A model generated the notes under the pieces. That model had not been told where the DNA came from. It did no database searches and worked only from the letters and a program-made list of their open reading frames with translations. Below are positions 1 to 64,000 of a DNA stretch of 64,000 bases, piece by piece. Position 1 is the first letter of the stretch; each line of letters starts with the position of its first letter. Origin of the DNA: Dorea formicigenerans. Its GTDB lineage: Bacteria; Bacillota; Clostridia; Lachnospirales; Lachnospiraceae. The position numbers and the translations under genes are program-made. The stretch covers positions 3,097,423 through 3,161,422 of the forward strand of contig NZ_CP102279.1 of the NCBI RefSeq assembly GCF_025150245.1. The letters run 5' to 3'.

Positions 1-1
1 T

Positions 2-394
2 GTGTTTGAGAAAAAATTTGGAAAGCAATACGATTTAGAATGTTCGGAAACAGCAGAAAAATTTTCGGGAGATAAGGAAGTGATTTTAGAGGTTATAGAA
101 AATCTTTTGTCAAATGCCTTTCGTTATGCCAAAACAAAAGTGGAAATGGAAGTTCTCCTTACTTATTCTGAATTACAAATCAGAGTAAAGGATGATGGAG
201 TGGGATTTACAGTAGACAAACAAAAGGCAACAGAGCTTTTTTATCAGCAAAATGTGAAAGATAGTTTGAAACATTCAGGAATGGGTATGTATATCAGCAG
301 ATTGTATTGTGAAAAGCATGGCGGACAGTTACTTATAGAAAACGAAAAACAGAGTGGAGCTGTAATAACAGCAGTATTTCATCGGATTGCATAA
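2..394 (+). CDS. Sensor histidine kinase, C-terminal part (cut by window edge)
   Basis: This is the ATP-binding (HATPase_c) end of a two-component sensor kinase; the N-terminal sensor and the phosphoacceptor histidine lie outside the window. An N box (ENLLSNAFRYA), a G1 box (DDGVGF) and a G2 box (SGMGMYISR) are visible in the expected order. The gene ends about 80 bases before an ABC exporter operon on the same strand. This is the usual arrangement for kinases that sense antimicrobial peptides or envelope stress and induce an adjacent exporter. The ligand cannot be read from the sequence. The identification is firm; only the true start is missing. Confidence 0.9.
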   Translation: MFEKKFGKQYDLECSETAEKFSGDKEVILEVIENLLSNAFRYAKTKVEMEVLLTYSELQIRVKDDGVGFTVDKQKATELFYQQNVKDSLKHSGMGMYISRLYCEKHGGQLLIENEKQSGAVITAVFHRIA

Positions 395-476
395 GCAGTC
401 CGATTTTTTTATACTGTTGTCTTTTTGTTGTGATTTATATTTTATGATGTCTATAACAAGGAAAGGAGACAAACGT

Positions 477-1541
477 ATGATTGCTATTTTTAAAAGAGAG
501 ATTAAGAATTATCTAAAGCGACCGTTATTTTGGGTAGGTATTCTGCTTGTGATTTATGGTGTGTTTAATACGACAAGTCCATATTTAATGACACACTATT
601 TAGGGCAAGGAGAGAAAATTGTCAATGATTATCCTGATACAGTTCGCTTAGGAGATGTTTATGAAGGATATATTCCTGCGAATCCTGAAAAACATCGAGA
701 AATATGGAGTGGACAGATAAAACAAGCACTAATTGATGAATTAGAAATGTCTGATTTAGAGGCACAATCCGTAATGAGCGAACTTGTTGATATGGAGTTA
801 GAAGAAGCATTCGTATATCTGGAGGAAAAATATGATTGGTATAGTGCAAGATATATGTACGAAGATAGTGCCTATTACAAAGGAACATCAGAAGAAATCA
901 ACGCATATCTGAACGAAAAAATGAAAAATAAGACGTTTTCTTTTTATTACTCAAGAAAATTTGCTGATTTTGCAGGGTTGTTTATGTGTTTTTTTGCAAC
1001 AATTATGTTAGCGGTTCTGTTTTTACAGGATACGAAAAAGCATACTTATGAATTGCTTCACACGAAACCGATCACTGCCGGAAAGTATGTATTGGGAAAA
1101 GTAAGCGCAGGATTTGCAATTTGTTTGATTGCTCTGACTATTATAAATCTATTATTTTGGGCATTGTGTGTTATTTATACAAAAGACAGTGGGTTTGAAG
1201 TGCGGTTCTGGGATTTTATAGTTTCTACTGTACTTTATATACTTCCCAATATGCTGATGATTGTAAGTGTATATACATTGATTTCACTCCTATTTAAAAA
1301 TCCACTTCCGGGAGTGCCGCTTCTGATTCTTTACATGGTATATTCCAATATGGGCGGAAGAAATGCGGAAGGAGTTTATGGATATTGGGGAAGACCTTTT
1401 GCGATTATGGTTCGATTCCCTGATCAGCTTTTCGATACGACACCGCCACCAATGGCATTTTTAAATCAGAGTCTACTTATTTTAGCATCTGTAGTGATTA
1501 TTCTGATTTCAATACAGATTTGGAAGAGGAGGCGGATGTAA
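477..1541 (+). CDS. ABC transporter permease, ABC-2 type
   Basis: A 354-residue membrane subunit of an ABC exporter. The start at 477 is chosen because GGAAAGGAGA lies just upstream and the protein begins MIAIFKREIKNYL, a typical ABC-2 permease N-terminus that enters the first membrane helix. A soluble, acidic extracytoplasmic segment of about 150 residues follows. Then come five or so hydrophobic helices, and the protein ends in a basic tail. It stops one base before the second permease gene. With the next two genes it forms an exporter of two different permeases and one ATPase. The substrate is unknown; a cognate two-component system upstream suggests a peptide or envelope-active compound. 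Confidence 0.85.
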   Translation: MIAIFKREIKNYLKRPLFWVGILLVIYGVFNTTSPYLMTHYLGQGEKIVNDYPDTVRLGDVYEGYIPANPEKHREIWSGQIKQALIDELEMSDLEAQSVMSELVDMELEEAFVYLEEKYDWYSARYMYEDSAYYKGTSEEINAYLNEKMKNKTFSFYYSRKFADFAGLFMCFFATIMLAVLFLQDTKKHTYELLHTKPITAGKYVLGKVSAGFAICLIALTIINLLFWALCVIYTKDSGFEVRFWDFIVSTVLYILPNMLMIVSVYTLISLLFKNPLPGVPLLILYMVYSNMGGRNAEGVYGYWGRPFAIMVRFPDQLFDTTPPPMAFLNQSLLILASVVIILISIQIWKRRRM

Positions 1542-2201
1542 ATGAAGAAGGAAATGAAGATTGTTCTGCCGTTTTATAAGATTGCTTATGCAGTATCTTT
1601 TGTTGTGATTTTAAGCTTGATACGTGGGGTTGTATTCACAAATGAAATAGGACTTTCCATTGAGGCACCTTTTGCTATATTGACTGCTGTTTTTTGTGCG
1701 GACACTTATGTGCAGGAAATTACAAGCAAGAGATCAGAAATCCATAGGCTGTATCCAATAAGAAAGAGAATTTGCTCCATCATGCAGCGAATAATGATAC
1801 AGGAAGTTTTTTTATTACTGCTTGCTGTTTTAGGTTACGGATTGTTTTTTGTGTTTCAAAAACCGGTCACACATCCGGCAACAGAAAGTGAAATACTTCA
1901 GTTTATTGCCTATTTTTTAGCGATTGTAGTAACCATTTTCTTTTGGGGAATATTGGTCAATACATTGTCTATGCTTTTTCGCAATATGTGGATGGGGATT
2001 GGAAGCTGTCTTCTGATATGGGTAGCAACAAATTCCACGGGAGGAGATAAACTTTTTGGGGCATGGAATCTGTTTTCCTATGCTTTCAGAGATATAGAAA
2101 ATACTGCTGATGTTACATGGCTGCAAGGGAAAGCTTTGTGTATTGGTATTGGATTGATTTTATTGGTAGTATTGCCGAAAATAGTTAGAAAGAGAGGGTA
2201 A
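1542..2201 (+). CDS. Second ABC transporter permease subunit
   Basis: A 219-residue, strongly hydrophobic protein with about six membrane segments and no recognisable soluble domain. It begins immediately after the stop codon of the first permease, with the ribosome-binding site GAGGAGG inside the end of that gene, so the two are probably translationally coupled. It is followed after four bases by the ATPase gene. The role as a membrane half-transporter is inferred from the hydropathy and operon position rather than from a signature motif. Confidence 0.75.
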   Translation: MKKEMKIVLPFYKIAYAVSFVVILSLIRGVVFTNEIGLSIEAPFAILTAVFCADTYVQEITSKRSEIHRLYPIRKRICSIMQRIMIQEVFLLLLAVLGYGLFFVFQKPVTHPATESEILQFIAYFLAIVVTIFFWGILVNTLSMLFRNMWMGIGSCLLIWVATNSTGGDKLFGAWNLFSYAFRDIENTADVTWLQGKALCIGIGLILLVVLPKIVRKRG

Positions 2202-2205
2202 GTTT

Positions 2206-3081
2206 ATGAGTATTCATATTGAGGATTTAACAGTAAGATTTAAAAATGGTGTGACAGCAATCAATCATGCGAATTTAAATATACCGAATGGAATTTTTGG
2301 ATTATTGGGAGAAAATGGAGCAGGAAAGACAACTTTGATGAGGGTTTTAACTACTGTACTTAAACCTACAAGTGGAACGGTCACATTGGACAGGATTTTA
2401 TATAGTGAAGGAAACTATGAAAAAATCCAGAGAAAAATAGGGTATCTGCCACAGGAAATTGATCTTTACCCGAATTTGACAGTTCAGGAGTGTTTAGAGT
2501 ATATGGGGGATTTGGCAGGTGTTCCAAAAGCGGAGTGCAAGAAACGAATAGAATATTATTTGAAAAAGACCAGTCTTGCAGAACACCGGAAAAAGAAAAT
2601 GAAACAGTTGTCAGGCGGGATGAAACGACGGGTAGGATTAGTGCAGGCGCTTTTAAATGAACCGGAATTTTTGATTGTGGATGAGCCGACTACCGGTTTA
2701 GATCCAGAGGAACGTATTCGCATCCGCAATTTGTTAGTAGATTTTTCTGAAAACAGAACGGTTTTGTTTTCAACTCATGTGGTGGAAGATTTGGCTGCTA
2801 CCTGTAACCAACTTGCAATTATGCACAAAGGTAGTTTCTTATATGCGGGTTCTATGAAGAATTTGACAGAAGAAGCACAGGGGAAAATCTGGATTTGCAA
2901 AGTACCTGATGAGAGAAAAGCAAGAGAAGTGGAACAGAAGTATCGTATTACATCAAAACAGTATGTTGAGGGGGGATTGCAGTTAAGAGTGATTTCTGAA
3001 ATACAGCCAGAATTGGAGTGTATGTCAATTCCTGCAACGTTGGAAGATGCTTATATTTATGTGACGAATCAATACGAGTAG
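2206..3081 (+). CDS. ABC transporter ATP-binding protein
   Basis: A 291-residue nucleotide-binding subunit that energises the two preceding permeases. Walker A (GENGAGKTT, residues 35-43), Q loop (LPQ, near 81), signature (LSGGM, 135-139), Walker B (FLIVDE, 155-160) and the switch histidine (STH, near 191) are all intact. About 80 residues follow the ATPase core and resemble the C-terminal extension of multidrug or peptide exporters. The family resembles the ATPase at 48.8 kb, including the same GLDPEER/GLDPKER context. Its 3' end abuts a decayed beta-lactam-binding gene on the other strand. Confidence 0.93.
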   Translation: MSIHIEDLTVRFKNGVTAINHANLNIPNGIFGLLGENGAGKTTLMRVLTTVLKPTSGTVTLDRILYSEGNYEKIQRKIGYLPQEIDLYPNLTVQECLEYMGDLAGVPKAECKKRIEYYLKKTSLAEHRKKKMKQLSGGMKRRVGLVQALLNEPEFLIVDEPTTGLDPEERIRIRNLLVDFSENRTVLFSTHVVEDLAATCNQLAIMHKGSFLYAGSMKNLTEEAQGKIWICKVPDERKAREVEQKYRITSKQYVEGGLQLRVISEIQPELECMSIPATLEDAYIYVTNQYE

Positions 3082-3089
3082 ATAAAGCA

Positions 3090-3505
3090 CCATCTGATGC
3101 TTTACTACCAGTTGCACGTTGTTCGCTTTGAATATTTGTGGAGAAAAAGTATGTATTATTTTGGCTTTCTATAAAACCTATAAACCAGCCATTTATATCC
3201 TGCCCGTTCACTCGTCCGGTTCCGGTTTTTCCATAAATTCTCCATTTTCAGAGGCGGTAAGATGGATGGAATTTTTGACGGCATGAATATTAGCAGGAGT
3301 AAAGTTGAAGTTGTTTCGATATAAATTTTTCAAAAGTTCAACTTGTTCTACTGGTGAAATCTTTAAGGATGACTGCATCCAGTAGGAAGAGAAATCTCCG
3401 GATATATTTTCATTGCCATATCCTATTTGCTGAAGGTATGAATTTATAGTGGAAGCTCCGAGCTGCTTGTCGATTGATTCAAAATACCAGTTTGTATATA
3501 TATTT
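3090..3505 (-). pseudogene. BlaR1 / class D beta-lactamase-like penicillin-binding domain, degraded
   Basis: Read on the minus strand, about 415 bases encode the second half of the penicillin-binding fold shared by BlaR1 sensors and class D beta-lactamases. Visible pieces are TNWYFESID, a YGN motif followed by SGDFSSYWMQSSLK, FTPANIHAVKNSIHLTASENG, and IYGKTGTG with NGWFIGFIE. The KTG motif is intact. The segment holding the active-site serine (STFK in the family) is missing upstream, and a frameshift near 3235 separates the LTASENG part from the KTG part. The 3' end runs into the ABC ATPase gene without the family's normal terminus. It is therefore non-functional. Confidence 0.8.
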
Positions 3506-3546
3506 TAAAAGGTATATGATTAAGAAAAACGGCAGGAGGTATCTGA

Positions 3547-3756
3547 ATGAAAGCACATAAATATTGGTCTATCAGTGCACTGATTACAATGCTTGGAACT
3601 TTTTATACAGGTTATAAGGGATCAAAAGAAGGCCATAAGTACTTTGCAGCAAGTACTTTGCTTTGCATGATTATGGCTATTTATACAGGACACAAGATGA
3701 TTTCTGGTAAAAGTAGGAAGAAAAAAGAAGTTTCAGTAGAGAGTGTTGAAGATTAA
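3547..3756 (+). CDS. Small two-helix membrane protein
   Basis: A 69-residue protein with two hydrophobic stretches separated by the repeated phrase YTGYKGSKEGHKYF / YTGHKMISGK, ending in a basic then acidic tail. A good AGGAGG lies seven bases before the ATG. Similar tiny proteins are common and uncharacterised in gut Firmicutes (I believe annotated as DUF6219, not verified). It stands alone between the dead beta-lactam gene and a strong terminator hairpin. No function can be assigned. Confidence 0.65.
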   Translation: MKAHKYWSISALITMLGTFYTGYKGSKEGHKYFAASTLLCMIMAIYTGHKMISGKSRKKKEVSVESVED

Positions 3757-3771
3757 AAAACAAAATATTTT

Positions 3772-3824
3772 AATAAATAACGCCGGTGCGGGATTTTTGA
3801 TATCCAGTACTGGCGTTATTTATT
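3772..3824. terminator. Bidirectional hairpin terminator
   Basis: A perfect 13-bp inverted repeat (AATAAATAACGCC and its complement) with a 27-base loop lies between two convergent genes, the small membrane protein and the CpXC gene. It is A/T-rich on both flanks and so can serve both strands. Confidence 0.75.
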
Positions 3825-3858
3825 CTACAGGGGCTTGGGGGTGTAGCCACCAAATATA

Positions 3859-4512
3859 CTATTCGTTTTCTGCTTCAGCAAGTTTGTTAAGAATCCACTT
3901 CCGATTGATAACAATATCCTCATCATCTCGGAGATCTTTGAAATCAGTGCAGTGTGAAGAAGCAAATTCATACATATCGTCAATGTCAACTGCACCAGTG
4001 GTCTCACCCTTATTAATGATTACAAGAATATTTGTTCCGTCATCGTCGACAGCAAAGCGCAGTTCATCAAATTCTTCATCAGGATTATTTTCGAGAAGAG
4101 AATCTGTCGCAAGTAATTTAACAAGTTCCATTATCCTGTCATCTTTACCTGCATCAAAAATCTGTATCTTTTCAACGAGCTGATTTGGTGACGTTACGAT
4201 TCGGGATAAATATTTTTCAGTACGAAAATCAAACAAAGCATTTTCACCATAAAACATTTCATATGTCTTTTCTACTTCTGATTCAGAAACCAGATAAATC
4301 ATGATAAGATCTTCCATCTGGTGATAGAGTGTAGGATAGTTTAAACGAAAGGTCTCTCCACAGCTCGGGCAAGTATAAAGGAAAATAGATTTATTAAGTA
4401 CCTTCTCTTTCATTTCAGGATCCAGTGCAGTATTAATACTGTCCCAGAGCTCAAAATCCCCCTCATGATGGCAGGAAGGACAAGTTACTTTTTCAATATG
4501 ATGTCTTGACAT
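3859..4512 (-). CDS. CpXC domain protein
   Basis: A 217-residue protein with two Cys-x2-Cys pairs near the N-terminus (CPSCHHEG about residues 11-14 and CPSCGE about 49-52). These make one zinc ribbon, the hallmark of the CpXC family. The remaining 150 residues are acidic and predicted soluble. An AGGAGG site precedes the ATG. CpXC proteins have no established biochemical role, although they often occur near regulators and mobile DNA. It sits next to an ImmA-type peptidase on the same strand, but 65 bases separate them, so co-transcription is only possible. Confidence 0.8.
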   Translation of the reverse strand: MSRHHIEKVTCPSCHHEGDFELWDSINTALDPEMKEKVLNKSIFLYTCPSCGETFRLNYPTLYHQMEDLIMIYLVSESEVEKTYEMFYGENALFDFRTEKYLSRIVTSPNQLVEKIQIFDAGKDDRIMELVKLLATDSLLENNPDEEFDELRFAVDDDGTNILVIINKGETTGAVDIDDMYEFASSHCTDFKDLRDDEDIVINRKWILNKLAEAENE

Positions 4513-4577
4513 AAATGTTCCTCCTTTCAGTGAGATAAATCTATAGTTTTCTTATTGTAGAATGCGCTTATCCTTTA

Positions 4578-5102
4578 TTATTTTGCCAGGAAATTACTCT
4601 GAATCTCCATCGGCATATGATAAGCCTGGCCTCGTTTTGTCAGGCTGTATAGTTTAAAGCTCATGAGTTCCGGAGTTGCATTCAGAGAACTGCAGAGTCC
4701 GAAGTAATCCAGGTCTTCGTTCTGAACCATATCTTCGATCTCCTCATCATCAATCAGAAGATCGGCAGCAAACAGATTGGCCTGGTATTCTGTATTATCC
4801 GTCATATTGTAGAGTGTATCATCTTGCATCGGAGCCATTTTCAGCTGGGAACGATGCAGGATGATATGCCCTAATTCATGGGCGGCAACGATCATCTTTT
4901 CTTCTTCTGAAAGGAAACTGCTGATCATGACATAGATCGTCTTGCAGCTCATAAAACAATATCCTTTCAGTGTCTTATATCTGGAAGTTTCCCCGACAAC
5001 AATGTTCATCTGATCCATGATCTCAAAGGGATCCCTGGTGCCATATTTCTTGATTAATTTCTTTGTTTCTGTATATATGTAAGTGTTTCTCAAATAAATC
5101 AC
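4578..5102 (-). CDS. ImmA/IrrE-type metallopeptidase
   Basis: A 174-residue zinc peptidase of the family that cleaves or antagonises XRE repressors. The motif HELGH is at residues 75-79, inside AAHELGHIILHRS, with an N-terminal tail typical of ImmA proteins. The likely substrate is the XRE repressor encoded just upstream on the same strand, by analogy with ImmA/ImmR of ICEBs1 and DdrO/IrrE of Deinococcus. The context adds a translesion polymerase on the opposite strand, suggesting DNA damage as the inducing signal. The pairing is inference; the peptidase assignment is firm. Confidence 0.88.
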   Translation of the reverse strand: MIYLRNTYIYTETKKLIKKYGTRDPFEIMDQMNIVVGETSRYKTLKGYCFMSCKTIYVMISSFLSEEEKMIVAAHELGHIILHRSQLKMAPMQDDTLYNMTDNTEYQANLFAADLLIDDEEIEDMVQNEDLDYFGLCSSLNATPELMSFKLYSLTKRGQAYHMPMEIQSNFLAK

Positions 5103-5185
5103 CTCAAAAGTAAAAAATAAAAAGGGCAGAAATATCCTTGTAACTATAAGGTAACAGATTAGGTGTACAATAATCCCGCCTTCTA

Positions 5186-5605
5186 TTATTTTTCCTCTTG
5201 GTTTTTCAGATATTTTTTCGGTGTAAATTTCTTTGCACGTCTTTTGGAATCCAGATAAAGGCTCTGGATCTCATCCATAAAAGCTATTTTATCTTCGTCT
5301 GTCAGTGATCCACCAGCAAACATAGCTGCAGCCTGTTCCAGGATCTGCTGAGCCTGTTTGGCACCACGGTTACCAAACTGTTCGGATGCTTCTGTGATAA
5401 AAGCTTCATCCTCACTCATGAGATAAGAAACGTCACACTGTAATGCATCTGCCAGTTTCTGATACAGAACATTTTGTTTTGGAAAACGTCCTTCTACTTC
5501 CCAGGATCGAATGGTCCTATATGAAACACCAACCATACTGGCCAGTTCCTGCTGACTCATCTTTTTTTCTTTTCTTAATGATCTTACTTTTTCACCGAAT
5601 GTCAT
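5186..5605 (-). CDS. XRE-family repressor
   Basis: A 139-residue regulator with an N-terminal Cro/CI helix-turn-helix (about residues 5-60, QQELASMVGVSYRTIRSWE) and a helical, basic C-terminal part. The start at 5605 (MTFGEKV) is preferred over an earlier ATG two codons upstream because AGAGG lies seven bases before it. It is divergent from the DNA polymerase gene across about 290 bases containing four similar inverted operators, so it most likely represses that polymerase and itself. The downstream ImmA-like peptidase would relieve repression. Its C-terminal part has no LexA-type self-cleavage motif that I can see. Confidence 0.85.
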   Translation of the reverse strand: MTFGEKVRSLRKEKKMSQQELASMVGVSYRTIRSWEVEGRFPKQNVLYQKLADALQCDVSYLMSEDEAFITEASEQFGNRGAKQAQQILEQAAAMFAGGSLTDEDKIAFMDEIQSLYLDSKRRAKKFTPKKYLKNQEEK

Positions 5606-5664
5606 AAACATACCTCTTTCTAAGCCTTGTCTTATAAGTTTCATTAGCCGCCTCAAGGCAAAAC

Positions 5665-5812
5665 GGGAAATGTGTCTCCTGAAAATTAAAAATTAATCTT
5701 GACAAAGGGAAATATCTCTCCTATAATGTGAATCACAGATAAGGGAAACATCTTTCCTATAAGATACACAATATTTCCTCTTTTGTCAATGGATATGTGA
5801 AATGAATTTCCT
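5665..5812. promoter_or_regulatory. Cluster of four inverted operator sites
   Basis: Four related 16-base sites occur at 5665-5680, 5707-5722, 5743-5758 and 5797-5812. The best is GGGAAACATCTTTCCT, with the dyad GGAAA-N4-TTTCC. The others differ at two to four positions. They lie between the divergent repressor and polymerase genes, and one overlaps the promoter spacer, so they are the likely binding sites of the XRE protein. Confidence 0.7.
5699..5727 (+). promoter_or_regulatory. Consensus sigma-A promoter for the polymerase operon
   Basis: TTGACA at 5699-5704 and TATAAT at 5722-5727 are separated by exactly 17 bases. This perfect housekeeping promoter reads toward the polymerase gene. The second operator copy fills the spacer, implying tight repression of an intrinsically strong promoter. 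Confidence 0.8.
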
Positions 5813-5891
5813 GTAATTCAATGAAAACAGGAAGGATAGACAATCATTGATAGTCAAAATGGGATACATGTTACAAAAAGAGGAAAGACGT

Positions 5892-7181
5892 ATGGGAGGT
5901 GGCAATGTGAGTCAGGATCAGACTTCTATTATCTGTATTGATCTGAAGTCCTTTTATGCTTCTGTAGAATGCGTAGAACGTGGGCTGAATCCATTTAAAA
6001 CAAACCTGGTGGTTGCAGATCCGACCAGATCAAAGTCAACAATCTGCCTGGCAATCACTCCGGCTATGAAGTCTCTTGGCATCAAGAACCGGTGCCGAAT
6101 CCATGAGATACCGGATTGTGTGAAGTACATTACAGCCATGCCGAGGATGCAGTTGTACATGGATTATTCCGCAAAGATCTATGGAATCTATCTACGGTAT
6201 GTCTCAAAAGAAGATATCCATGTGTACAGTGTTGATGAGTGTTTTATTGATGTGACAAACTATCTGCAGCTTTATCATCTCACTGCAAAAGAAATGGCGA
6301 TAAAGCTTATGCAGGCAGTCATGGAGGAAACTGGCATCACTGCAACTGCAGGTGTGGGAACCAATCTGTATCTTGCTAAGATCGCAATGGATATCGTAGC
6401 AAAGCATGTGGATGACCATATTGGAATCCTGGATGAATTCTCTTACAGAGAGCAGCTATGGGATCATAAACCATTAAGTGACTTCTGGAGGATTGGATCC
6501 CGGACTGAAAAGAAACTGGCTGGTTACGGGATCCATACGATGGGCGATATCGCAATGGCTTCTTTAAGATCCGAAGACTGGCTGTATAAGATGTTTGGGA
6601 TTGATGCAGAGCTGTTGATCGATCATGCATGGGGATATGAAACGTGCCGGATGAGTGACATCAAGAACTATCATTCGGAGGAACACAGCCTTTCAAATGG
6701 TCAGGTGCTGATGCGAAATTATTCTTTTGACGAAGCACTTGTGATCGTAAGGGAAATGACAGATAATCTGGTCCTGGATCTGTTTGAAAAAGGACTGGTA
6801 ACAAGCTCTCTCACCTTATGGATCGCCTATGACCACAGGTATGAGCATGAGGCATCCAAAGGAACCGTAAAACTCGAAAGAGAAAGTAACAGTTCCAAAA
6901 AGATCATAGATGCAGTGGAAGATTTATATCTCAGGATTGCAGACAGATATACCGGAATCCGAAGAATCGAGGTGTGTGCGAACAGGGTTGCTCCTGAAAG
7001 TTATGTGCAGTACAGCCTGTTTGATGATCCCAAACAGACTGATAAAGAACGGCATTTACAGGAAGCAGTATTGAATGTAAAGCAGCGTTATGGAAAGAAT
7101 GCGATCATGCGTGGATCCAATCTGCTGGAGTGTTCCACCTATAGAGAACGCAATGAACAGGTTGGAGGACACCGTGCTTAG
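5892..7181 (+). CDS. Y-family translesion DNA polymerase (UmuC/UvrX-like)
   Basis: A 429-residue error-prone polymerase. Motif I (CIDLKSFYASVE) supplies the first metal-binding aspartate, and SVDECFIDV matches the SIDE motif carrying the catalytic Asp-Glu pair; palm, thumb and little-finger regions follow at normal length. The ATG at 5892 has AGGAAAG seven bases upstream. A GTG at 5907 with GGAGG seven bases before it is equally plausible, and an open frame extends to 5847. It is followed after a few bases by a YolD-like gene, the same pairing seen for UvrX-type polymerases in Bacillus. It would copy damaged template, perhaps single strands arriving by conjugation. Confidence 0.92.
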   Translation: MGGGNVSQDQTSIICIDLKSFYASVECVERGLNPFKTNLVVADPTRSKSTICLAITPAMKSLGIKNRCRIHEIPDCVKYITAMPRMQLYMDYSAKIYGIYLRYVSKEDIHVYSVDECFIDVTNYLQLYHLTAKEMAIKLMQAVMEETGITATAGVGTNLYLAKIAMDIVAKHVDDHIGILDEFSYREQLWDHKPLSDFWRIGSRTEKKLAGYGIHTMGDIAMASLRSEDWLYKMFGIDAELLIDHAWGYETCRMSDIKNYHSEEHSLSNGQVLMRNYSFDEALVIVREMTDNLVLDLFEKGLVTSSLTLWIAYDHRYEHEASKGTVKLERESNSSKKIIDAVEDLYLRIADRYTGIRRIEVCANRVAPESYVQYSLFDDPKQTDKERHLQEAVLNVKQRYGKNAIMRGSNLLECSTYRERNEQVGGHRA

Positions 7182-7195
7182 AGGAGGTGCGAATA

Positions 7196-7612
7196 GTGCT
7201 GGCAAGTGCATATCAACCGTATTTATATTTACCAAGACCGGTTTCCAGGAGACATCCCATGGATGTAGGACGCAGGGCAAAACAGTTTGCTCCATTTGCG
7301 GCACTTCGTGGACTGGATGAAACGATCCGGCAACAGGAAATCATTTACGAACCAAAAAGAGATTTATCTGAGGAAAAGAAAAATGAGCTGGATATGAAAT
7401 TAAGGATCCTGGTATATGGAATGAAGATACAGGCAACTTATTTTCAAAAGTCATGGAAGAATCCATTAATTGGTCAGTACCATACATTATCTGGAACCGT
7501 AGAATTTTTTGATCCATCAGTCCACTTACGGATTGATGATACCGAGATCCAGATCCAGGACATCTGTGATCTGACTGGTGATGTATTTGAAACTATTGAA
7601 ATATCATGTTAA
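7196..7612 (+). CDS. YolD-like protein
   Basis: A 138-residue protein with the N-terminal phrase GRRAKQFAPFAAL and a helical middle (RGLDETIRQQE), both characteristic of the YolD-like family. Such genes typically adjoin Y-family polymerase genes in Firmicutes. The GTG at 7196 is chosen because AGGAGG ends eight bases before it; the earlier GTG at 7187 overlaps that site. The gene begins 14 bases after the polymerase stop and is surely co-transcribed. The family's role is thought to be accessory to the polymerase, but the mechanism is not established. Confidence 0.82.
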   Translation: MLASAYQPYLYLPRPVSRRHPMDVGRRAKQFAPFAALRGLDETIRQQEIIYEPKRDLSEEKKNELDMKLRILVYGMKIQATYFQKSWKNPLIGQYHTLSGTVEFFDPSVHLRIDDTEIQIQDICDLTGDVFETIEISC

Positions 7613-7846
7613 TTAATCACAGCGGAATTTTTTATACCGGAAAGAGTGTGTGGTAGCTGGTGGAAGGATAAAAAAAGATGCACAGATCGACAAAGCAGAT
7701 CTGATCAGAATAAAAATCGTGCTGTTCGTGCAGCTTTGGCACTTACGGAATGGATGGCATGATGCTCATAAGGCGGATTTGATTTCCCTTTGGTCCGTTG
7801 AGTAATAAATGGAGAAATATCTTATTGCTTAAAGGAGGAAGCCTAT
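7613..7846. other. Intergenic region, no confident gene
   Basis: About 230 bases between the YolD-like gene and a zinc-ribbon gene. One open frame of about 38 codons (GTG near 7645, ending about 7763) lacks a convincing ribosome-binding site. No clear terminator or promoter was seen. Confidence 0.4.
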
Positions 7847-8074
7847 ATGGGATCAGGTGCTATTAAATGGCATGTACACTGCTCTGTATGCGGAGCATTT
7901 ATTGAAAAGAGCGCACAAAGCGATTCAGAAGTGGAGTGCAAAAAATGTCGCAGTACATTGGAGATATTTGTAAAGGATGATATGGTGTCGGTTCGTCCGA
8001 TCCACATCAGAGATGAACAATTAAAGTCCAGGATGCGGACGTATTCCCGAAAGATGATGAATCAGGGATCATAA
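7847..8074 (+). CDS. Small zinc-ribbon protein
   Basis: A 75-residue protein with two Cys-x2-Cys knuckles (CSVCG and CKKC) about 20 residues apart, which should bind one zinc ion. A basic C-terminus (RMRTYSRKMM) could contact nucleic acid. AAAGGAGGAAG precedes the ATG at good spacing. It is the first gene of the ICE-like side and has no recognisable relatives beyond general zinc-ribbon resemblance. A DNA- or RNA-associated role is only a guess. Confidence 0.65.
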   Translation: MGSGAIKWHVHCSVCGAFIEKSAQSDSEVECKKCRSTLEIFVKDDMVSVRPIHIRDEQLKSRMRTYSRKMMNQGS

Positions 8075-8184
8075 CAGAATAGAATGAGCTGTCTTTAGTA
8101 AGCGTTGGATTTGGCAAGAACCATCAAGAACGCACCAGACAGCAAGAGTTTGTCAAGGAGCTGAACCTGACTGGAATCACTAAG

Positions 8185-8271
8185 AGCCCGGCAAAACATT
8201 TACGGATACACTGCAAGATCAGAAGTATTTTCTGGTTTTGGAGATTGTTGAAGTATTTGTTTTGTCGGGCT
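8185..8271 (+). terminator. Long-loop hairpin with T-run
   Basis: AGCCCGGCAAAACA at 8185-8198 pairs with TGTTTTGTCGGGCT at 8258-8271 (one mismatch), and six T residues follow. The loop is about 60 bases. It could be a Rho-independent terminator or an attenuator ahead of the next operon. Confidence 0.6.
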
Positions 8272-8312
8272 TTTTTGACGTATTTCGAAAAATTTTTAAA
8301 TTTTTTGTCGTA

Positions 8313-8354
8313 CCCCACTGTAAAACAGGCTCTCAGCATTTCGTTATATAGAGG
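8313..8354 (+). promoter_or_regulatory. Conserved ICE block, copy A
   Basis: First of four copies of a roughly 40-base block whose invariant parts are CTGTAAAACA, then GCTCT, then TTTCGTTATAT, followed by a purine-rich GAGG or AAGG. It lies about 70 bases upstream of a 39-codon gene and about 380 bases upstream of the sigma-like gene, pointing at both. Confidence 0.7.
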
Positions 8355-8424
8355 TTGAATTCTTTTTTGCAAAAATAATTGTAAATAGAGATTTTGATAA
8401 TATGACACAAAGGAGGAAGCAAAG

Positions 8425-8544
8425 ATGACTGAAATCGAATACCAGGAATTTGTAAGGCGTTGTCCTTACGATGCTATGGGCGATTATTCCATGTTTCGCA
8501 AACAGCAAACAGAGAATAAATCAGAAGATGCACATAGCAACTGA
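8425..8544 (+). CDS. 39-residue protein, unknown
   Basis: A short frame starting MTEIEYQEFVRRC, with AAAGGAGGAAGC placed perfectly before the ATG. The protein is charged, with one cysteine and no membrane segment. It lies between conserved block A and the sigma-like gene, so it probably belongs to the same transcript. Its excellent ribosome-binding site is the main evidence that it is real. It might be a small regulator or a leader peptide; nothing in it identifies a function. Confidence 0.5.
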   Translation: MTEIEYQEFVRRCPYDAMGDYSMFRKQQTENKSEDAHSN

Positions 8545-8593
8545 ATAAGCCAGGCAATCTGGCAAACTTAATCTAAACGCAGATACATGCGTT

Positions 8594-8650
8594 ACAAAAG
8601 AGTCGCGGACTCCCGTTCAAAAAAAACGGGTGAGTTCGTGACCTCTTGTA
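8594..8650 (+). promoter_or_regulatory. Long imperfect hairpin in the leader
   Basis: ACAAAAGAGTCGCGGACTCCCGTT pairs imperfectly with AACGGGTGAGTTCGTGACCTCTTGT around an A-rich loop, with about 20 paired positions. No T-run follows on the plus strand, so a structured leader is more likely than a terminator. Confidence 0.5.
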
Positions 8651-8697
8651 CTGCAGTTCTTTATTTCTGTGCAGGAATTTTATAAAAGATGGAATGG

Positions 8698-8729
8698 ACC
8701 ACCCGGAGCCGAAAGGCAGAAAGGTGGTC
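8698..8729 (+). promoter_or_regulatory. Hairpin hiding the ribosome-binding site
   Basis: GACCACC (8698-8704) and GGTGGTC (8723-8729) form a 7-bp stem. The AGGTGG used to translate the sigma-like gene (ATG at 8733) lies inside the second arm, so folding would block initiation. A 16-codon frame (8689-8739) crosses the hairpin and could open it when translated. Confidence 0.5.
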
Positions 8730-8732
8730 TTT

Positions 8733-9353
8733 ATGTTGACATTAAAAGAACTGAAAAAAATCGTGAAAGTTGCTGATGTGGAGAAGAGAATCCCAAGCGT
8801 GAAATCCTTGAAGGAACACAAAGTTGTAGTAAAGGAAATGATCAATGCAGATACAACAATCTCTGTTTATGATCACGGATATGTACTTTATACAGCAGGA
8901 AATCAATCAACCGTATTTCCACTTCATAGTTGTGATGACTATGAATATGTGAGTGTAACTGGCGATAACAAGGAATTCAATAAAGAGTTCTTTGATAATG
9001 AAAACTGGTATATCCGTCTGCTGATAGAGGCTGAAGACCGTATGGCATACAGCCAGAGCAAAATCAGCACCAATCATGGTGTATTTTCTAACAGCGATGT
9101 TACAGATGATGCGGAGATTATGAGAGGATCTTCAAAAGATTTTGTTGACGATGTTATCGACAGAGAAATTCTGCATGCGCTGATCAAGGAATTGACAGAG
9201 AGGCAAAAGATGGTACTCAATCTGGTTTATTTCGAGGAAATGCGTCAGCAGGATGTTGCAGATTATCTGGGAATCAAACAGCAGAGTGTAAATGACCTCC
9301 TGAACAGGGCATTAAAAACGATGAAAAAAAAGGCGGAAAACGAAGAATTTTAA
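8733..9353 (+). CDS. Sigma-70 region 4-like transcription factor of the ICE
   Basis: A 206-residue protein. The last 55 residues match sigma region 4: LTERQKMVLNLVYFEEMRQQDVA leads into a helix-turn-helix, YLGIKQQSVNDLLNRALKTMKK. The first 130 residues do not show an obvious region 2, the part that melts and reads the -10 element. It could be half of a split sigma factor, or an activator with a sigma4-type DNA-binding domain. The ATG at 8733 follows AAAGGTGG at five bases; an open frame extends to 8646 without a good site. Similar genes occur in Tn916- and Tn1549-type elements. It probably controls operons carrying the conserved block. Confidence 0.75.
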   Translation: MLTLKELKKIVKVADVEKRIPSVKSLKEHKVVVKEMINADTTISVYDHGYVLYTAGNQSTVFPLHSCDDYEYVSVTGDNKEFNKEFFDNENWYIRLLIEAEDRMAYSQSKISTNHGVFSNSDVTDDAEIMRGSSKDFVDDVIDREILHALIKELTERQKMVLNLVYFEEMRQQDVADYLGIKQQSVNDLLNRALKTMKKKAENEEF

Positions 9354-9378
9354 AAAAATTTCAAAAAATTGAATTAGA

Positions 9379-9418
9379 CCACTGTAAAACAGGCTCTGAG
9401 CGTTTCGTTATATGAAGG
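9379..9418 (+). promoter_or_regulatory. Conserved ICE block, copy B
   Basis: Second copy of the block (CTGTAAAACA ... TTTCGTTATAT ... GAAGG), immediately after the sigma-like gene and about 410 bases upstream of the adhesin gene, on the same strand. Confidence 0.7.
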
Positions 9419-9825
9419 GTTTGCATAGAACACCTTCATGTACCTTGAAAAATGAATAGCCTGCCCGGAGTGATATTTGGTTTGAACATGCATAGAGCGA
9501 AAAGCTGCGTGTCTGCCAGAAGAAAACGTATCAGAGATGGAAACTGATATAGGAACGGATCCGGGAAAGAAAACAGGAAAACGCTTAAATCTTAAATCAA
9601 AATAAAATGTCTGAATCTAAAAAGAGGATGACAGTAGAAATCATGTGGCGGTATTTGTGACAAACAGGTACCGCCATATATTTGTGCTGTTATCTCAGCT
9701 TGTGCTGACTGTCCCAAATAGCGCAAATTTCAGGAAAGGAGGCGATCATCTTCGTATAAAAGATAATATGCAGAAACTAACAGATAACCATACACAAAAG
9801 AATCAGAAAGGAAGGATTTAAGAGA
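9419..9825 (+). promoter_or_regulatory. 407-base leader before the adhesin gene
   Basis: No substantial gene is present. A hairpin (TGGCGGTA at 9646-9653 with TACCGCCA at 9669-9676) sits mid-way. AAAGGAGG at 9736-9743 has no ATG at normal distance. A 17-codon frame (9768-9821) ends four bases before the adhesin ATG. The length and structure suggest post-transcriptional control of adhesin expression, which is inference. Confidence 0.45.
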
Positions 9826-12800
9826 ATGAACGTGAAAAAGAAAGCACGCAGGGTGATGTCCGGTTTACTGACTGCAGTAACGGTTCTATCGACGGTACTC
9901 TCTCCCGCTGTTGCCTATGCTTCTGATGATGCCGGATCTGTAAAAAAGATTCCGTATTATGAGGAGATCAAGGATCAGTTGGATGAAGATGAAGTGGTAA
10001 CTGCAAAGGATTATGAGATCAAGGTTGGAGACAATTTCGATGTAAAGAGTGATTATACCGGTCTTACGATCCAGGATGACAGCAAAGTAAAAGTTACATT
10101 TCAGGAAGCAAAAGATACGGACGGGAATGATTTTTCTACCGATTATGCCAATTCCTATAAGGCAGTCTATTATGTAGAACCACAGACAACGGATCACCCA
10201 ACCTACCAGATCAATCGAAAGATCGTGGTAAAAGAAGCGGATCAACAGAAAGATTCGCAGTCAGAAAGTTCTTCTGATCAGGATGCTGGTTCTTCCGATA
10301 AGACAGAAACAGAGGATTCGGAGGCTGACTCGTCTACAGAGGAAACTGATGCTGCTGACACGGAGAGCAAAACAGAACTGACAGAAAAAGAATTTGATGC
10401 AGAAATCGAAGCAACGGAGGATCAGGAGACCGTTGATCCGGAAACAGGGATCACACTCTCAGAGGTTATGCAGGAAGCTGTTGACCAGGAAGTTGCTCTT
10501 GCAGATCTTGAAGCAGGCGAAAGTATTACTTTTGATATGCCAATGATGCTTGCTTCCGGTGAAACAGGAACAAAATCAGTCACAGTTACAGCCGGCTCCT
10601 GGTACTATTACGCAGACTATGGATTAGGTTCTTATCTGACTTGTCCATATTATGTGAAATGGGGAAGCATCAATGCGACAGCATACTGTGTTGAACCATC
10701 GAAAAAAGGACCGGGAAATGGAACTTATACGATCCAGAAACTTGCCGATGGAAAGACACTTGCAAAGGTCTGCTATTACGGAACAAAAGCAAGTGATGAG
10801 AATGGTTTCTTCGATGAGAAACATCCGGATTTTCCGGCAGGAAAGAGATTCATCATTACCCATCTTGCAGCAGCTTATGCAAATGGATCCAGTGACTGGG
10901 CATCCGGAACTAATGCAACAGGAAAGAACCTGGCAATGGAGCTTTACAATTATTGTGTAAATATGCCGGACATTCCGTCTGTAGATATGAGCTTTTCCGA
11001 ATCTAATGTAAAGGCTTATGTGGAAGGAAACAGCCAGCGAACAAGTGTGATCACATTCAAAGCGGATAAACTGCAGACGGTTACTTTCAAGCTGCCGAAA
11101 GGTGTAAAACTTGTAAATGTGACAACCGGAAAAACAAGTGCTGCAGGGGCTAATGTGGAGATTTCCGGTGGTACAAAGTTCTATCTGACAGCACCACTTA
11201 ATCAGGCAGAAAATGTCAGTGCTACTTTCTCTTCTAAGATGAAAGGAAGTATTGATAAGGAATATTCAGCCTATAAGATCACAACAGGATCTGGGACACA
11301 GGACCTGGCTCTTGTTTTCGGTGAAGGTGTCGGAAATGAGAAATATGTGGATTTTAAAGTAACCTGGACAAAAGAATGCAAAGTATCCATTGTAAAGAAA
11401 GATCAGGATACAGGAAATGCACTGGCTGGTGCAGTGTACGGGATCTATTCCGATGCTGCATGTACAAAGCTGATCACAGAGATGCCTGCAACTGATCAGA
11501 ATGGTGCTTCACAGCTCACAATGGAAAAGACACAGGAAGTTGTTTATCTGAAAGAAATCTCTGTTCCAACAGGGTATCAGATCGATACAAAGTCTTATAA
11601 TGTGACTCTTGCTATCGGAAAGACAACAACCAAAAATGCAACGGATAAGCGAACAAATGCAAAGCTCAACATTGCAAAACAGGATACTGAGACAGGCAAT
11701 GAAGCCCAGGGTGATGCAACACTGGAAGGTGCGGTATATGGTCTTTATGCAAGGGAAGATATTGTTCATCCGGATGGAAGAACCGGAACAATCCATAAGA
11801 AAGACAGCCTGATCACATCCCTGACAACGGATAAGAATGGCGAAGCCTCTGTATCGGATCTGTATCTTGGAAAGTATTATCTGAAAGAACTTAGTGCTCC
11901 AGTGGGATATGTACTGGATCCGACAGAACATGATGTGGACTGTACTTACGAAGGTGCTACTGTTCCGACAGTAGAAAGAACTTCTGTATGTAAAGAAACT
12001 GTCATCAAACAGCCATTTCAGATCATCAAGGCAGCAAACAACGGAAAGACCGATGCAGATCTTCTGCAGGGAGTTGGTTTTTCAGCATGGCTTGTCAGTG
12101 ATCTGAAAGTAAAAGCAGATGGAAGTTATGATTTTGATTCGGCAAGACCAGTCGTACTGACTGCAGATGGTCAGACAGAAATGTTTACCGATGAAAAAGG
12201 ATATGCAAGATCGATTCCGCTTCCATATGGAACTTATGTGGTAAGAGAAACCACAAGCAAACACAACTATGCACCGGTTGATGATTTTGTAGTGAAGATC
12301 ACAGAGAATCATCCGGATACACCGCAGACATGGCGAGTGCTTTTGGATAAGGAATTCAAAGCAAAATTAAAGATCATCAAAAAGGATGCAGAAACACAGA
12401 AATCTGTACTCCTGGCCAATACTGAGTTCAAGGTATACGACCTGGATAATCAGAAATATGTGGAACAGACAACATCCTATCCGAAGCCAACGGTACACAA
12501 ATCCTATTTCACAAATGAGGAAGGATACCTGGTACTGCCAAAGAATCTGAAACCTGGTAACTACCGGATTGAGGAAGTGACGGCACCCGATGGGTACACA
12601 ATATCCAAAAACTATGTGACAGTTGCAGTTGATACAGATACTGCTTATCTGACCGATCCTGTCACAGGAGATGCAGTCATTGATGTGGAATATACCAATG
12701 CCCCGGTCAAAGGTCAGTTAAAGATCTATAAACAGGGTGAAGTGTTAAAGGGATTTGATAAGGACTTCCAGTATGAAATGGCTGGACTTGCAGGTGCTGA

Positions 12801-15087
12801 ATTTGAAGTTTATGCGGCAGAAGATATTTATACTGCCGATCATCAGGTAGATGCAGATGGACAGAGAACTCTGTATTTTGCAAAGGATGCACTGGTAGCA
12901 ACCGTCACAACGGATGCAGATGGTTATGCAACCGTAAAGAATCTTCCACTTGGCAGGTACTATGTTAAAGAGAAGAATGCACCGGACACTTATGTGTTAA
13001 ATACCGTGCCGGAAAATGTCGAATTTGCTTATGCGGATCAGGATACTGCAGTGATCGAGAAAGAAATCTCTGTCACAGATGAACGACAGAAAGTGTCGAT
13101 TACTGTCGAAAAACAGGATGCTGAGACAGGCAATACAGTAGCCGGAGCAGTGTTCGGTATTTACAATGCAAAAGACATTCAGACGAAAGATGGAAAAGTG
13201 ATCGTCAAAGCAGATACTCTTTTACAGGAAATGACTTCTGATGAAAAAGGTCAGGCAGCATATACGCTGGATCTTCCACTTGGAAGCTATTATGTAAAAG
13301 AATTGAAAGCACCGGATGGATTCATATCTTCTGATGAAATACTGAGATTTGATGCTTCTTATCAGGGTCAGGATGTACAGACGGTAACATTAAAATCCGT
13401 AAAGAAGAACCAGCCAACAACTGTTGAGATCATAAAATCAGATGCAACAACCGGTGTAGAATTGGATGGAGCTTATCTGAAAGTAACGGATAAAGATGGA
13501 AATGTGGTGGACAGCTGGACATCTTCCAAAGATGCACCGCATGTGATCAAATATCTGAAAGTGGGTGAGACTTATACCCTCCATGAAGAATTTGCACCGC
13601 ATGGTTATCTGGTAGCCAATGATGTGACATTCACAGTTAAAGATACCGGAGAGGTTCAGAAAGTGGAAATGAAGGACGAGGTACCGGTTGGTGAACTGAT
13701 CATCAACAAAAAGGGAGAATTCCTGGATTCTGTTACACTGGCCGATAAGGTCAAAGGTGTGGTGGAGCATATTTTCAACTATGTAACCGGAAAGCTGACA
13801 GATGTTACTTTTGAAGTATATGCTGAGGAAGATATTAAGGCTGCCGATGGCGTCAGTGACGATTACTATAAAAAGGATGAACTGATTGCAACAATAAAGA
13901 CAGATGAAACTGGTATTGCAAAACTGGAAAATCTTCCACTTGGTAAATACTATGTGAAAGAAACAGGAACTGCTTACGGTCATGTACTGGATGGTGAGAT
14001 CCGTCATGTAGATCTGACTTACGTGGATCAGAATACACCAGTTGTAGTCTATGACAAAGACTGGCAGAACAACCGCCAGAGAGTAGAAGTCAGTGTACTT
14101 AAGAAAGAAAAAGATTCTGACCGTACATTGGAAGGCGCTATCTTTGGATTATTTGCCAAAGAAGACATTAAGTCTGAGACAACAGGTAAAGTCCTGATTG
14201 AAGCCGATGAGATCATTGAACTGAAATCTACGGATGAAGAAGGAAAGATCACATTTGTTGCAGATCTTCCAATAGGAGCAACTTACTATGTAAAAGAGCT
14301 CTATGCACCGGACGGATTCGTAACCAACGATGAAGGAAAAGAATTTACGTTTGAGTATGCAGGTGAGGATCAGCCGACTGTAACCTATGATTTTACCTTT
14401 GAGAATCAGCCAACCGTTGTAGAATTTACCAAATCCAGTCTGACAACCGGAAAAGAACTTCCAGGATGTAAGCTGAAAGTGGTAGATGCCGATGGAAATA
14501 TCGTGGATGAATGGACTTCCGGTAAAGAAGCACATGTGATCCGTGAGCTGACTGTCGGAAAAGAATACGCACTGGTTGAAACAAAACCGGCCGATGGTTA
14601 TGTGACAGCTGAAAGCGTGAAGTTCACCATCAAAGATACTGCCGATGTGCAGAAAGTTGAGATGAAGGATGATGTGACGAAGGTGAAAATCTCCAAACAG
14701 GATATCGCCGGAAAAGAACTTCCGGGAGCAAAACTCACGATCCTTGATCAGGATGGAAAAGTTGTCGAAAGCTGGACCAGTACAGAGAAAGCACATTACA
14801 TCGAAATGCTTCCAATCGGAAAATACACTCTCCGTGAAGAAACAGCACCGGATGGCTATCTGGTTGCAAAAGATGTGGAATTCGAAGTAAAGGATACTAG
14901 TGAAGTACAGCATGTAACCATGGTAGATGAGGAAAAACCGGCAGAAAAGACACCGGAAGGTGGAAAACCTGTCAGTGATTCACCAAAGACTGGGGATAAC
15001 ACCAATCTGTGGCTGTGGTTTATGCTTCTCGGCATTGGTGCGACTGGTACAGGAGCCCTTGCATTTATGAGAAAAAAGAAACACTAA
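9826..15087 (+). CDS. Giant Cna-B repeat surface adhesin with sortase signal
   Basis: A 1753-residue cell-wall protein. Residues 1-32 form a signal peptide (basic, hydrophobic, AVAYA before SDD). An acidic Ser/Asp/Glu-rich spacer lies around residues 138-195. A thioester-domain-like module holds AYCVEPSKK with Cys288, but ITHLAAAYA has His346 where such domains normally have the partner Gln. From about residue 518 to 1705 there are roughly eleven Cna-B/SpaA-type domains, recognisable by GAVYGIY, GKYYVKE and APDGY phrases. These are expected to carry Lys-Asn isopeptide bonds. The C-terminus has SPKTG at 1719-1723, a membrane helix and a basic tail. It probably promotes cell contact for mating or host adhesion. 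Confidence 0.92.
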   Translation: MNVKKKARRVMSGLLTAVTVLSTVLSPAVAYASDDAGSVKKIPYYEEIKDQLDEDEVVTAKDYEIKVGDNFDVKSDYTGLTIQDDSKVKVTFQEAKDTDGNDFSTDYANSYKAVYYVEPQTTDHPTYQINRKIVVKEADQQKDSQSESSSDQDAGSSDKTETEDSEADSSTEETDAADTESKTELTEKEFDAEIEATEDQETVDPETGITLSEVMQEAVDQEVALADLEAGESITFDMPMMLASGETGTKSVTVTAGSWYYYADYGLGSYLTCPYYVKWGSINATAYCVEPSKKGPGNGTYTIQKLADGKTLAKVCYYGTKASDENGFFDEKHPDFPAGKRFIITHLAAAYANGSSDWASGTNATGKNLAMELYNYCVNMPDIPSVDMSFSESNVKAYVEGNSQRTSVITFKADKLQTVTFKLPKGVKLVNVTTGKTSAAGANVEISGGTKFYLTAPLNQAENVSATFSSKMKGSIDKEYSAYKITTGSGTQDLALVFGEGVGNEKYVDFKVTWTKECKVSIVKKDQDTGNALAGAVYGIYSDAACTKLITEMPATDQNGASQLTMEKTQEVVYLKEISVPTGYQIDTKSYNVTLAIGKTTTKNATDKRTNAKLNIAKQDTETGNEAQGDATLEGAVYGLYAREDIVHPDGRTGTIHKKDSLITSLTTDKNGEASVSDLYLGKYYLKELSAPVGYVLDPTEHDVDCTYEGATVPTVERTSVCKETVIKQPFQIIKAANNGKTDADLLQGVGFSAWLVSDLKVKADGSYDFDSARPVVLTADGQTEMFTDEKGYARSIPLPYGTYVVRETTSKHNYAPVDDFVVKITENHPDTPQTWRVLLDKEFKAKLKIIKKDAETQKSVLLANTEFKVYDLDNQKYVEQTTSYPKPTVHKSYFTNEEGYLVLPKNLKPGNYRIEEVTAPDGYTISKNYVTVAVDTDTAYLTDPVTGDAVIDVEYTNAPVKGQLKIYKQGEVLKGFDKDFQYEMAGLAGAEFEVYAAEDIYTADHQVDADGQRTLYFAKDALVATVTTDADGYATVKNLPLGRYYVKEKNAPDTYVLNTVPENVEFAYADQDTAVIEKEISVTDERQKVSITVEKQDAETGNTVAGAVFGIYNAKDIQTKDGKVIVKADTLLQEMTSDEKGQAAYTLDLPLGSYYVKELKAPDGFISSDEILRFDASYQGQDVQTVTLKSVKKNQPTTVEIIKSDATTGVELDGAYLKVTDKDGNVVDSWTSSKDAPHVIKYLKVGETYTLHEEFAPHGYLVANDVTFTVKDTGEVQKVEMKDEVPVGELIINKKGEFLDSVTLADKVKGVVEHIFNYVTGKLTDVTFEVYAEEDIKAADGVSDDYYKKDELIATIKTDETGIAKLENLPLGKYYVKETGTAYGHVLDGEIRHVDLTYVDQNTPVVVYDKDWQNNRQRVEVSVLKKEKDSDRTLEGAIFGLFAKEDIKSETTGKVLIEADEIIELKSTDEEGKITFVADLPIGATYYVKELYAPDGFVTNDEGKEFTFEYAGEDQPTVTYDFTFENQPTVVEFTKSSLTTGKELPGCKLKVVDADGNIVDEWTSGKEAHVIRELTVGKEYALVETKPADGYVTAESVKFTIKDTADVQKVEMKDDVTKVKISKQDIAGKELPGAKLTILDQDGKVVESWTSTEKAHYIEMLPIGKYTLREETAPDGYLVAKDVEFEVKDTSEVQHVTMVDEEKPAEKTPEGGKPVSDSPKTGDNTNLWLWFMLLGIGATGTGALAFMRKKKH

Positions 15088-15155
15088 TCAAATAAGAATG
15101 AGCGTTCATGGAAACCGAAAGGAATCTGTGGACGCTTTTTTAGATGGGAGAAACC

Positions 15156-15299
15156 ATGAGAAATATCATTATTTTTGTTGCTCTTCTGGGAGCAGCGGCA
15201 ATATTTACAGTTTTGTATTGTCTCATTGCTGCCGGAAGTCAGGCAGAGAAAAAACTGACAGAAATCATGAGAAAAGAGGAAGAACAGAATGAAGACTAA
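15156..15299 (+). CDS. 47-residue single-helix membrane protein
   Basis: Begins MRNIIIFVALLGAAA with one N-terminal membrane helix, followed by a charged tail rich in Lys and Glu. GATGGGAGAAACC precedes the ATG. Its last codons overlap the start of the next gene by 11 bases, which points to translational coupling. Similar small proteins sit in this place in Tn1549-like elements. A structural role in the transfer apparatus is possible but not shown. Confidence 0.6.
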   Translation: MRNIIIFVALLGAAAIFTVLYCLIAAGSQAEKKLTEIMRKEEEQNED

Positions 15300-15567
15300 T
15301 AAAGATCTGATCATAGAACCAAATGCAGCTATTGAGGGAAGAAAGTACAGCGAAGAAAAGCCATGGTCCTGCAAGTACTGTTACTGGTGGGGAGGCAAAA
15401 AGAAAGGCTGTAACTTGAAGCAGTGCCATTATCTGCTTCCTGAAAAGAAAAAAGTGGTAAAAACAACACCATGTGGTGGCTGTCCGTATGGAAAACATGT
15501 TCCATGCATCGGATATTGTATTGCCCGTCTTTATTCTGAGATGAAAGGAAAGAAAGGACGTGGGTAA
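15289..15567 (+). CDS. Cysteine-rich ICE protein
   Basis: A 92-residue soluble protein with about ten cysteines arranged as CKYCYW, GCNLKQC, CGGCPYG and PCIGYC, very likely binding zinc or an iron-sulfur centre. GAAAAGAGGAAGAAC precedes the ATG, which overlaps the preceding gene. It is followed directly by the PcfB-like gene, so it belongs to the conjugation operon. Related uncharacterised genes precede pcfB in Tn1549-type elements. No function is known. Confidence 0.7.
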   Translation: MKTNKDLIIEPNAAIEGRKYSEEKPWSCKYCYWWGGKKKGCNLKQCHYLLPEKKKVVKTTPCGGCPYGKHVPCIGYCIARLYSEMKGKKGRG

Positions 15568-16131
15568 TTGCAGGAAGAAGTAAATCAGAAAGTGATCAGC
15601 CTGAGCATCCAGGGAGTCAAGATCACTGCCAGTGTGCTAAAAGCAGCCCTTCGGAAGTTCCTGGAAATGGACAACCGTAGGAAACAGAAAGCAACGCGGG
15701 TGAAAATGGCTGAAAAGACCGGACGGGCCCAGGAGAAAGGAAGGGAAAAAGCCCGAAAAAAGATTGAAAAGAAAAAGCCACATGGAAAGCAGACCATCAA
15801 GCAGCTGAATGCACAGGGAGTACAGCTTTCCAACATAAAGATCACAGATGAAAATATCAAATCCTTTGACCGTGTGGCAAGAAAGTACGGGATTGATTAC
15901 AGCCTGAAAAAAGAAGTCGGTGCGGATCCACCAAAATATCTGGTCTTCTTTAAGGCTAAAGATGTGGATGTGATGACAGCGGCTTTCCGGGAATATGCCG
16001 GAGTAGAACTGAAAAAGAAACAGGTGAAGAAACCATCTGTCAGAAAGAAACTGCAGAAATCTGTAGAAAGAAAAGCAAAGCACCGCCAGCGTGTGAAGCA
16101 GAGACAAAAATCCAGAGGTCAGGAACGATGA
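15568..16131 (+). CDS. PcfB-family conjugation protein (DUF3801)
   Basis: A 187-residue protein resembling PcfB of pCF10, an accessory protein that helps present the relaxase-DNA complex to the VirD4 coupling protein. The N-terminal part is helical, the middle is extremely basic, and the domain with GVQLSNIKITDENIKSFDRVARKYGIDY precedes a second basic tail. The start is a TTG at 15568, directly after the previous stop, with AAAGGACG upstream. The stop overlaps the VirD4 start by four bases, a classic coupling. Family assignment is good; the exact action is from pCF10 work. Confidence 0.82.
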   Translation: MQEEVNQKVISLSIQGVKITASVLKAALRKFLEMDNRRKQKATRVKMAEKTGRAQEKGREKARKKIEKKKPHGKQTIKQLNAQGVQLSNIKITDENIKSFDRVARKYGIDYSLKKEVGADPPKYLVFFKAKDVDVMTAAFREYAGVELKKKQVKKPSVRKKLQKSVERKAKHRQRVKQRQKSRGQER

Positions 16132-17942
16132 TCCGGGAAAAATTACAGAAGATCCAGATCAAACGGCTGGTGATCTTAAATCTCCCATATTTCTTTATCT
16201 TCTATGTAGCAGATAAAGGATCCTGGCTGTACCGGCATTGCCTGGGAGAAAGCATGGTCCAGAGACTTGGCGTGATGTTAGTCAATTTTCGACTGGCATT
16301 TTTAAGCTGGCTGCCAAGTATCGCTTTGCAGGACCTTACAGTAGGTGTTCTGGTTGCAAGTGCATTAAAGCTGGTGGTCTACTATCGTTCTAAAAACGCA
16401 AAGAAGTTCCGGCAGGGTGTGGAGTATGGATCTGCAAGATGGGGAAATAGAAAAGATATCGAACCCTTCATGGATCCGGTTTTTGAAAACAATGTCATCC
16501 TCACAGAAACGGAACGTCTGACCATGAACAGCCGCCCAAAAGCCCCAAAGTATGCCAGAAATAAGAATGTGATCGTCATCGGTGGTTCCGGATCCGGTAA
16601 GACAAGATTCTATGTAAAACCCAACCTTATGCAGATGACGGACCACGTGTCCTATGTGGTCACCGATCCAAAAGGAACGATCATCGTTGAATGCGGGAAG
16701 ATGCTGGTAAATGGAGGATACCGGATCAAGGTATTGAATACGATCAATTTTAAAAAGTCCATGCATTACAATCCGTTCCATTATATCCGGAGTGAAAAAG
16801 ACATCTTAAAGCTGGTCAATACCATTATCGCAAATACCAAGGGTGAGGGCGAAAAATCAACGGAAGATTTCTGGGTCAAGGCCGAACGTCTTTTGTATTC
16901 TGCACTGATCGGATACATCTGGTATGAGGCACCAGAGGAAGAACAGAACTTTTCTACTTTGCTGGAATTTATCAATGCCAGTGAGACCAGAGAGGATGAT
17001 GAAGAATTTAAAAATGCAGTGGATGAATTGTTTGAAGAACTGGAAGCAGAAAATCCGGAACACTTTGCAGTAAGGCAATATCGCAAGTACAAGCTTGCTG
17101 CCGGCAAAACTGCAAAATCGATTTTGATTTCCTGTGGTGCCAGACTTGCACCATTTGATATTCAGGAACTAAGAGAAATCATGTCCTATGACGAGATGGA
17201 ACTGGATATGATCGGCGATCAGCGAACAGCCATGTTTGTCATCATCAGTGATACAGATGACACATTCAACTTTGTGGTAGCAATCATGTACACCCAGCTC
17301 TTTAACCTGCTTTGTGATAAAGCGGATGATGAGCATGGAGGCAGGCTTCCCTATCATGTACGACTGCTTCTTGATGAGTTCAGCAATATCGGACAGATCC
17401 CAAAATTCGACAAATTGATTGCTACGATCCGAAGCAGGGAAATCTCCGCTTCTATCATTCTGCAGTCACAATCTCAGCTGAAAACAATCTATAAGGATGC
17501 GGCTGAGACGATCACGGGTAACTGTGACACCGTTCTTTTCCTGGGTGGAAAGGAAAGTTCCACACTGAAAGAAATATCAGAAACCCTGGGAAAGGAAACC
17601 ATAGATCTTTACAACACATCAGACACCAGAGGCAGCAACCGGTCCTATGGGCTGAATTATCAAAAGACTGGAAAAGAACTGATGAGTAGAGATGAGCTGG
17701 CGGTCATGGATGGAGAAAAATGTATCTTACAGCTTCGTGGAGTCCGGCCGTTTTTAAGCAACAAATATGACATCACAAAGCATAAACGGTACAAGGAACT
17801 TGCCGATTATGATAAGAAAAATGCTTTTGATGTTGAAAAATATCTGAATCATAATCTGACATTTTCAAAAGATACAGAGTTTGAGATGTTTCGGATTGAT
17901 GTAACAGAGGATGAAATAAGACAAATTGAAATCATTAATTAA
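16128..17942 (+). CDS. VirD4/TraG-type coupling protein
   Basis: A 604-residue membrane-anchored ATPase that brings the relaxase-DNA complex to the type IV secretion channel. Two hydrophobic segments lie in the first 90 residues. Walker A is GGSGSGKTR near residues 151-159, and a Walker B-like LLLDEFSNIG lies near residue 414, followed by the usual IATIRSREISASIILQSQSQL. The length and order match TcpA/VirD4 proteins of Tn1549-like ICEs. It starts within the end of the PcfB gene. The downstream transport genes are separated from it by an inserted regulator cassette at 17.9-18.7 kb. Confidence 0.95.
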   Translation: MIREKLQKIQIKRLVILNLPYFFIFYVADKGSWLYRHCLGESMVQRLGVMLVNFRLAFLSWLPSIALQDLTVGVLVASALKLVVYYRSKNAKKFRQGVEYGSARWGNRKDIEPFMDPVFENNVILTETERLTMNSRPKAPKYARNKNVIVIGGSGSGKTRFYVKPNLMQMTDHVSYVVTDPKGTIIVECGKMLVNGGYRIKVLNTINFKKSMHYNPFHYIRSEKDILKLVNTIIANTKGEGEKSTEDFWVKAERLLYSALIGYIWYEAPEEEQNFSTLLEFINASETREDDEEFKNAVDELFEELEAENPEHFAVRQYRKYKLAAGKTAKSILISCGARLAPFDIQELREIMSYDEMELDMIGDQRTAMFVIISDTDDTFNFVVAIMYTQLFNLLCDKADDEHGGRLPYHVRLLLDEFSNIGQIPKFDKLIATIRSREISASIILQSQSQLKTIYKDAAETITGNCDTVLFLGGKESSTLKEISETLGKETIDLYNTSDTRGSNRSYGLNYQKTGKELMSRDELAVMDGEKCILQLRGVRPFLSNKYDITKHKRYKELADYDKKNAFDVEKYLNHNLTFSKDTEFEMFRIDVTEDEIRQIEIIN

Positions 17943-18045
17943 GAAAATTTCTATGTTACCAAAGTGGAAACATAGGAAAACCATGCTGGTTCTTTCTTTT
18001 TTAATGGTATCATTATATGATATGAATGAAAGAGAGGTAAGAAGT

Positions 18046-18498
18046 ATGGCTTTAAATGATAACATTAAAAAAATCAGAGAAGAAAAAAAATATACACAAC
18101 AACAACTTGCCGATAAACTGTACGTATCACGACAAACTGTATGCCGATGGGAGAACGGTTCAAGATGTCCAGATCTAATTACAGCAAAAAAGTTAGCAAT
18201 GGAGCTTGGAGTCACTTTGGATGAACTTATATCTGATGAAGATATCACAGATATTCAATCAAAATATGGAATATGGAAGTTTGATAGGGTAAAAGAAAGG
18301 GAAAAAATTCAGATGATGCAAAAAAGGATCCTAGATTTTATAGAGATTATAGGAGGTATATTTTTAGCAATTTCTTTGTTGCTAAGAGTTCAATTTGATA
18401 TGAAAGTACCAGCGTGGATTACGATAATATGTATTTTAATAGTGACAGTAACATTTTTGTTTAATTTTGTGCTGGCAAAAAAATTGGATAGGAAGTAA
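18046..18498 (+). CDS. XRE regulator with membrane anchor
   Basis: A 150-residue protein with an N-terminal helix-turn-helix (QQQLADKLYVSRQTVCRWE, about residues 16-35) and two membrane helices in the last 60 residues. AGAGAGG precedes the ATG at 18046; the open frame runs upstream to 17926 over the end of virD4 but without a start signal. The DNA is visibly richer in A/T than the conjugation genes on either side. It has its own terminator and interrupts an otherwise conserved operon, so it looks like a late insertion. What it senses or controls is unknown. Confidence 0.8.
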   Translation: MALNDNIKKIREEKKYTQQQLADKLYVSRQTVCRWENGSRCPDLITAKKLAMELGVTLDELISDEDITDIQSKYGIWKFDRVKEREKIQMMQKRILDFIEIIGGIFLAISLLLRVQFDMKVPAWITIICILIVTVTFLFNFVLAKKLDRK

Positions 18499-18535
18499 AA
18501 AATTTCAAGTATTTGTAAAAAGAACAAAAAGCGTT

Positions 18536-18577
18536 AGAGCATGTAGAAAAATCCATCTATATGCTCTATTTTTTTTA
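18536..18577 (+). terminator. Rho-independent terminator
   Basis: AGAGCATGTAGA pairs with TCTATATGCTCT across a short A-rich loop, followed by a run of eight T residues. It would end the XRE transcript before the Maff2 gene, so the downstream secretion genes need readthrough or their own promoter. Confidence 0.85.
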
Positions 18578-18701
18578 TGTTTTTTTCAAGAAAGAAATCT
18601 AAAAGTAGGAAGAAAGGAGAAAAAAGTGAAGATAAAGATAAGATCGCCTTGCAGATAAAACAGGTAAAAAAAGGTCTGAATAAAAGGGAAAGGAGTAGAG
18701 C

Positions 18702-18734
18702 CAAACGCTTACAGACCATAAGAAAAAGCGTTTG
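18702..18734 (+). promoter_or_regulatory. Hairpin between ribosome-binding site and Maff2 start
   Basis: CAAACGCTT (18702-18710) pairs perfectly with AAGCGTTTG (18726-18734). It separates a strong GGAAAGGAGTAGAG (ends about 18700) from the expected ATG at 18750. The next gene has the same GGAGTAGAG placed normally before its ATG, so the hairpin segment looks inserted or used for control. Confidence 0.55.
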
Positions 18735-18749
18735 TTCACACATTTGATT

Positions 18750-18965
18750 ATGGCTTTTTTTAGCAGTGCAATCAATATCCTTCAGACACTGGTCGTTGCA
18801 ATCGGTGCCGGCCTTGGTGTCTGGGGCGTAATCAACCTGATGGAAGGTTATGGAAACGACAACCCGGGTGCAAAATCCCAGGGAATTAAGCAGCTGATGA
18901 GCGGTGGTGGTGTTATCCTGATTGGAACACAGCTAATCCCGCTTCTGAGTGGATTATTTGGTTAA
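18750..18965 (+). CDS. Maff2 family membrane protein
   Basis: A 71-residue, two-helix protein beginning MAFFSSAINILQTL, the hallmark of the Maff2 family found in Tn1549-like elements. Residues GVWGVINLMEGYGNDNPGAKSQGIKQLMSGGG connect the helices. It is a likely VirB2/VirB3-like inner component of the transfer channel, inferred from position before the VirB6-like gene. A TTG at 18732 in frame could extend it by six residues. The start is uncertain because the only good ribosome-binding site lies about 50 bases upstream beyond a hairpin. Confidence 0.85.
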   Translation: MAFFSSAINILQTLVVAIGAGLGVWGVINLMEGYGNDNPGAKSQGIKQLMSGGGVILIGTQLIPLLSGLFG

Positions 18966-18984
18966 AAGAAAGGAGTAGAGATCC

Positions 18985-19857
18985 ATGTTCAGTCAGATTT
19001 TTGATGCGATTGAGGAATGGATGAGGGAACTCTTAACCGGGATGATCACTTCCAACCTGGATACGATGTTTACTGATGTCAATCAAAAGACTGGTGAGAT
19101 CGCTACCCAGGTTGGACAGACCCCGCAAGGGTGGAACGGCAGCATATTCAGTATGATCCGGAACTTATCGGATTCCGTGATCATGCCGATCGCAGGTATT
19201 ATTATCACACTCGTACTCTGCTACGAATTGATTTCTATGCTGACCGAGCGCAACAACATGCATGATATTGATACCTGGATGTTTTTCAAGTACTTCGTAA
19301 AAATGTGGATCGCGGTTTATCTGGTGAGTAACACATTTACGATCACAATGGCGGTATTCGATGTGGGCCAGCACGTAGTTAATTCTGCAGCTGGTGTTAT
19401 CAGCGGAAGTACCGCCATTGATATTTCTTCGGCATTGACGGATCTTTCCGCAACCCTGGAAAGTATGGAAATCGGAGAACTTGTTGTATTGGCGCTGGAA
19501 ACCCTTATCGTTGGCTTCTGTATGAGAATCCTGTCTGTACTGATCACAGTGATCATGTATGGACGTATGATAGAGATTTACCTATATACCTCAGTTGCGC
19601 CGATTCCATTCGCAACTATGAGTAACAGAGAATGGGGACAGATCGGCACGAATTATTTCAGAGGACTCTTTGCCCTGGCTTTCCAGGCATTTCTGATGAT
19701 GGTATGCGTTGCAATCTATGCAGTGCTTGTTGCAGGTATCCAGTATTCAGATAATCTGAGTTCTTCATTATTTGGCGTTATGGCTTACACGGTGATCTTA
19801 TGTTACAGCCTCTTTAAGACGGCATCCTTAAGTAAGTCGATATTTAACGCGCACTAA
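18985..19857 (+). CDS. VirB6/TrbL-like channel protein
   Basis: A 290-residue polytopic protein with six or so hydrophobic helices after an amphipathic N-terminus (MFSQIFDAIEEWMRELL). It matches the size and position of the VirB6/TrbL-like protein of Tn1549-type ICEs, which forms part of the membrane pore. AAAGGAGTAGAGATCC precedes the ATG. It is 19 bases downstream of the Maff2 gene and 22 bases upstream of the PrgI gene, and so is co-transcribed. No catalytic motifs are expected in this family. Confidence 0.85.
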   Translation: MFSQIFDAIEEWMRELLTGMITSNLDTMFTDVNQKTGEIATQVGQTPQGWNGSIFSMIRNLSDSVIMPIAGIIITLVLCYELISMLTERNNMHDIDTWMFFKYFVKMWIAVYLVSNTFTITMAVFDVGQHVVNSAAGVISGSTAIDISSALTDLSATLESMEIGELVVLALETLIVGFCMRILSVLITVIMYGRMIEIYLYTSVAPIPFATMSNREWGQIGTNYFRGLFALAFQAFLMMVCVAIYAVLVAGIQYSDNLSSSLFGVMAYTVILCYSLFKTASLSKSIFNAH

Positions 19858-19879
19858 ATTACAGGAAGGAGTGAAAATC

Positions 19880-20269
19880 ATGGCATATGTCAGCGTACCG
19901 AAAGATTTAACGAAGGTAAAGAATAAAGTAGCATTTAACCTGACCAAAAGACAGCTGATCTGTATCGGGATAGGTGCTGCAATGGGAATTCCAAGCTATT
20001 TTCTCTTGCGTAATGTGATGGGAAACAGTAATGCAGCAACGGTCATGGTGCTTTTAATGTTACCGGCATTTTTATTTGCCATGTACGAAAAAGACGGGAT
20101 GCATCTGGAAGATGTTCTGATGCATATGATCCGGGTGAAGTTTCTTCGTCCGCCCGTCAGAAAATATGAAACTGAAAACTATTATGAGACAGATCCGGAA
20201 CAGATCAGACAGTCTCCGGATGCAGGAAAACCGAAAGGAGGAAAAACGGTTGCGAAAAAAGAAAAATAA
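19880..20269 (+). CDS. PrgI family conjugation membrane protein
   Basis: A 129-residue protein with the PrgI-family start AYVSVPKDLTKVKNKVAFNLTKRQL, two central membrane helices, and a charged tail. PrgI is a VirB3-like partner of the VirB4 ATPase. The ATG at 19880 is chosen because GGAAGGA lies nine bases upstream; a GTG at 19871 is too close to it. The 3' end overlaps the start of the VirB4 gene by 20 bases in another frame, as expected for subunits made in step. Confidence 0.9.
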   Translation: MAYVSVPKDLTKVKNKVAFNLTKRQLICIGIGAAMGIPSYFLLRNVMGNSNAATVMVLLMLPAFLFAMYEKDGMHLEDVLMHMIRVKFLRPPVRKYETENYYETDPEQIRQSPDAGKPKGGKTVAKKEK

Positions 20270-22691
20270 GAAAACTGTCGCAGATACCGGATACAAAAAA
20301 GTAGACAGAAAAGAGAAAAAGAAAAAAGAAAAGCAGGAAGAGAAACGTAGGCAGAAAAAACTGTCCGTCCAGCAGTCGATCGCTTATAAGGAAATGGGAA
20401 GAGATGGAATCTGCAGGGTACAGGGAAAAACTTATTCTAAGTGTATCCGCTTTTATGACATCAACTACCAGCTGGCTCAGAATGAAGATAAAAATGCAAT
20501 CTTTGAAAACTGGTGTGATTTCCTCAATTACTTTGATGCCAGTATCCATTTTCAGCTGAGCTTTATCAATCATAAGAGCAGCATGAAGGAGTTTGAGCAG
20601 GTGATCCAGATCCGGCCACAGGAGGATGCTTTTGATGATGTTCGCATGGAATATGCCAAGATGCTGAAACAGCAGCTGGCGAAAGGGAATAATGGACTGG
20701 TGAAATCAAAATATATCACCTTTTCCATCGAAGCGGATAATATCCGGGAAGCAAAGCCAAAGCTGGAACGTATTGAGTCGGATATCCTGAACAATTTCAA
20801 GATCCTTGGAGTTCCGGCTTATCCATTGAATGGGGTGGAAAGACTGCAGATTTTATATGAGACTTTCAATCCAGATAACATGACAGACTTCCAGTTTGAT
20901 TATGGTTCCATGATCCGTACAGGACTCAATACCAAAGATTATGTGGCACCGACCAGTTTTGTATTCAAGGACAGAAATACATTCCGCATGGGAAATACCA
21001 TCGGGGCAGTCTCTTATTTGCAGATCCTGGCACCGGAGCTTACAGATAAGATGCTTGCAGAATTTCTGGATATTGATAAGAACCTGATCGTCAACCTGCA
21101 TGTTCAGTCTGTGGATCAGATGAAAGCAATCAAGCTTGTAAAAAGCAAGGTTACGGATATCAACAGGATGAAAATTGAAGAACAGAAAAAAGCAGTCCGG
21201 GCCGGATACGATATGGATATCATTCCATCGGATCTGAACACGTATGGCGGAGAAGCTAAGCGTCTGTTAGAAGACCTGCAGTCACGAAATGAGCGTATGT
21301 TCCTTGTAACAGCGCTCTTTTTAAATACAGCAAAGACCAAACAGGCACTGGACAATGCCATCTTCCAGACTGCCGGAATTGCACAGAAATACAACTGTGT
21401 ACTGAAACGTCTGGACTATCAGCAGGAAGAAGGACTGATGAGCAGTGTTCCGCTGGGAGTCAATCATATCCCCATCAAACGTGCACTGACCACGACCAGC
21501 ACTGCTATCTTCGTACCGTTTACCACTCAGGAACTTTTTATGGCAGGAGAATCCCTATATTACGGATTAAATGCACTCAGCAACAACATGATCATGGTGG
21601 ACCGCAAGAAACTGAAAAATCCGAATGGCCTGATCCTTGGTACTCCTGGATCCGGTAAATCCTTTGCTGCCAAAAGAGAGATCACCAATGCTTTCTTTGT
21701 TACGAAGGATGACATTATCATCGGAGATCCGGAAGGTGAATATTATCCGCTGGTCCATGCACTTGGCGGACAGGTAGTACACATCTCACCAACCAGTAAG
21801 GATTATATTAATCCGATGGATATCAATATGGATTATTCCGATGATGACAATCCACTTGGTGTAAAATCCGATTTTGTCCTGTCCTTATGTGAGCTGATCA
21901 TGGGAAGCAGGGATGGTATTGAAGCAGAGGAAAAATCAGTAATCGACCGTTGTCTTCCACTGGTGTATCAGAAGTACTTTGCAGATCCAAAACCGGAAAA
22001 TATGCCGGTCCTTGGTGACCTGTATGACTGCCTCAGAAAGCAGAAAGAACCCCAGGCCCAGAGAATTGCAACAGCACTGGAAATCTATGTAAATGGATCA
22101 CTGAAAGTATTCAACCATAGAACCAATGTGGAACTGAATAACCGTATTGTCTGCTTTGATATTAAGGAACTTGGAAAGCAGCTGAAGAAAATCGGAATGC
22201 TCATCGTCCAGGATCAGGTATGGAACAGAGTTACGATCAACCGTGGCATCAAATCTACCAGGTACTATATCGATGAATTCCACCTTCTGCTCAAAGAAGA
22301 ACAGACAGCAGCTTATTCTGTAGAAATCTGGAAGAGATTCAGAAAATGGGGTGGTATTCCAAGTGGTATCACCCAGAATATCAAAGATCTTCTTGCCAGC
22401 AGGGAAATTGAAAATATCTTTGAGAACAGTGATTTTATCCTGATGCTGAACCAGGCTGCAGGTGACAGACAGATCCTTGCAAAACAGTTGAATATTTCCC
22501 CATATCAGTTGTCTTATGTGACGAATTCCAGGGAAGGAGAAGGACTTCTTTTCTATGGAACAACAATTATTCCATTTAAGGACAAGTTCGATAAGAACTT
22601 GAAGCTGTACAGTTTGATGACTACAAAACCGGAAGAAGTTGAAAAACGAGAGAAAGAAATGGAGGCGGAAAAGCATGAAGGAAATCGATAA
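20250..22691 (+). CDS. VirB4-like secretion ATPase
   Basis: An 813-residue ATPase that powers assembly and substrate transport of the secretion system. Walker A (GTPGSGKS) is near residue 463 and Walker B (YYIDEFH) near residue 671, with a highly basic N-terminal tail. The start is taken as TTG at 20250 because AAAGGAGG lies exactly eight bases before it, inside the PrgI gene; the frame is open to 20166 but has no other start signal. Length and domain order are normal for the TraC/VirB4 group. It is followed by an overlapping small gene. Confidence 0.93.
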   Translation: MRKKKNKKTVADTGYKKVDRKEKKKKEKQEEKRRQKKLSVQQSIAYKEMGRDGICRVQGKTYSKCIRFYDINYQLAQNEDKNAIFENWCDFLNYFDASIHFQLSFINHKSSMKEFEQVIQIRPQEDAFDDVRMEYAKMLKQQLAKGNNGLVKSKYITFSIEADNIREAKPKLERIESDILNNFKILGVPAYPLNGVERLQILYETFNPDNMTDFQFDYGSMIRTGLNTKDYVAPTSFVFKDRNTFRMGNTIGAVSYLQILAPELTDKMLAEFLDIDKNLIVNLHVQSVDQMKAIKLVKSKVTDINRMKIEEQKKAVRAGYDMDIIPSDLNTYGGEAKRLLEDLQSRNERMFLVTALFLNTAKTKQALDNAIFQTAGIAQKYNCVLKRLDYQQEEGLMSSVPLGVNHIPIKRALTTTSTAIFVPFTTQELFMAGESLYYGLNALSNNMIMVDRKKLKNPNGLILGTPGSGKSFAAKREITNAFFVTKDDIIIGDPEGEYYPLVHALGGQVVHISPTSKDYINPMDINMDYSDDDNPLGVKSDFVLSLCELIMGSRDGIEAEEKSVIDRCLPLVYQKYFADPKPENMPVLGDLYDCLRKQKEPQAQRIATALEIYVNGSLKVFNHRTNVELNNRIVCFDIKELGKQLKKIGMLIVQDQVWNRVTINRGIKSTRYYIDEFHLLLKEEQTAAYSVEIWKRFRKWGGIPSGITQNIKDLLASREIENIFENSDFILMLNQAAGDRQILAKQLNISPYQLSYVTNSREGEGLLFYGTTIIPFKDKFDKNLKLYSLMTTKPEEVEKREKEMEAEKHEGNR

Positions 22692-23133
22692 GATCCGAAT
22701 CAGGCAGTGGAACCAGGATAATCCTTACATTCAGATGAAAAATCTGGAAAATGCACAGCCTGGATACCGTGTTCATACAGTCAATGATGATCATCATCTG
22801 TATGAACTTCCGCTGGAAACACAGAACATTATCCTTGACTGGGTATTCTGGAATTTTTATCCGGCACAGAAAATCTATCCGCATCTTACCAGTGATGATC
22901 TGAAAGAAGTTCTGTATAAACGTACCCAGATCCATCTGCACAACAATCAGTTCAAGGAGGCTATGCTGATCAATGGTTTCTGGCCGAGAGATCCGAGTGA
23001 ATTGAACTGGGTATTTCATATCCAGGCGAGCTCTCCAGCAATCAGGACACAGGCAGATGGGTATCCTGGTATCCCGATTATTGGACGCCAGGAACTAAAT
23101 GAGTACAGAAAGAAAAGTTGTGCCAGGAGGTGA
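22675..23133 (+). CDS. Conserved ICE protein, unknown function
   Basis: A 152-residue soluble protein starting MKEIDKIRIRQWNQDNPYIQMKNLENA. It lies between VirB4 and the cell-wall hydrolase, the position of an uncharacterised conserved gene in Tn1549-like elements. The ATG follows AAATGGAGGCGG inside the VirB4 gene, so the two are translationally coupled. Aromatic-rich segments (DWVFWNFYPAQ, INGFWPRDP) are notable. No enzymatic motif is recognised. It may be an assembly or regulatory factor for the transfer machine. Confidence 0.72.
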   Translation: MKEIDKIRIRQWNQDNPYIQMKNLENAQPGYRVHTVNDDHHLYELPLETQNIILDWVFWNFYPAQKIYPHLTSDDLKEVLYKRTQIHLHNNQFKEAMLINGFWPRDPSELNWVFHIQASSPAIRTQADGYPGIPIIGRQELNEYRKKSCARR

Positions 23134-23139
23134 TGACCT

Positions 23140-25428
23140 ATAGCCGGAAAAGAATTTAAAGGCAAAGATAAAAAGGTCGCAAAGATGACCAGAGATGGTC
23201 TGACAGAAGAAAATCTCCGTGATGGTAGTGTAAAAGACATCAGTCACAGGAGCCGAGGGCGACCGGAAAATAAAGAAGAATTTGTTCCGGAACGGGAACG
23301 AAAAAAGGCTGGGAATGAAGATTCAAAATCGGGAAAAGGGAAACGACTGCAGATGGAAAAGATCCGGAAATCATCTGTCCGGCAGGAAGCTGTTGAGGAT
23401 ACAGTTGAAGTTACACCGGAAGAAAAAGTATCTGGATATCGAAAGAAACTGCATCGCCATGAAAAAATCCCGGATGATGATAACAATCTGAACAGCCAAA
23501 AGAAATCCATTCGGAAGAAGCAGCTGCAAAAACAGATGACCAAAGAACAGGCAAAAGCCGGAAGATTATCCTTTGATGATGAAGGAAATCAGATGGTGAA
23601 AGGTGCTGGCATGAAACCGGGAGGGACAGCCGGGAAATACATTGCTACACAAGCTGTTATATCTGGCATGAAAGCAGTCACTTCCGAAGAGGAAGAAACA
23701 GATGAAAATGCAGGTGTGGAAAGTGCCAGACTTGCAGAGCGTGAAACAGAAGCTGCGTTACGTGGCCTACGTCATGCTCAGATCCGCAGCAAACGAACGG
23801 ATGTGAAAACCCATCGCAGAGGTTATCGTGAGGCTACTGTAGAAAAGAAACTGAAATTTGGTTCTGCAGAAAGTATGGAAGGAGTCAAACATGCAGAATC
23901 GGTAAAGAACGCTGAGCAAAAGAGACATTTCTATAACCGCTTCTTTCAGAAAAAACGATATAAGGATGCATACCGGGCAGCCAGAGCCGGAAAATCCGCT
24001 GGCAGTCTAGGTGGAGCGACAACCATTACCGGTGTCGAGAACATGACGGTGAAAGCAAAGATTGCCTTGAAAGAGATTATAAAGCGTAATCGTGCCATGT
24101 TCGCAGGCATCGGTATTTTTGCGCTTCTTTTTCTTGTCATAGCAGTATCTCTGGGGAGCTGCAGTGCCTCTATTGAGGGTGCTGGATCTGTGATCGGTAT
24201 TACAACGTATCCAAGTTCAGACGAGGATATCTATGCTGCCGAAAACAGATATGCCGCTTTGGAAAGTGCCTTGAATCAGCAGATCAATGAGATGGAACGA
24301 AGACATCCAAATTATGACGAGTATCAGTACAACATTGCTGAGATTGGTCATAATCCATACCATCTTATCTCGTATCTTACCGCAAAATACGGGGACTGGA
24401 CGTACTCAGATGTTGAAAACGAGCTGCAATCTCTTTTTGAAGCACAATATCATCTGAATACAGAAGGTCGAACAGAAACGGTGACAGAAACCAGAAATGT
24501 TCGCGTTGGAGAATCATTGGGACAGGTAGTGACAAGCGGATATTGTAATTGTCGAATCTGTTGTGGTGTATGGTCCGGAGGTCCAACTGCCAGTGGTGCA
24601 TATCCAACTGCAAACCATACCATTGCTGTAGATGCTTCCAATCCATTTGTGCCGATTGGCACTAAGGTAGTAATGAATGGTGTGGAATACACAGTTGAGG
24701 ATACCGGAGCCTTTGCACGATATGGTGTCCAGTTTGACGTTTACTATGATAACCATGCTGCAGCCTCTGCTCATGGACACCAGACCTGGGAAGCTTATAT
24801 CGCAGATGACAATGGCAGTCAGGAAGTAACCGTTACCAGTACAAGCACCAAGAAGATTCTGTATGTGACACTGACAAATGGAAGTTTTGATGCTGTGGCA
24901 AGAGCCAATCTGAATGCAGAACAGCTGATTATTTACAATGCGTTAAATACGACCTATGGAAACAGAAATTATCTGTGGGATGTAAACAATGTGACCAGTG
25001 GATCAGGCGGTAATGGAATGAGCTATGAGATTCCACCGGAAGCACTGCAGGATGAAGAATTTGCCCGGATGATCCGAGAAGCGGAAAAATATCTGGGAGT
25101 ACCTTATGTATGGGGTGGTTACTCTCCGTCCGGATTTGACTGCTCAGGATTCGTATCTTATGTCATTAACCACTGTGGTAATGGCTGGAACTATGGACGA
25201 TTGACCGCAGATGGATTAAGAGGCGTATGTACTTATGTATCACCGCAAGAAGCAAAACCAGGAGATCTGATCTTCTTCCAGGGAACGTATAACACATCCG
25301 GTGCAAGCCATGTGGGTATCTATGTCGGTAACAATATGATGATCCATTGCGGGGATCCGATCCATTACTCAAATATCAGCACATCCTACTGGCAGCAACA
25401 TTTCATGTGCTTTGGAAGACTGCCATAA
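23140..25428 (+). CDS. Conjugation cell-wall hydrolase with 3D and NlpC/P60 domains (CD1108-like)
   Basis: A bitopic protein of about 760 residues. A charged cytoplasmic part of about 300 residues precedes one membrane helix (GIFALLFLVIAVSLG). Outside are a 3D-type region (SGYCNCRICCG ... VDASNPFVPIGTKV ... DTGAF) and a C-terminal NlpC/P60 peptidase with FDCSGF (Cys653, counted from 23185) and SHVGIY (His709). It opens peptidoglycan for the secretion channel. The first ATG is at 23185, but AGGAGG nine bases before an in-frame ATA at 23140, plus sensible coding (AGKEFKGKDKK), suggests initiation at ATA. The gene follows its neighbour directly. Confidence 0.9.
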   Translation: MAGKEFKGKDKKVAKMTRDGLTEENLRDGSVKDISHRSRGRPENKEEFVPERERKKAGNEDSKSGKGKRLQMEKIRKSSVRQEAVEDTVEVTPEEKVSGYRKKLHRHEKIPDDDNNLNSQKKSIRKKQLQKQMTKEQAKAGRLSFDDEGNQMVKGAGMKPGGTAGKYIATQAVISGMKAVTSEEEETDENAGVESARLAERETEAALRGLRHAQIRSKRTDVKTHRRGYREATVEKKLKFGSAESMEGVKHAESVKNAEQKRHFYNRFFQKKRYKDAYRAARAGKSAGSLGGATTITGVENMTVKAKIALKEIIKRNRAMFAGIGIFALLFLVIAVSLGSCSASIEGAGSVIGITTYPSSDEDIYAAENRYAALESALNQQINEMERRHPNYDEYQYNIAEIGHNPYHLISYLTAKYGDWTYSDVENELQSLFEAQYHLNTEGRTETVTETRNVRVGESLGQVVTSGYCNCRICCGVWSGGPTASGAYPTANHTIAVDASNPFVPIGTKVVMNGVEYTVEDTGAFARYGVQFDVYYDNHAAASAHGHQTWEAYIADDNGSQEVTVTSTSTKKILYVTLTNGSFDAVARANLNAEQLIIYNALNTTYGNRNYLWDVNNVTSGSGGNGMSYEIPPEALQDEEFARMIREAEKYLGVPYVWGGYSPSGFDCSGFVSYVINHCGNGWNYGRLTADGLRGVCTYVSPQEAKPGDLIFFQGTYNTSGASHVGIYVGNNMMIHCGDPIHYSNISTSYWQQHFMCFGRLP

Positions 25429-25454
25429 AGGGGTGAACGAAGGGAGGTGAAAGT

Positions 25455-25763
25455 TTGAATAAAAAGATTAAAAAATATCTGGATGAGATTGCCAAGACAG
25501 AGAAAAAGATCGCGGATCTGCAGCAATATCTTAGGGGTGTCCAGGCTGCATTAAAGCAGGAAGAGGACAATGAGATGATCAGGTGCATCCGTGGTATGAA
25601 GATGGATAATGATCAGTTATATGATCTTTTGGATGGTATCCAGAGTGGAAAAGTTAAATTTCAGGTAAGCAGGGAGTCTGACGATGAAGGTTCAGGCTCC
25701 TTTGTATTCACAGAAGAAAATAAGGAGGAATATCAGAATGGTGAAATGGAAGAAAATGAATAA
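25455..25763 (+). CDS. DUF4315-like coiled-coil protein
   Basis: A 102-residue protein beginning MNKKIKKYLDEIAKTEKKIADLQQ, an N-terminal coiled coil, with an acidic C-terminus. The sequence and the position between the NlpC/P60 hydrolase and the DUF4366 protein match the DUF4315 family of Tn1549-like ICEs. AGGGAGGTGAAAG precedes the ATG. The end overlaps the DUF4366 gene by 26 bases. No function is known; the coiled coil suggests a scaffold or partner role in the channel. Confidence 0.8.
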   Translation: MNKKIKKYLDEIAKTEKKIADLQQYLRGVQAALKQEEDNEMIRCIRGMKMDNDQLYDLLDGIQSGKVKFQVSRESDDEGSGSFVFTEENKEEYQNGEMEENE

Positions 25764-26472
25764 GAAAATGGCAGGACTGCTGTTGGGAGTCATGATGCTT
25801 TTTACAGCATCAACCACAGCATTTGCCTATGTGGATGAATCGGCAGAGGCATCCAAAGTAGAGACAACTCAGACGGAACAGTCAACAGACAAAGAAGAGA
25901 AAAAGGACGAGGCGACAAACACAAACGAGGTGCTGCCGGAAGATGGAACAGACAAGGGAACTGCATTTACGACACCTGGCAATGGTGAAGTCAAGGATGA
26001 CATTACCGATGATTCCACAAAGGAATTTCTTACGGTTACAACGAAGAATAACAACACATTCTATATCGTGATCGACCGTAGTGCCACATCACAGAATGTC
26101 TATATGTTATCCCAGATTGATGAGAATGATCTGTCCGAATTTCTGGATAAAGACAGCACTGCTACTGTCGTAACACCACAGCCAGATAAATCAAAGGTAG
26201 TGCTGGATGAAACAAATAATGAGGATGTAGACAAGGAAGCTACCATTGATCCGGAGAAAACAGCATCTGCAAAAACCAATATGGGTGCAATGGCAACAAT
26301 CCTGATTTTGGCTCTCGGCGGTGTGGCAGCTTACTACTACTTCAAGATCTATAAACCTAAAAAAGAGGAAGATGAGGATGATCAGCCGGAAGGTTTGGAA
26401 ACAGGTGGACTGGAAGAAGTTCCGGATGAGGAAGAGTCTGAAGACGAAGATTTTGAAGAAAATGAAAAATAA
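25738..26472 (+). CDS. DUF4366-like exported membrane protein (CD1107-like)
   Basis: A 244-residue protein with a signal peptide (MVKWKKMNKKMAGLLLGVMMLFTAS), an acidic extracellular region of about 150 residues, one membrane helix (TILILALGGVAAYYY) and a very acidic cytoplasmic tail. This architecture is that of DUF4366 proteins in clostridial ICEs. The ATG at 25738 has AAGGAGG upstream inside the previous gene. It closes the core transfer operon before topoisomerase III. A role in the cell-envelope part of the channel is inferred. Confidence 0.82.
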   Translation: MVKWKKMNKKMAGLLLGVMMLFTASTTAFAYVDESAEASKVETTQTEQSTDKEEKKDEATNTNEVLPEDGTDKGTAFTTPGNGEVKDDITDDSTKEFLTVTTKNNNTFYIVIDRSATSQNVYMLSQIDENDLSEFLDKDSTATVVTPQPDKSKVVLDETNNEDVDKEATIDPEKTASAKTNMGAMATILILALGGVAAYYYFKIYKPKKEEDEDDQPEGLETGGLEEVPDEEESEDEDFEENEK

Positions 26473-26493
26473 ATAAACTTTTTTAGTGGAGGG

Positions 26494-26533
26494 GGCTGTA
26501 AAACATGCTCTCTCCGTTTCGTTATATGAAGGA
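26494..26533 (+). promoter_or_regulatory. Conserved ICE block, copy C
   Basis: Third and most divergent copy (CTGTAAAACATGC ... CGTTTCGTTATATGAAGG). It ends in the ribosome-binding site of the topoisomerase gene, whose ATG is at 26545. If TTATAT were a -10 element, transcription would begin at or after this ribosome-binding site, which is a difficulty for the promoter idea. Confidence 0.65.
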
Positions 26534-26544
26534 GGTAATACATC

Positions 26545-28656
26545 ATGTATTTAGTAATTGCAGAAAAACCAAGTGTATCAAGAGCAATCGCAGAAGTGAT
26601 TGGAGCACAGGAACGAGAAGACGGATATTTACAAGGAACCGACTGTATGGTCAGCTGGTGCTTCGGACATCTGGCCGAATATGTTTCACCGGATGCTTAC
26701 GATGAGAAATTTAACCAGTGGAGATATGAAGATCTCCCGATCATCCCGAAAGACTGGAAAGTTACAGTCTCAGAAGATAAGAAAGATCAGTTCTATATCT
26801 TAAAAAGACTGCTCAACAGTCCGGAAATTGAATACGTCGTAAATGCCTGTGATGCCGGACGTGAAGGAGAATTAATCTTCAAACATGTCTATGACTTATC
26901 CGGAAGTAAAAAGCCGGTGAAACGATTATGGATCAGTTCTCTGGAAGATTCAGCAATCCTTGATGGAATGCAGCATCTGAGATCCGCAGAGGAATACCGA
27001 CATCTGGCCGAAGCTGCTGTATGCCGTTCTCAGGCTGACTGGCTGGTAGGAATGAATGCAACCAGAGCTTATACCACAAAGTACTTCAAAAAGCTGACCG
27101 TTGGAAGGGTTCAGACACCGACACTTGCCATGTTGGTGGAACGTGCCGGACAGATCAGCAATTTCCAGAAAGAAAAGTATTTCAATGTGGAACTCGATTG
27201 TGATGGAATTCCGGCTGTAAAGCCAAAAATCTTTGATCCGGATGAGGCGGAACAGTTAAGAAGTAGATGCCAGGGAAGTGAAGCTATTGTCACAGCAGTA
27301 AAAGAAACGGAAAAGAAAGTAAAAGCACCAAAGCTTTATGATCTGACCACACTGCAGAGAGAAGCAAACCGTATCTACGGAATGACAGCCAAACAGACAC
27401 TGGATACCGCTCAGAGCCTGTATGAAAAGAAACTGATCACTTATCCAAGAACGGACAGCCAGTATCTGACCGAAGATATGGAGCAGACAGCAAGAAATGT
27501 GGTTCGTCAGATTTATGAGAAATATCAACTGACAGGTCCGTTTGATCAGCCGGAGCAGCCAGATGTGAAGAAAGTCATGAATAACAGCAAGGTGACAGAT
27601 CACCATGCAATCATTCCAACGATGGAACTTGCATCCTGCCATCTGGATGAATTGAAATCCTGGGAAGAAAAGATTCTTTTCCTGATTGCAGTCCATACGG
27701 TCATGGCAATGAGTAAGGATCACATTTACCAGGAAACAGAGATTGAAGTGGAATGCCTGGGAGAAATCTTCAAAGCAAAAGGAAGAACTGTGTTGCAGGA
27801 TGGATGGAAACTCTTTGAAAACTGCTTCAAGAATAAGGATCGCATGGCAATCGTAGATCCGGATCAGGAAATGAAAGAGAGGATGCCGAAAGTAACCCAG
27901 GGACAGACTTTCTATGCTGTAGCTGCAGAAAAGACAGAACATTTTACATCGCCACCAAAACCATACAGTGAAGATACTCTCCTTGCAGCAATGGAAACTG
28001 CTGGAAATAAGGAATTCGATGAAGACACAGAAAAGAAAGGATTAGGAACTCCGGCAACAAGAGCTGGTATCATCGAAAAACTGATCTATTCCCAGTATGC
28101 CACCCGAAAAGGGAAACAGATCCTTCCAACAGATGATGGAAAAGTCCTTGTGGAGATCCTGCCAGACTTTCTGAAATCTGCAAGTATGACTGCAGAATGG
28201 GAAAATCAGCTGCTCTTGATGGAGCATGGAGAGATTGCACCGGAACAGTTTATGACCGAGATCAAAAACATGCTGACCATGATGCTGAATGGATGCGATG
28301 CGATTTCCGAAGAAGAAACAAGAAGATTTCAGACCAGAGAAAGCATTGGAACATGTCCGGTATGTGGAAGCCTGGTATATGAAAGCAAAACCAACTTCTA
28401 TTGTAGCAACCACGATTGTCACTTTGCTCTCTGGAAAGATAACCGCTATCTGCAGAGCATGGAAAAAACCATGGATAAAAAGATGGCTGCAGAACTTCTG
28501 AAAAGTGGATGTGTGCATGTAAAAGACCTGTATTCCAGAAAGAAGAATATGTACTTTGAGGCAGATCTTCATATGGATGCAGATGAAACCGGAAGGGTGA
28601 ATTTTTCTTTATCCTTTCCCAAAAAGAAACCAAAAAACAAAAGCAAAAAGAAATAA
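26545..28656 (+). CDS. topB: DNA topoisomerase III (type IA)
   Basis: A 703-residue enzyme that relaxes and decatenates DNA by breaking one strand. The Toprim domain starts LVIAEKPSVSRAIAE and contains NACDAGREGELIF. The catalytic tyrosine is Tyr300 in LITYPRTDSQYL, and a C-terminal zinc finger is visible (CPVCG ... CSNHDC). Plasmid- and ICE-borne TopB proteins of this type are standard in Tn1549-like elements, where they probably resolve intermediates during transfer or replication. The gene is preceded by conserved block C and AAGGAGG, and followed by the DUF5688-like gene 28 bases later. Confidence 0.95.
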   Translation: MYLVIAEKPSVSRAIAEVIGAQEREDGYLQGTDCMVSWCFGHLAEYVSPDAYDEKFNQWRYEDLPIIPKDWKVTVSEDKKDQFYILKRLLNSPEIEYVVNACDAGREGELIFKHVYDLSGSKKPVKRLWISSLEDSAILDGMQHLRSAEEYRHLAEAAVCRSQADWLVGMNATRAYTTKYFKKLTVGRVQTPTLAMLVERAGQISNFQKEKYFNVELDCDGIPAVKPKIFDPDEAEQLRSRCQGSEAIVTAVKETEKKVKAPKLYDLTTLQREANRIYGMTAKQTLDTAQSLYEKKLITYPRTDSQYLTEDMEQTARNVVRQIYEKYQLTGPFDQPEQPDVKKVMNNSKVTDHHAIIPTMELASCHLDELKSWEEKILFLIAVHTVMAMSKDHIYQETEIEVECLGEIFKAKGRTVLQDGWKLFENCFKNKDRMAIVDPDQEMKERMPKVTQGQTFYAVAAEKTEHFTSPPKPYSEDTLLAAMETAGNKEFDEDTEKKGLGTPATRAGIIEKLIYSQYATRKGKQILPTDDGKVLVEILPDFLKSASMTAEWENQLLLMEHGEIAPEQFMTEIKNMLTMMLNGCDAISEEETRRFQTRESIGTCPVCGSLVYESKTNFYCSNHDCHFALWKDNRYLQSMEKTMDKKMAAELLKSGCVHVKDLYSRKKNMYFEADLHMDADETGRVNFSLSFPKKKPKNKSKKK

Positions 28657-28684
28657 GAAAACAGATTAGAGGAGGAAACGAAGA

Positions 28685-29734
28685 ATGAATTTTAATGAAT
28701 TTGTAAATGAAGTAAAGGACAATATCAGACTCTTTTTACCGAAGGATTATGAGAATGCTGAGGTGTCAACGATGGAGTGTCAGAAACTGAACCGTGCCTA
28801 TACGGGATTGATGGTGAGAAAAGAAGGGGAGATGCTTACTCCAACAATTAATCTTAACCAACTGTATGAAGCATATAAAGCACAGCCTGGCGTAACAATG
28901 GAAACTGTATGTAGAAAGATTGCAGATATAGTCATTGAGGCACCGATACAGGTTGATCTGAAATCCATTTTAAATTATGAAGATGTGAAGGACAAGCTGT
29001 TTATCCGTGTATCATCAGCCGAAGCAAATAAGGAAGTCCTCGAAAATGCGCCACACCATCTGAAGGAAGATCTCGCAATCACCTATCATGTGGCAGTAGG
29101 CAAGGATCAGGATGGATTAAGTTCCATGTTTATCAAGAATGATCTGCTTGAACAGTATGGAATCTCTGCAGAACAGCTTCATGAAGATGCGATGAAAAGT
29201 TCACCGCGTGTCATGGCTCCGGAGGTATCAAGTATAGGTGCATTGATAGATGAAATGTACCAGAAAAATATTCTCATGCTGACACCGGATGAACGTGAAA
29301 TGCTGCAGGAAACATTGCAGGAATCAAGCGAGATGCCGACATTCTTTGTTGTTACGAATACAGACAGAATTGATGGAGCCGGTGTGATCTTTTATCCGGA
29401 ATTCATGGATAGCATGGGGGAACTTCTTGGAAATGATTTCTTCATTTTGCCATCATCCATCCATGAAATGCTGGTCTTGCCAGATGACGGGCAAGTGGAT
29501 GCAGAAATGTTAAGAGATATGGTAAAAGAAGTCAATGCGACTCAGGTAGCACCAGCAGAACGCCTTACCAATGATGTATATCACTTTGACACAAAGGATC
29601 ACGTCTTTGAAAAAGCCGACAGATTTACAGAACGTCAGAAAGAAAAAGAAGCGCAGGCTGCAAAAACAGAGAAAGCAGGAAAAGAACAGCCGGATCAGAA
29701 ACCGAAAACAAAGAAGCACGATATGGAACTCTAA
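28685..29734 (+). CDS. DUF5688-like ICE protein
   Basis: A 349-residue acidic soluble protein starting MNFNEFVNEVKDNIRLFLPKDYENAEVS. Its length, sequence style (EVLENAPHHLKEDLAITYHV, LPSSIHEMLVLPDD) and place after topB match the DUF5688 family found in clostridial ICEs and phages. The C-terminal 50 residues are lysine-rich and low complexity. GAGGAGGAAACG precedes the ATG. A stable RNA hairpin follows its stop. No biochemical function is known. Confidence 0.78.
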   Translation: MNFNEFVNEVKDNIRLFLPKDYENAEVSTMECQKLNRAYTGLMVRKEGEMLTPTINLNQLYEAYKAQPGVTMETVCRKIADIVIEAPIQVDLKSILNYEDVKDKLFIRVSSAEANKEVLENAPHHLKEDLAITYHVAVGKDQDGLSSMFIKNDLLEQYGISAEQLHEDAMKSSPRVMAPEVSSIGALIDEMYQKNILMLTPDEREMLQETLQESSEMPTFFVVTNTDRIDGAGVIFYPEFMDSMGELLGNDFFILPSSIHEMLVLPDDGQVDAEMLRDMVKEVNATQVAPAERLTNDVYHFDTKDHVFEKADRFTERQKEKEAQAAKTEKAGKEQPDQKPKTKKHDMEL

Positions 29735-29766
29735 TATCAAGCATGAAACCCGTTAAATGAGCAAAC

Positions 29767-29796
29767 GCCCTGCGGCATAAGGAAATGTCGTGGGGC
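29767..29796 (+). terminator. Hairpin after the DUF5688 gene
   Basis: A 12-bp stem including G-U pairs (GCCCTGCGGCAT with ATGTCGTGGGGC) around a six-base loop, followed by ATTTT. It may end the upstream transcript, or partly attenuate it, before the next small gene. Confidence 0.6.
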
Positions 29797-29816
29797 ATTT
29801 TGAAAAGGAGAAGATT

Positions 29817-29984
29817 ATGACGAAAGAGAACATTAAAACAAATACAAGCTTAAGATACAGCCAGTATCGAAAAAGATTATCACACACATTTTCGTTTAAA
29901 AAATTGAAGAAGCAAATTGAGACGTTACATGATCAGGAATTTATTATAAATGTGCCGATTGGAGGTGTTGCTGATGGCAGATAA
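29817..29984 (+). CDS. 55-residue ICE protein, unknown
   Basis: A short, basic protein starting MTKENIKTNTSLRYSQYRKRLSHTF, with no membrane segment. AAAAGGAGAAG precedes the ATG at proper distance. Its end overlaps the start of the large JAB/ArdC gene by 11 bases and carries that gene's ribosome-binding site, so it may serve to couple translation. It could bind nucleic acid given its charge; nothing more can be said. Confidence 0.6.
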   Translation: MTKENIKTNTSLRYSQYRKRLSHTFSFKKLKKQIETLHDQEFIINVPIGGVADGR

Positions 29985-32556
29985 ATTAGAACAGGTAGCA
30001 ATTCGTATGGTGGAACAGCCACCACTTTATAGTAATGAACCTATGAATAATCCAGATGTAGCAATTCGTGTTATGAATGAATTTCTTTCCCAGATGGATC
30101 GGGAACTCTTTTGTATTGTTAATTTACAGGCAGATTTAACACCGATCAATATGAATATCGTATCTGTAGGATCGCTGAATGAAGCATTAATTAATCCAAG
30201 AGAAATATTTAAGAGTGCAATTCTTTCGAATGCTCATTCAATGATGCTCATTCATAATCATCCGTCCGGAAATCTGACACCATCTACATCGGATATCCAG
30301 ACTACAGCAAGAATGCAGGAATTAGGGGAATTGATGGGGATTTCATTGGTTGATCACATCATTACAGGACGGAATGGGAATTACTATTCCTTTCGAGATA
30401 AAGGAGAATTTCCAGATAGCAGGGTTCGTTTTTCTACTCGTGTTGAAGATATTGATCTGACTAAAGGAATGGTGACTGAAGCCACCGCACCCTATGAAGA
30501 AGTAACAGATACAAAAGAAAAGGGTGACGTAAGAGATATTCCAACAGTGCAGACAGCAACAATTCCATTACCGGTTCAGGGAAAAGATATGGACAGCATT
30601 ATGCAGTCACTGGAATCCGGTGTGGAAGAACTTTTTACAAGTAACCGCTATCAGGAATTTCTTAAAACCATGGCAAAGTTTCACAATTATTCCTTTAATA
30701 ATACAATGCTGATCGCCATGCAGCGACCGGATGCCACACTTGTTACCAGCTACAAAAACTGGCAGTCCATGGGTAGACAGGTCATGAAAGGCGAAAAAGG
30801 AATTACAATCATTGCACCGGCACCATATAAGAAAATGAAGGAAAAAGAGGTTCTGGATGAAAATCAGCGACCGATCATGGGAACCGATGGAAAACCTAAG
30901 ACTGAACAGGTGGAAGTTACAGTTCCGCATTTTAAAGCAGTTACCGTCTTTGATATTGCTCAGACATCCGGGGAACCAATCCAGACACTGGCACCGGAAT
31001 TACTGACTGCAGCTGTACAGGATTTTGATTCTTTCATGCAGGCTATTCAGAAAATATCCCCAGTGCCGATACGATTCGATGAGATCGATGGCAATGCCAA
31101 TGGATATTATCACAATGCAGATAAGGAAATCGTGATCAAAAAAGGACTCAGTGAAAGCCAGACCTTAAAGACTGCTATTCATGAAACTGTCCATGCTAAA
31201 CTGCATGACAAGGAAATCATGGAAAGCCTGGGTGTAGAAAAAGACCGTCTGACAAAAGAGGTTGAAGCAGAATCTGTTGCTTACTGTGTGTGTTCTTCCT
31301 TTGGTTTGGATACATCGGATTACAGTTTTCCTTATATTGCAGGGTGGAGCAGCAGCCGGGAAATGAAGGAAATGAAAGCATCTATGGATGTGATCCGCAA
31401 GACAGCCGGTGAAATGATCGATCAGCTTACAGAAGAACTGGAAATCATTCTTGAAGAAAAACAGAAAACAGAATTACATGAAAAATACGGCATTCTGGTA
31501 GATGCACTGGAAGCAGCCGGATACCGCTATGATTATCGGGAAAGCGAACCGGGACATATTGTACTGGCACCGGATGGGACACATGAAATTGCCGGGTATT
31601 TGCAGTTTGAATCATGGGGAGATATCAAAGACTGGCTGGAAGATACGATTGCAGAAGGGACGGATGTTTCGGAGAGAGTTGATCGGGCTATGTACCCATT
31701 TAAGTATGATTATACCCTAGAGGAAGAAATGTTCAGAGGTAATGGTGACCTCTATGCGATTTATCATGTGGATGAAGACACACCGGGAAAACAACATTTA
31801 TTTATGAATATGGCAATGGTCAAAGAAGATGGAATTACAATCGATGCAGAAAATTATAAATGTGTCTATTCTGGCAGATTACATGAAAATGAAAAGCTGG
31901 ATGATTTGTACGCTATGTTCAACGATAATCCACCGGCAGATTATAAAGCACATGCTATGTCGGTCAGTGATGTTATCATTACAAACCGTGGTGGGGATAT
32001 GCAGGCATATTACGTGGATCGATTTGGATTTGCAGAACTTCCAGACTTTGCAGCACAAAGAGAAAAAATACTCGATATTGTCCCGGAAATAGAAAATGTG
32101 GATTATGAAAATGATCTTACATGTATCAGCTTTTATGCGGTTGAATGTGCTGAATTTCCTGTAATGGGTGAAGTACATTATGACCTGACATTACCAGAAG
32201 CCTTGGAAGCTTATGAGAAAATCCCATCAGAACGTATGCATGGACTGAAATGTGTTGGCTTTGATCTGAAAGACGGAAGTGATTATGAAGGAATGCAGAG
32301 TCTGATGATTGAAGGAAAAATACAGAAAGAATTTTTGAATTCGATTCCTGGATTTAGAGAAAATTCTTATGTGCAAAATGCAATCAGTCGTGTGGAAAAA
32401 TACTTGGAAGAAAGACATCCAAATGTGGAAAATCCTCTGGAATCCAATAAGAAAGTGGATAACGAAAAAAATATAAGAGAAGAAAAAAACGAGAAGGAGC
32501 TGAATATACAGATGAAACCAATACCGAAAAAGAAAAGGGGGGAAATGAGCCTATGA
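29974..32556 (+). CDS. Large polyvalent protein: RadC-like JAB, ArdC/LtrC-type and YodL-type domains
   Basis: An 860-residue multidomain protein. Residues about 10-145 form a RadC-like JAB domain with an intact JAMM motif (HNHPSG, H94 and H96, then SxxD). From about 200 to 450 is an ArdC/LtrC-type region (NTMLIAMQRPDATLV, SYKNWQSMGRQV) with a zinc-peptidase motif HETVH near residue 403. A YodL/DUF4316-type segment follows (DLYAIYHVDED, LDDLYAMFNDNPP). The tail is very basic. Such proteins are delivered or expressed early by plasmids and ICEs; ArdC types protect single-stranded DNA from restriction. AGGTGTTG precedes the ATG. Overall role is inferred. Confidence 0.85.
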   Translation: MADKLEQVAIRMVEQPPLYSNEPMNNPDVAIRVMNEFLSQMDRELFCIVNLQADLTPINMNIVSVGSLNEALINPREIFKSAILSNAHSMMLIHNHPSGNLTPSTSDIQTTARMQELGELMGISLVDHIITGRNGNYYSFRDKGEFPDSRVRFSTRVEDIDLTKGMVTEATAPYEEVTDTKEKGDVRDIPTVQTATIPLPVQGKDMDSIMQSLESGVEELFTSNRYQEFLKTMAKFHNYSFNNTMLIAMQRPDATLVTSYKNWQSMGRQVMKGEKGITIIAPAPYKKMKEKEVLDENQRPIMGTDGKPKTEQVEVTVPHFKAVTVFDIAQTSGEPIQTLAPELLTAAVQDFDSFMQAIQKISPVPIRFDEIDGNANGYYHNADKEIVIKKGLSESQTLKTAIHETVHAKLHDKEIMESLGVEKDRLTKEVEAESVAYCVCSSFGLDTSDYSFPYIAGWSSSREMKEMKASMDVIRKTAGEMIDQLTEELEIILEEKQKTELHEKYGILVDALEAAGYRYDYRESEPGHIVLAPDGTHEIAGYLQFESWGDIKDWLEDTIAEGTDVSERVDRAMYPFKYDYTLEEEMFRGNGDLYAIYHVDEDTPGKQHLFMNMAMVKEDGITIDAENYKCVYSGRLHENEKLDDLYAMFNDNPPADYKAHAMSVSDVIITNRGGDMQAYYVDRFGFAELPDFAAQREKILDIVPEIENVDYENDLTCISFYAVECAEFPVMGEVHYDLTLPEALEAYEKIPSERMHGLKCVGFDLKDGSDYEGMQSLMIEGKIQKEFLNSIPGFRENSYVQNAISRVEKYLEERHPNVENPLESNKKVDNEKNIREEKNEKELNIQMKPIPKKKRGEMSL

Positions 32557-32813
32557 GAAATGTAAACCTGGAAGAAAACGAACTGACTATTACTGCTATC
32601 TTCCAGCAGCACACAAAGGAAGAAACAATCCAAACACTGAAAGAAGCTTTGGAAGTTTTGGAACAGGAAGAAAGTGATCCTGAGAATGATGAAATAATTG
32701 AGATCATCAATTCTACAGTTGGAAAATTACAGCAGATCGAAGACAAATACTACTATTCTCTGGATCTGAATTATTATCTGAATAACTTGGAGGATGATGC
32801 CTATGAAGCTTAA
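32553..32813 (+). CDS. Small acidic protein, possibly a transposon-transfer assisting (TTRAP-like) protein
   Basis: An 86-residue, mostly helical acidic protein starting MRNVNLEENELTITAIFQQHTKEET. Its length, composition and position beside LtrC/YodL genes resemble the TTRAP family of conjugative transposons, but I cannot confirm a motif. The ATG overlaps the stop of the large preceding gene, and its own end overlaps the next start, so three genes are coupled in a chain. Function is unknown. Confidence 0.6.
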   Translation: MRNVNLEENELTITAIFQQHTKEETIQTLKEALEVLEQEESDPENDEIIEIINSTVGKLQQIEDKYYYSLDLNYYLNNLEDDAYEA

Positions 32814-33687
32814 TCAATTTGCAGTCTACCGAGTAGATCAGCAGACAGCAGGAAAAGCACTGTGGCATCTGCCATATCAAGAGGCAAGACAGCAGAATGT
32901 GTCGATTACTGTCGAAAATTACCGATTAATCTCGATTCATGAAATGCAGGAAAATGAAAAAGTCGCTGACATCTGGAAACGGACGAAAAATCAATGCGAA
33001 GTCAGTGACGTGCTCGTATTGAACAAGAATGGAGAAATCAGCTGCTACTATGTAGATGAGAACTATCCACAGTATCTGGCCGGATTTATTCGTATCAACA
33101 CATCCGGTGCACTGATCACTATGGAAACTGAGAATTATCAGATTGATGGGAAAAAGGGGAACTGGATTGCAACAGACACCGTCATTATTGATGGAAAACA
33201 GTTTTATTTGATGGAACATCAGGTATACCGAGATCAGGCCCAGGGTGTTATCCTGGATGCTTATGGAAAAATGGTTGTCGAAGAATGTAAGAAATTCGAT
33301 GAAAAGACAAAACAAAAGATTCATGATTACATCCAACAGCAGGTACCGCTAAATCCGGTCGAACAGCTAAAACAAGATGGTAAAATCCGTCTGGAACATT
33401 ACCAGAAATTCTACCAGAACGGCACTTATGAACGAAGCAGAGAATCTGGTACAGAAGCTAACTATGATATGGTGGACGGTCTGGTGAATAATCAGAAGAA
33501 GAACCTGGAAAAAATTTCTGATGCACGCAACAACAAACAGACGTCCCGAAATCAACAAAATAATAAACCTAAGAAACGAAGGTCCGTAATCAAACGACTG
33601 CATCAGAAACAGATTGCCATTGCTCGCCGGTCCGGAAAGCCGATACCAAAGTACCTGGATCAGGAAATGGAAAGAAAGCGGGGATAG
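32803..33687 (+). CDS. YodL/DUF4316-like ICE protein
   Basis: A 294-residue protein starting MKLNQFAVYRVDQQTAGKALWHLPY, the phrase typical of the YodL or DUF4316 domain. It shows recognisable similarity to the YodL-like part of the polyvalent protein upstream (SVSDVIITN / EVSDVLVLN, YYVDRFGF / YYVDENYP). The C-terminal 80 residues are strongly basic and low complexity, suggesting nucleic-acid binding. The ATG at 32803 follows TTGGAGGATG inside the previous gene. No enzymatic motif is visible. Confidence 0.75.
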   Translation: MKLNQFAVYRVDQQTAGKALWHLPYQEARQQNVSITVENYRLISIHEMQENEKVADIWKRTKNQCEVSDVLVLNKNGEISCYYVDENYPQYLAGFIRINTSGALITMETENYQIDGKKGNWIATDTVIIDGKQFYLMEHQVYRDQAQGVILDAYGKMVVEECKKFDEKTKQKIHDYIQQQVPLNPVEQLKQDGKIRLEHYQKFYQNGTYERSRESGTEANYDMVDGLVNNQKKNLEKISDARNNKQTSRNQQNNKPKKRRSVIKRLHQKQIAIARRSGKPIPKYLDQEMERKRG

Positions 33688-33690
33688 AAT

Positions 33691-33981
33691 ATGCGAAGGT
33701 TAAAGTGTGAAAAAGAAACGATTATTCTGACTAATGAAGATGATGGATTCTATGATGTGTATACCTTCAATCAGAGCTTGCAGAAACGGTTGAGGTCTTT
33801 TGCGGAGAAGTATCCGGATGATTGCTGGTTGAAAGGATCTTCGGAGGATGGTAGTGAAACGTATATGATTAAAAAAGGGCGGTTATCATTGAATTTAAGA
33901 CCACCCTATTCCAAGGATAGAATTCATAAAGCAACCGAACGAATTATTGAAGAACAGAAAGAGCAATCGAAGGATTCATAG
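33691..33981 (+). CDS. 96-residue ICE protein, unknown
   Basis: Starts MRRLKCEKETIILTNEDDGFYDVYTFNQSLQKRL and ends in a charged helix. It begins three bases after the YodL-like gene and is the last gene of the rightward ICE block, upstream of a strong terminator. The sequence is typical of a conserved small protein next to YodL genes in these ICEs (fold unknown). No metal-binding or catalytic motif is evident. Confidence 0.68.
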   Translation: MRRLKCEKETIILTNEDDGFYDVYTFNQSLQKRLRSFAEKYPDDCWLKGSSEDGSETYMIKKGRLSLNLRPPYSKDRIHKATERIIEEQKEQSKDS

Positions 33982-34057
33982 AATGCGATTTAAGAGAAAA
34001 AAGCCTCATGACCATGAGAAAAAATGAAAGCAAAATACGTTAGCTGATAAAGTGTAT

Positions 34058-34093
34058 AGGCTCAAAAGGGAAAGTGCCCTTTTGGGCCTTTTT
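34058..34093 (+). terminator. Rho-independent terminator ending the rightward ICE block
   Basis: AGGCTCAAAAGGG pairs with CCCTTTTGGGCCT around AAAGTG, and five T residues follow. It cleanly closes the long rightward gene series. Confidence 0.88.
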
Positions 34094-34104
34094 AATTTAA
34101 AATA

Positions 34105-34116
34105 GTTCTAAAGAAC
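34105..34116. promoter_or_regulatory. Palindromic operator GTTCTAAAGAAC-like site
   Basis: GTTCTAAAGAAC at 34105-34116 is a near-perfect dyad. Half-sites GTTCTAAAG recur at 34186-34194, just before the XRE ribosome-binding site, and at 34596-34604, before the following gene. They are likely operators of the XRE protein. Confidence 0.55.
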
Positions 34117-34205
34117 AAGTTAACAATCTGTAGATTCTGTATGTTTTAAAGATCAATCGTTATACTAATTTTAGACCGAATTATCGTTCTAAAGGAGGTG
34201 TCACA

Positions 34206-34520
34206 ATGGATTTAAAGGCGGTTGGTCAGAGAATAAAAGCTGCAAGGGAAGCTAAGAATCTTACACAAGAAGAATTGGCAGGACTGGTAAACTTGAGTCC
34301 AACTCATGTAAGTGTTATAGAGAGAGGACTGAAAGTAACAAAACTTGATACTTTTATTGCGATTGCAAATGCATTAGATGTTTCAGCAGATACACTATTG
34401 ATTGATGTTGTGACACATTCGGTTAGCGGCGTTACGAATGAATTATCTGAAATGATAGAGAAACTACCTAAAGAAAAGCAACAGAGAATTATCAATGCAG
34501 TGAGAGCATTGGTGGAATAA
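34206..34520 (+). CDS. Small XRE-family regulator
   Basis: A 104-residue protein with one N-terminal Cro/CI helix-turn-helix (TQEELAGLVNLSPTHVSVIERG) and a short C-terminal dimerisation helix (LPKEKQQRIINAVRALVE). AAAGGAGG precedes the ATG. Sites containing GTTCTAAAG lie on both sides of the gene, suggesting autoregulation plus control of the next gene. It stands at the junction between the rightward transfer genes and the leftward mobilisation block, a sensible place for an ICE regulator. Confidence 0.85.
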   Translation: MDLKAVGQRIKAAREAKNLTQEELAGLVNLSPTHVSVIERGLKVTKLDTFIAIANALDVSADTLLIDVVTHSVSGVTNELSEMIEKLPKEKQQRIINAVRALVE

Positions 34521-34635
34521 ATACGTGAATAAGAAGATGGAAGGGCTTATTGCTCTTCTTTTTTATTTGGTTTAACGTGAAAATATGATATAGTAGTTCT
34601 AAAGACTTATATATAATTCTGAGGAACTTGATAAA

Positions 34636-35064
34636 ATGAAGAAAAATAATATAACACTTGTATTTGTTGCTATCGTTTTTTCGATTATTGTTGGAATGAT
34701 AATTGGAAAAAGCTTATTAAAGTATAAAGAAGGTGATCCAGATGTAGTTGGCAGTTTTTCTATGAATAGAGATGAAAATCTTACAGTAGTTGCTAACAGA
34801 AAAAATATTTCTGATAAAGAAGCATTTGCAAGACTGCTTTTAAAAATGTATAAAGAGAATTCATTTCATTCAATAAAATTTTCTACAGATCATGGATATG
34901 CAACCAGCCTTGATATGACCGTATATTCTTGGAAAGAAGATATCGAAAATGGCGAATCCATTATGCAGATAGAATTTAGACCAATTGAATATGGAAAAGA
35001 TTATGATCTTGTTCATAATCCGGATAAATATGTGCTTTTTATCGATGGAACAGAAATAAAATGA
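34636..35064 (+). CDS. Exported or membrane-anchored protein, unknown
   Basis: A 142-residue protein with one N-terminal hydrophobic helix (NITLVFVAIVFSIIVGMIIG) and an extracytoplasmic domain of about 115 residues. The upstream region carries one GTTCTAAAG half-site, so it may be under the XRE regulator just before it. The ATG is preceded only by GAGGAACTTGAT. A/T content is high. It may be a surface exclusion or sensing protein, but there is no motif to support either. Confidence 0.65.
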   Translation: MKKNNITLVFVAIVFSIIVGMIIGKSLLKYKEGDPDVVGSFSMNRDENLTVVANRKNISDKEAFARLLLKMYKENSFHSIKFSTDHGYATSLDMTVYSWKEDIENGESIMQIEFRPIEYGKDYDLVHNPDKYVLFIDGTEIK

Positions 35065-35151
35065 AATATATAGATATGCAGATAAAGCGCAGAAAAAGAG
35101 GATTGCTCAACACAGGAGGATATTTTCAATTACCCTCAAAATGATAAAAGC

Positions 35152-35176
35152 GAGGCAGCGGAAAATCCGTTGCCTC
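35152..35176. terminator. Hairpin between convergent genes
   Basis: GAGGCAGCGGA pairs with TCCGTTGCCTC (one G-T mismatch) around AAA, with A/T on both flanks. It lies between a rightward membrane protein gene and the leftward XRE gene and can serve both. Confidence 0.75.
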
Positions 35177-35194
35177 ATTTCAGTATTATGACAA

Positions 35195-35473
35195 TTAATC
35201 TAGTTCCGCCCCTAACTCATACCTCCAATATTCTGCCGCTTCATACTCTCTAGGTTCTGAGAGTACTGGTACGGTAAAGAGTTCAACCGGAACACCGAGT
35301 GTTGATGCGAAGAGTTTCATAAGATCCTCTTTTGGTGTTCGGACATCGCCTTCATATTGAGCAATCCGGACATCAGCACAGCTGTCGGGAAATCCAACAG
35401 CTATGCCAAGTTCTTTCTGGGTGAGATGATTTTTCTGTCTTAAGTGTTTTAATTTTCTTCCAAATGTAATCAT
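35195..35473 (-). CDS. Small XRE-family regulator of the nucleotide-pool block
   Basis: A 92-residue protein with a helix-turn-helix (LTQKELGIAVGFPDS ... VRIAQYEG). The ATG at 35473 is preceded by GGAGAATAATACT; the open frame upstream belongs to a different reading of the dUTPase gene. It follows the dUTPase gene by a few bases on the same strand, so it is co-expressed with the MazG-like, ThyX-like and dUTPase genes and could feed back on them. C-terminal residues show no partner domain. Confidence 0.8.
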   Translation of the reverse strand: MITFGRKLKHLRQKNHLTQKELGIAVGFPDSCADVRIAQYEGDVRTPKEDLMKLFASTLGVPVELFTVPVLSEPREYEAAEYWRYELGAELD

Positions 35474-35477
35474 AGTA

Positions 35478-35891
35478 TTATTCTCCTGTACTTCCAAAAG
35501 CCCCGGTTCCTCGTTCATTACCAAGGTCCAGGACAAAATCTGCGATCACGACCGGTGTAATCACCAGCTGACCGACGCGTGTGTCTTTATGAATGGTCTG
35601 AGAAGATGTGCTCACATTGCTGATAATGGCATGAATCTCACCACGGTAACCGGAATCAATCGGTGGAAGTTCGCATACCAGTCCTTTTGCTGCCATGCTG
35701 CTTCGTGGAAAGACATATCCGGCAAATCCATCTGGGATGATGAGACCGAATCCAAGTGGAATTCTTGCAACCTCGCCTGGTTTTAATACGCAATCATAAG
35801 GCATGAATACATCCGCACCGGCATCATTTTCATGTGGTCGGAAGGGATGATGATCTGCTTTCAGACCAAAGTCAATCAGTTTAATCTTTAT
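35478..35891 (-). CDS. dut: dUTP diphosphatase (dUTPase)
   Basis: A trimeric-type dUTPase of 137 residues that converts dUTP to dUMP, keeping uracil out of DNA and supplying dUMP for thymidylate synthesis. Motifs visible are DAGADV (motif 1), PRSSMAAKG (2), IDSGYRGEI (3), RVGQLVI (4) and GTGAFGSTG (5). The frame lacks an ATG until residue 30, after motif 1. The natural start is ATA at 35891-35889, nine bases after AGGAGG, where the family's usual MKIKLIDFG would read with Ile in place of Met. It overlaps the ThyX-like gene by 11 bases. Confidence 0.92.
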   Translation of the reverse strand: MKIKLIDFGLKADHHPFRPHENDAGADVFMPYDCVLKPGEVARIPLGFGLIIPDGFAGYVFPRSSMAAKGLVCELPPIDSGYRGEIHAIISNVSTSSQTIHKDTRVGQLVITPVVIADFVLDLGNERGTGAFGSTGE

Positions 35892-36660
35892 GGCTGCTCA
35901 CCTCCTTCCTGATGAGCAATGGATAATCTTCTTTTAAGATATCAGCAGGAGTCCAAAGTTTTGAAATAGGATTCTGGCAGGACATCTGTTTTTCCATGCA
36001 GCTTCCTCTCTGACAGAATGGACCGGTAAGATCCGGTGCAAAAAGGATTGGGCTCAATTTGTGCAATCTTTGCCAGATCTGTAGCATCACAATCCTTGTT
36101 TCATCCGTATTTCTTCGGCAGGTTCTTTGGCCAATCATATGCTTCCACTGGTAAGGTGTCGCGCTGATGATCAGTACGTTTCGAAGTCCCTGAGGTGTGG
36201 CATATCCGGCTGAATCATGATCAATGCCTAAGGCACAAAGCTCTGCATAATGATCCAGATCTGACTGACAGCTTTTCTTGTAAATATCCTGGATTTCTTT
36301 ATCTGCTTTCATGATTCCATATGGAATAGCAAATGCAGCATGACCGGAATAATTGCTGTACTGCAGAGATGCACTCATGTATTTCACTTCGTTCTGATGC
36401 CTGGTGATCTGTGCCAGGAAGCGTCTGCTTGCACCAACAACAGCCACGGAAATGACCATGAATTTCTGTACTGTTGGATGCGGAAGTCCTGCAATGTTTT
36501 CTACGGTTTTCTGACTGTAGGATTGATGGTAAAGCTCCATCAGATCTGCCATGTTCTGGATCGTATGACCGTGTTGTGTGAGCCTGGCAGCAAAGACCAT
36601 ATTCTGTTCTGCTTCCCGGATTCCATAGCAGTTTAAGATAGCTGTTTCAATGTGATCCAT
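35881..36660 (-). CDS. ThyX-like (FAD-dependent thymidylate synthase family) protein
   Basis: A 259-residue protein resembling flavin-dependent thymidylate synthases, which methylate dUMP using folate and FADH2. The family signature RHRxxSx4SxRY appears only in altered form, RHQNEVKYMSASLQY: the third Arg, the first Ser and the last Arg are replaced or shifted. The reaction may therefore differ, or the site may have drifted. AGGAGG precedes the ATG. The gene lies between a MazG-like and a dUTPase gene, the enzyme that would make its dUMP substrate. Family membership is likely; activity is uncertain. Confidence 0.75.
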   Translation of the reverse strand: MDHIETAILNCYGIREAEQNMVFAARLTQHGHTIQNMADLMELYHQSYSQKTVENIAGLPHPTVQKFMVISVAVVGASRRFLAQITRHQNEVKYMSASLQYSNYSGHAAFAIPYGIMKADKEIQDIYKKSCQSDLDHYAELCALGIDHDSAGYATPQGLRNVLIISATPYQWKHMIGQRTCRRNTDETRIVMLQIWQRLHKLSPILFAPDLTGPFCQRGSCMEKQMSCQNPISKLWTPADILKEDYPLLIRKEVSSHKD

Positions 36661-36973
36661 AGGCCTGTTCCTCCTTTACCAGAGCTTTTAAAAGGATAAG
36701 ATAATTGATGCAGTCTGTGATTTTTTCATCCCACTGTTCCATGTCAAAATGTAACAGAGTGGAATAACACATATCGTAAAGGGATACGACATGTTTCGAC
36801 ATCATACCGGCCAGTGCTGCTTTTGGATCGCAGTTTTGTAAGGCGGCAGCAATCTTGAATGCACTGAGGCGGTCAATATTGTCACCGGTATATTCTTTCT
36901 TTTTATGTGCCAGAATATCGGCACACTTTCTCATCTGAAGTTCAAATACAATATTAAATTCTTCTTGTGTCAT
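36647..36973 (-). CDS. MazG-like / nucleotide-associated helical protein
   Basis: A 108-residue all-helical protein starting MTQEEFNIVFELQMRKCADILAHKKKEYTGDNIDRLSAF and ending WDEKITDCINYLILLKAL. These resemble small phage proteins related to MazG nucleotide pyrophosphatases. The Lys-Lys-Glu-Tyr start and the terminal Asp-x2-Asn-Tyr are the usual conserved features. The stop overlaps the ThyX-like start, so it belongs to the same operon. It may hydrolyse a non-canonical dNTP; the substrate cannot be read. Confidence 0.68.
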   Translation of the reverse strand: MTQEEFNIVFELQMRKCADILAHKKKEYTGDNIDRLSAFKIAAALQNCDPKAALAGMMSKHVVSLYDMCYSTLLHFDMEQWDEKITDCINYLILLKALVKEEQAYGSH

Positions 36974-37002
36974 GTGATAGTTCCTCCTTTGTTTTGTGAT
37001 GG

Positions 37003-38556
37003 TTATCGTTCGAGATCCTTGGTTTTTGATCTTACTGGTTCCGGAATCTGCATCTGAAGAATGGCATCAACATTCTGATCGGCAGTATCCAGATCTTTTA
37101 ATTTTTCTTTCAAGCTGCTTATTGCTTCTTCTTCGGAAGCTATCTGCTGTTGCAGTTTTTCTTTTTGTAAAGTCAAGGTTTTTAGGCTTGTCATCTTTCC
37201 ATCCTGATAAAAGGATTTCAGCCAATCTCTGGCTTCTTCATATTTCTGAATTTCCTTCGCATGTTCTTTCCGGTACTTTTCTTTGTACTTTGATTTTGAA
37301 AACTGGGAATAAACTTCTTTATTTGCATAGTACTGTCCGGTATAACGGATCTGATTGTTGAGGATCCTTAGATCGGAACGATGCTGAGCAACCTGTGTCT
37401 GCATTTCTTTTAGTTCTTGCTTTGATGCAAGCAGTGTGTTTTTCAAATCTGACTGTGTATCAAATCCATGTTCTTGCACATAGATAATGGTATTTGCCAT
37501 TTGCTGCAGGTTAGAAAGTTTTACCCGATGAGCATAAGCCGGGCTCTGCATTGCTTTCACATTTGTCTGGAGATTTACAATCAGGCGCAGGTGAGATCTG
37601 ATGTAGAGAATGGCCAATGGATCCTTGCGTAAGAAGGTCTGTTTCAGGTATTCTTTTCCATATCGTGTTCCCAGTGCACGTTCAGTAATCCGCTTCTGTC
37701 GATCAGGATGAAGATAGCTGTATCTGCCACGATGCTCAATCACAGAGATTTGAAATTGTTCCAGAAGTTTGGATTGGAATTCATCAAAACTATTGGATGT
37801 GGCAGCACATTCATCAATTGCATTTCGCAAATATTCTTTCTGTGTAAGGAACACGGTGGATGTTGGCTTGAGACCATCTTCGATGATTTTCTGATTGATT
37901 TCATCTAATTTTTGCTGACCATGTTTCTGTGCCATATACTCTTTCTGAGTGATTTTTTTCTCAGCCGGTGCAAGAAGATCTATTTGGTGAAGTCCTTCCT
38001 GTTGGCACCGATCCATGACGGTTTTCTTAAAAGTGTTCATGAATTTATCAGTGGATCGATGCTTGTAACCGGCGGCTTCCTCATGTGGTTTATCCATATA
38101 AGGCCGCCTTTCCACTACAGTCTTTCGCACACTGTTGATGACGATATGAGTATGAATATTTCCGGATTCATTGTGACCATCAGTATGAGTAACCACCAGT
38201 GCCTGATATCCGGGAAACATCTGCTTTGCAAGGTCCAAACTGATTGCCTGTGCTCTCTCTCCGGTAAGACCGTTTTCTGTAACATCGGCTGGATCGTAGC
38301 TGATAATGTAGTGGTGACTTTTGATATCTTCACGTTTCTTATTTTTGTGAAAATGAGCATTTGTCAGTTCACATTCCTTGTCAAAAGACATCGGATCACA
38401 GTTCAGTCCATCCATATAAAACTCTTTTCGTAGGATGCTTCGTCCGGATTCATCTACTATCTTTTTCCCGGTTTTTTCATCATGTTCAAACAGAAGGTAA
38501 TTGATAGCAGCCGAGTAATTTGCATTTCTGCTTTTAATGTGTTTTACGATTGCCAT
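37003..38556 (-). CDS. Relaxase (MOBP-like mobilisation nuclease)
   Basis: A 517-residue nuclease that nicks oriT and pilots the strand into the recipient. The N-terminal domain begins MAIVKHIKSRNANYSAAINYL, and the metal-binding three-histidine motif reads THTDGHNESGNIHTHIVIN. An N-terminal Tyr (NYSAAINYL) is the candidate nucleophile. The C-terminal 200 residues are a long coiled coil. The start overlaps the end of mobC, and the two act together. Orientation is opposite to the transfer genes, as in other Tn1549-like elements. Confidence 0.92.
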   Translation of the reverse strand: MAIVKHIKSRNANYSAAINYLLFEHDEKTGKKIVDESGRSILRKEFYMDGLNCDPMSFDKECELTNAHFHKNKKREDIKSHHYIISYDPADVTENGLTGERAQAISLDLAKQMFPGYQALVVTHTDGHNESGNIHTHIVINSVRKTVVERRPYMDKPHEEAAGYKHRSTDKFMNTFKKTVMDRCQQEGLHQIDLLAPAEKKITQKEYMAQKHGQQKLDEINQKIIEDGLKPTSTVFLTQKEYLRNAIDECAATSNSFDEFQSKLLEQFQISVIEHRGRYSYLHPDRQKRITERALGTRYGKEYLKQTFLRKDPLAILYIRSHLRLIVNLQTNVKAMQSPAYAHRVKLSNLQQMANTIIYVQEHGFDTQSDLKNTLLASKQELKEMQTQVAQHRSDLRILNNQIRYTGQYYANKEVYSQFSKSKYKEKYRKEHAKEIQKYEEARDWLKSFYQDGKMTSLKTLTLQKEKLQQQIASEEEAISSLKEKLKDLDTADQNVDAILQMQIPEPVRSKTKDLER

Positions 38557-38920
38557 TCATACCACCTGCCAGTTTCAGTACCTCTTTTCTCAATAGGAAT
38601 AAGTCCGTGATGCACTGATGGATTTCATTTTCTATAGCACGAGACTGACTGCCACCACTGTTAAAATGCTTGGCGATCTGATTGAGATTCGATCCGATTT
38701 TTCCATATTCACTGACCAGTTTTCTGAGATCATTCATGTCTGCAACAACTTCAATCTGATGATGGATTTGCTTTTCCAATAGAAGTTTCCTCAGATATTC
38801 TGATCGGCTAACAGATAAACAAGCAGCGCCTTGGTCTAATAAATCCAGTTCGACATCTGTAAGACGTAATCCTATAAAATGTCTGTGATTCAGTTCTTTA
38901 TCTTTGTTTTTTGTTCTCAT
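38534..38920 (-). CDS. MobC-like relaxosome accessory protein
   Basis: A 128-residue protein with a ribbon-helix-helix-like N-terminus (HFIGLRLTDVELDLLDQ ... VSRSEYLRKLLL) and the C-terminal MobC phrase YGKIGSNLNQIAKHFN. MobC proteins bind oriT and help the relaxase open DNA. It is transcribed leftward from just beside the inverted repeats that look like oriT. AGGAGG precedes the ATG at a short three-base distance. Conserved block D lies about 240 bases upstream. Confidence 0.88.
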   Translation of the reverse strand: MRTKNKDKELNHRHFIGLRLTDVELDLLDQGAACLSVSRSEYLRKLLLEKQIHHQIEVVADMNDLRKLVSEYGKIGSNLNQIAKHFNSGGSQSRAIENEIHQCITDLFLLRKEVLKLAGGMNGNRKTH

Positions 38921-38965
38921 ACTCCTCCTTTCGCTGAGACTATTCCTCCCGCCGGGAATCCACGT

Positions 38966-39079
38966 ATTTCAATATCGGCTGTCCCTTCCGATATTAGAAA
39001 TAGTGCTGTGAACACCTTTAGGTGGAACCAACAGACAAGTGAAACGTCTGTTATTGAGAGGGTATGGGGAGATCCCCAT
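38966..39079. other. Candidate oriT of the ICE
   Basis: Three hairpins are packed beside mobC. ATTTCAATATCGG (38966-38978) pairs with CCGATATTAGAAAT (38988-39001). AACAGAC (39030-39036) pairs with GTCTGTT (39046-39052). ATGGGGA-GA-TCCCCAT lies at about 39064-39079, with a smaller CACCT/AGGTG between. Location upstream of mobC-relaxase and this symmetry are typical of oriT; I cannot place the nick. Confidence 0.6.
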
Positions 39080-39158
39080 CAAGATAAATCCCATAGGAGA
39101 ACAGGATGCCAAATGGCAATACTGTTAAACATGGGTGGATCTTGCTCTGTATGTGTAC

Positions 39159-39201
39159 CCCTCTATATAACGAAACGCTGAGAGCCTGTTTTACAGTGGG
39201 G
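39159..39201 (-). promoter_or_regulatory. Conserved ICE block, copy D (inverted)
   Basis: The fourth copy, on the minus strand, almost identical to copy A. It points at mobC and the relaxase, so all four copies read into ICE genes. Its leader would include the whole oriT region. Confidence 0.7.
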
Positions 39202-39286
39202 GAAAAGAAAAAATATCAAAAAAATGATGATTAATGGTGAGCTTGTGATAGAATGAAAAAAAGAGAAAAGCATAAGTGTTGGATAT
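39202..39286. other. Short intergenic stretch
   Basis: A/T-rich, with no gene or clear hairpin. It marks the change from ICE sequence to the decayed region. Confidence 0.4.
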
Positions 39287-39454
39287 ATGCTTCGCATTGA
39301 TTGCTGGGGAGCTGAAAAAGATTTAAAAACCACATATGGATCAGAATGTGCGCTTACTTCATTGGCTGTGGATGAGCCTTTAGAATATGCAAGATTATAT
39401 CTCGATGGCAATTTACAGATGTGGATAGATTCAGAAGATTCACTTGAATTATAG
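39287..39454 (+). pseudogene. Truncated DUF6061-like gene
   Basis: A 55-codon frame (MLRIDCWGAEKDLKTTYG ... LYLDGNLQMWIDSEDSLEL) that matches residues 24-79 of the intact 79-residue protein at 60786-61025 at roughly three of four positions. The first 23 or so residues are gone, and an in-frame stop lies upstream. It is either a cut fragment left by recombination or, less likely, a shortened working copy. Confidence 0.75.
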
Positions 39455-40334
39455 AACAAGAATAACGGGTAGAAAACTTCTGATGCCCATTTTACAAGGG
39501 GTTCGAGTTTTTTATGTCTGCTGGCGCTATTTCTCTGCTGGAGTACTATTTTCGGGATAATGGCGAAAGGCTTTAGCGGTATAGTTAGAAGCACCGTTTC
39601 CATATTTTGTATTGGTTATGGTTTTTATATAATCGCTGGAATAATAGTCAATTGTAGAGCAAATGAAATAGACACAGGGGATTAAGGAAGAGTTGAAGGC
39701 AGATAAACAGATGGAATGGGTAGCAAATAAATACTATACAAGAGTGTGAAAAGGGAATTTTGAATAAGGAGATGATTTGGCAATAAGGTGCAGTAATCTG
39801 GTGGAAAGCAAGTCTGAAAATGGCTTGCTTTTTGCTTTACAATGTGGTTAGTTGATGTATATAATTATGATAAAGAGATAAAATTGATTTTTATATTTTG
39901 GTTCGATATTGTGATGCAGTTTTTATCCCAAAAAGAGTAAAAATCGAATTATCCGCATAAACACAGGGATTTTAAGCAATATGAAACAAAAAATAAAAGA
40001 ATTTTACCACTAATTTACTACGAATGAAAGAACCTTGATACGACAGAGAAAACAGCATAAATAAAGGCAAAATTGGCATTTCATACAGAATATGAGATGT
40101 CTTTTTTGTTGCTGTAATACAGTATAACTATTCTTTTTCTGCTTGATTATTAATCATTTTTTAGGACATGAATTGTCAAGAGCTTGTTGCGTAGCAATGT
40201 TTACACTCTTGATAATTTATGGAATAAAAAATATTCTGACAGATACTAGAAAAGTGATGACTACTCAATTTTCTAATGATATAATATGATAAATAATAAT
40301 AGATAAACTTGAAGTGATTAAGGAAGTGTATGCC
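39455..40334. other. 880-base region without an intact gene
   Basis: Stops interrupt all frames. One readable fragment (about 39687-39750, ELKADKQMEWVANKYYTRV then stop) looks like the end of a lost gene. The rest is A/T-rich, and I recognise nothing in it. The disorder suggests old deletions at the edge of the ICE. Confidence 0.5.
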
Positions 40335-41090
40335 ATGAAAAAATTTTTGAAAATAATGTTAATCATAATTGGAGCGATTTCTTTGATTTTTGTAGCTCTG
40401 ATAGGGATTGGTTTATTTGTTGATGTTGAATATGATGACCATATTGAAAATGGTCGTTATACTTATGTTCCGGAAGAAGAAAATAAAGATAATGAATACG
40501 TGGAATTTACGATAAATGATTATGATAAAAATAATGCCAAGCTTGTATATTATGACACGATTGAAGAAGCTATTCAACTTTCCACTTTGAATGCTGAAAA
40601 TGAGGAACTTTCGGTTCCTGCTGATTTTCTTAATCATGTTGATGAAACCTTGCATATATGGCAAGGCAAAAAATATGATACGATTTTCTATCGGGCTGGA
40701 AATGATAACGATGATATTCAAGGCTTAGTAATGGCTCGTTGTAAAAAGCAGATACAGAATGGGCATACACAATACGCATTTATAAATGCTACACCGGTTA
40801 CAACGAAACGAGATAGAATTTTGTTAGATGATATTACAGAGCTTATTCACTCTTCTTTGAAATTAAGTGATTTCCAACAAGACTTAAACCCCGATTATCC
40901 AAGCAAGCGTTTTGTTTACGGCTATGCACATGATAAAGAAATCTATTCATTGGAAGTAGAAGGACAAAAACCGGACGGTGTAATTGAAATCAATGTATAT
41001 GACAGAGTCATGTATCTATGGTATTACAATGACTTACAAAGTAACAAAAGAGGTGACTGTTTAAGCTATTCGGTAGATGTACCTAAATAA
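40335..41090 (+). CDS. Exported protein, unknown
   Basis: A 251-residue protein with an N-terminal signal or anchor (FLKIMLIIIGAISLIFVALIGIG) and an acidic extracytoplasmic region. AAGGAAG lies eight bases before the ATG at 40335. The DNA is A/T-rich and the protein has no familiar domain. It stands alone, between decayed DNA and a structured non-coding segment. It resembles uncharacterised lipoprotein-like genes that accompany mobile elements, but it has no lipobox cysteine. Confidence 0.6.
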   Translation: MKKFLKIMLIIIGAISLIFVALIGIGLFVDVEYDDHIENGRYTYVPEEENKDNEYVEFTINDYDKNNAKLVYYDTIEEAIQLSTLNAENEELSVPADFLNHVDETLHIWQGKKYDTIFYRAGNDNDDIQGLVMARCKKQIQNGHTQYAFINATPVTTKRDRILLDDITELIHSSLKLSDFQQDLNPDYPSKRFVYGYAHDKEIYSLEVEGQKPDGVIEINVYDRVMYLWYYNDLQSNKRGDCLSYSVDVPK

Positions 41091-41119
41091 AATGACATTT
41101 TTACATAATACTATATTAT

Positions 41120-41275
41120 TAGTTAGGCAGACGGAGTGATCCAGACACGGTGGCAGGAAAATCTTTCAGATTTTTCTGCCATGTCTTGCAAGTGGCTGGT
41201 TTACTTCGTCTGTGAGCGAGCCTGTGGCGAGCGAAGATTAAGCCCCCGTTATCTAACAAGGGGGGCACAAAAAAC
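41120..41275. other. Highly structured non-coding segment
   Basis: A nested set of inverted repeats. CAGACGGAGTGATCCAG (about 41129-41145) pairs with CTGGTTTACTTCGTCTG (about 41196-41212). Inside it GGCAGGAAAATCT pairs with GATTTTTCTGCC. A further hairpin (GCCCCC and GGGGGGC, about 41243-41267) follows. It is locally rich in G+C within A/T-rich flanks. It may be an oriT remnant or a structured RNA. Confidence 0.5.
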
Positions 41276-41447
41276 AAAAGACACTATACACTAACAGGCG
41301 GAAAACGCTGTATTTACAAGGCAAAACCGCATTTTATAAGATGTGATATAAAAAGTATCTATTTCACAAAAGAAAAACAATAAATTTAAACATTATAATA
41401 TTTTAATTTTTGTGGTAATGATATGCAAACTTTTTAGGAGGGAAGAT

Positions 41448-41672
41448 ATGGATTGTAAAATGACTGATATTATTGCTATTATTTCAAGTATCATTGCTAT
41501 TGGTTATTCAATTTATTCCATAATTACTAAAAGTTATATTCGTCAATACAACCTTGAAAAATTTGAACATTTTTCTTTAAATCAGAAGAAAGTTTGTATT
41601 GTTTTCAATTTTATTATGACACTTATAATTGGGATAAGTGGGGTGTATATATTGCTATTATACTTATTCTAA
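41448..41672 (+). CDS. Small two-helix membrane protein
   Basis: A 74-residue protein with two hydrophobic helices separated by a basic loop (KSYIRQYNLEKFEHFSLNQKK). AGGAGGGAAG precedes the ATG at 41448. It is the first of several small, A/T-rich genes on this strand, some with membrane helices. No relatives recognised. It might be an immunity or anchor protein, but the sequence gives no direct support. Confidence 0.55.
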   Translation: MDCKMTDIIAIISSIIAIGYSIYSIITKSYIRQYNLEKFEHFSLNQKKVCIVFNFIMTLIIGISGVYILLLYLF

Positions 41673-41732
41673 TGGGATTGAAAGCATTTATGTAGCAAAT
41701 AGCAAAATTTTATAAGTGAAACGAGGTACTCT

Positions 41733-42146
41733 ATGGAAAAAAAGGAACTTATCAAACTATATTTACAAAATGTGGATAAAATGTTTGGATATGCCAACAT
41801 GAACGCATATATTGATGAGCGATTAAAGAAGTATACGAAATACTGTCAAAGTAAAAAGCCAGAAGAACAGATTATTATATGGCTGAAATTATTGCATGAA
41901 AATTTCGGAAAAAAGATTGTTTATTTAGGAAGTTACTTAGCATTACAAGAAAAGGATATGAGCTATTTAAATAATGCGTTCAATTCGGCAGTAACATGGG
42001 GACAACTCACAATAACAAACAGCGGTTGCGACCATTCCATTCACGCTTGGAATATTTTACCACATATATTCTGTGCAAACCGCTTTCGTGACATTGAAAA
42101 AATATTTCCAAAAGAAAACGGACTTAGTAAGAATGCAGATTTATGA
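41733..42146 (+). CDS. Soluble protein resembling toxin-immunity proteins, unknown
   Basis: A 137-residue soluble protein (MEKKELIKLYLQNVDKMFGYAN ... HAWNILPHIFCANRFRDIEKIFPKENG). The helical make-up and lone position among small genes are like polymorphic-toxin immunity proteins, but I cannot name a family with confidence. It may be a shortened version of a longer protein, as the C-terminus stops abruptly after a helix. GAAACGAGG precedes the ATG. No toxin is visible nearby. Confidence 0.5.
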   Translation: MEKKELIKLYLQNVDKMFGYANMNAYIDERLKKYTKYCQSKKPEEQIIIWLKLLHENFGKKIVYLGSYLALQEKDMSYLNNAFNSAVTWGQLTITNSGCDHSIHAWNILPHIFCANRFRDIEKIFPKENGLSKNADL

Positions 42147-42261
42147 GTGGTTATAAGAAGTATCTGCCAAAAAGAAAACACCGATAAAGCCTGTAAAATA
42201 GGGATATATCGGTGTTATAAGAACTTATGAAAAGATAATTAGAAATTTATTTTATGTTTTA

Positions 42262-42510
42262 ATGGACAAAACAATTGTCAAGGATGGATGGCTATATAGA
42301 AATGGATTTTTAAGGAAGAACTGTAAAATAAGATTAACGGATATTACCCAGATGAAAAGAAAAAAGAATTTATTTGGAGAAGCTCTTATTTTATATAAAA
42401 ATCAGAAAAAAATCGCTAAAATTTCTGCCCGAAATAGAAATGTGGACTGGCTGCAAGTAAAGATTGCAGAAATAAAAAAGGATAAGAAGAAATTAGAACG
42501 TAAAAAATGA
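42262..42510 (+). CDS. Short protein, probably a fragment
   Basis: An 82-residue frame with a PH-like pattern (IVKDGWLYRNGFLRKNCKIRLTDITQMKRKKN ... FGEALILYKNQKKIAKISARN), resembling part of the neighbouring membrane protein's soluble domain. The ATG has no ribosome-binding site, so it is probably the remaining 3' part of a larger gene. Its end is 31 bases before the next gene. Confidence 0.4.
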   Translation: MDKTIVKDGWLYRNGFLRKNCKIRLTDITQMKRKKNLFGEALILYKNQKKIAKISARNRNVDWLQVKIAEIKKDKKKLERKK

Positions 42511-42541
42511 AAAATGTGAATCATATAGGGAGATTGAGTTT

Positions 42542-43744
42542 ATGGATAATGTCATTAGATTAAGTAAATTTGTAAAAAATTTAGGAATAGTAACAACAGT
42601 TCTTTTTTTAATAATCGTACTGGTAACATTTGTTACAGGAAATATGGGGGTTGCGATATGTTTTATGCCTTTTGTATTTTTAGGTATTGCTTTAATTTTG
42701 GCATACAAGAAACAAATAATTGTAGTAAATGAAGATGAAATTGTATTTAGCTATCTGGTTAAGAAAACTCAGCATATAAAATATAATGATATTCGTTGTA
42801 TTTTAATGATTCCATTAAATGGTAGAACAGATGTCATATTAATTGATAAGATGTACAATAGACTTGTTACTCTGGAGCAAGTGTATGTAAATTATGATAT
42901 TTTATATGATACACTTATAAAACATGAAATAGATCTTGTGGATTTTGGTGAGTTAGTTGAACAGAACAAAGATGTATCAAAGTATGTACCTGCTTTAAAC
43001 TGGATAGAAAAGAATTTCTATAAATCTATATGTAATGAGAATACAACTATCAAAAATATGTCAAAAACAATAGAAAAAGAAAAGCGTAAAAAAACAAAGC
43101 AATTTTTAAAAGCTTTAGGTTGGATTCTAATAATTGCTGATGCGGTAGCATTTTTTATTGGTGGCAAAACAATGTTAGTTATATTTATAATGGTTTTGAT
43201 GATTACATATGCAGTGTATATAAAATATTATCCATATATATTTATAGAAGTCACCACAAAAAAAGGACAAGAACTGGCGTATCAATTACCATTTATGGGT
43301 GCAGCAATAGCAATGCTTTTATCCCTGAATACGAGTAAACTCTTTAATTATGAATTTGGAAACTATATGAAGATTACGGCAATTATTACTGCTTTACTTG
43401 CACTGCCATTTATTATTAAATCTTTAAAAACAGATGTACCACAGAAATTTGGACGTAAACTTTCAGTTGTATTTGCTGCTTTTATAATCGCATTTACAAT
43501 TAGCTTCCCAATAAATTTTTTATTTACATTTGATGGGGCAACTCATGAAATTGCAATTGTAACAGACAAAAAGATTAGCAGTGGTAAAACTAGAGATAGA
43601 GAGTTATATGTAAGTTGTAATGGTAAAAGAGAAATATATACTGTTTCAAACAGTGAATATGAAAATACATCAATAGGCGATAGTAAAAGAATTTGTAGAA
43701 GAAAAAGTGCATTAGGATTGGAATATAGTACGATACATGATTAA
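42542..43744 (+). CDS. Polytopic membrane protein with PH-like domain (DUF6560-like)
   Basis: A 400-residue protein with two helices, then a soluble PH-like domain (IIVVNEDEIVFSYLVKKTQHIKYNDIRC), and then about six helices with an outside C-terminal domain. A GGGAGATTGAG lies before the ATG. I believe the family is annotated DUF6560, unverified. It could be a bacteriocin- or toxin-related membrane protein, but evidence is lacking. Long hydrophobic content and regular coding make it real. Confidence 0.65.
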   Translation: MDNVIRLSKFVKNLGIVTTVLFLIIVLVTFVTGNMGVAICFMPFVFLGIALILAYKKQIIVVNEDEIVFSYLVKKTQHIKYNDIRCILMIPLNGRTDVILIDKMYNRLVTLEQVYVNYDILYDTLIKHEIDLVDFGELVEQNKDVSKYVPALNWIEKNFYKSICNENTTIKNMSKTIEKEKRKKTKQFLKALGWILIIADAVAFFIGGKTMLVIFIMVLMITYAVYIKYYPYIFIEVTTKKGQELAYQLPFMGAAIAMLLSLNTSKLFNYEFGNYMKITAIITALLALPFIIKSLKTDVPQKFGRKLSVVFAAFIIAFTISFPINFLFTFDGATHEIAIVTDKKISSGKTRDRELYVSCNGKREIYTVSNSEYENTSIGDSKRICRRKSALGLEYSTIHD

Positions 43745-43777
43745 TATTTATTTAAAGATAAGGAAGGAATATATAAG

Positions 43778-43975
43778 ATGAAAATATTGTTAGCAGTAGT
43801 TGGAGGATTATTATTACTGATATTCCCTTTTATAGTTATGAAAAAAGCAAAAGTAACAAAAGAAGAAAATACTGATGAAGCAAGGAAAAAATTTAATGTG
43901 TTTCTCATTTGTATGATACCTGTTCCTCTAATAGGCTTCATATTTCTTTTAATAGGGCTTAGAAGTTTTTTATAA
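43778..43975 (+). CDS. 65-residue two-helix membrane protein
   Basis: Starts MKILLAVVGGLLLLIFPFIVMKKAKVT with one helix, a charged loop (KEENTDEARKKF) and a second helix. AGGAAGGAATATATAAG precedes the ATG. It sits directly downstream of the large membrane protein and could be co-expressed with it. No family recognised. Confidence 0.5.
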   Translation: MKILLAVVGGLLLLIFPFIVMKKAKVTKEENTDEARKKFNVFLICMIPVPLIGFIFLLIGLRSFL

Positions 43976-43994
43976 AATTAAATAAAGGAGAAAA

Positions 43995-44276
43995 ATGTTA
44001 AAAAACAATGATATATCAATACCAGAAGCCTGCTATGCAGATTTATGTAAGGTGGGTTTTTTTGAAAGAAAACAGGTTAAATTAACAATTATATGGAATG
44101 AAAAAATAAGCAGAAATAAACAAATACTTACACTTAAGAAGTTATATCCTGAATTAAATAAAGTGTCTACAGTTGAAATCTATAAAATTACAAAAAAACG
44201 AAGAAATGGCAATTTGCAGAGATGGGATGGGGATTTGCTGTTGACTTTTCGCATAAAGCAGAAAAAGCGGGGATAA
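43995..44276 (+). CDS. 93-residue protein, unknown
   Basis: A basic protein starting MLKNNDISIPEACYADLCKVGFFERKQVKLTIIWNEKISRNK. AAAGGAGAAAA precedes the ATG at normal spacing, the best evidence that it is expressed. No motif recognised; the C-terminus is strongly basic. It is the third gene of a co-oriented set. Confidence 0.5.
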   Translation: MLKNNDISIPEACYADLCKVGFFERKQVKLTIIWNEKISRNKQILTLKKLYPELNKVSTVEIYKITKKRRNGNLQRWDGDLLLTFRIKQKKRG

Positions 44277-44373
44277 AAATATTGTTAGAAGAATAACTAA
44301 AAATCTTGCTAATGTATAAGTTAAGTAAAAAATAGAATGAAAAATAATCATATAGCAGAGGAGATTGGGTAAT

Positions 44374-45105
44374 ATGAAGGAACAAAAGAAATCTTCTTGG
44401 GGAGCGGTTCTGGTGTCATTTTTAAAGGAATTTCTATTAAACTCATTCGAAGCCCCAGGTCATCTTTATTATGATGAAAATTTAACTAATGAAGGAAAAA
44501 GAAAGAAAAATTATATTTGGAGGGTGCTTCTACTGGTGACTGCGGTAGGAGTAGCTTTGCTTCCTGTTATAGCTTGGAACATGTTTGTTCCAGATGTGCT
44601 ATGGGCAAAAATAGTTACCGTTGTAGTGTGTGAAGGCTATGTTGTTTTTATAGTAAGTATGGAGATTATCCAAATAAAGGATGAGCTAAAGGAAGATATG
44701 TTAAAAATAGGGGGATATAAAATTACTCCCAAAGGAAGTATTTCCCTATTTAAAGAAATTGATTTTAAGATTGCTCAAACAGAGTATTCTTATACAATAT
44801 TGATTTCTAAGAAACCTTTAAAATGGCTTTATAAGAAGTTTTATGTTACAATCTATGGAAGACATGGAAAAGTAAAAAAGATTGAATTGGTTCGAGCAGA
44901 CAAAAAGTATTCTACGAAATATGAGACAATGAATGGTACAGTCTTAGAAAAGTTGCAAGAAGAAAATAATAGGTTTTTAAGGAAATGCTTAGGTACTCCC
45001 AGTAAAAAGAGTATGACAGGCGTCGAATATTATTATGAGTGGGGACAAATACAATCCTTCTATGATGATCGTTCTTGTCAAACAGGAATTGTAATTATGT
45101 TTTAA
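44374..45105 (+). CDS. Membrane protein, unknown (immunity-like)
   Basis: A 243-residue protein with a cytoplasmic start (KEQKKSSWGAVLVSFLKEFLLNSFEAPGH), two central helices and a soluble C-terminal half of about 130 residues. AGGAGATTGGGTAAT precedes the ATG. The structure, two helices plus a soluble domain, is seen in orphan immunity proteins and in regulators with PH-like folds. It ends before a strong terminator hairpin, so it closes the small-gene run. Confidence 0.55.
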   Translation: MKEQKKSSWGAVLVSFLKEFLLNSFEAPGHLYYDENLTNEGKRKKNYIWRVLLLVTAVGVALLPVIAWNMFVPDVLWAKIVTVVVCEGYVVFIVSMEIIQIKDELKEDMLKIGGYKITPKGSISLFKEIDFKIAQTEYSYTILISKKPLKWLYKKFYVTIYGRHGKVKKIELVRADKKYSTKYETMNGTVLEKLQEENNRFLRKCLGTPSKKSMTGVEYYYEWGQIQSFYDDRSCQTGIVIMF

Positions 45106-45324
45106 AATAAGGAATATTGTATCTCTTGCTTCCGTATGCAGAAAGATTACATCGGTACAGAGAAATGTGGTAGTGATACACCAAAGAACACAGGCGAAAC
45201 CTTATATCTCGGTTCCACAAGTAGCGAATCTTTCAAAAGAGAGAGATGGGTAAAACTTCGCTGTTTATATAATAGTAGGGGACGATGTTTTATCCCCTGC
45301 TATTATACGTTTTTTAGCATGTTT
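45106..45324. other. Fragmentary coding region and terminator
   Basis: A 71-codon frame from 45136 (QKDYIGTEKCGSDTPKNTGETLYLG) has no ribosome-binding site and looks like a remnant of a lost gene. It runs into the terminator hairpin at 45269-45306. Confidence 0.4.
45269..45306. terminator. Strong hairpin terminator
   Basis: ATAATAGTAGGGGA pairs with TCCCCTGCTATTAT (one mismatch) around a ten-base loop, followed by ACGTTTTTTAG. It serves the rightward genes; its symmetry may also help the leftward gene that ends beside it. Confidence 0.82.
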
Positions 45325-46293
45325 TCACCAATATTGCTTGGTACCTAACCGATTTTTCAAATAACATCTGATTCCAAGATATACTCCCTGAGAAAGTACG
45401 AAAAGCAATAGAAGATTTACGGAAAGTGCTTTTTTAATTGCTTCTCCAAAATAAATGATGACAGCAGTACTTGTCAGTATCATCAGTAGAGTAATAACAT
45501 CCCAACAGTTTTTCTTATATAATTCTATAACCTTTATTTCTATCAGTATCGCCAGTATCCCTGTCCCTGCCACACATATTCCGACAACCAATATCAGAAA
45601 TAACCAATATACCATTCCGGCTATAAAAGGATTTGGAATTTTTGTGCTAATCTGTGCCACAGATTGCCCGGCATCAATTGTCCAACCGATAAAAGTTTGT
45701 AGGAATGACGCTGCATCATGGAAGAATGATTTACAATCGGAAAGGAACACATCGGACTGTACTGCCTGAAAAAGAGTGGTTGTCAGCGAATACCATGCAA
45801 GAAGGAACAAGGTTGTTTGGAACATTACCGTTTTTGCTTTATACTGTCCGGCAAGTCGCTCTTTTTGTGTTCCGTATTTCGCTTTTTCATTCTGATAGGC
45901 TGTCCGGTCACAGGATTCACATTTTTCATAGAGTACCGGCTTTTCTACCGGTATCTCTACGATTTTCTGATGTGTCCGGGCATAATCCCGTTGTTGTGTT
46001 AAACAGCGTATTTTATTTTGATATTCCCCGATCATGACGTTTGCGCTTCGCAGCTTCTCTTTCTCGTTCCGCAATGCTCTGTCTGCCAGCTTCAAGTCGT
46101 TCTTTAATGCTTGAATATTCCCGGCTCTGTTCTCTTTGTTTAATTTCTCGTTCAAGATCAGAGATTCGTTGAGCTGCGTCTTCAGTTCCACGATAAGCTG
46201 GTCTTTCTGTTCCAGTTCTTCTTGTATCTCCTCGGTCAGGAGCAGAAGCTCTTCCAACTGTTCGGCGTTCTTTAATTCTCTGGATTCGTTCAT
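45325..46293 (-). CDS. Coiled-coil membrane protein from a dead mobilizable element
   Basis: A 322-residue protein with an N-terminal coiled coil (QLEELLLLTEEIQEELEQKDQLIVELKTQ), a CESCDRTAY knuckle-like segment and four membrane helices at the C-terminus. It is a clear paralogue of the 322-residue protein encoded at 56105-57073, including the phrase ENRAGNIQALKNDL. Its first 280 bases also encode, in another frame, the tail of a relaxase (46013 and upward). The rest of that element is missing, but this gene is intact and has AAAGGA before its ATG. Confidence 0.75.
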   Translation of the reverse strand: MNESRELKNAEQLEELLLLTEEIQEELEQKDQLIVELKTQLNESLILNEKLNKENRAGNIQALKNDLKLADRALRNEKEKLRSANVMIGEYQNKIRCLTQQRDYARTHQKIVEIPVEKPVLYEKCESCDRTAYQNEKAKYGTQKERLAGQYKAKTVMFQTTLFLLAWYSLTTTLFQAVQSDVFLSDCKSFFHDAASFLQTFIGWTIDAGQSVAQISTKIPNPFIAGMVYWLFLILVVGICVAGTGILAILIEIKVIELYKKNCWDVITLLMILTSTAVIIYFGEAIKKALSVNLLLLFVLSQGVYLGIRCYLKNRLGTKQYW

Positions 46294-46345
46294 CTATATC
46301 ACGTCCTTTCTCTATCTGCTGTTCCAGTTCAGCAATTCGGTGTTA
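46013..46345 (-). pseudogene. Relaxase C-terminal remnant
   Basis: In a frame overlapping the start of the coiled-coil protein gene, about 110 codons read IAELEQQIEKGRDIDERIQRIKERR and continue to EREREAAKRKRHDRGISK with stop at 46015-46013. This matches the tail of the relaxase at 54664-56385 (ITELEQQLEKGRLIDERI ... NHDRGMSR). Upstream, a junction near 46345 joins it to an unrelated start (MEECSVLIETTKSAEDN), so a deletion removed the relaxase body. Confidence 0.75.
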
Positions 46346-46474
46346 TCCTCTGCTGATTTGGTCGTTTCAATCAATACGCTACATTCTTCCATCGTAATTC
46401 AGCCCTTTCTTTTTAATTTTGAATATGAAAAAAGCAGTCGATCATAAATGAAAGGCTGCTTTAAATCATATCCT

Positions 46475-46804
46475 TTATTGCTTTGTGTGGAGATTTAACT
46501 GATTGTCTATGTCCCGTCCGGCATACATTACTCTAAGTATTGTTACAACTTTTTTATCGCTGTCTGGAATATAAAGTACCACATAATTGTCTACTGGTAA
46601 TACACGAAGTCCACGACTTTTCCACGGTTCTTTTTCATATTTTCGATAACGCTCCGGCATCGTATCCAGACTTAATATCTGTTCTTCCAGACGGTCAAGC
46701 TGTCCGCTTGCATTTTCCGGCGATTGTAATTCAAAAGAAATATATTCAAAAATCCCTCTCAAATCACTGTCAGCCTGTTCGGATAATTCTACTTCATATA
46801 TCAT
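46475..46804 (-). CDS. RelE/ParE-type toxin
   Basis: A 109-residue toxin of a type II toxin-antitoxin pair. IFEYISFELQSPENASGQLDRLEE and the core YRKYEKEPWKSRGLRVLPVDNYVVLYIPD ... VVTILRVMYAGRDI are characteristic of the RelE/ParE fold. Members act as ribosome-dependent mRNA endonucleases (RelE) or gyrase poisons (ParE); which one cannot be decided here. The start overlaps the antitoxin stop by four bases, the normal arrangement. It may stabilise this mobile DNA. Confidence 0.88.
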   Translation of the reverse strand: MIYEVELSEQADSDLRGIFEYISFELQSPENASGQLDRLEEQILSLDTMPERYRKYEKEPWKSRGLRVLPVDNYVVLYIPDSDKKVVTILRVMYAGRDIDNQLNLHTKQ

Positions 46805-47109
46805 AAGCCATAATCCTTGCGAATGTCAGCAAATGCTTTCTTCGCATTTTTTGTCCGTCCAGCCTGCATATCCGCATATCCTTTCTCCAATTCTTCATTG
46901 AACTCTGCTTCTGATAATGTGCTGATATCAACAGGTCTGTCAGATGGTATTTTTACTTCAAACGGAAGTCCTCTCTGTAAGATAATCTGTTTATAAAACA
47001 TATTGATAGCACTGGAAGCAGGGATACCAAGTGTAGACAGGATACTTTCTGCTTTTTCTTTGACATCTGGTTCAATCCTTGCATATAAATTTGCTGATTT
47101 TGTAGCCAT
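46801..47109 (-). CDS. RelB/DinJ-type antitoxin
   Basis: A 102-residue protein with a ribbon-helix-helix N-terminus (ANLYARIEPDVKEKAESILSTLGIPASSAINMFYKQI), which binds DNA and dimerises, and a C-terminal toxin-binding part. GAAAGGAGATG precedes the ATG at 47109; the frame extends upstream to 47229 without support. The two-gene operon should be autoregulated by the complex at the short upstream region. The family call is firm. Confidence 0.88.
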   Translation of the reverse strand: MATKSANLYARIEPDVKEKAESILSTLGIPASSAINMFYKQIILQRGLPFEVKIPSDRPVDISTLSEAEFNEELEKGYADMQAGRTKNAKKAFADIRKDYGL

Positions 47110-47188
47110 ATAAAACATCTCCTTTCGTGAGTAGTATTTCCATCTATCTTTATTATATGCAAATGTCCGCACAATAGCAATACTAATT

Positions 47189-47342
47189 TTATGCTCCAAT
47201 AATCTTATTGAATAACTGTAACAATACATCTTTTACGCCGGACGCATTGAATACAAGACCAACGGCTACTAAGGCAACTACCAAGAATCCGATAAGTTTG
47301 GAAAACTCACGCTTACAGGATAATCGAACTACTGCATACTAA
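47189..47342 (-). pseudogene. Fragment of a small conjugation membrane protein
   Basis: About 50 codons (YAVVRLSCKREFSKLIGFLVVALVAVGLVFNASGVKDVLLQLFNKIIGA) with one helix and a stop at 47191-47189 but no start codon or ribosome-binding site. It resembles small pilin- or Maff2-like transfer proteins. It is probably the tail of a gene lost with the dead element. Confidence 0.5.
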
Positions 47343-47498
47343 CCGCCACAGGGAACTCCTAATCCCTTGCTCATGAGGGGAAGAATAGTTTATCATATTG
47401 TAAAAAAATATAAAAAAATATAAAAAGTTTTTGTGTTTTTAAATGATTTGTTAAGGTTAGTTGTTTATATATAGAGAAGAATAATTAAGAGAAAAGTG
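47343..47498. other. A/T-rich promoter region
   Basis: No gene. GGGATTAGGAGTTCC-type sequence near 47355 is followed by an A/T-rich tract (47396-47430) ahead of the sigma factor gene. A precise promoter could not be assigned. Confidence 0.35.
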
Positions 47499-48053
47499 AT
47501 GGATATGATACAAGACTGGATGATAATAAACAAAATTAAGATGGGAGATCCTGATGCATGGGATATTTTAGTACATAAATATTATGATAGTGTGTATTTT
47601 TATTGTGTTCGCAGATGTTATGGAGACTGCGATATAGCTTCTGATTTAACACAGGATATTTTTTTAAAATTGGTAGAAAGTTTACCTAGATACCGATTCA
47701 TAGGAAAATTTCAAAATTATCTATACACTATGGCTGTCAATACTTGCAATAATTATTTGAAAAAAAGACATATTGAGCAAATAGAACTCACAGATAATTT
47801 TACAACTGATTTAGACACTTCATTGATTGATGAAATATTACATGATGAGAGAAAAGAAACGGTTCAAAAAGCACTTGATTTACTTCCTGAAATACAACGA
47901 GAGGTTGTGATACTACGGTATTATCACGATTTAAAGGTAAAAGATATTGCGACAATTACTGGCGTGGGGGTATCTACTGTACAGTCACGTATTTATCAAG
48001 GCCTTAGAAAATTAGAAAAAGTTTTAGAAAGAGAGGAATTTTATGATGGATAA
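47499..48053 (+). CDS. ECF-type RNA polymerase sigma factor
   Basis: A 184-residue alternative sigma factor. Region 2 is GDPDAWDILVHKYYDSVYFYCVRR ... DIASDLTQDIFLKLVE, and region 4 is LPEIQREVVILRYYHDLKVKDIATITGVGVSTVQSRIYQGLRKLEK. It starts an operon with a membrane protein and an ABC exporter. The end overlaps the next gene by 11 bases, so the membrane protein may be its anti-sigma partner. The promoters it reads cannot be identified from one operon. Confidence 0.92.
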   Translation: MDMIQDWMIINKIKMGDPDAWDILVHKYYDSVYFYCVRRCYGDCDIASDLTQDIFLKLVESLPRYRFIGKFQNYLYTMAVNTCNNYLKKRHIEQIELTDNFTTDLDTSLIDEILHDERKETVQKALDLLPEIQREVVILRYYHDLKVKDIATITGVGVSTVQSRIYQGLRKLEKVLEREEFYDG

Positions 48054-48798
48054 AAAAGATATTATATCGAAATTGGCTGGTTATAAATTAGAAGGTGATA
48101 TAGAAGGACGTGAAAAAACCATCGAATTAGGATATGAAATAATGATTAGACTTGAAATGAGTCGACATTCTTACTTTGAGCTATTCCTGTCAACTTTTCG
48201 CTTCATACATGTTCATACTTGGATAATTCAATTATTCATCTTTCTATCAGGGATAACTATGGCATTAAATTTTAAAAATTTACAGCCGATAAGTGAAATA
48301 ATGTTATGCATTACAGGTGTAATATTCATTTCGGCTTTATTTTTTTTAGATGAATTATTCAAAAGTTTTACTACAGGAATGTGGGAATTGGAACAGACAT
48401 TCAAATATGATTTGCGACAACATATTATGATGAAATTATTGATTTTTGGCATTATTGATATGGTAATTGTTATTTTGCTTTCTCTTATGACTAAATCTAT
48501 AGTATCTTTGCCTTTGTATCAGATATTAGTCTATGTACTTGTTCCATACAATATTGTTTGCATTATTTTATTTTCGCTTATAACTATATGGAGAAAGCAA
48601 TTACATAATTATTTCCTATGGTGTATATCGGGAAGTATTTGTGTCGCAGTTATTTTAATTGCAAATATCTTTAAAATATATGAAATCCGAATGCTTTATT
48701 GGGGAATAGCATATTTCATTACAACGACAATATTAGGGATTATCTTATATTCTCAAACTAAAATAATCAAATGGGAGGTAGCTTCAGTATGGAATTAA
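48043..48798 (+). CDS. Polytopic membrane protein, possible anti-sigma partner
   Basis: A 251-residue protein with a cytoplasmic N-terminal 60 residues (MMDKKDIISKLAGYKLEGDIEGREKTIELGYE) and six helices. It overlaps the sigma factor gene and the ATPase gene, so the set is tightly coupled. The layout, soluble N-terminus plus helices beside an ECF sigma, suggests it restrains the sigma factor or works with the exporter. No zinc-binding anti-sigma motif is present. Inference only. Confidence 0.65.
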   Translation: MMDKKDIISKLAGYKLEGDIEGREKTIELGYEIMIRLEMSRHSYFELFLSTFRFIHVHTWIIQLFIFLSGITMALNFKNLQPISEIMLCITGVIFISALFFLDELFKSFTTGMWELEQTFKYDLRQHIMMKLLIFGIIDMVIVILLSLMTKSIVSLPLYQILVYVLVPYNIVCIILFSLITIWRKQLHNYFLWCISGSICVAVILIANIFKIYEIRMLYWGIAYFITTTILGIILYSQTKIIKWEVASVWN

Positions 48799-49655
48799 CT
48801 ATTAATAATATAACAAAACAATATGGGAATGTAACTGTGCTTGATGATGTGTCGTATCGATTTACTCCTGGAATTTACGGAATATTAGGTGCTAATGGGG
48901 CGGGTAAAACAACTTTATTTCGTATTATTTGTGGACTGATGAGAGCAAATTGTGGAAATATACAATATGACCATAAAGATATTGCTCTGCAAGCAGAATA
49001 TTATCGCTCGATTCTTGGATTCTTACCACAAGATTTTCGATACTATCCTGATTTTACAGGATTAAATTTTATGATGTATATCGCTTCATTGAAAGGCTTA
49101 AATGGGAAAATAGCAAAAAAGAGATGTTTAGATTTATTGATTCAGGTTGGCTTAGATGATGTGAAAAATAAAAAAATCAGAAAGTATTCTGGCGGAATGA
49201 AACAGAGACTAGGTATCGCTCAAGCAATGATTAATAATCCGGAAATTTTAATATTAGATGAACCTACGGTAGGGCTCGATCCCAAAGAGCGAGTTAAATT
49301 TAGAAAACTGATAAGTTCGTTTGCATCAGAAAAAATAGTATTATTGTCTACACATATTGTATCAGATATAGAATATATAGCAGATGAAATCATTATTCTA
49401 AAAAAAGGTAGAATTGAAAATACAGGCACAATAAGATATTTGTTGAAAGATATTAACAAGTGTGTATGGGAATGCCTGGTTCCAGAAAAAGAAGTAAATC
49501 GAATTGAGCAAGTATATACAGTAAGTAATCGTAAATATGGAGAAGACGGAGTTGTTCTTCGACTTATTTCAAGGGAAAAACCTTTTGCAAATGCGAAACA
49601 AGTTGATCCGGTTTTAGAAGATTTGTATTTGTTTTATTTTAGAGAGGGGGAATGA
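48789..49655 (+). CDS. ABC transporter ATP-binding protein
   Basis: A 288-residue ATPase. Walker A (GANGAGKTT, residues 34-42), signature (YSGGMKQRL), Walker B (ILILDE) and switch histidine (STHIVSD) are intact. It is closely similar in layout to the ATPase at 2.2 kb. The ATG at 48789 follows GGGAGGTAGC within the previous gene. It powers the permease encoded next. The exporter probably removes an envelope-active compound, since it is governed by an ECF sigma factor. Confidence 0.93.
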   Translation: MELTINNITKQYGNVTVLDDVSYRFTPGIYGILGANGAGKTTLFRIICGLMRANCGNIQYDHKDIALQAEYYRSILGFLPQDFRYYPDFTGLNFMMYIASLKGLNGKIAKKRCLDLLIQVGLDDVKNKKIRKYSGGMKQRLGIAQAMINNPEILILDEPTVGLDPKERVKFRKLISSFASEKIVLLSTHIVSDIEYIADEIIILKKGRIENTGTIRYLLKDINKCVWECLVPEKEVNRIEQVYTVSNRKYGEDGVVLRLISREKPFANAKQVDPVLEDLYLFYFREGE

Positions 49656-49659
49656 GAGT

Positions 49660-50826
49660 ATGACATCGCTAATTAAGTTTGAACTTGGGAAAATATTGAG
49701 AAACCGAACTGTATTTGGTGGGATTGTTGTAGGATGCTTAGTCCTTCTGGGGATTTTTTTTGTTGGGTATCACTATTCACAGCTATCAATGAGTGAAGCG
49801 AGTAATAAGAAAAAGGGGTTTGAAAAGAGCCTCGATGTAATAATAGATGAAAAATATTCTGGAGAGTTTACAGATGAAAAAGTTAAAATGATTCTGTCTG
49901 ATTCTATGAATAATTTCCAAGAGAATGAAGAGAAAAAAGTTGTTAATAAGCCTTTTTATCCATTTTATTGGGAAATGGGAGATACTTTTTTTTCAAAAGA
50001 TGCCGAAAATGTTTATTCAGAAATGATTGAACAGGTTAATAAAGGCCAAAGATTAACAATAGAAGACGTGGATTTATATTCATTGGACGAGGTTGGATTT
50101 AAAAAATTTGATACTCCTTTGACATTAGGAAATTATGTTCCATGGACAGACTTATATCGAGTACTTGGATATATATATGCTCTTTTGTCCATAATTACAA
50201 TATTGGTATCTTCCATAGTGTTTTCAGATGATAATTCTAAAAATATCAATCAGATTCTGTTAGTTACAAAATATGGAAGAAACAAAATGATATTTGCTAA
50301 ATTGATTGCGACAAGTATTATTACAGTGAGTTTATTTATTATTTTTCAATTGGTCAACATAGGTGTTTTCTCTACAATGTATGATATGAGCGGATGGAAT
50401 TCAGACATACAAACAAATTTGTCGTTGGGATTATTTGACTTCCCTTTGCAATATAACCATATTCAAATATACTTTTTAATTCTTGTCATGCAATTAGTTG
50501 GTATTGGATTTGTTGAGAGTGTAACATTGTTAATATCAGCTCTTATGCATTCATCTATGTCAGTATTAGCTGTTTCATTAGGGGTATATATATTACCATT
50601 ATTGCTGGTGCAAATGATAAAAACAGGGGTAGGTAACAAAATTTTGTATTTGTTTCCAATAAATAATTTGAATGTACAAAATATATTAGGTATTCTATAT
50701 TCAAAAGATGCTTTTTTCTTCCATTCCTTCTTCATTAATATAGGATTTATATTTATTTTTCAGCTCTTAATACGAGTAGGGATGCAACTATATTGCTTTA
50801 TTTATATTAAACATTGGAAGTTTTAA
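49660..50826 (+). CDS. ABC transporter permease
   Basis: A 388-residue membrane subunit with an N-terminal helix, a large extracytoplasmic region of about 130 residues and five or six C-terminal helices. It follows the ATPase gene by four bases; AGAGGGGGAATG precedes the ATG. The plan is the same as for the first permease of the 0.5-3 kb exporter. It is likely to move a peptide or lipid-linked substrate outward. Confidence 0.85.
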   Translation: MTSLIKFELGKILRNRTVFGGIVVGCLVLLGIFFVGYHYSQLSMSEASNKKKGFEKSLDVIIDEKYSGEFTDEKVKMILSDSMNNFQENEEKKVVNKPFYPFYWEMGDTFFSKDAENVYSEMIEQVNKGQRLTIEDVDLYSLDEVGFKKFDTPLTLGNYVPWTDLYRVLGYIYALLSIITILVSSIVFSDDNSKNINQILLVTKYGRNKMIFAKLIATSIITVSLFIIFQLVNIGVFSTMYDMSGWNSDIQTNLSLGLFDFPLQYNHIQIYFLILVMQLVGIGFVESVTLLISALMHSSMSVLAVSLGVYILPLLLVQMIKTGVGNKILYLFPINNLNVQNILGILYSKDAFFFHSFFINIGFIFIFQLLIRVGMQLYCFIYIKHWKF

Positions 50827-50912
50827 TGATTTTTTCAATGAAAATGCAATTGAAGAAAAAATATGATATCATGTGAGTAACAAATCGGAATTTGTGTGTG
50901 GAGGTGATGGTT

Positions 50913-51347
50913 GTGAAGAAAAAAGTAACAATAGCGTTTGTCATCACTGGCATTCTTGCTATAAGTACAATGATTATATTTTCAACATATAAGTCTTCGG
51001 AAGCCTATCGAAAAGCAAAAGCAAAGACACAGTGGGAGTGTTCTGTGGTCTGTGCGGAAAAGTCAACGCCTGATTCCTATGTAATTACATATTCTGACGC
51101 AAAAATTTTGTCTAATACAGGCGTGTTGACAGTTCAGAACAGAAACGATTTTGACATTACTGTACATCTGCTCTGTGAAGGAAAACAGGAACTTGTATCT
51201 GACAGTATTCCTGCTGGCGGTTGCTATTCTTTTCAGAATGTTACAGATAAAGAATACACGGTAGGTATTCATGCTGAGGTTGATGAAAATACGGATATAA
51301 AAGCATTTGTATATGATGGAAAAGACACTGAACCATATACAAGATAA
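50913..51347 (+). CDS. Small exported protein, unknown
   Basis: A 144-residue protein with an N-terminal membrane helix (VTIAFVITGILAISTMIIFSTY) and a domain with two Cys near the helix (WECSVVCAEK) and beta-rich pattern (YVITYSDAKILSNTGVLTVQNRNDFDITVHLLCEG). A GTG at 50913, eight bases after GGAGG, is the preferred start; ATG at 50907 is closer. It is separated from the permease by 86 bases and may have its own promoter. Possibly a receptor or ligand-binding partner of the exporter. Confidence 0.6.
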   Translation: MKKKVTIAFVITGILAISTMIIFSTYKSSEAYRKAKAKTQWECSVVCAEKSTPDSYVITYSDAKILSNTGVLTVQNRNDFDITVHLLCEGKQELVSDSIPAGGCYSFQNVTDKEYTVGIHAEVDENTDIKAFVYDGKDTEPYTR

Positions 51348-51368
51348 ATGGTTTCTAATTGCAAGATA

Positions 51369-51380
51369 AATTCAAGTTTG
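51369..51380. repeat. Left end repeat of the 9.95-kb element (candidate attL)
   Basis: The 12-base AATTCAAGTTTG occurs here and at 61310-61321, in direct orientation, flanking the whole element. Five further bases match with two changes (YYGAA). It is a candidate integration core. Confidence 0.55.
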
Positions 51381-51453
51381 CCGAAATATTTTTATAACTT
51401 TCCCTATTTTACAGGCTTTTTAGCCTATTCATTAGTGAAATGATATGTATTTT

Positions 51454-51500
51454 CCCTTATTTTTGCCCTTATGAGATAATCGTAAGGGAAATAAGGGAAA
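51454..51500. promoter_or_regulatory. Integrase arm-type repeats, left
   Basis: CCCTTAT, TTGCCCTTAT, TAAGGGAA and ATAAGGGAAA occur as two inverted pairs just beyond the integrase stop. The same words recur at 61139-61214 at the other end. These are typical of arm sites for tyrosine integrases. Confidence 0.6.
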
Positions 51501-51507
51501 GTTTTAT

Positions 51508-52803
51508 TTAGTCGTTGCCTGCCACTTTATCAAGTAACTTTGCGGATTCCCGTTTGGCTTTTCTCGTGGAGTGGGCGTAGACATTCATTGTGGTACTGAC
51601 ATCTGAGTGCCCTAACAGTTCCTGCACATCCTTTGGTGCTGCTCCGTTTGCCAGAAGGTTGCTTGTGTAGGTGTGTCGCAACTGGTGAAAATGAAATCCT
51701 TCAAATCCATCCAGTTTCTGAGCAATCTTCCTGCAAACAATTCCTAACGTACTTGGCAGTTCCAGACTTCCATCCGGTCTTAAGCAGACAAAGGATATTT
51801 CCTTATAATCTTCTGGAACATTCTCTGTTCCGTCCAGATGATAGAACTCATAGTAAACTCTGTTTTTGTCTTTTACTTCTCTGTAGTAGTTTTTGTGGTA
51901 AAGTTCTCCGTACTGCATTCGGTTTTTAAGTTGTTCCTTTCGGGCATTGCGAAGAATCTCTGCCAGTGTATCTCCAAAATCAACAATCCTTACCTTTTTT
52001 CGTTTGGTTGGTCCGATGATATTCTTGTGCCTTGAACCATCATATCGGATACTGCGTCTGATTGTAAGGCACTGTTCTTCAAGATTTACATCCTGCCATG
52101 CCAGACCACAGGCTTCACCGATACGAAGTCCTGCATAATAAGCTATCTGGATTGGAAGAATTGCCGGTGGATTGTAATCCTGTAGAAATTCAATCAGTCT
52201 TTCATAATCCTCTCGTGGAATTGGCTGTATATCGCCATCCATGTCATCATCGGAAAACAAGTCAACCTCATCCGTCTGGTATTTCAGCTTAATATACTGC
52301 ATAGGATTGAAGGTGATATATTGCTTTGGTGATACTGCAAATCGAAATGACTGCTGTAATACTGCCGAGAAAGAACGAATGTAATCTTTGCTGTAGCCTT
52401 TTCTTTCTGAACCATCGGGATAAGTGCCACCAAAGGAAAGCAGATCGAAGAAGGCTTGTAAATGCTCAGATGTTACATTTTTCAGCTTTCTTTCTGAAAT
52501 TGGATGCTTCTTGATATTGGTAATAGCACCGAGGTAATTCTGGACTGTCCCATTACTGAGCGTACCGGTTTTTAATTCTTCCTCTGCCCATATATCAAGT
52601 AGTTCTCCAACTGTAATATTTTCCGACTTTGCAATGAATTTCTTGCTTTCGTAATCGTCCATTGCCTGACGGAGCAGTTTTTCCGTTTCATTTTTACTTT
52701 CTGTTCCAGCGTATTCTTTTTGAACAAGATTGCCGCTTGCATCTTCTACATAGAAGCGGTAGTACCATTTCTTTCCTTTTTTTCTTACAGATCCTTTTGC
52801 CAT
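51508..52803 (-). CDS. int: Tyrosine recombinase / integrase (Tn916-like)
   Basis: A 431-residue integrase that moves the 51.4-61.3 kb element. The N-terminal arm-binding domain (GSVRKKGKKWYYRFYVED) precedes a SAM-like core-binding domain and a catalytic domain with AGLRIGEACGL (Arg), HQLRHTYTSN (His-x2-Arg) and LLGHSDVSTTMNVYAHS (His and the Tyr nucleophile). ATG at 52803 follows AAGGAGA. It is read outward to the left, beside the candidate attL. Intact in all catalytic residues that I can see. Confidence 0.95.
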   Translation of the reverse strand: MAKGSVRKKGKKWYYRFYVEDASGNLVQKEYAGTESKNETEKLLRQAMDDYESKKFIAKSENITVGELLDIWAEEELKTGTLSNGTVQNYLGAITNIKKHPISERKLKNVTSEHLQAFFDLLSFGGTYPDGSERKGYSKDYIRSFSAVLQQSFRFAVSPKQYITFNPMQYIKLKYQTDEVDLFSDDDMDGDIQPIPREDYERLIEFLQDYNPPAILPIQIAYYAGLRIGEACGLAWQDVNLEEQCLTIRRSIRYDGSRHKNIIGPTKRKKVRIVDFGDTLAEILRNARKEQLKNRMQYGELYHKNYYREVKDKNRVYYEFYHLDGTENVPEDYKEISFVCLRPDGSLELPSTLGIVCRKIAQKLDGFEGFHFHQLRHTYTSNLLANGAAPKDVQELLGHSDVSTTMNVYAHSTRKAKRESAKLLDKVAGND

Positions 52804-52889
52804 AATCGTGTGTCTCCTTTCGATATCAGACAATCGGAACTGATGAAATGCTTCTTGCGTGTAAGTATATCATAACTCCGGTTGTCGTT

Positions 52890-53519
52890 CTATACCGAAT
52901 CGGAATCCTCATACAAAACTTCTGATAAAAGATTTTCAAGCCTTTGTTCTGCCATTTCCGGTTTCTTGGAATAGAGCCTTACAATATCTGCCATGTCATT
53001 AAAGGCATTAACAGTATGGGTGATCTCCCGGAGAAACATAATCTCGTTATATTCATCATTCGATTCAAACCCCATTACCTTTGCAATATCCGCTTCATTC
53101 GTGTTACCCTTGTAATTCTTGCAGGCAAACTGGAATGATTCCAGAAACAGGTTATATTGCTTTAACATCAACAGCAGTAAATCTTTGGAAAAAGCATCTT
53201 CCTTTTTACTAAGGTCGAGAGGTAGCTGTTTGAGAATATCGCCCATTGCATCACGAATCTGTAATTCTTTCTTATCCGTAATATCGGTTTCGTATTCATC
53301 GGTTTCACCTCTGAGCCATTCAATAGATACATGAAGTGCTTCCGAAAGACCTTCCAGCACCATCTTTTTGGTATTGTCAATCGAACCATTCTCATAACGC
53401 AGGATTGTGGAAGCGGTAACTCCCATCTTCTCTGCAACATAAGGCTGTGTCAGATTTAATTCCAGACGACGCTGTTTTGCTCTGCTGCCTATCAGCTTGC
53501 GTAGTTCTTTATCTTTCAT
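52890..53519 (-). CDS. XRE-family repressor of the mobilizable element
   Basis: A 209-residue regulator with an N-terminal helix-turn-helix (LTQPYVAEKMGVTASTILRYENG) and a helical C-terminal region that may dimerise or sense a signal. It is divergent from the excisionase gene across 170 bases that hold two palindromic sites and a consensus promoter. This suggests that it represses excision and mobilisation genes. GGAGGCAATCAGC precedes the ATG. Confidence 0.88.
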   Translation of the reverse strand: MKDKELRKLIGSRAKQRRLELNLTQPYVAEKMGVTASTILRYENGSIDNTKKMVLEGLSEALHVSIEWLRGETDEYETDITDKKELQIRDAMGDILKQLPLDLSKKEDAFSKDLLLLMLKQYNLFLESFQFACKNYKGNTNEADIAKVMGFESNDEYNEIMFLREITHTVNAFNDMADIVRLYSKKPEMAEQRLENLLSEVLYEDSDSV

Positions 53520-53571
53520 GCTGATTGCCTCCTTTTTCGGTATGTATGAATTATAGCATGTACCTTATATG

Positions 53572-53675
53572 ATTGCAATATGCAATTTAATGATTATTTT
53601 TAAAATTTCATAACGCTTGACAACGCAATATAAAACCGCTATACTAACAGCACAACAGAAATTGCATAATGCAAT
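53572..53675. promoter_or_regulatory. Paired palindromic operators
   Basis: ATTGCAATATGCAAT (53572-53586) and ATTGCATAATGCAAT (53661-53675) are near-perfect palindromes in the space between repressor and excisionase. They bracket the promoter at 53617-53645 and are the likely binding sites of the XRE protein. Confidence 0.75.
53617..53645 (+). promoter_or_regulatory. Promoter for the excisionase/mobilisation genes
   Basis: TTGACA (53617-53622) and TATACT (53640-53645) are separated by 17 bases. The promoter reads into the excisionase gene and lies between the two operators. Confidence 0.78.
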
Positions 53676-53693
53676 TTGCAAGGAGGTGACGAG

Positions 53694-53924
53694 ATGACGG
53701 AAAGAAAGATTGCATTATCCATCGAGGAAGCAGCCGACTATACAGGGATTGGCAGAAACACTTTGAGAAAACTGGTTGAATGGAAGAAACTTCCGGTATT
53801 AAAGGTTGGAAGAAAAGTCCTTATTAAAACTGACATTCTGGAAAAGTTCATGGAAGTCAACGAGGGACGAGATCTGAGGGATAAAGGAAATGTAAAAGCT
53901 GTCACAAGAAATGTGGCAACTTAA
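53694..53924 (+). CDS. xis: Excisionase (Xis-like, MerR-type helix-turn-helix)
   Basis: A 76-residue DNA-binding protein beginning LSIEEAADYTGIGRNTLRKLVEWKKLPVLKVGRKVLI, the winged-helix pattern of Tn916-type Xis proteins. It would bend the element ends and direct the integrase toward excision. AAGGAGGTGACGAG precedes the ATG at 53694. It is the first gene of the rightward operon governed by the operator pair. Confidence 0.88.
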   Translation: MTERKIALSIEEAADYTGIGRNTLRKLVEWKKLPVLKVGRKVLIKTDILEKFMEVNEGRDLRDKGNVKAVTRNVAT

Positions 53925-54068
53925 AAAGGCGGCTTCTTACGAAACCGCCAAAGGTTCTATCAGACCGAAGCCATGATATACCTACACGCAAGAGGATTAT
54001 ACCATGTGCTTCTCCTGATATGCAACCGGGAACTGTTGTTTATCGGAAAAAGAAAGGATGAAGACGAT

Positions 54069-54383
54069 ATGGCGAAATCAACAAAGACTTATGAAGAAAG
54101 AATACGTGCATTAGAGAAAAAGGAACAGGAAAGCATTGAAGCTACAAAAAAGCTCATAGCACAGCGGAAGGAACTGGAAAAGAGAAAGAAAGCCGAGGAA
54201 AGTAAAAAACGAACCCACAGGCTCTGTCAGATTGGCGGTGCGGTGGAATCAGTTCTTGGATGTCCGATTGAGGAGGAAGATTTACCAAAACTAATCGGCT
54301 TCTTAAAAAGGCAGGAAACAAACGGAAAGTTTTTCTCAAAAGCGATGCAGAAAGAACCAGTCACAGACATGGAGGAAGTGTAA
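54069..54383 (+). CDS. DUF3847-like helical protein
   Basis: A 104-residue protein with a long charged helix (TYEERIRALEKKEQESIEATKKLIAQRKELEKRKK) and a C-terminal part (CQIGGAVESVLGCPIEEEDLPKLIGFLKRQE). The make-up and position between xis and oriT match DUF3847-type proteins of mobilizable elements (family recalled, not verified). AAAGGATGAAGACG precedes the ATG at 54069. It might be a relaxase accessory protein. The start is confident; the role is not. Confidence 0.7.
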   Translation: MAKSTKTYEERIRALEKKEQESIEATKKLIAQRKELEKRKKAEESKKRTHRLCQIGGAVESVLGCPIEEEDLPKLIGFLKRQETNGKFFSKAMQKEPVTDMEEV

Positions 54384-54428
54384 TGGCGGAGGGAGTGGGT
54401 TTTCCATTCCCTTCATTGCCTTTGAATG

Positions 54429-54488
54429 AAGGGCGCACTTATGGACAACCAGAGGTCGTCCTTATAAGTTTGCCACAAGTGGCAACCG
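54429..54488. other. oriT with IncQ-like nick sequence
   Basis: On the minus strand, TAAGTGCGCCCTT lies at 54441-54429. It matches the known RSF1010-type nick region, with cleavage expected between 54434 and 54433. It is preceded on that strand by an inverted repeat (AGGACGACC with GGTTGTCC), in the same layout as IncQ oriT. A second hairpin (TTGCCACAAGTGGCAA) follows. A MobA/MobL relaxase gene starts 175 bases downstream. Confidence 0.78.
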
Positions 54489-54578
54489 GTCTGCGCTTAC
54501 GCTTGCCGGGCTCGTTCCGTCGGCGGGGCTTTCAGCCAGACCTGCTCATGCCGCAGGGGGCACTCTTGCGCAGAGGGC

Positions 54579-54627
54579 GTTCCGACAGCTTCACTCCTGT
54601 CAAACCTGAAGAAAGTGCTGTCGGAAA
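54579..54627 (+). promoter_or_regulatory. Hairpin ahead of the relaxase gene
   Basis: TTCCGACAGC pairs with GCTGTCGGAA over a 29-base loop, 37 bases before the relaxase ATG. It may form part of oriT or a regulatory leader. The region is conspicuously G+C-rich relative to its flanks. Confidence 0.6.
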
Positions 54628-54663
54628 TCAATGCCGGATACGGCAGAAAGGGGGAATCGTATC

Positions 54664-56385
54664 ATGGCGATATTTCACTTTACAGTAAAGATTGTCGGAC
54701 GCAGTAAAGGAAAATCTGTCATATCCGCATCGGCATATCTTAATGGAGATGTGATGAAAAATGAGGAAACAGGCAGGATCAGCTACTACACTTCCAAAAA
54801 GGAAGTCGTCTACACCAGTCTGATGATGTGTGAAAATGCACCTCCTGAATGGCTGCATGTACCGGAAGAAAATATAAAAAGGTTTCAACAGTCTATCCGT
54901 TATAAAAGGGCAGGCGATAAGGAAGCCGCACTGGAAAAGTTTAAAATCACATTTCAGAAACAGCGGCTATGGAATGAGGTATTGAAGATAGAAAAAAATG
55001 CAGATGCACAGCTTGGACGCTCGTTTGAATTTTCCTTACCGAAAGAATGGAGCAGACAGGAACAGATTGATTATACAACCGAATATATTCAAAAAACTTT
55101 CGTGGACAAGGGAATGTGTGCCGATTGGAGCATACACGATAAGAACGATGGAAACCCACATGTCCATTTACTTGTAACCATGCGACCATTCAATCCGGAT
55201 CATTCATGGGGCAACAAAGAAGTCAAGGACTGGGATTTTGTCAGAGATACTGAGGGAAATATCGTGGTTGATGAATCCCACCCGGATTGGTGGCAGGATA
55301 AGAAAAATCCAGACCGTCATGGAATCCGTATTCCGGTACTTGATGAAAACGGAGTACAGAAAGTCGGGGCAAGAAATAGGAAACAATGGAAACGGGTTCT
55401 GACCGATGCTACCGGCTGGAACAATCCAAAAAATTGTGAGTTATGGCGAAGCGAATGGGCAAAGATGTGTAACTGGCATTTATCCATAGACAATCAGATT
55501 GACCACCGCTCTTATGAAAGACAGGGCAAATTAAAAGTCCCTACTATCCATGAGGGTGCAGACGCAAGAAAGCTTGAGCAAAAATATCTCAACGGACAAA
55601 TAAGGAAAGGTTCATGGAAGGTCGAGGAAAACCAGATGATTAAAAAACAAAATGCACTATTGCAAAAGGTAATTGAAACCTTTGGTAAGGTATCCGGTGC
55701 ATTGTCGATGTGGAGGGAGTGGCTGAATGACATTAGAAGAAAGCAAAGAAGTAATTCCCATGATGGAAGCAATGATTACACAGATAGAGGAACAGCAGAA
55801 TATCATGGCAGAGATGCTTCAGGAGATACAGGAAAAGGACGAGAAGCTGATGTGTTTTCAGGAGCAGGAAGAACGATTGAAGCAATTAGAGAGCGAATTA
55901 TCAGAGCTGCTTCAAATCTTGCCGGATACAGAAGAACTGTTGATGCTTCTGGAAGAAAAGACAGACCAGATACAGAAACTCACAGACGAAAATCAGCAAT
56001 GGCAGAAATTGGCACAGAAATTAAACAGCGAGAACCGGCTATTGCAGAAACAGAACAGCGAATTACTGAACTTGAACAGCAATTAGAGAAAGGAAGGTTG
56101 ATTGATGAACGAATTAAGAAACTCAAAGAGCGACGATCAACTGGAAGAGTTGCTTCTGCTGACAGAGCAGATGCAGGAAGAACTCGACCAGAAAGACCGG
56201 ACTATTCGGGAACTGAAAATGCAGCTCGACGAATCGCTGACCTTGAACGAGAGGTTAAACAGCGAGAACAGAGCAGGGAACATTCAAGCCTTAAAGAACG
56301 ACTTGAGGAAAACAAAAGAATTGTTGCAGAGCGAGAAAGAGAAAACGCACGCTGCCGAAATCATGACAGAGGAATGTCAAGATAA
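54664..56385 (+). CDS. mobA: MobA/MobL-family relaxase
   Basis: A 573-residue relaxase of the MOBQ group. The N-terminus reads IFHFTVKIVGRSKGKSVISASAYL, with a Tyr in SASAYLNG as the candidate nucleophile, and metal-binding NPHVHLLVTMRP is visible. It should nick the oriT just upstream. The ATG at 54664 follows AAAGGGGG. From 55727 the same DNA also codes, in a second frame, for two coiled-coil proteins, so the C-terminal 220 residues are low-complexity, rich in Arg, Glu and Asp. Confidence 0.92.
   Translation: MAIFHFTVKIVGRSKGKSVISASAYLNGDVMKNEETGRISYYTSKKEVVYTSLMMCENAPPEWLHVPEENIKRFQQSIRYKRAGDKEAALEKFKITFQKQRLWNEVLKIEKNADAQLGRSFEFSLPKEWSRQEQIDYTTEYIQKTFVDKGMCADWSIHDKNDGNPHVHLLVTMRPFNPDHSWGNKEVKDWDFVRDTEGNIVVDESHPDWWQDKKNPDRHGIRIPVLDENGVQKVGARNRKQWKRVLTDATGWNNPKNCELWRSEWAKMCNWHLSIDNQIDHRSYERQGKLKVPTIHEGADARKLEQKYLNGQIRKGSWKVEENQMIKKQNALLQKVIETFGKVSGALSMWREWLNDIRRKQRSNSHDGSNDYTDRGTAEYHGRDASGDTGKGREADVFSGAGRTIEAIRERIIRAASNLAGYRRTVDASGRKDRPDTETHRRKSAMAEIGTEIKQREPAIAETEQRITELEQQLEKGRLIDERIKKLKERRSTGRVASADRADAGRTRPERPDYSGTENAARRIADLEREVKQREQSREHSSLKERLEENKRIVAERERENARCRNHDRGMSR
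55727..56086 (+). CDS. Nested coiled-coil protein inside the relaxase gene
   Basis: A 119-residue acidic protein wholly within the relaxase gene in another frame (MTLEESKEVIPMMEAMITQIEEQQNIMAEMLQEI). It is nearly one continuous coiled coil. GGAGGGAG (55712-55719) lies seven bases before the ATG, a very good start signal for a frame inside another gene. It ends 18 bases before the next nested gene. The pattern supports a real gene with overprinted relaxase sequence. Function is unknown. Confidence 0.68.
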   Translation: MTLEESKEVIPMMEAMITQIEEQQNIMAEMLQEIQEKDEKLMCFQEQEERLKQLESELSELLQILPDTEELLMLLEEKTDQIQKLTDENQQWQKLAQKLNSENRLLQKQNSELLNLNSN

Positions 56386-57073
56386 GCTAAGGCAGGCAGA
56401 ACAGGAACGGGACTATGCACTCTCTCATCAGAAAAAAGTAGAGATACCGGTTGAAAAGCCGGTACTCTATCAAAAGTGTCAGAATTGTAATCAGACAGCT
56501 TATCTGAAAGCCAAAGAAAAGTATGATACGCAAAGGGAAAAACTGGCAGGCAGATATAAAACAAAAACAGTCATGTATGAAGCATTGATGTTTCTGCTGA
56601 TATGGTATTCCGCATCAACTACTCTTTTTCAGATGATACAGTCAAAGGTATTTATTTCTGATTGCAGAATATTCTTTGATGCAATCGGAACTTTCACACA
56701 GACTATTGCTGGCTGGATTGCACTGATAGGAAAGAATGTGGCACAGATTAGTAATGGAATATCCAATCCAGTCATTGCCAGAATTATATACTGGCTGATA
56801 AGAATATTGATTTGCGGTGGATGTCTGGTGGGGGTAGGAATACTTGTAGCGTTTATAGAGATAAAGATTGCAGGGTTATATAAAAAATACTGTTGGGACA
56901 TAATTACCGTACTGGTGATACTTATAAGCATCGCAATAGCAATCTATTTCGCAGATTGGATAAGGACAATATTACCAGTCAATCTACTGTTTCTATTGTT
57001 ATTGGTACAGGTAATATATGTCGTGATAAGATGGTATGTGAAAGGCTGGCGGGAAACAAGGGGATATTACTAA
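56105..57073 (+). CDS. Coiled-coil membrane protein overlapping the relaxase
   Basis: A 322-residue protein with an N-terminal coiled coil (QLEELLLLTEQMQEELDQKDRTIRELKMQ), a CQNCNQTAY segment, and four membrane helices in the second half. It starts 281 bases before the relaxase stop, in another frame, with GGAAGG before the ATG. Its paralogue at 45325-46293 has the same length and the same overlap. A role in linking the relaxase complex to a membrane channel is plausible from its form. No family name is known to me. Confidence 0.8.
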   Translation: MNELRNSKSDDQLEELLLLTEQMQEELDQKDRTIRELKMQLDESLTLNERLNSENRAGNIQALKNDLRKTKELLQSEKEKTHAAEIMTEECQDKLRQAEQERDYALSHQKKVEIPVEKPVLYQKCQNCNQTAYLKAKEKYDTQREKLAGRYKTKTVMYEALMFLLIWYSASTTLFQMIQSKVFISDCRIFFDAIGTFTQTIAGWIALIGKNVAQISNGISNPVIARIIYWLIRILICGGCLVGVGILVAFIEIKIAGLYKKYCWDIITVLVILISIAIAIYFADWIRTILPVNLLFLLLLVQVIYVVIRWYVKGWRETRGYY

Positions 57074-57320
57074 AACATACTATACCATGCCTAAAACTGT
57101 TAAACAATAAATCGGCATAATTGGTCATTTCATGATGCAAGATAAAAAGACTGATTATGTCGATATACAGATTCTGTGAGTGAATGAAAGTGGATAACTT
57201 GTTTTGTCCGAGCAAGGGAACTATAATGTTTTGGTAGAAGTAAAAAAGACAACCATTTGGTTGAGAAAAAAAGATGCAGAAAAACCTATTGACGGAATAA
57301 TAAAAAATCAAGGAGTAATC
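57074..57320. other. Intergenic region before the two-component system
   Basis: A/T-rich, about 250 bases. A frame from 57204 runs into the response regulator (NVLVEVKKTTIWLRKKDAEKPIDG) but has no ribosome-binding site and could be a relic. No clear promoter seen. Confidence 0.4.
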
Positions 57321-58016
57321 ATGATAGAAAACAAGATAATATTGATTGAAGATGATAAAGAAATAAGAGGAATGATAAACGATTATTTATCAGGAGAATT
57401 TGAAGTGACAGCTTTTAATGATGGTATGTCAGCTATCCAGAAAATTACAAGCTATGATGAATATGCGCTTGCGCTTATTGATCTTATGTTACCGGATATA
57501 AGCGGGATGGAGATTATTAAGATAATTCGTAAAGTCAGCAAGATACCAATTATTATTATTACTGCTAAAGACAATGATATAGACAAATCATTAGGATTGA
57601 ATTTGGGTGCTGATGATTATGTGGTAAAACCTTTTTCACTCATTGAGCTTACTGCTAGAATAAAGGCTAACATCAGACGAGCAAGAACCTACCAGGCGTT
57701 ACCGAATAATTCAATTATCAAAATTAAAGATATAGAAATCGACCCTCATAGTCACATGGTTCAGCGCAAAGGAGTAACCATAGATTTAACGCCAATTGAA
57801 TTTCAAATTTTATACATTTTAGCAAGCCATCCGGGGCAGGCTTATTCAAAGGAAAGGCTATATGAACTGATTTGGAAAGAACCATATTTTGGAAATGAAA
57901 ATGTGTTGAATACACACATCAATCGTCTTCGCTTGAAATTGAAGAGCAATGCAGAAGACAGTACAGCCTATGTTAAAACTTTATGGGGCATTGGATATAA
58001 GATGGAGGAGAAATAG
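57321..58016 (+). CDS. Response regulator, OmpR family
   Basis: A 231-residue two-component regulator. The receiver has the acidic pair EDD near residues 10-12, the phosphoacceptor Asp54 in ALIDLMLPD, and Lys in DDYVVKPFS. The C-terminal winged helix contains LTPIEFQILYILASHPGQAYSKERLYE. AAGGAGTAATC precedes the ATG. It is followed at once by the kinase gene and probably activates the exporter genes beyond. Confidence 0.95.
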   Translation: MIENKIILIEDDKEIRGMINDYLSGEFEVTAFNDGMSAIQKITSYDEYALALIDLMLPDISGMEIIKIIRKVSKIPIIIITAKDNDIDKSLGLNLGADDYVVKPFSLIELTARIKANIRRARTYQALPNNSIIKIKDIEIDPHSHMVQRKGVTIDLTPIEFQILYILASHPGQAYSKERLYELIWKEPYFGNENVLNTHINRLRLKLKSNAEDSTAYVKTLWGIGYKMEEK

Positions 58017-58949
58017 ATGATGATTTTATTTGTGGTTCTTTCATTTGTTATGGTTTTTATATTGATCTGGCAACAGATACAGCATAAAAAATTAGTACGA
58101 GAAATTGATTATATTACAAGTAGGCTTGATACTATTTCTGTCATTTCTGAAAATGGCTTTGTACTTGTACCTACAGATAATGATAGTATCAAGAAATTAA
58201 GCGCTGCACTTAATAAGCTGCTTCAGGATTTTTATACAAAAAAGTCACAATTTGAGCAGAGTAAACAGGCAATGGCGAAAGTCCTTACAAACATCTCTCA
58301 CGACATCCGAACTCCACTCACTGTTCTAAAAGGAAATAGTGAAATGCTTTCCAATATAACAAACACTTACTCTGCATCTGAAAATGTTCATGCTATGGCT
58401 GTTAAAATAGACCAAAAGGCTGATGATTTAATCTCAACAATTAACGACTATTTTACAATGTCTAAAATAACTTCTGGAGATTTTTCTATTAAAATGAAAA
58501 AGGAAAATATATCAAGGATTTGCCAAGACACAATTTTGGACTACTATGACCTTCTTGAACAGAAACAATTTGAAGTCAATATTCAGATACCGGATACACC
58601 GATTTTTGCCTATACAGATAACGAGGCGTTACAACGCATTTTAAAAAATCTGATAGACAATGCCATCCGACATGGTGGTGATGGTAAGTATATTTCTTTA
58701 AGGCTCACCACATCAAATGGAAAAAACATTATTGAAATAGAAGATCGAGGAGATGGGATATCACCACAGCAGCAAAAACAGATCTTTGAAAGGAATTATA
58801 CAACAGCCCGAAAAACTTCCGGCAGTGGTTTGGGGCTTTCAATTTCAAAATGTCTTGCTGAACAAATTGGGGCAGACTTAGAAGTTTATAGTGTACAAAA
58901 TGAGCAAACTATTTTCTCAATCATCTTGAAAAAGTTAGAAAATCGTTAG
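58017..58949 (+). CDS. Sensor histidine kinase
   Basis: A 310-residue kinase with a single N-terminal membrane helix, no large sensor domain, His95 in TNISHDIRTPLTVL, and an ATP-binding domain with NLIDNAIRHG, EDRGDGIS and SGLGLSISK. This compact plan is common in kinases that sense peptide antibiotics at the membrane, often with help from the exporter. It starts with no gap after the regulator gene and ends 63 bases before the ATPase start. Confidence 0.94.
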   Translation: MMILFVVLSFVMVFILIWQQIQHKKLVREIDYITSRLDTISVISENGFVLVPTDNDSIKKLSAALNKLLQDFYTKKSQFEQSKQAMAKVLTNISHDIRTPLTVLKGNSEMLSNITNTYSASENVHAMAVKIDQKADDLISTINDYFTMSKITSGDFSIKMKKENISRICQDTILDYYDLLEQKQFEVNIQIPDTPIFAYTDNEALQRILKNLIDNAIRHGGDGKYISLRLTTSNGKNIIEIEDRGDGISPQQQKQIFERNYTTARKTSGSGLGLSISKCLAEQIGADLEVYSVQNEQTIFSIILKKLENR

Positions 58950-59012
58950 ATTTATGACAGAGAAAAGAGAAGTCCATTTTGTATAATGGCAGCTATAAAG
59001 GAGGCACACAAA

Positions 59013-59924
59013 ATGGATTATATTATGGAAACCGTAGGTTTGCGAAAAGCCTACAAAGATAATATTGTTGTAGACGATGTAAATATGCATATATCTAAAG
59101 GGGCAATATATGGCTTTGTTGGTCCAAACGGCGCAGGAAAAAGCACGGTTATGAAAATGATTTTGAGTCTTATCCAGCCAGATGCTGGAGAGGTTCAGCT
59201 TTTAGGCGAAAAAGTTACCAGTCACAGTTATGAAATATTCAAAAAGGTTGGTTCTATTATTGAGAATCCATACTTTTACGATAAAATGACTGCCAGACAA
59301 AACTTAGAGCTGCACTGTGAGTATATGGGATTTCCCAACAAGGAACGAATCGATGAGGTTTTGCATTTGGTGGACTTGCAGAATGTCGAGAAAAAACAAG
59401 TTTGTCATTACTCGTTGGGTATGAAACAACGACTTGCTATTGCAAGAGCTATTCTGGCAAAGCCAGAATTTTTGATTTTAGACGAACCGATCAATGCTTT
59501 AGACCCTGAGGGTATTCGTGAAATGCGAACTCTTTTTCAACGGCTAAATCAAGAAGATGGAACAACTATTTTTATATCCAGCCACATTCTATCCGAAGTG
59601 GATCTTCTTGCTGATACGATTGGAATTATTCAACACGGAAAACTCTTAACAGAATTACCTATCGAAGAAATCCATAAGCATCAAACAGATTATATCAGCT
59701 TGCAGGTTGACGATGTGACTCGTGTTGCTGCACTGCTTGAAAACATGAGAATCACGAATTTTAGTGTATTAGATAAAGAATTTATCCACATTTATGATTC
59801 TGATATTTCAGGTAAAACTCTGTCAAAAGCCATCATTGAGAACGGGATTGGTTTGGAGAGCATGGGACGCAAGCAAGACACACTGGAAGATTTCTTTTTC
59901 CAGCTTACAGAGGAGGAAAAATGA
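59013..59924 (+). CDS. ABC transporter ATP-binding protein, BcrA-like
   Basis: A 303-residue ATPase with Walker A (GPNGAGKST, residues 37-45), the BcrA-type signature YSLGMKQRLAIARA, Walker B (FLILDEPINALDPEG) and SSHILSEVD. These match bacitracin/lantibiotic-type self-protection ATPases. AAAGGAGGCACAC precedes the ATG at 59013. With the permease that follows, and the kinase-regulator pair before it, it forms a complete detoxification module carried by the mobile element. Confidence 0.93.
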   Translation: MDYIMETVGLRKAYKDNIVVDDVNMHISKGAIYGFVGPNGAGKSTVMKMILSLIQPDAGEVQLLGEKVTSHSYEIFKKVGSIIENPYFYDKMTARQNLELHCEYMGFPNKERIDEVLHLVDLQNVEKKQVCHYSLGMKQRLAIARAILAKPEFLILDEPINALDPEGIREMRTLFQRLNQEDGTTIFISSHILSEVDLLADTIGIIQHGKLLTELPIEEIHKHQTDYISLQVDDVTRVAALLENMRITNFSVLDKEFIHIYDSDISGKTLSKAIIENGIGLESMGRKQDTLEDFFFQLTEEEK

Positions 59925-59925
59925 G

Positions 59926-60618
59926 ATGACACATTTGATCAAACTGGAACTGAAAAAATTTGGTATTGCACAAAATATTATCTTTATGTTTGCAGCAATT
60001 CTTTTCAGCATCCTTTTCATTACAATATCTTTATGGGATAGCATGACAGACCCCAAACAGGTCAAAGACACATTTGAAAGCACATACCTTGTCATTGGCT
60101 TATTGATGTCATTCATTTTTCTTGTGTACTCGTCGGTCTTAACGGCAAAGCTGGTTATTGGAGAATATAATCATCGAACAATTACGATTATGTTTTCTTA
60201 TCCTTTAAACAGAATAAAATTGATTGCCAGCAAATTAACTATAATCATGGTTTATACAGCGATTTCAATGACGATTGGATATATCTGTTGTAGCAGTTAT
60301 ATTATATTTGCGGATAAATCCTTTAATATGCTGGAGGGAACATTTCAACCATCAATGCTCCGAACATGGATACCAATGGCAATAACCACTGTGATTATAT
60401 GTATGGTGCTGTCTCTGTGGTCATTTATTATTGGCATGATCAGAAAATCTGTTCCTGCAACAATCGTTACTTCTTTGATTGTTATTGTGTTACGGCAAGT
60501 TATTATCACCAAAAACACAACCAATCAGGAGTCCATAATGCAAGTTATCTTAGTTGCTATTGTTACCGTCATTGCTACACTACTTATCTTTAAAAGAAAA
60601 GTGCCTGAACTATATTGA
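59926..60618 (+). CDS. ABC permease, BcrB/lantibiotic-immunity type
   Basis: A 230-residue membrane protein with six helices starting MTHLIKLELKKFGIAQNIIFMFAAILF. The size and plan match BcrB- or LanE/G-type permeases that act with BcrA-like ATPases. It starts one base after the ATPase stop; AGAGGAGGAAAAATG precedes the ATG. The natural substrate is probably a lantibiotic or cell-wall antibiotic, inferred from family. Confidence 0.85.
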   Translation: MTHLIKLELKKFGIAQNIIFMFAAILFSILFITISLWDSMTDPKQVKDTFESTYLVIGLLMSFIFLVYSSVLTAKLVIGEYNHRTITIMFSYPLNRIKLIASKLTIIMVYTAISMTIGYICCSSYIIFADKSFNMLEGTFQPSMLRTWIPMAITTVIICMVLSLWSFIIGMIRKSVPATIVTSLIVIVLRQVIITKNTTNQESIMQVILVAIVTVIATLLIFKRKVPELY

Positions 60619-60648
60619 TTATTTCTATTTTTACAAATGGTAAAAGAA

Positions 60649-60708
60649 AAAGCCGTCGCAAAGCAGATTCAATTTCATGTATTTATATAACGGCGGCTTT
60701 GATTTTTA
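60649..60708 (+). terminator. Terminator after the exporter operon
   Basis: AAAGCCGTCG pairs with CGGCGGCTTT (one mismatch) over a long loop, followed by GATTTTT. It is positioned 30 bases after the permease stop. Confidence 0.62.
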
Positions 60709-60785
60709 AAGTCAATGTTTTTAGTGATTACACAAACAGATGACAACTTACATGTATGTGGTAGCTGACGTAAGTTTGGATTATT

Positions 60786-61025
60786 TTAAAAGATTTCCAA
60801 TGAATCTTCCGCATCTACCCACATCTGCATATTCCCATCCAGATATAATCGTACATATTCAAGCGGTTCATCAATTGCAAGTGCATTTAATGCACAATCT
60901 GAGCCAGGCGTAGTTTTTAAATCCTTTTCTGCTTCCCAACAGTCAATGCGGAGCATATAGCTCGCAGAGGTATAAACATCAACACTATTACGTTGTGGAT
61001 TGTATTCTGCAAATATTGTTCTCAT
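60786..61025 (-). CDS. DUF6061-like small protein
   Basis: A 79-residue acidic soluble protein (MRTIFAEYNPQRNSVDVYTSASYMLRIDCWEAEKDLKTTPGSDCALNALAIDEPLEYVRLYLDGN). AAGGAGA lies before the ATG at 61025. A truncated relative lies at 39.3 kb, also near the end of a mobile element. The family is widespread near such elements and uncharacterised (name recalled as DUF6061). It is encoded just inside the right end of the element. Confidence 0.78.
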   Translation of the reverse strand: MRTIFAEYNPQRNSVDVYTSASYMLRIDCWEAEKDLKTTPGSDCALNALAIDEPLEYVRLYLDGNMQMWVDAEDSLEIF

Positions 61026-61138
61026 TGTATCAAATCTCCTTATCATTCAATCAATCATTTCTTACAAAAATCAGAAGCGTTTCAATCAGTTCACCATGTC
61101 ATTTTCATTTTGTGCTATAATGTGTTATCAGTTTTTTT

Positions 61139-61214
61139 GCCCTTGTATTTGCCCTTATCAGAGTTCGTAAACACTGGTGGGACGATATAACACAAGGGAA
61201 ACAATAAGGGAAAG
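61139..61214. promoter_or_regulatory. Integrase arm-type repeats, right
   Basis: TTGCCCTTG, TTGCCCTTAT, CAAGGGAAA and ATAAGGGAAA occur here, mirroring the left set at 51454-51500. They lie 100-170 bases inside the right end repeat. Confidence 0.6.
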
Positions 61215-61309
61215 CTCACCTGCGCCAAACTTAGTGTTTTCAAAGGCTTGAGAGATATTTGATAATAAAATATAACAATTATTAAATCCCTTGGAATACA
61301 TGAAATCTC

Positions 61310-61321
61310 AATTCAAGTTTG
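61310..61321. repeat. Right end repeat of the 9.95-kb element (candidate attR)
   Basis: AATTCAAGTTTG, identical to 51369-51380. Beyond it the sequence changes to a terminator hairpin and an unrelated leftward gene. Confidence 0.55.
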
Positions 61322-61356
61322 TTGAATTAAAAATGAAATAAAGTTCCAGTAATCAT

Positions 61357-61390
61357 AGAGTGTATGGATTCAATTCCATATGCTCTTTTT
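61357..61390. terminator. Rho-independent terminator
   Basis: AGAGTGTATGGA and TCCATATGCTCT pair around TTCAAT, followed by TTTTTCTTT. No gene ends just before it, which suggests that its own gene was displaced when the element inserted. Confidence 0.75.
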
Positions 61391-61412
61391 CTTTACTGAA
61401 AAATCTAATGTT

Positions 61413-61458
61413 ACGAGTTTCTTACGAGTGGTATTAAAAAACTCGCAAGAAGACTCGT
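61413..61458. terminator. Hairpin near the end of the AAA gene
   Basis: ACGAGTTTCTTACGAGT pairs with ACTCGCAAGAAGACTCGT across an A-rich loop. It lies just beyond the stop of the leftward ATPase gene and is a likely terminator. Confidence 0.65.
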
Positions 61459-61477
61459 AAAAGATATTTCGCCCTGC

Positions 61478-62674
61478 TTATTCTTGTAGTAACCAATCAG
61501 CTATATCGTGAATTTCGATTCCTTCATAACTATATTGGGGATGTTTGGTTCTGGCAATAATCATTTTCGGATAAGCATCTCGAATCTGAAGCAGAGGAGA
61601 GTATTCTCTCTCAAATGTTTCCTGCCCGGAAATGTTGTCGCTGACCTGAATATAAATCTTCTCGCCGCCTCTCTGAGCAACAAAGTCGATTTCCTTTTGA
61701 TAGAGCTTGCCGACATAAACATCATATCCACGGCGAAGAAGCTCGATGCAAACGATGTTTTCATATACTCTGCCATAATCCATATTTCTGCTTCCCAGTA
61801 TTGCATATCGAATACCGCTGTCACACAAATAGAACTTTTCAGAGCTTTCAAGGTATTTCTTACCTCGGATGTCGTATCTCTTAATATCATAAAATACAAA
61901 AGCATTGCACAAATACTTAATGTACTTGCCGACGGTTACATGATTGGTTGGAGTCTCATTTGCTGTCAGCAGCTGACTGACCTTGTTAGGAGAAGTCAGA
62001 TTGCTGATATTGTCCATCAAGAACTCGCTCAGACGCTGCAAAACCAAAGTGTCCGGCAGAGCATATTTCTGTACTAAGTCCCGTGTAACAATGGTTTCGT
62101 AGACTTCTTTTATATAGTTTGTTCTGTCTTTTTCAGTTTTATAAGCATAGGAACCGGCTAAACCGCCCTTGATAGCGTACTCATCAAAGAGCTTATCTTT
62201 GTCACTAATATCATCATAAAATTGGCAATATTCCTGGAAGCTGAAAGGAAACACATGAATTTCAATATAGCGTCCGGTAAACAGAGTTGCCAGATCCGCA
62301 CTCAACAGGAAAGCATTAGAGCCTGTTACATAGATGTCGTATTTTCCCTTAGAGTACAGGCTGTTGATTGCCAGCTCAAACTTGGGACACATCTGAACCT
62401 CGTCCACAAACAGGTAGTTCGTTTTGCCTTCCTGATAATGTTCTTCCACATAGGCGTGTAAGGCATGGTATTCCTTGATTTCTTCATACATTAAATCCAT
62501 GAAGTCAATGAAGATAATATTGATGTTTTCAAAGTTACTTTTCAGATACGCAATATACGCCTGCATCAATTTGGACTTACCAGATCGACGAATACCCGTG
62601 ATAATCTTGATGTCAGGAGTGCCATTCAGTTCAATGATTCTATCGAGATATTTTGCTCTTGTGATTGTTTTCAT
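61478..62674 (-). CDS. AAA family ATPase with DUF4143 domain
   Basis: A 398-residue ATPase. Walker A is GIRRSGKS (residues 27-34), Walker B YLFVDEVQ follows near 90, and the sensor context VTGSNAFLLS is typical. The C-terminal 150 residues form a DUF4143 region with a nuclease-like pattern (YENIVCIELLRRGYDVYVG ... EIDFVAQRGGEKIYIQV). The family is widespread, often in accessory DNA, without a settled role. It lies next to a helix-turn-helix gene pointing away from it. Confidence 0.9.
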   Translation of the reverse strand: MKTITRAKYLDRIIELNGTPDIKIITGIRRSGKSKLMQAYIAYLKSNFENINIIFIDFMDLMYEEIKEYHALHAYVEEHYQEGKTNYLFVDEVQMCPKFELAINSLYSKGKYDIYVTGSNAFLLSADLATLFTGRYIEIHVFPFSFQEYCQFYDDISDKDKLFDEYAIKGGLAGSYAYKTEKDRTNYIKEVYETIVTRDLVQKYALPDTLVLQRLSEFLMDNISNLTSPNKVSQLLTANETPTNHVTVGKYIKYLCNAFVFYDIKRYDIRGKKYLESSEKFYLCDSGIRYAILGSRNMDYGRVYENIVCIELLRRGYDVYVGKLYQKEIDFVAQRGGEKIYIQVSDNISGQETFEREYSPLLQIRDAYPKMIIARTKHPQYSYEGIEIHDIADWLLQE

Positions 62675-62945
62675 TTAGTCACCCACTTTCAAAAATTGAA
62701 GTTTTTTTTATTTTTCGAAACCGCTTCGTTGTACTTAGTATACTGTCTGCTAATAGTATATGCAAGATGTCGCTTTCAAAAGCACAAAATTTTTTATTTT
62801 TTGAAAGTGGAAACTATGGATTCAAAATTCCATAAAAAAAAGCAATTTCCAGCTAACATTTGGCTTAAAAAACATATTCTACCTTCGAGGGGTATGTTTT
62901 TCCTCTAAAATAGAGTACGATTAATATAAAAAAGGGGGTAACTGG
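62675..62945. other. Intergenic region between divergent genes
   Basis: About 270 bases; A/T-rich. No gene is convincing, though short frames occur. AAAAGGGGG before the XRE gene is the only clear signal. Confidence 0.4.
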
Positions 62946-63842
62946 ATGGATCTTATTAAAATTGGAAAATATATTGCAAGTAAGCGAAAGTCATTGGGGA
63001 TGACCCAAAAGCAACTGGCAGAAAAATTAGGTATGAGTGATAAGTCTGTTTCTAAATGGGAGCGAGGAGTTTGCCTTCCGGATGTATCTGTTTATAAAGA
63101 ACTTTGTTCAATTCTTGGTATTAGCCTCAATGAGTTTCTGGCGGGAGAAGATATAGCCCAAGAGAATTTGATTCAGAAGTCAGAAACAAATATTATTGAA
63201 GTAATCAAAGACAATATAAATAAAGAGAAATGTCTAAAGGTTATGAAATATATATTATTAGTTATATCTATTTTTGCGTTATCAGTACTTGGATTTGCCA
63301 TATACCGTTTGAAAAAACCACAGAATTATATTTCTCCTGTTGCAAAGGATAGCATAGAAATTCAGACCGCAGAACTGCTTGCCGGACCGGATGGAGCATT
63401 TGTCTACAAGTTTATCACAACGGATGAATATAAAAAACTTAGATTACATATTTATCGATACGAATCAGGAAAATTGATTGATCAGGACAAAGTTGAAATG
63501 GGATTTGAAGATATTAGTTCGCCCCAAAGTGGTGAAATTGTAATGGTACCTGATTTCAATAATTATATAATTAAGTTAATTATTTCTGGAGATGGTAATA
63601 AGTTGTCAACTGAATTTCCTGTTTTAGAAAATGTAGAAGATAAAGAATACTATGGCAGAGCAGCAACTGAAATAAAAAATGTCGTAGACATTAAATATAA
63701 TAAGCAGCAACCACTCATTGCTTTTGTTTATGATAATGACGAAATGAATGTTCCAACTTTAGACAATTTTATAAATAGCCAAACAGATTTTCTTTCAAAA
63801 AATGATTATGTGTACTATGTAGCATTTGAGTTTTGTAAGTAA
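62946..63842 (+). CDS. XRE regulator with membrane helix and extracellular domain
   Basis: A 298-residue protein. The N-terminal helix-turn-helix is MTQKQLAEKLGMSDKSVSKWERG; a single membrane helix follows (YILLVISIFALSVLGFAIY, about residues 100-122), and then an outside domain of about 170 residues. This plan suggests a one-component sensor that couples an envelope signal to transcription. AAAAGGGGGTAACTGG precedes the ATG. It is related in plan to the smaller XRE membrane protein at 18 kb. Confidence 0.85.
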   Translation: MDLIKIGKYIASKRKSLGMTQKQLAEKLGMSDKSVSKWERGVCLPDVSVYKELCSILGISLNEFLAGEDIAQENLIQKSETNIIEVIKDNINKEKCLKVMKYILLVISIFALSVLGFAIYRLKKPQNYISPVAKDSIEIQTAELLAGPDGAFVYKFITTDEYKKLRLHIYRYESGKLIDQDKVEMGFEDISSPQSGEIVMVPDFNNYIIKLIISGDGNKLSTEFPVLENVEDKEYYGRAATEIKNVVDIKYNKQQPLIAFVYDNDEMNVPTLDNFINSQTDFLSKNDYVYYVAFEFCK

Positions 63843-64000
63843 TAGATATATACGGAGAAGCATCGGCGAACAAATTTCACTTCACAACGAACACCCTGCT
63901 GTTCGGCTATACACTTCCCACTATCCGTGATCAAGGAATGTTTCTTCTATTGTTGAAACCGTTTTATCTCTTACCTTTTCTGATAAAATAATAAGGCTGA
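63843..64000. other. Terminal stretch, nothing confident
   Basis: No intact frame. The sequence may hold the edge of a neighbouring gene or relic, but it is too short to decide. Confidence 0.3.

Follow-up and report, generated by a model that had tools for sequence, protein, structure and literature searches.

Organization of the virD4–Maff2 region

The DNA analysed here, which we call the window, is a stretch of 64,000 nucleotides from Dorea formicigenerans (contig NZ_CP102279.1, positions 3,097,423 to 3,161,422 of the forward strand); the genome is one contig of 3.19 Mb. In the window, a virD4-like coupling protein gene ends at position 17942 and the Maff2 gene starts at 18750. The interval between these two genes opens with a palindrome, which is followed by an HTH gene, a terminator, and a micro-ORF, and then by a purine-rich Shine-Dalgarno (SD) sequence and a hairpin. 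The features are listed here, with the basis of each assignment in parentheses.

16128-17942, + strand: virD4-like coupling protein gene, CD1115 family (NCBIfam NF045973, E=5e-173)
17953-18498, + strand: HTH cassette, gene together with its operator/promoter region (similarity to other copies starts at 17953)
17954-17972, no strand assigned: palindrome TGTTACCAAAGTGGAAACA, candidate operator of the HTH regulator (pattern TGTTNCCANNNTGGNAACA)
18046-18498, + strand: HTH (XRE/HTH_3) gene, 150 aa, with two C-terminal hydrophobic segments (Pfam HTH_3, hydropathy)
18535-18576, + strand: intrinsic terminator of the element, stem 18535-18568 plus U-tract (folding; present in loci L089 and L237 without the HTH gene)
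18614-18619, + strand: SD AAGGAG of the leader micro-ORF (sequence)
18626-18658, + strand: putative leader micro-ORF MKIKIRSPCR, GTG start, IRSP motif at 18638-18649 (counterparts, motif statistics, codon diversity)
18673-18678, + strand: 5' arm GGTCTG of helix S1, partner of 18712-18717, possibly forming an H-type pseudoknot with S2 (alignment)
18690-18695, + strand: distal SD AAGGAG for Maff2, inside segment CTGAATAANAGGGAAAGGAG that is common to the window type (54 nt from the ATG)
18702-18710, + strand: 5' arm CAAACGCTT of helix S2, the putative bridging stem (folding, alignment)
18712-18717, + strand: 3' arm CAGACC of helix S1 (alignment)
18726-18734, + strand: 3' arm AAGCGTTTG of helix S2 (folding, alignment)
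18750-18965, + strand: Maff2 gene, 71 aa (Pfam PF12750, E=4e-42)

The Maff2 product scored 142.5 bits against the Pfam PF12750 profile (cut-off 27), which assigns it to this family. The preliminary description of this DNA had reported an A/T-rich XRE gene with hydrophobic segments between virD4 and Maff2, and this gene is indeed present at 18046-18498: its product contains an HTH_3 domain (E=3e-18, 65.9 bits, curated cut-off 23), and its G+C content is 31%, compared with 42.5% for virD4 and 45% for Maff2 plus the next gene. The leader stretch at 18501-18749, which lies outside the cassette, is equally A/T-rich (30.5% G+C).

When positions 15000-21000 of the window were searched against Rfam 15, no match reached the gathering score, and the two matches with E<=1 were far under their cut-offs. 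The same search on 20 relatives returned no leader family and only three group II intron matches. In L002, L067, and L090, the 3' ends of group II introns (RF00029) are located upstream of Maff2, at positions that probably fall within virD4.

The main text of PMC12904643 describes the Maff2 family (PF12750) of integrative and conjugative elements (ICEs) of gut Bacillota as an insertion site for resistance-carrying IMEs, including those with tetracycline resistance, and calls its function unknown. Another Maff2 of the D. formicigenerans genome (L030) is apparently split into two parts ∼11 kb apart (C1:586674-586826 and C1:597581-597661), as are those of several relatives. Maff2 genes are also found two or three in tandem or within ∼1 kb of each other (G598:C159, G297:C16, G352:C1, and G491:C12).

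The preliminary description had regarded virD4 and Maff2 as normally adjacent or nearly so, which does not hold for the relatives. The gap between the two genes was obtained from the clusters with virD4 in reach, which are 92 of the 107 discovery clusters and 49 of the 64 held-out clusters (defined below). Its median is 245 nt in the 92 non-redundant clusters (<=60 nt in 7, >=350 nt in 37, and >=700 nt in 18) and 122 nt in the held-out set, where 7 of 49 gaps are <=60 nt and long gaps are missed, as ∼800 nt upstream were fetched. Additional sequence between virD4 and Maff2 is common among relatives, and some of the gaps contain other genes of >=100 codons. From inspection by eye, we take these to include an HTH gene (L140) and genes for single-strand-binding-like (L024, L186), nitroreductase-like (L070), and alpha/beta-hydrolase-like (L068) proteins. 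The 3' ends of virD4 vary from relative to relative. Truncation of virD4 by the cassette insertion was considered and dropped, as the virD4 C-termini of the cassette-free relatives examined are similar in length.

Comparison with related elements, which the preliminary description had proposed as a check, identified four cassette-free loci. Two of these, L033 and L087, encode a virD4 protein 96% identical to that of the window, have no HTH gene and no terminator, and keep the distal SD, the hairpin, and the spacing of the window. In the other two, L089 and L237, the HTH gene is absent and the same terminator, micro-ORF, and hairpin design are found. This comparison supports the view that the HTH cassette was truly inserted between virD4 and Maff2. 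Because loci without the cassette keep the hairpin or the terminator, we assign both to the element and not to the cassette. The proposal that the terminator is the cassette's own is ruled out by L089 and L237, and the view of cassette, terminator, and hairpin as one new control unit finds no support, since both the terminator and the hairpin occur without the cassette. For the hairpin, the relatives with the same arrangement that the preliminary description had said would speak against its reading do exist.

The terminator stem has 13 pairs (18535-18568) and is followed by a U-tract; the 81-nt stretch that holds it folds with -21 kcal/mol, and none of 200 shuffles was as good. A closely similar terminator (GCGTTAGAGCATATAG...CTATATGCTCTATTTTTT) precedes a small gene in L036, L038, L044, and L046, and this terminator type is common to other mobile contexts. 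The small gene resembles tnpW.

Stems between a distant Shine-Dalgarno sequence and the Maff2 start

The hairpin before Maff2 has a perfect 9-bp stem (CAAACGCTT/AAGCGTTTG, 18702-18710/18726-18734), a 15-nt loop, and a stem energy of -15.4 kcal/mol. The GGAG upstream of it ends at 18695, 54 nt from the Maff2 ATG (18750), which places this SD beyond usable distance, and no match to a proximal SD was found 18 to 3 nt before the window ATG. The separation of SD and ATG by a perfect hairpin is thus present as had been described, but it does not derive from the insertion, as L033 and L087 keep the hairpin. It had also been noted that the next gene has the same GAAAGGAGTAGAG at normal distance, and the copy at 18688-18700 is in fact repeated at 18968-18980. 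The hairpin stretch, when folded alone, stood out only slightly (z -1.86), and 9 of 200 shuffles did equally well. The functional case for the hairpin comes from comparison with relatives and not from the folding energy of the window itself.

Among relatives, a recurring layout was observed that consists of an SD, a 5' arm, a loop, a 3' arm, ∼10 nt, and the ATG. A scan for the best stem anywhere often chose terminators and picked an unrelated stem for the window, so the test was limited to stems that start just after the SD. A bridging stem was required to have >=7 ungapped pairs with E<=-12, to start its 5' arm <=8 nt from an SD-like 5-mer, and to end its 3' arm 8-18 nt ahead of the ATG; an SD was counted as proximal if it gave a regular-expression match 18 to 3 nt before the ATG. 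From the discovery set, 167 of 171 loci were used (two window duplicates and two loci without a start codon or with <150 nt upstream were dropped), and these formed 107 clusters.

In these 107 non-redundant clusters, by a test framed after examples had been read, a bridging stem was present in 24 of the 31 without a proximal SD compared with 1 of the 76 with one (p=1.2e-16). This association was stable over three SD definitions and four energy cut-offs (p 5e-18 to 1.5e-10). Among the seven clusters that had neither a proximal SD nor a bridging stem, L067, L090, L129, and L199 have, by eye, weaker or bulged arms near the same place, and L098, L102, and L103 have none.

The held-out set consisted of 100 stretches fetched once the rule was fixed plus 20 loci that had been obtained just earlier and were first analysed together with them. 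Of these 120 loci, 115 were used (3 had no start and 2 were short), and removal of regions similar to the discovery set left 64 clusters. Here, the bridging stem was found in 7 of 15 clusters without a proximal SD and in 1 of 49 with one (p=7e-5), a smaller and weaker effect than in the discovery set. Three of the eight no-SD clusters that failed (L304, L323, and L359) have a stem at 11-12 nt with an energy between -10.6 and -11.9 kcal/mol, and the remaining five showed no such stem under the same scan.

As a control, other ORF starts from the same loci were scanned (n=639), and a stem was found at 13 of the 409 without a proximal SD and at 3 of the 230 with one. In 20 shuffles of the last 60 nt of the 107 clusters, 7-22 stems (E<=-12) were obtained, with 0-7 at 9-12 nt, compared with 30 and 17 observed. 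When distances of 0-39 nt were allowed, 16 of the 25 no-SD stems ended 9-12 nt before the ATG. Both sets together, at 8-18 nt and E<=-10.5, contain 38 distinct arm pairs, of which 30 end 9-12 nt before the ATG; these pairs are partly dependent, with six sharing CCGGAATC and four sharing ACCAA. The split Maff2 of the D. formicigenerans genome noted above (L030) has a stem with unrelated sequence.

Loci of the window's own type were aligned, and this alignment holds 6 distinct sequences only. In it, the stems vary, but the SD-bearing segment CTGAATAANAGGGAAAGGAG hardly does. The structure made up of S1 and S2 is paired in 97.7% of cells, the broken pairs being one S1 pair in L237 and one S2 pair in L091. 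Changes on both sides were seen in 4 of the 15 pairs, a level that 1 of 500 shuffles attained, and neither the 500 shuffles nor any slid version reached the covariation score; further pair types were not above shuffles (96 of 500 as high). Helix S1 contributes 6 pairs, with 97% of cells paired and one pair with a change on both sides. Together, S1 (GGTCTG with CAGACC) and S2 would form an H-type pseudoknot, which we regard as possible. A search for CTGAATAANAGGGAAAGGAG in 397 genomes gave one further exact place (L230), and there was no exact match in viral contigs; two-mismatch matches were assumed to be mostly chance.

Since stems of this kind are rare with a proximal SD and frequent without one, the hairpin is more likely to enable initiation than to block it. 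From these comparisons, we think it probable that Maff2 has a split ribosome-binding site in which this hairpin serves as the bridging stem. In such a site, the folded stem would loop out the intervening RNA, the 30S subunit could thereby engage the distal SD and the ATG of Maff2 at once, and stem folding would promote Maff2 synthesis. The micro-ORF MKIKIRSPCR, as part of the same leader, may make bridging conditional on its own translation.

A precedent for a bridging stem is provided by the T4 genes 25 and 38, for which the available text of PMC3014915 reports a stem that cuts the SD–AUG spacing from 27 to 11 nt and from 22 to 5 nt, respectively, and stem-destabilising mutations that lower initiation, on the basis of mutation, reporter, and probing evidence. 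As in these genes, the SD before Maff2 is too distant from the start codon, and the intervening stem would shorten the functional spacing. Unlike the T4 genes, the stems described here lie in Bacillota integrative and conjugative elements before a conjugation gene, their arms differ between lineages, a leader micro-ORF is often present, and their loops are mostly 54-119 nt (30 of 38 stems; 15 nt in the window), with some enclosing a terminator. The spacing in the window also differs, because 21 nt between GGAG and ATG stay unpaired with the strict S2 stem (6 before the stem and 15 after), compared with the 11 and 5 nt in T4, and a value near 10 is reached only with a bulged extension: the minimum-energy fold prolongs the S2 helix, with a bulge, to 18739, 10 nt from the ATG. 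All stems of the window type stop 14-15 nt short of the ATG and so miss the peak at 9-12 nt. A split ribosome-binding site is likewise described for E. coli thrS in the available text of PMC3936740, which, unlike the window, is an autoregulated synthetase message.

The leader micro-ORF

Counterparts of MKIKIRSPCR are present in relatives as MKERIRAPCYY (L033, L087), MKMKIRSPCKENR (L089), and MEIRIRSPTRGYGFMA (L091). A loose first scan for the leader motif mixed real and chance matches (44 of 151 forward, 5 reverse, shuffles 5-13) and was replaced by the strict motif [IV]R[AS]x0-1P in a forward frame, with 30 sets of dinucleotide shuffles. The IR(A/S)P motif was found in 41 of 171 clusters when both sets were taken together. 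In the discovery set, it occurred in 34 of 107 clusters forward and 6 reverse (shuffle mean 3.1, maximum 7), and in the held-out set, where the signal is weak, in 7 of 64 forward and 2 reverse (shuffle mean 1.1, maximum 6).

Examples of the motif include MRIRAPP, MRIRSPP, MVRIRSPT, and MRMRIRSPT, and there are longer ones with PPIRAEP. An exact RAPP is found in L027, L278, and L289 and RSPP in L123, L136, and L284, and many relatives have RAPT, RSPT, or RAEP. Codon use within the motif covers all six codons for Arg, all four for Pro, all four for Ala, and all six for Ser; because the synonymous codons vary, the peptide, and not the DNA, seems to be conserved. The micro-ORF looks translated, and it is a candidate arrest or sensor leader. 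A ACAACTGAATA segment follows the leader micro-ORF in L017, L086, L107, L162, L165, L167, and L284, and CTGAATA recurs also in the window type.

For the RAPP/RAGP arrest peptides ApdA, ApdP, ApcA, and SecM, the available texts of PMC10951233 and PMC12992588 report that Arg is essential, that Ser is a partial substitute for Ala, and that Pro or Gly comes next in the cases known so far. The micro-ORF shares with these peptides the Arg-(Ala/Ser)-Pro core and the position of a short ORF upstream of another gene, and it differs from them in that the window has RSPC in a peptide of 10 residues with no secretion domain. Since no Pro or Gly follows the Pro of RSPC, the micro-ORF was not classified as a RAPP-type arrest peptide.

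With a slightly wider motif, a leader was detected in 18 of 37 bridged clusters compared with 25 of 134 others (p=5e-4), and in 28 of 43 leader loci a terminator separates the leader from Maff2. In ribosome-mediated transcription attenuators, such as the msrD and erm leaders, a micro-ORF is likewise followed by a terminator hairpin before the regulated gene. One tentative possibility, compatible with a bridging stem, is that the leader acts as a ribosome-controlled switch, in which translation of the micro-ORF, with stalling at the motif, would pick either the terminator or alternative folds, or else the bridging stem. The enrichment of the motif over the reverse strand and shuffles and its diverse codons agree with such a switch, yet the held-out signal is weak, with one shuffle set giving 6 compared with the 7 observed, and the motif is absent from 19 of the 37 bridged clusters. 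Terminators are more frequent with the motif (33 of 43 clusters) than without it (70 of 128, p=0.012) but are common in both. An alternative pairing of the 5' arm was detected in 11 of 30 long loops (loop-shuffle p<=0.05), although 6 of these 11 come from one related group with CCGGAATC arms. The window itself fits a switch poorly, as its terminator (18535-18576) precedes the micro-ORF, its 15-nt loop is too short for an alternative partner, and its RSPC is neither RAPP nor RAGP.

In L005, L010, L028, and L030, the 5' arm AGCCGGAATC could take either of two partners, the 3' arm preceding Maff2 or CCGGCTTTT within the loop. This dual pairing is a possible terminator/bridge alternative in these loci.

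Other readings of the locus and significance of the leader

The preliminary description had proposed that readthrough and RNA folding might place channel assembly, and with it secretion, under a new control. Folding between SD and start is conserved and probably matters, but the likely role of the hairpin is opposite to that of a barrier. An inhibitory or delaying hairpin, which would keep the SD from Maff2 until melted and place channel assembly under this new control, could account for a linear SD–ATG distance of 54 nt, far from optimal, and for a stem as stable as -15.4 kcal/mol. We nevertheless consider it unlikely, because stems of this type occur in 1 of 76 clusters with a proximal SD and in 24 of 31 without one, because the ATG and usually also the preceding 9-12 nt are outside the stem, and because a fixed distance to the ATG would be needless for a barrier.

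The HTH cassette was also compared with its other copies. The DNA similarity starts at one base, 17953, in both of them, and extends to 18467 in the copy in G270 (76%) and to 18422 as a DNA match in the copy elsewhere in the D. formicigenerans genome (72%); the best 2 candidates per genome were scored. Close homologues of the HTH protein (E<=1e-20, best 9 candidates per genome) were found in at least 3 of 397 family genomes, that of D. formicigenerans included. The 19-bp palindrome TGTTNCCANNNTGGNAACA has a single occurrence in the 64-kb window with 2 mismatches allowed, and it was found in 11 of 360 loci, which amount to 5 distinct places (the window, the own-genome copy, G270, G285 (L259), and L041). 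In G285, it sits upstream of an HTH homologue with only 47% protein identity (L259), and by our own reading the palindrome in L041 is a remnant, where the cassette's upstream region alone is left. The D. formicigenerans genome has two exact palindrome sites, one before each HTH paralogue, and 5 more with one mismatch. The region at 17940-18050 of the window, upstream of the HTH gene, has a strong RNA fold (z -7.35, 0 of 200 shuffles as good), which is partly due to the palindrome.

The simplest reading of these sequences is that the HTH protein is probably autoregulated via its own palindrome. The cassette is an ordinary passenger, cargo DNA whose insertion placed it upstream of the terminator of the element; if it acts on Maff2, it would do so indirectly. 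Direct control of Maff2 by the cassette, through binding near 17954 or by halting virD4 transcription before Maff2, could make use of the conserved palindrome upstream of the HTH gene and the strong terminator after it. We regard this as quite improbable, given that the window has the palindrome before the HTH gene only and none before Maff2, that the terminator is found without the cassette in L089 and L237, and that a close homologue in at least 3 of 397 family genomes argues against a general regulator of these elements. Translation of Maff2 by coupling from the 56-codon frame at 18577-18747, which ends 2 nt before the Maff2 ATG and would make the hairpin incidental, is very improbable, as this frame begins in the terminator U-tract, has no Pfam or NCBIfam match at E<=0.1, and is unlikely to be conserved in view of the indels between the leaders of relatives.

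We regard a bridging stem as the probable role of the hairpin. Among the matches listed in a literature search whose coverage largely excludes subscription papers and preprints, none deals with this Maff2 leader; again among those listed, the term "Maff2" apparently retrieved mostly MAFF culture-collection strains, and the main text of PMC12904643 has no match for "leader" or "attenuat". The split-site precedents found, as far as their available texts go, are single genes (T4 25 and 38 and E. coli thrS); here, the bridging stem is apparently a standing solution for one gene in many ICEs. With 38 distinct stems and loops of up to 119 nt, the geometry of initiation from a distal SD becomes directly testable. 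The conserved micro-ORF likewise offers a cheap and concrete test of whether conjugation in gut Bacillota answers ribosome-targeting signals.

A more speculative proposal, of which we are rather doubtful, is a two-part leader, in which the IR(A/S)(x)P micro-ORF would stall in response to a drug or the state of the cell and the fast-evolving stem would bridge the SD in one ribosome state only. If true, such a leader would couple translation stress in the donor to the building of the conjugation channel, in gut elements that are able to carry resistance.
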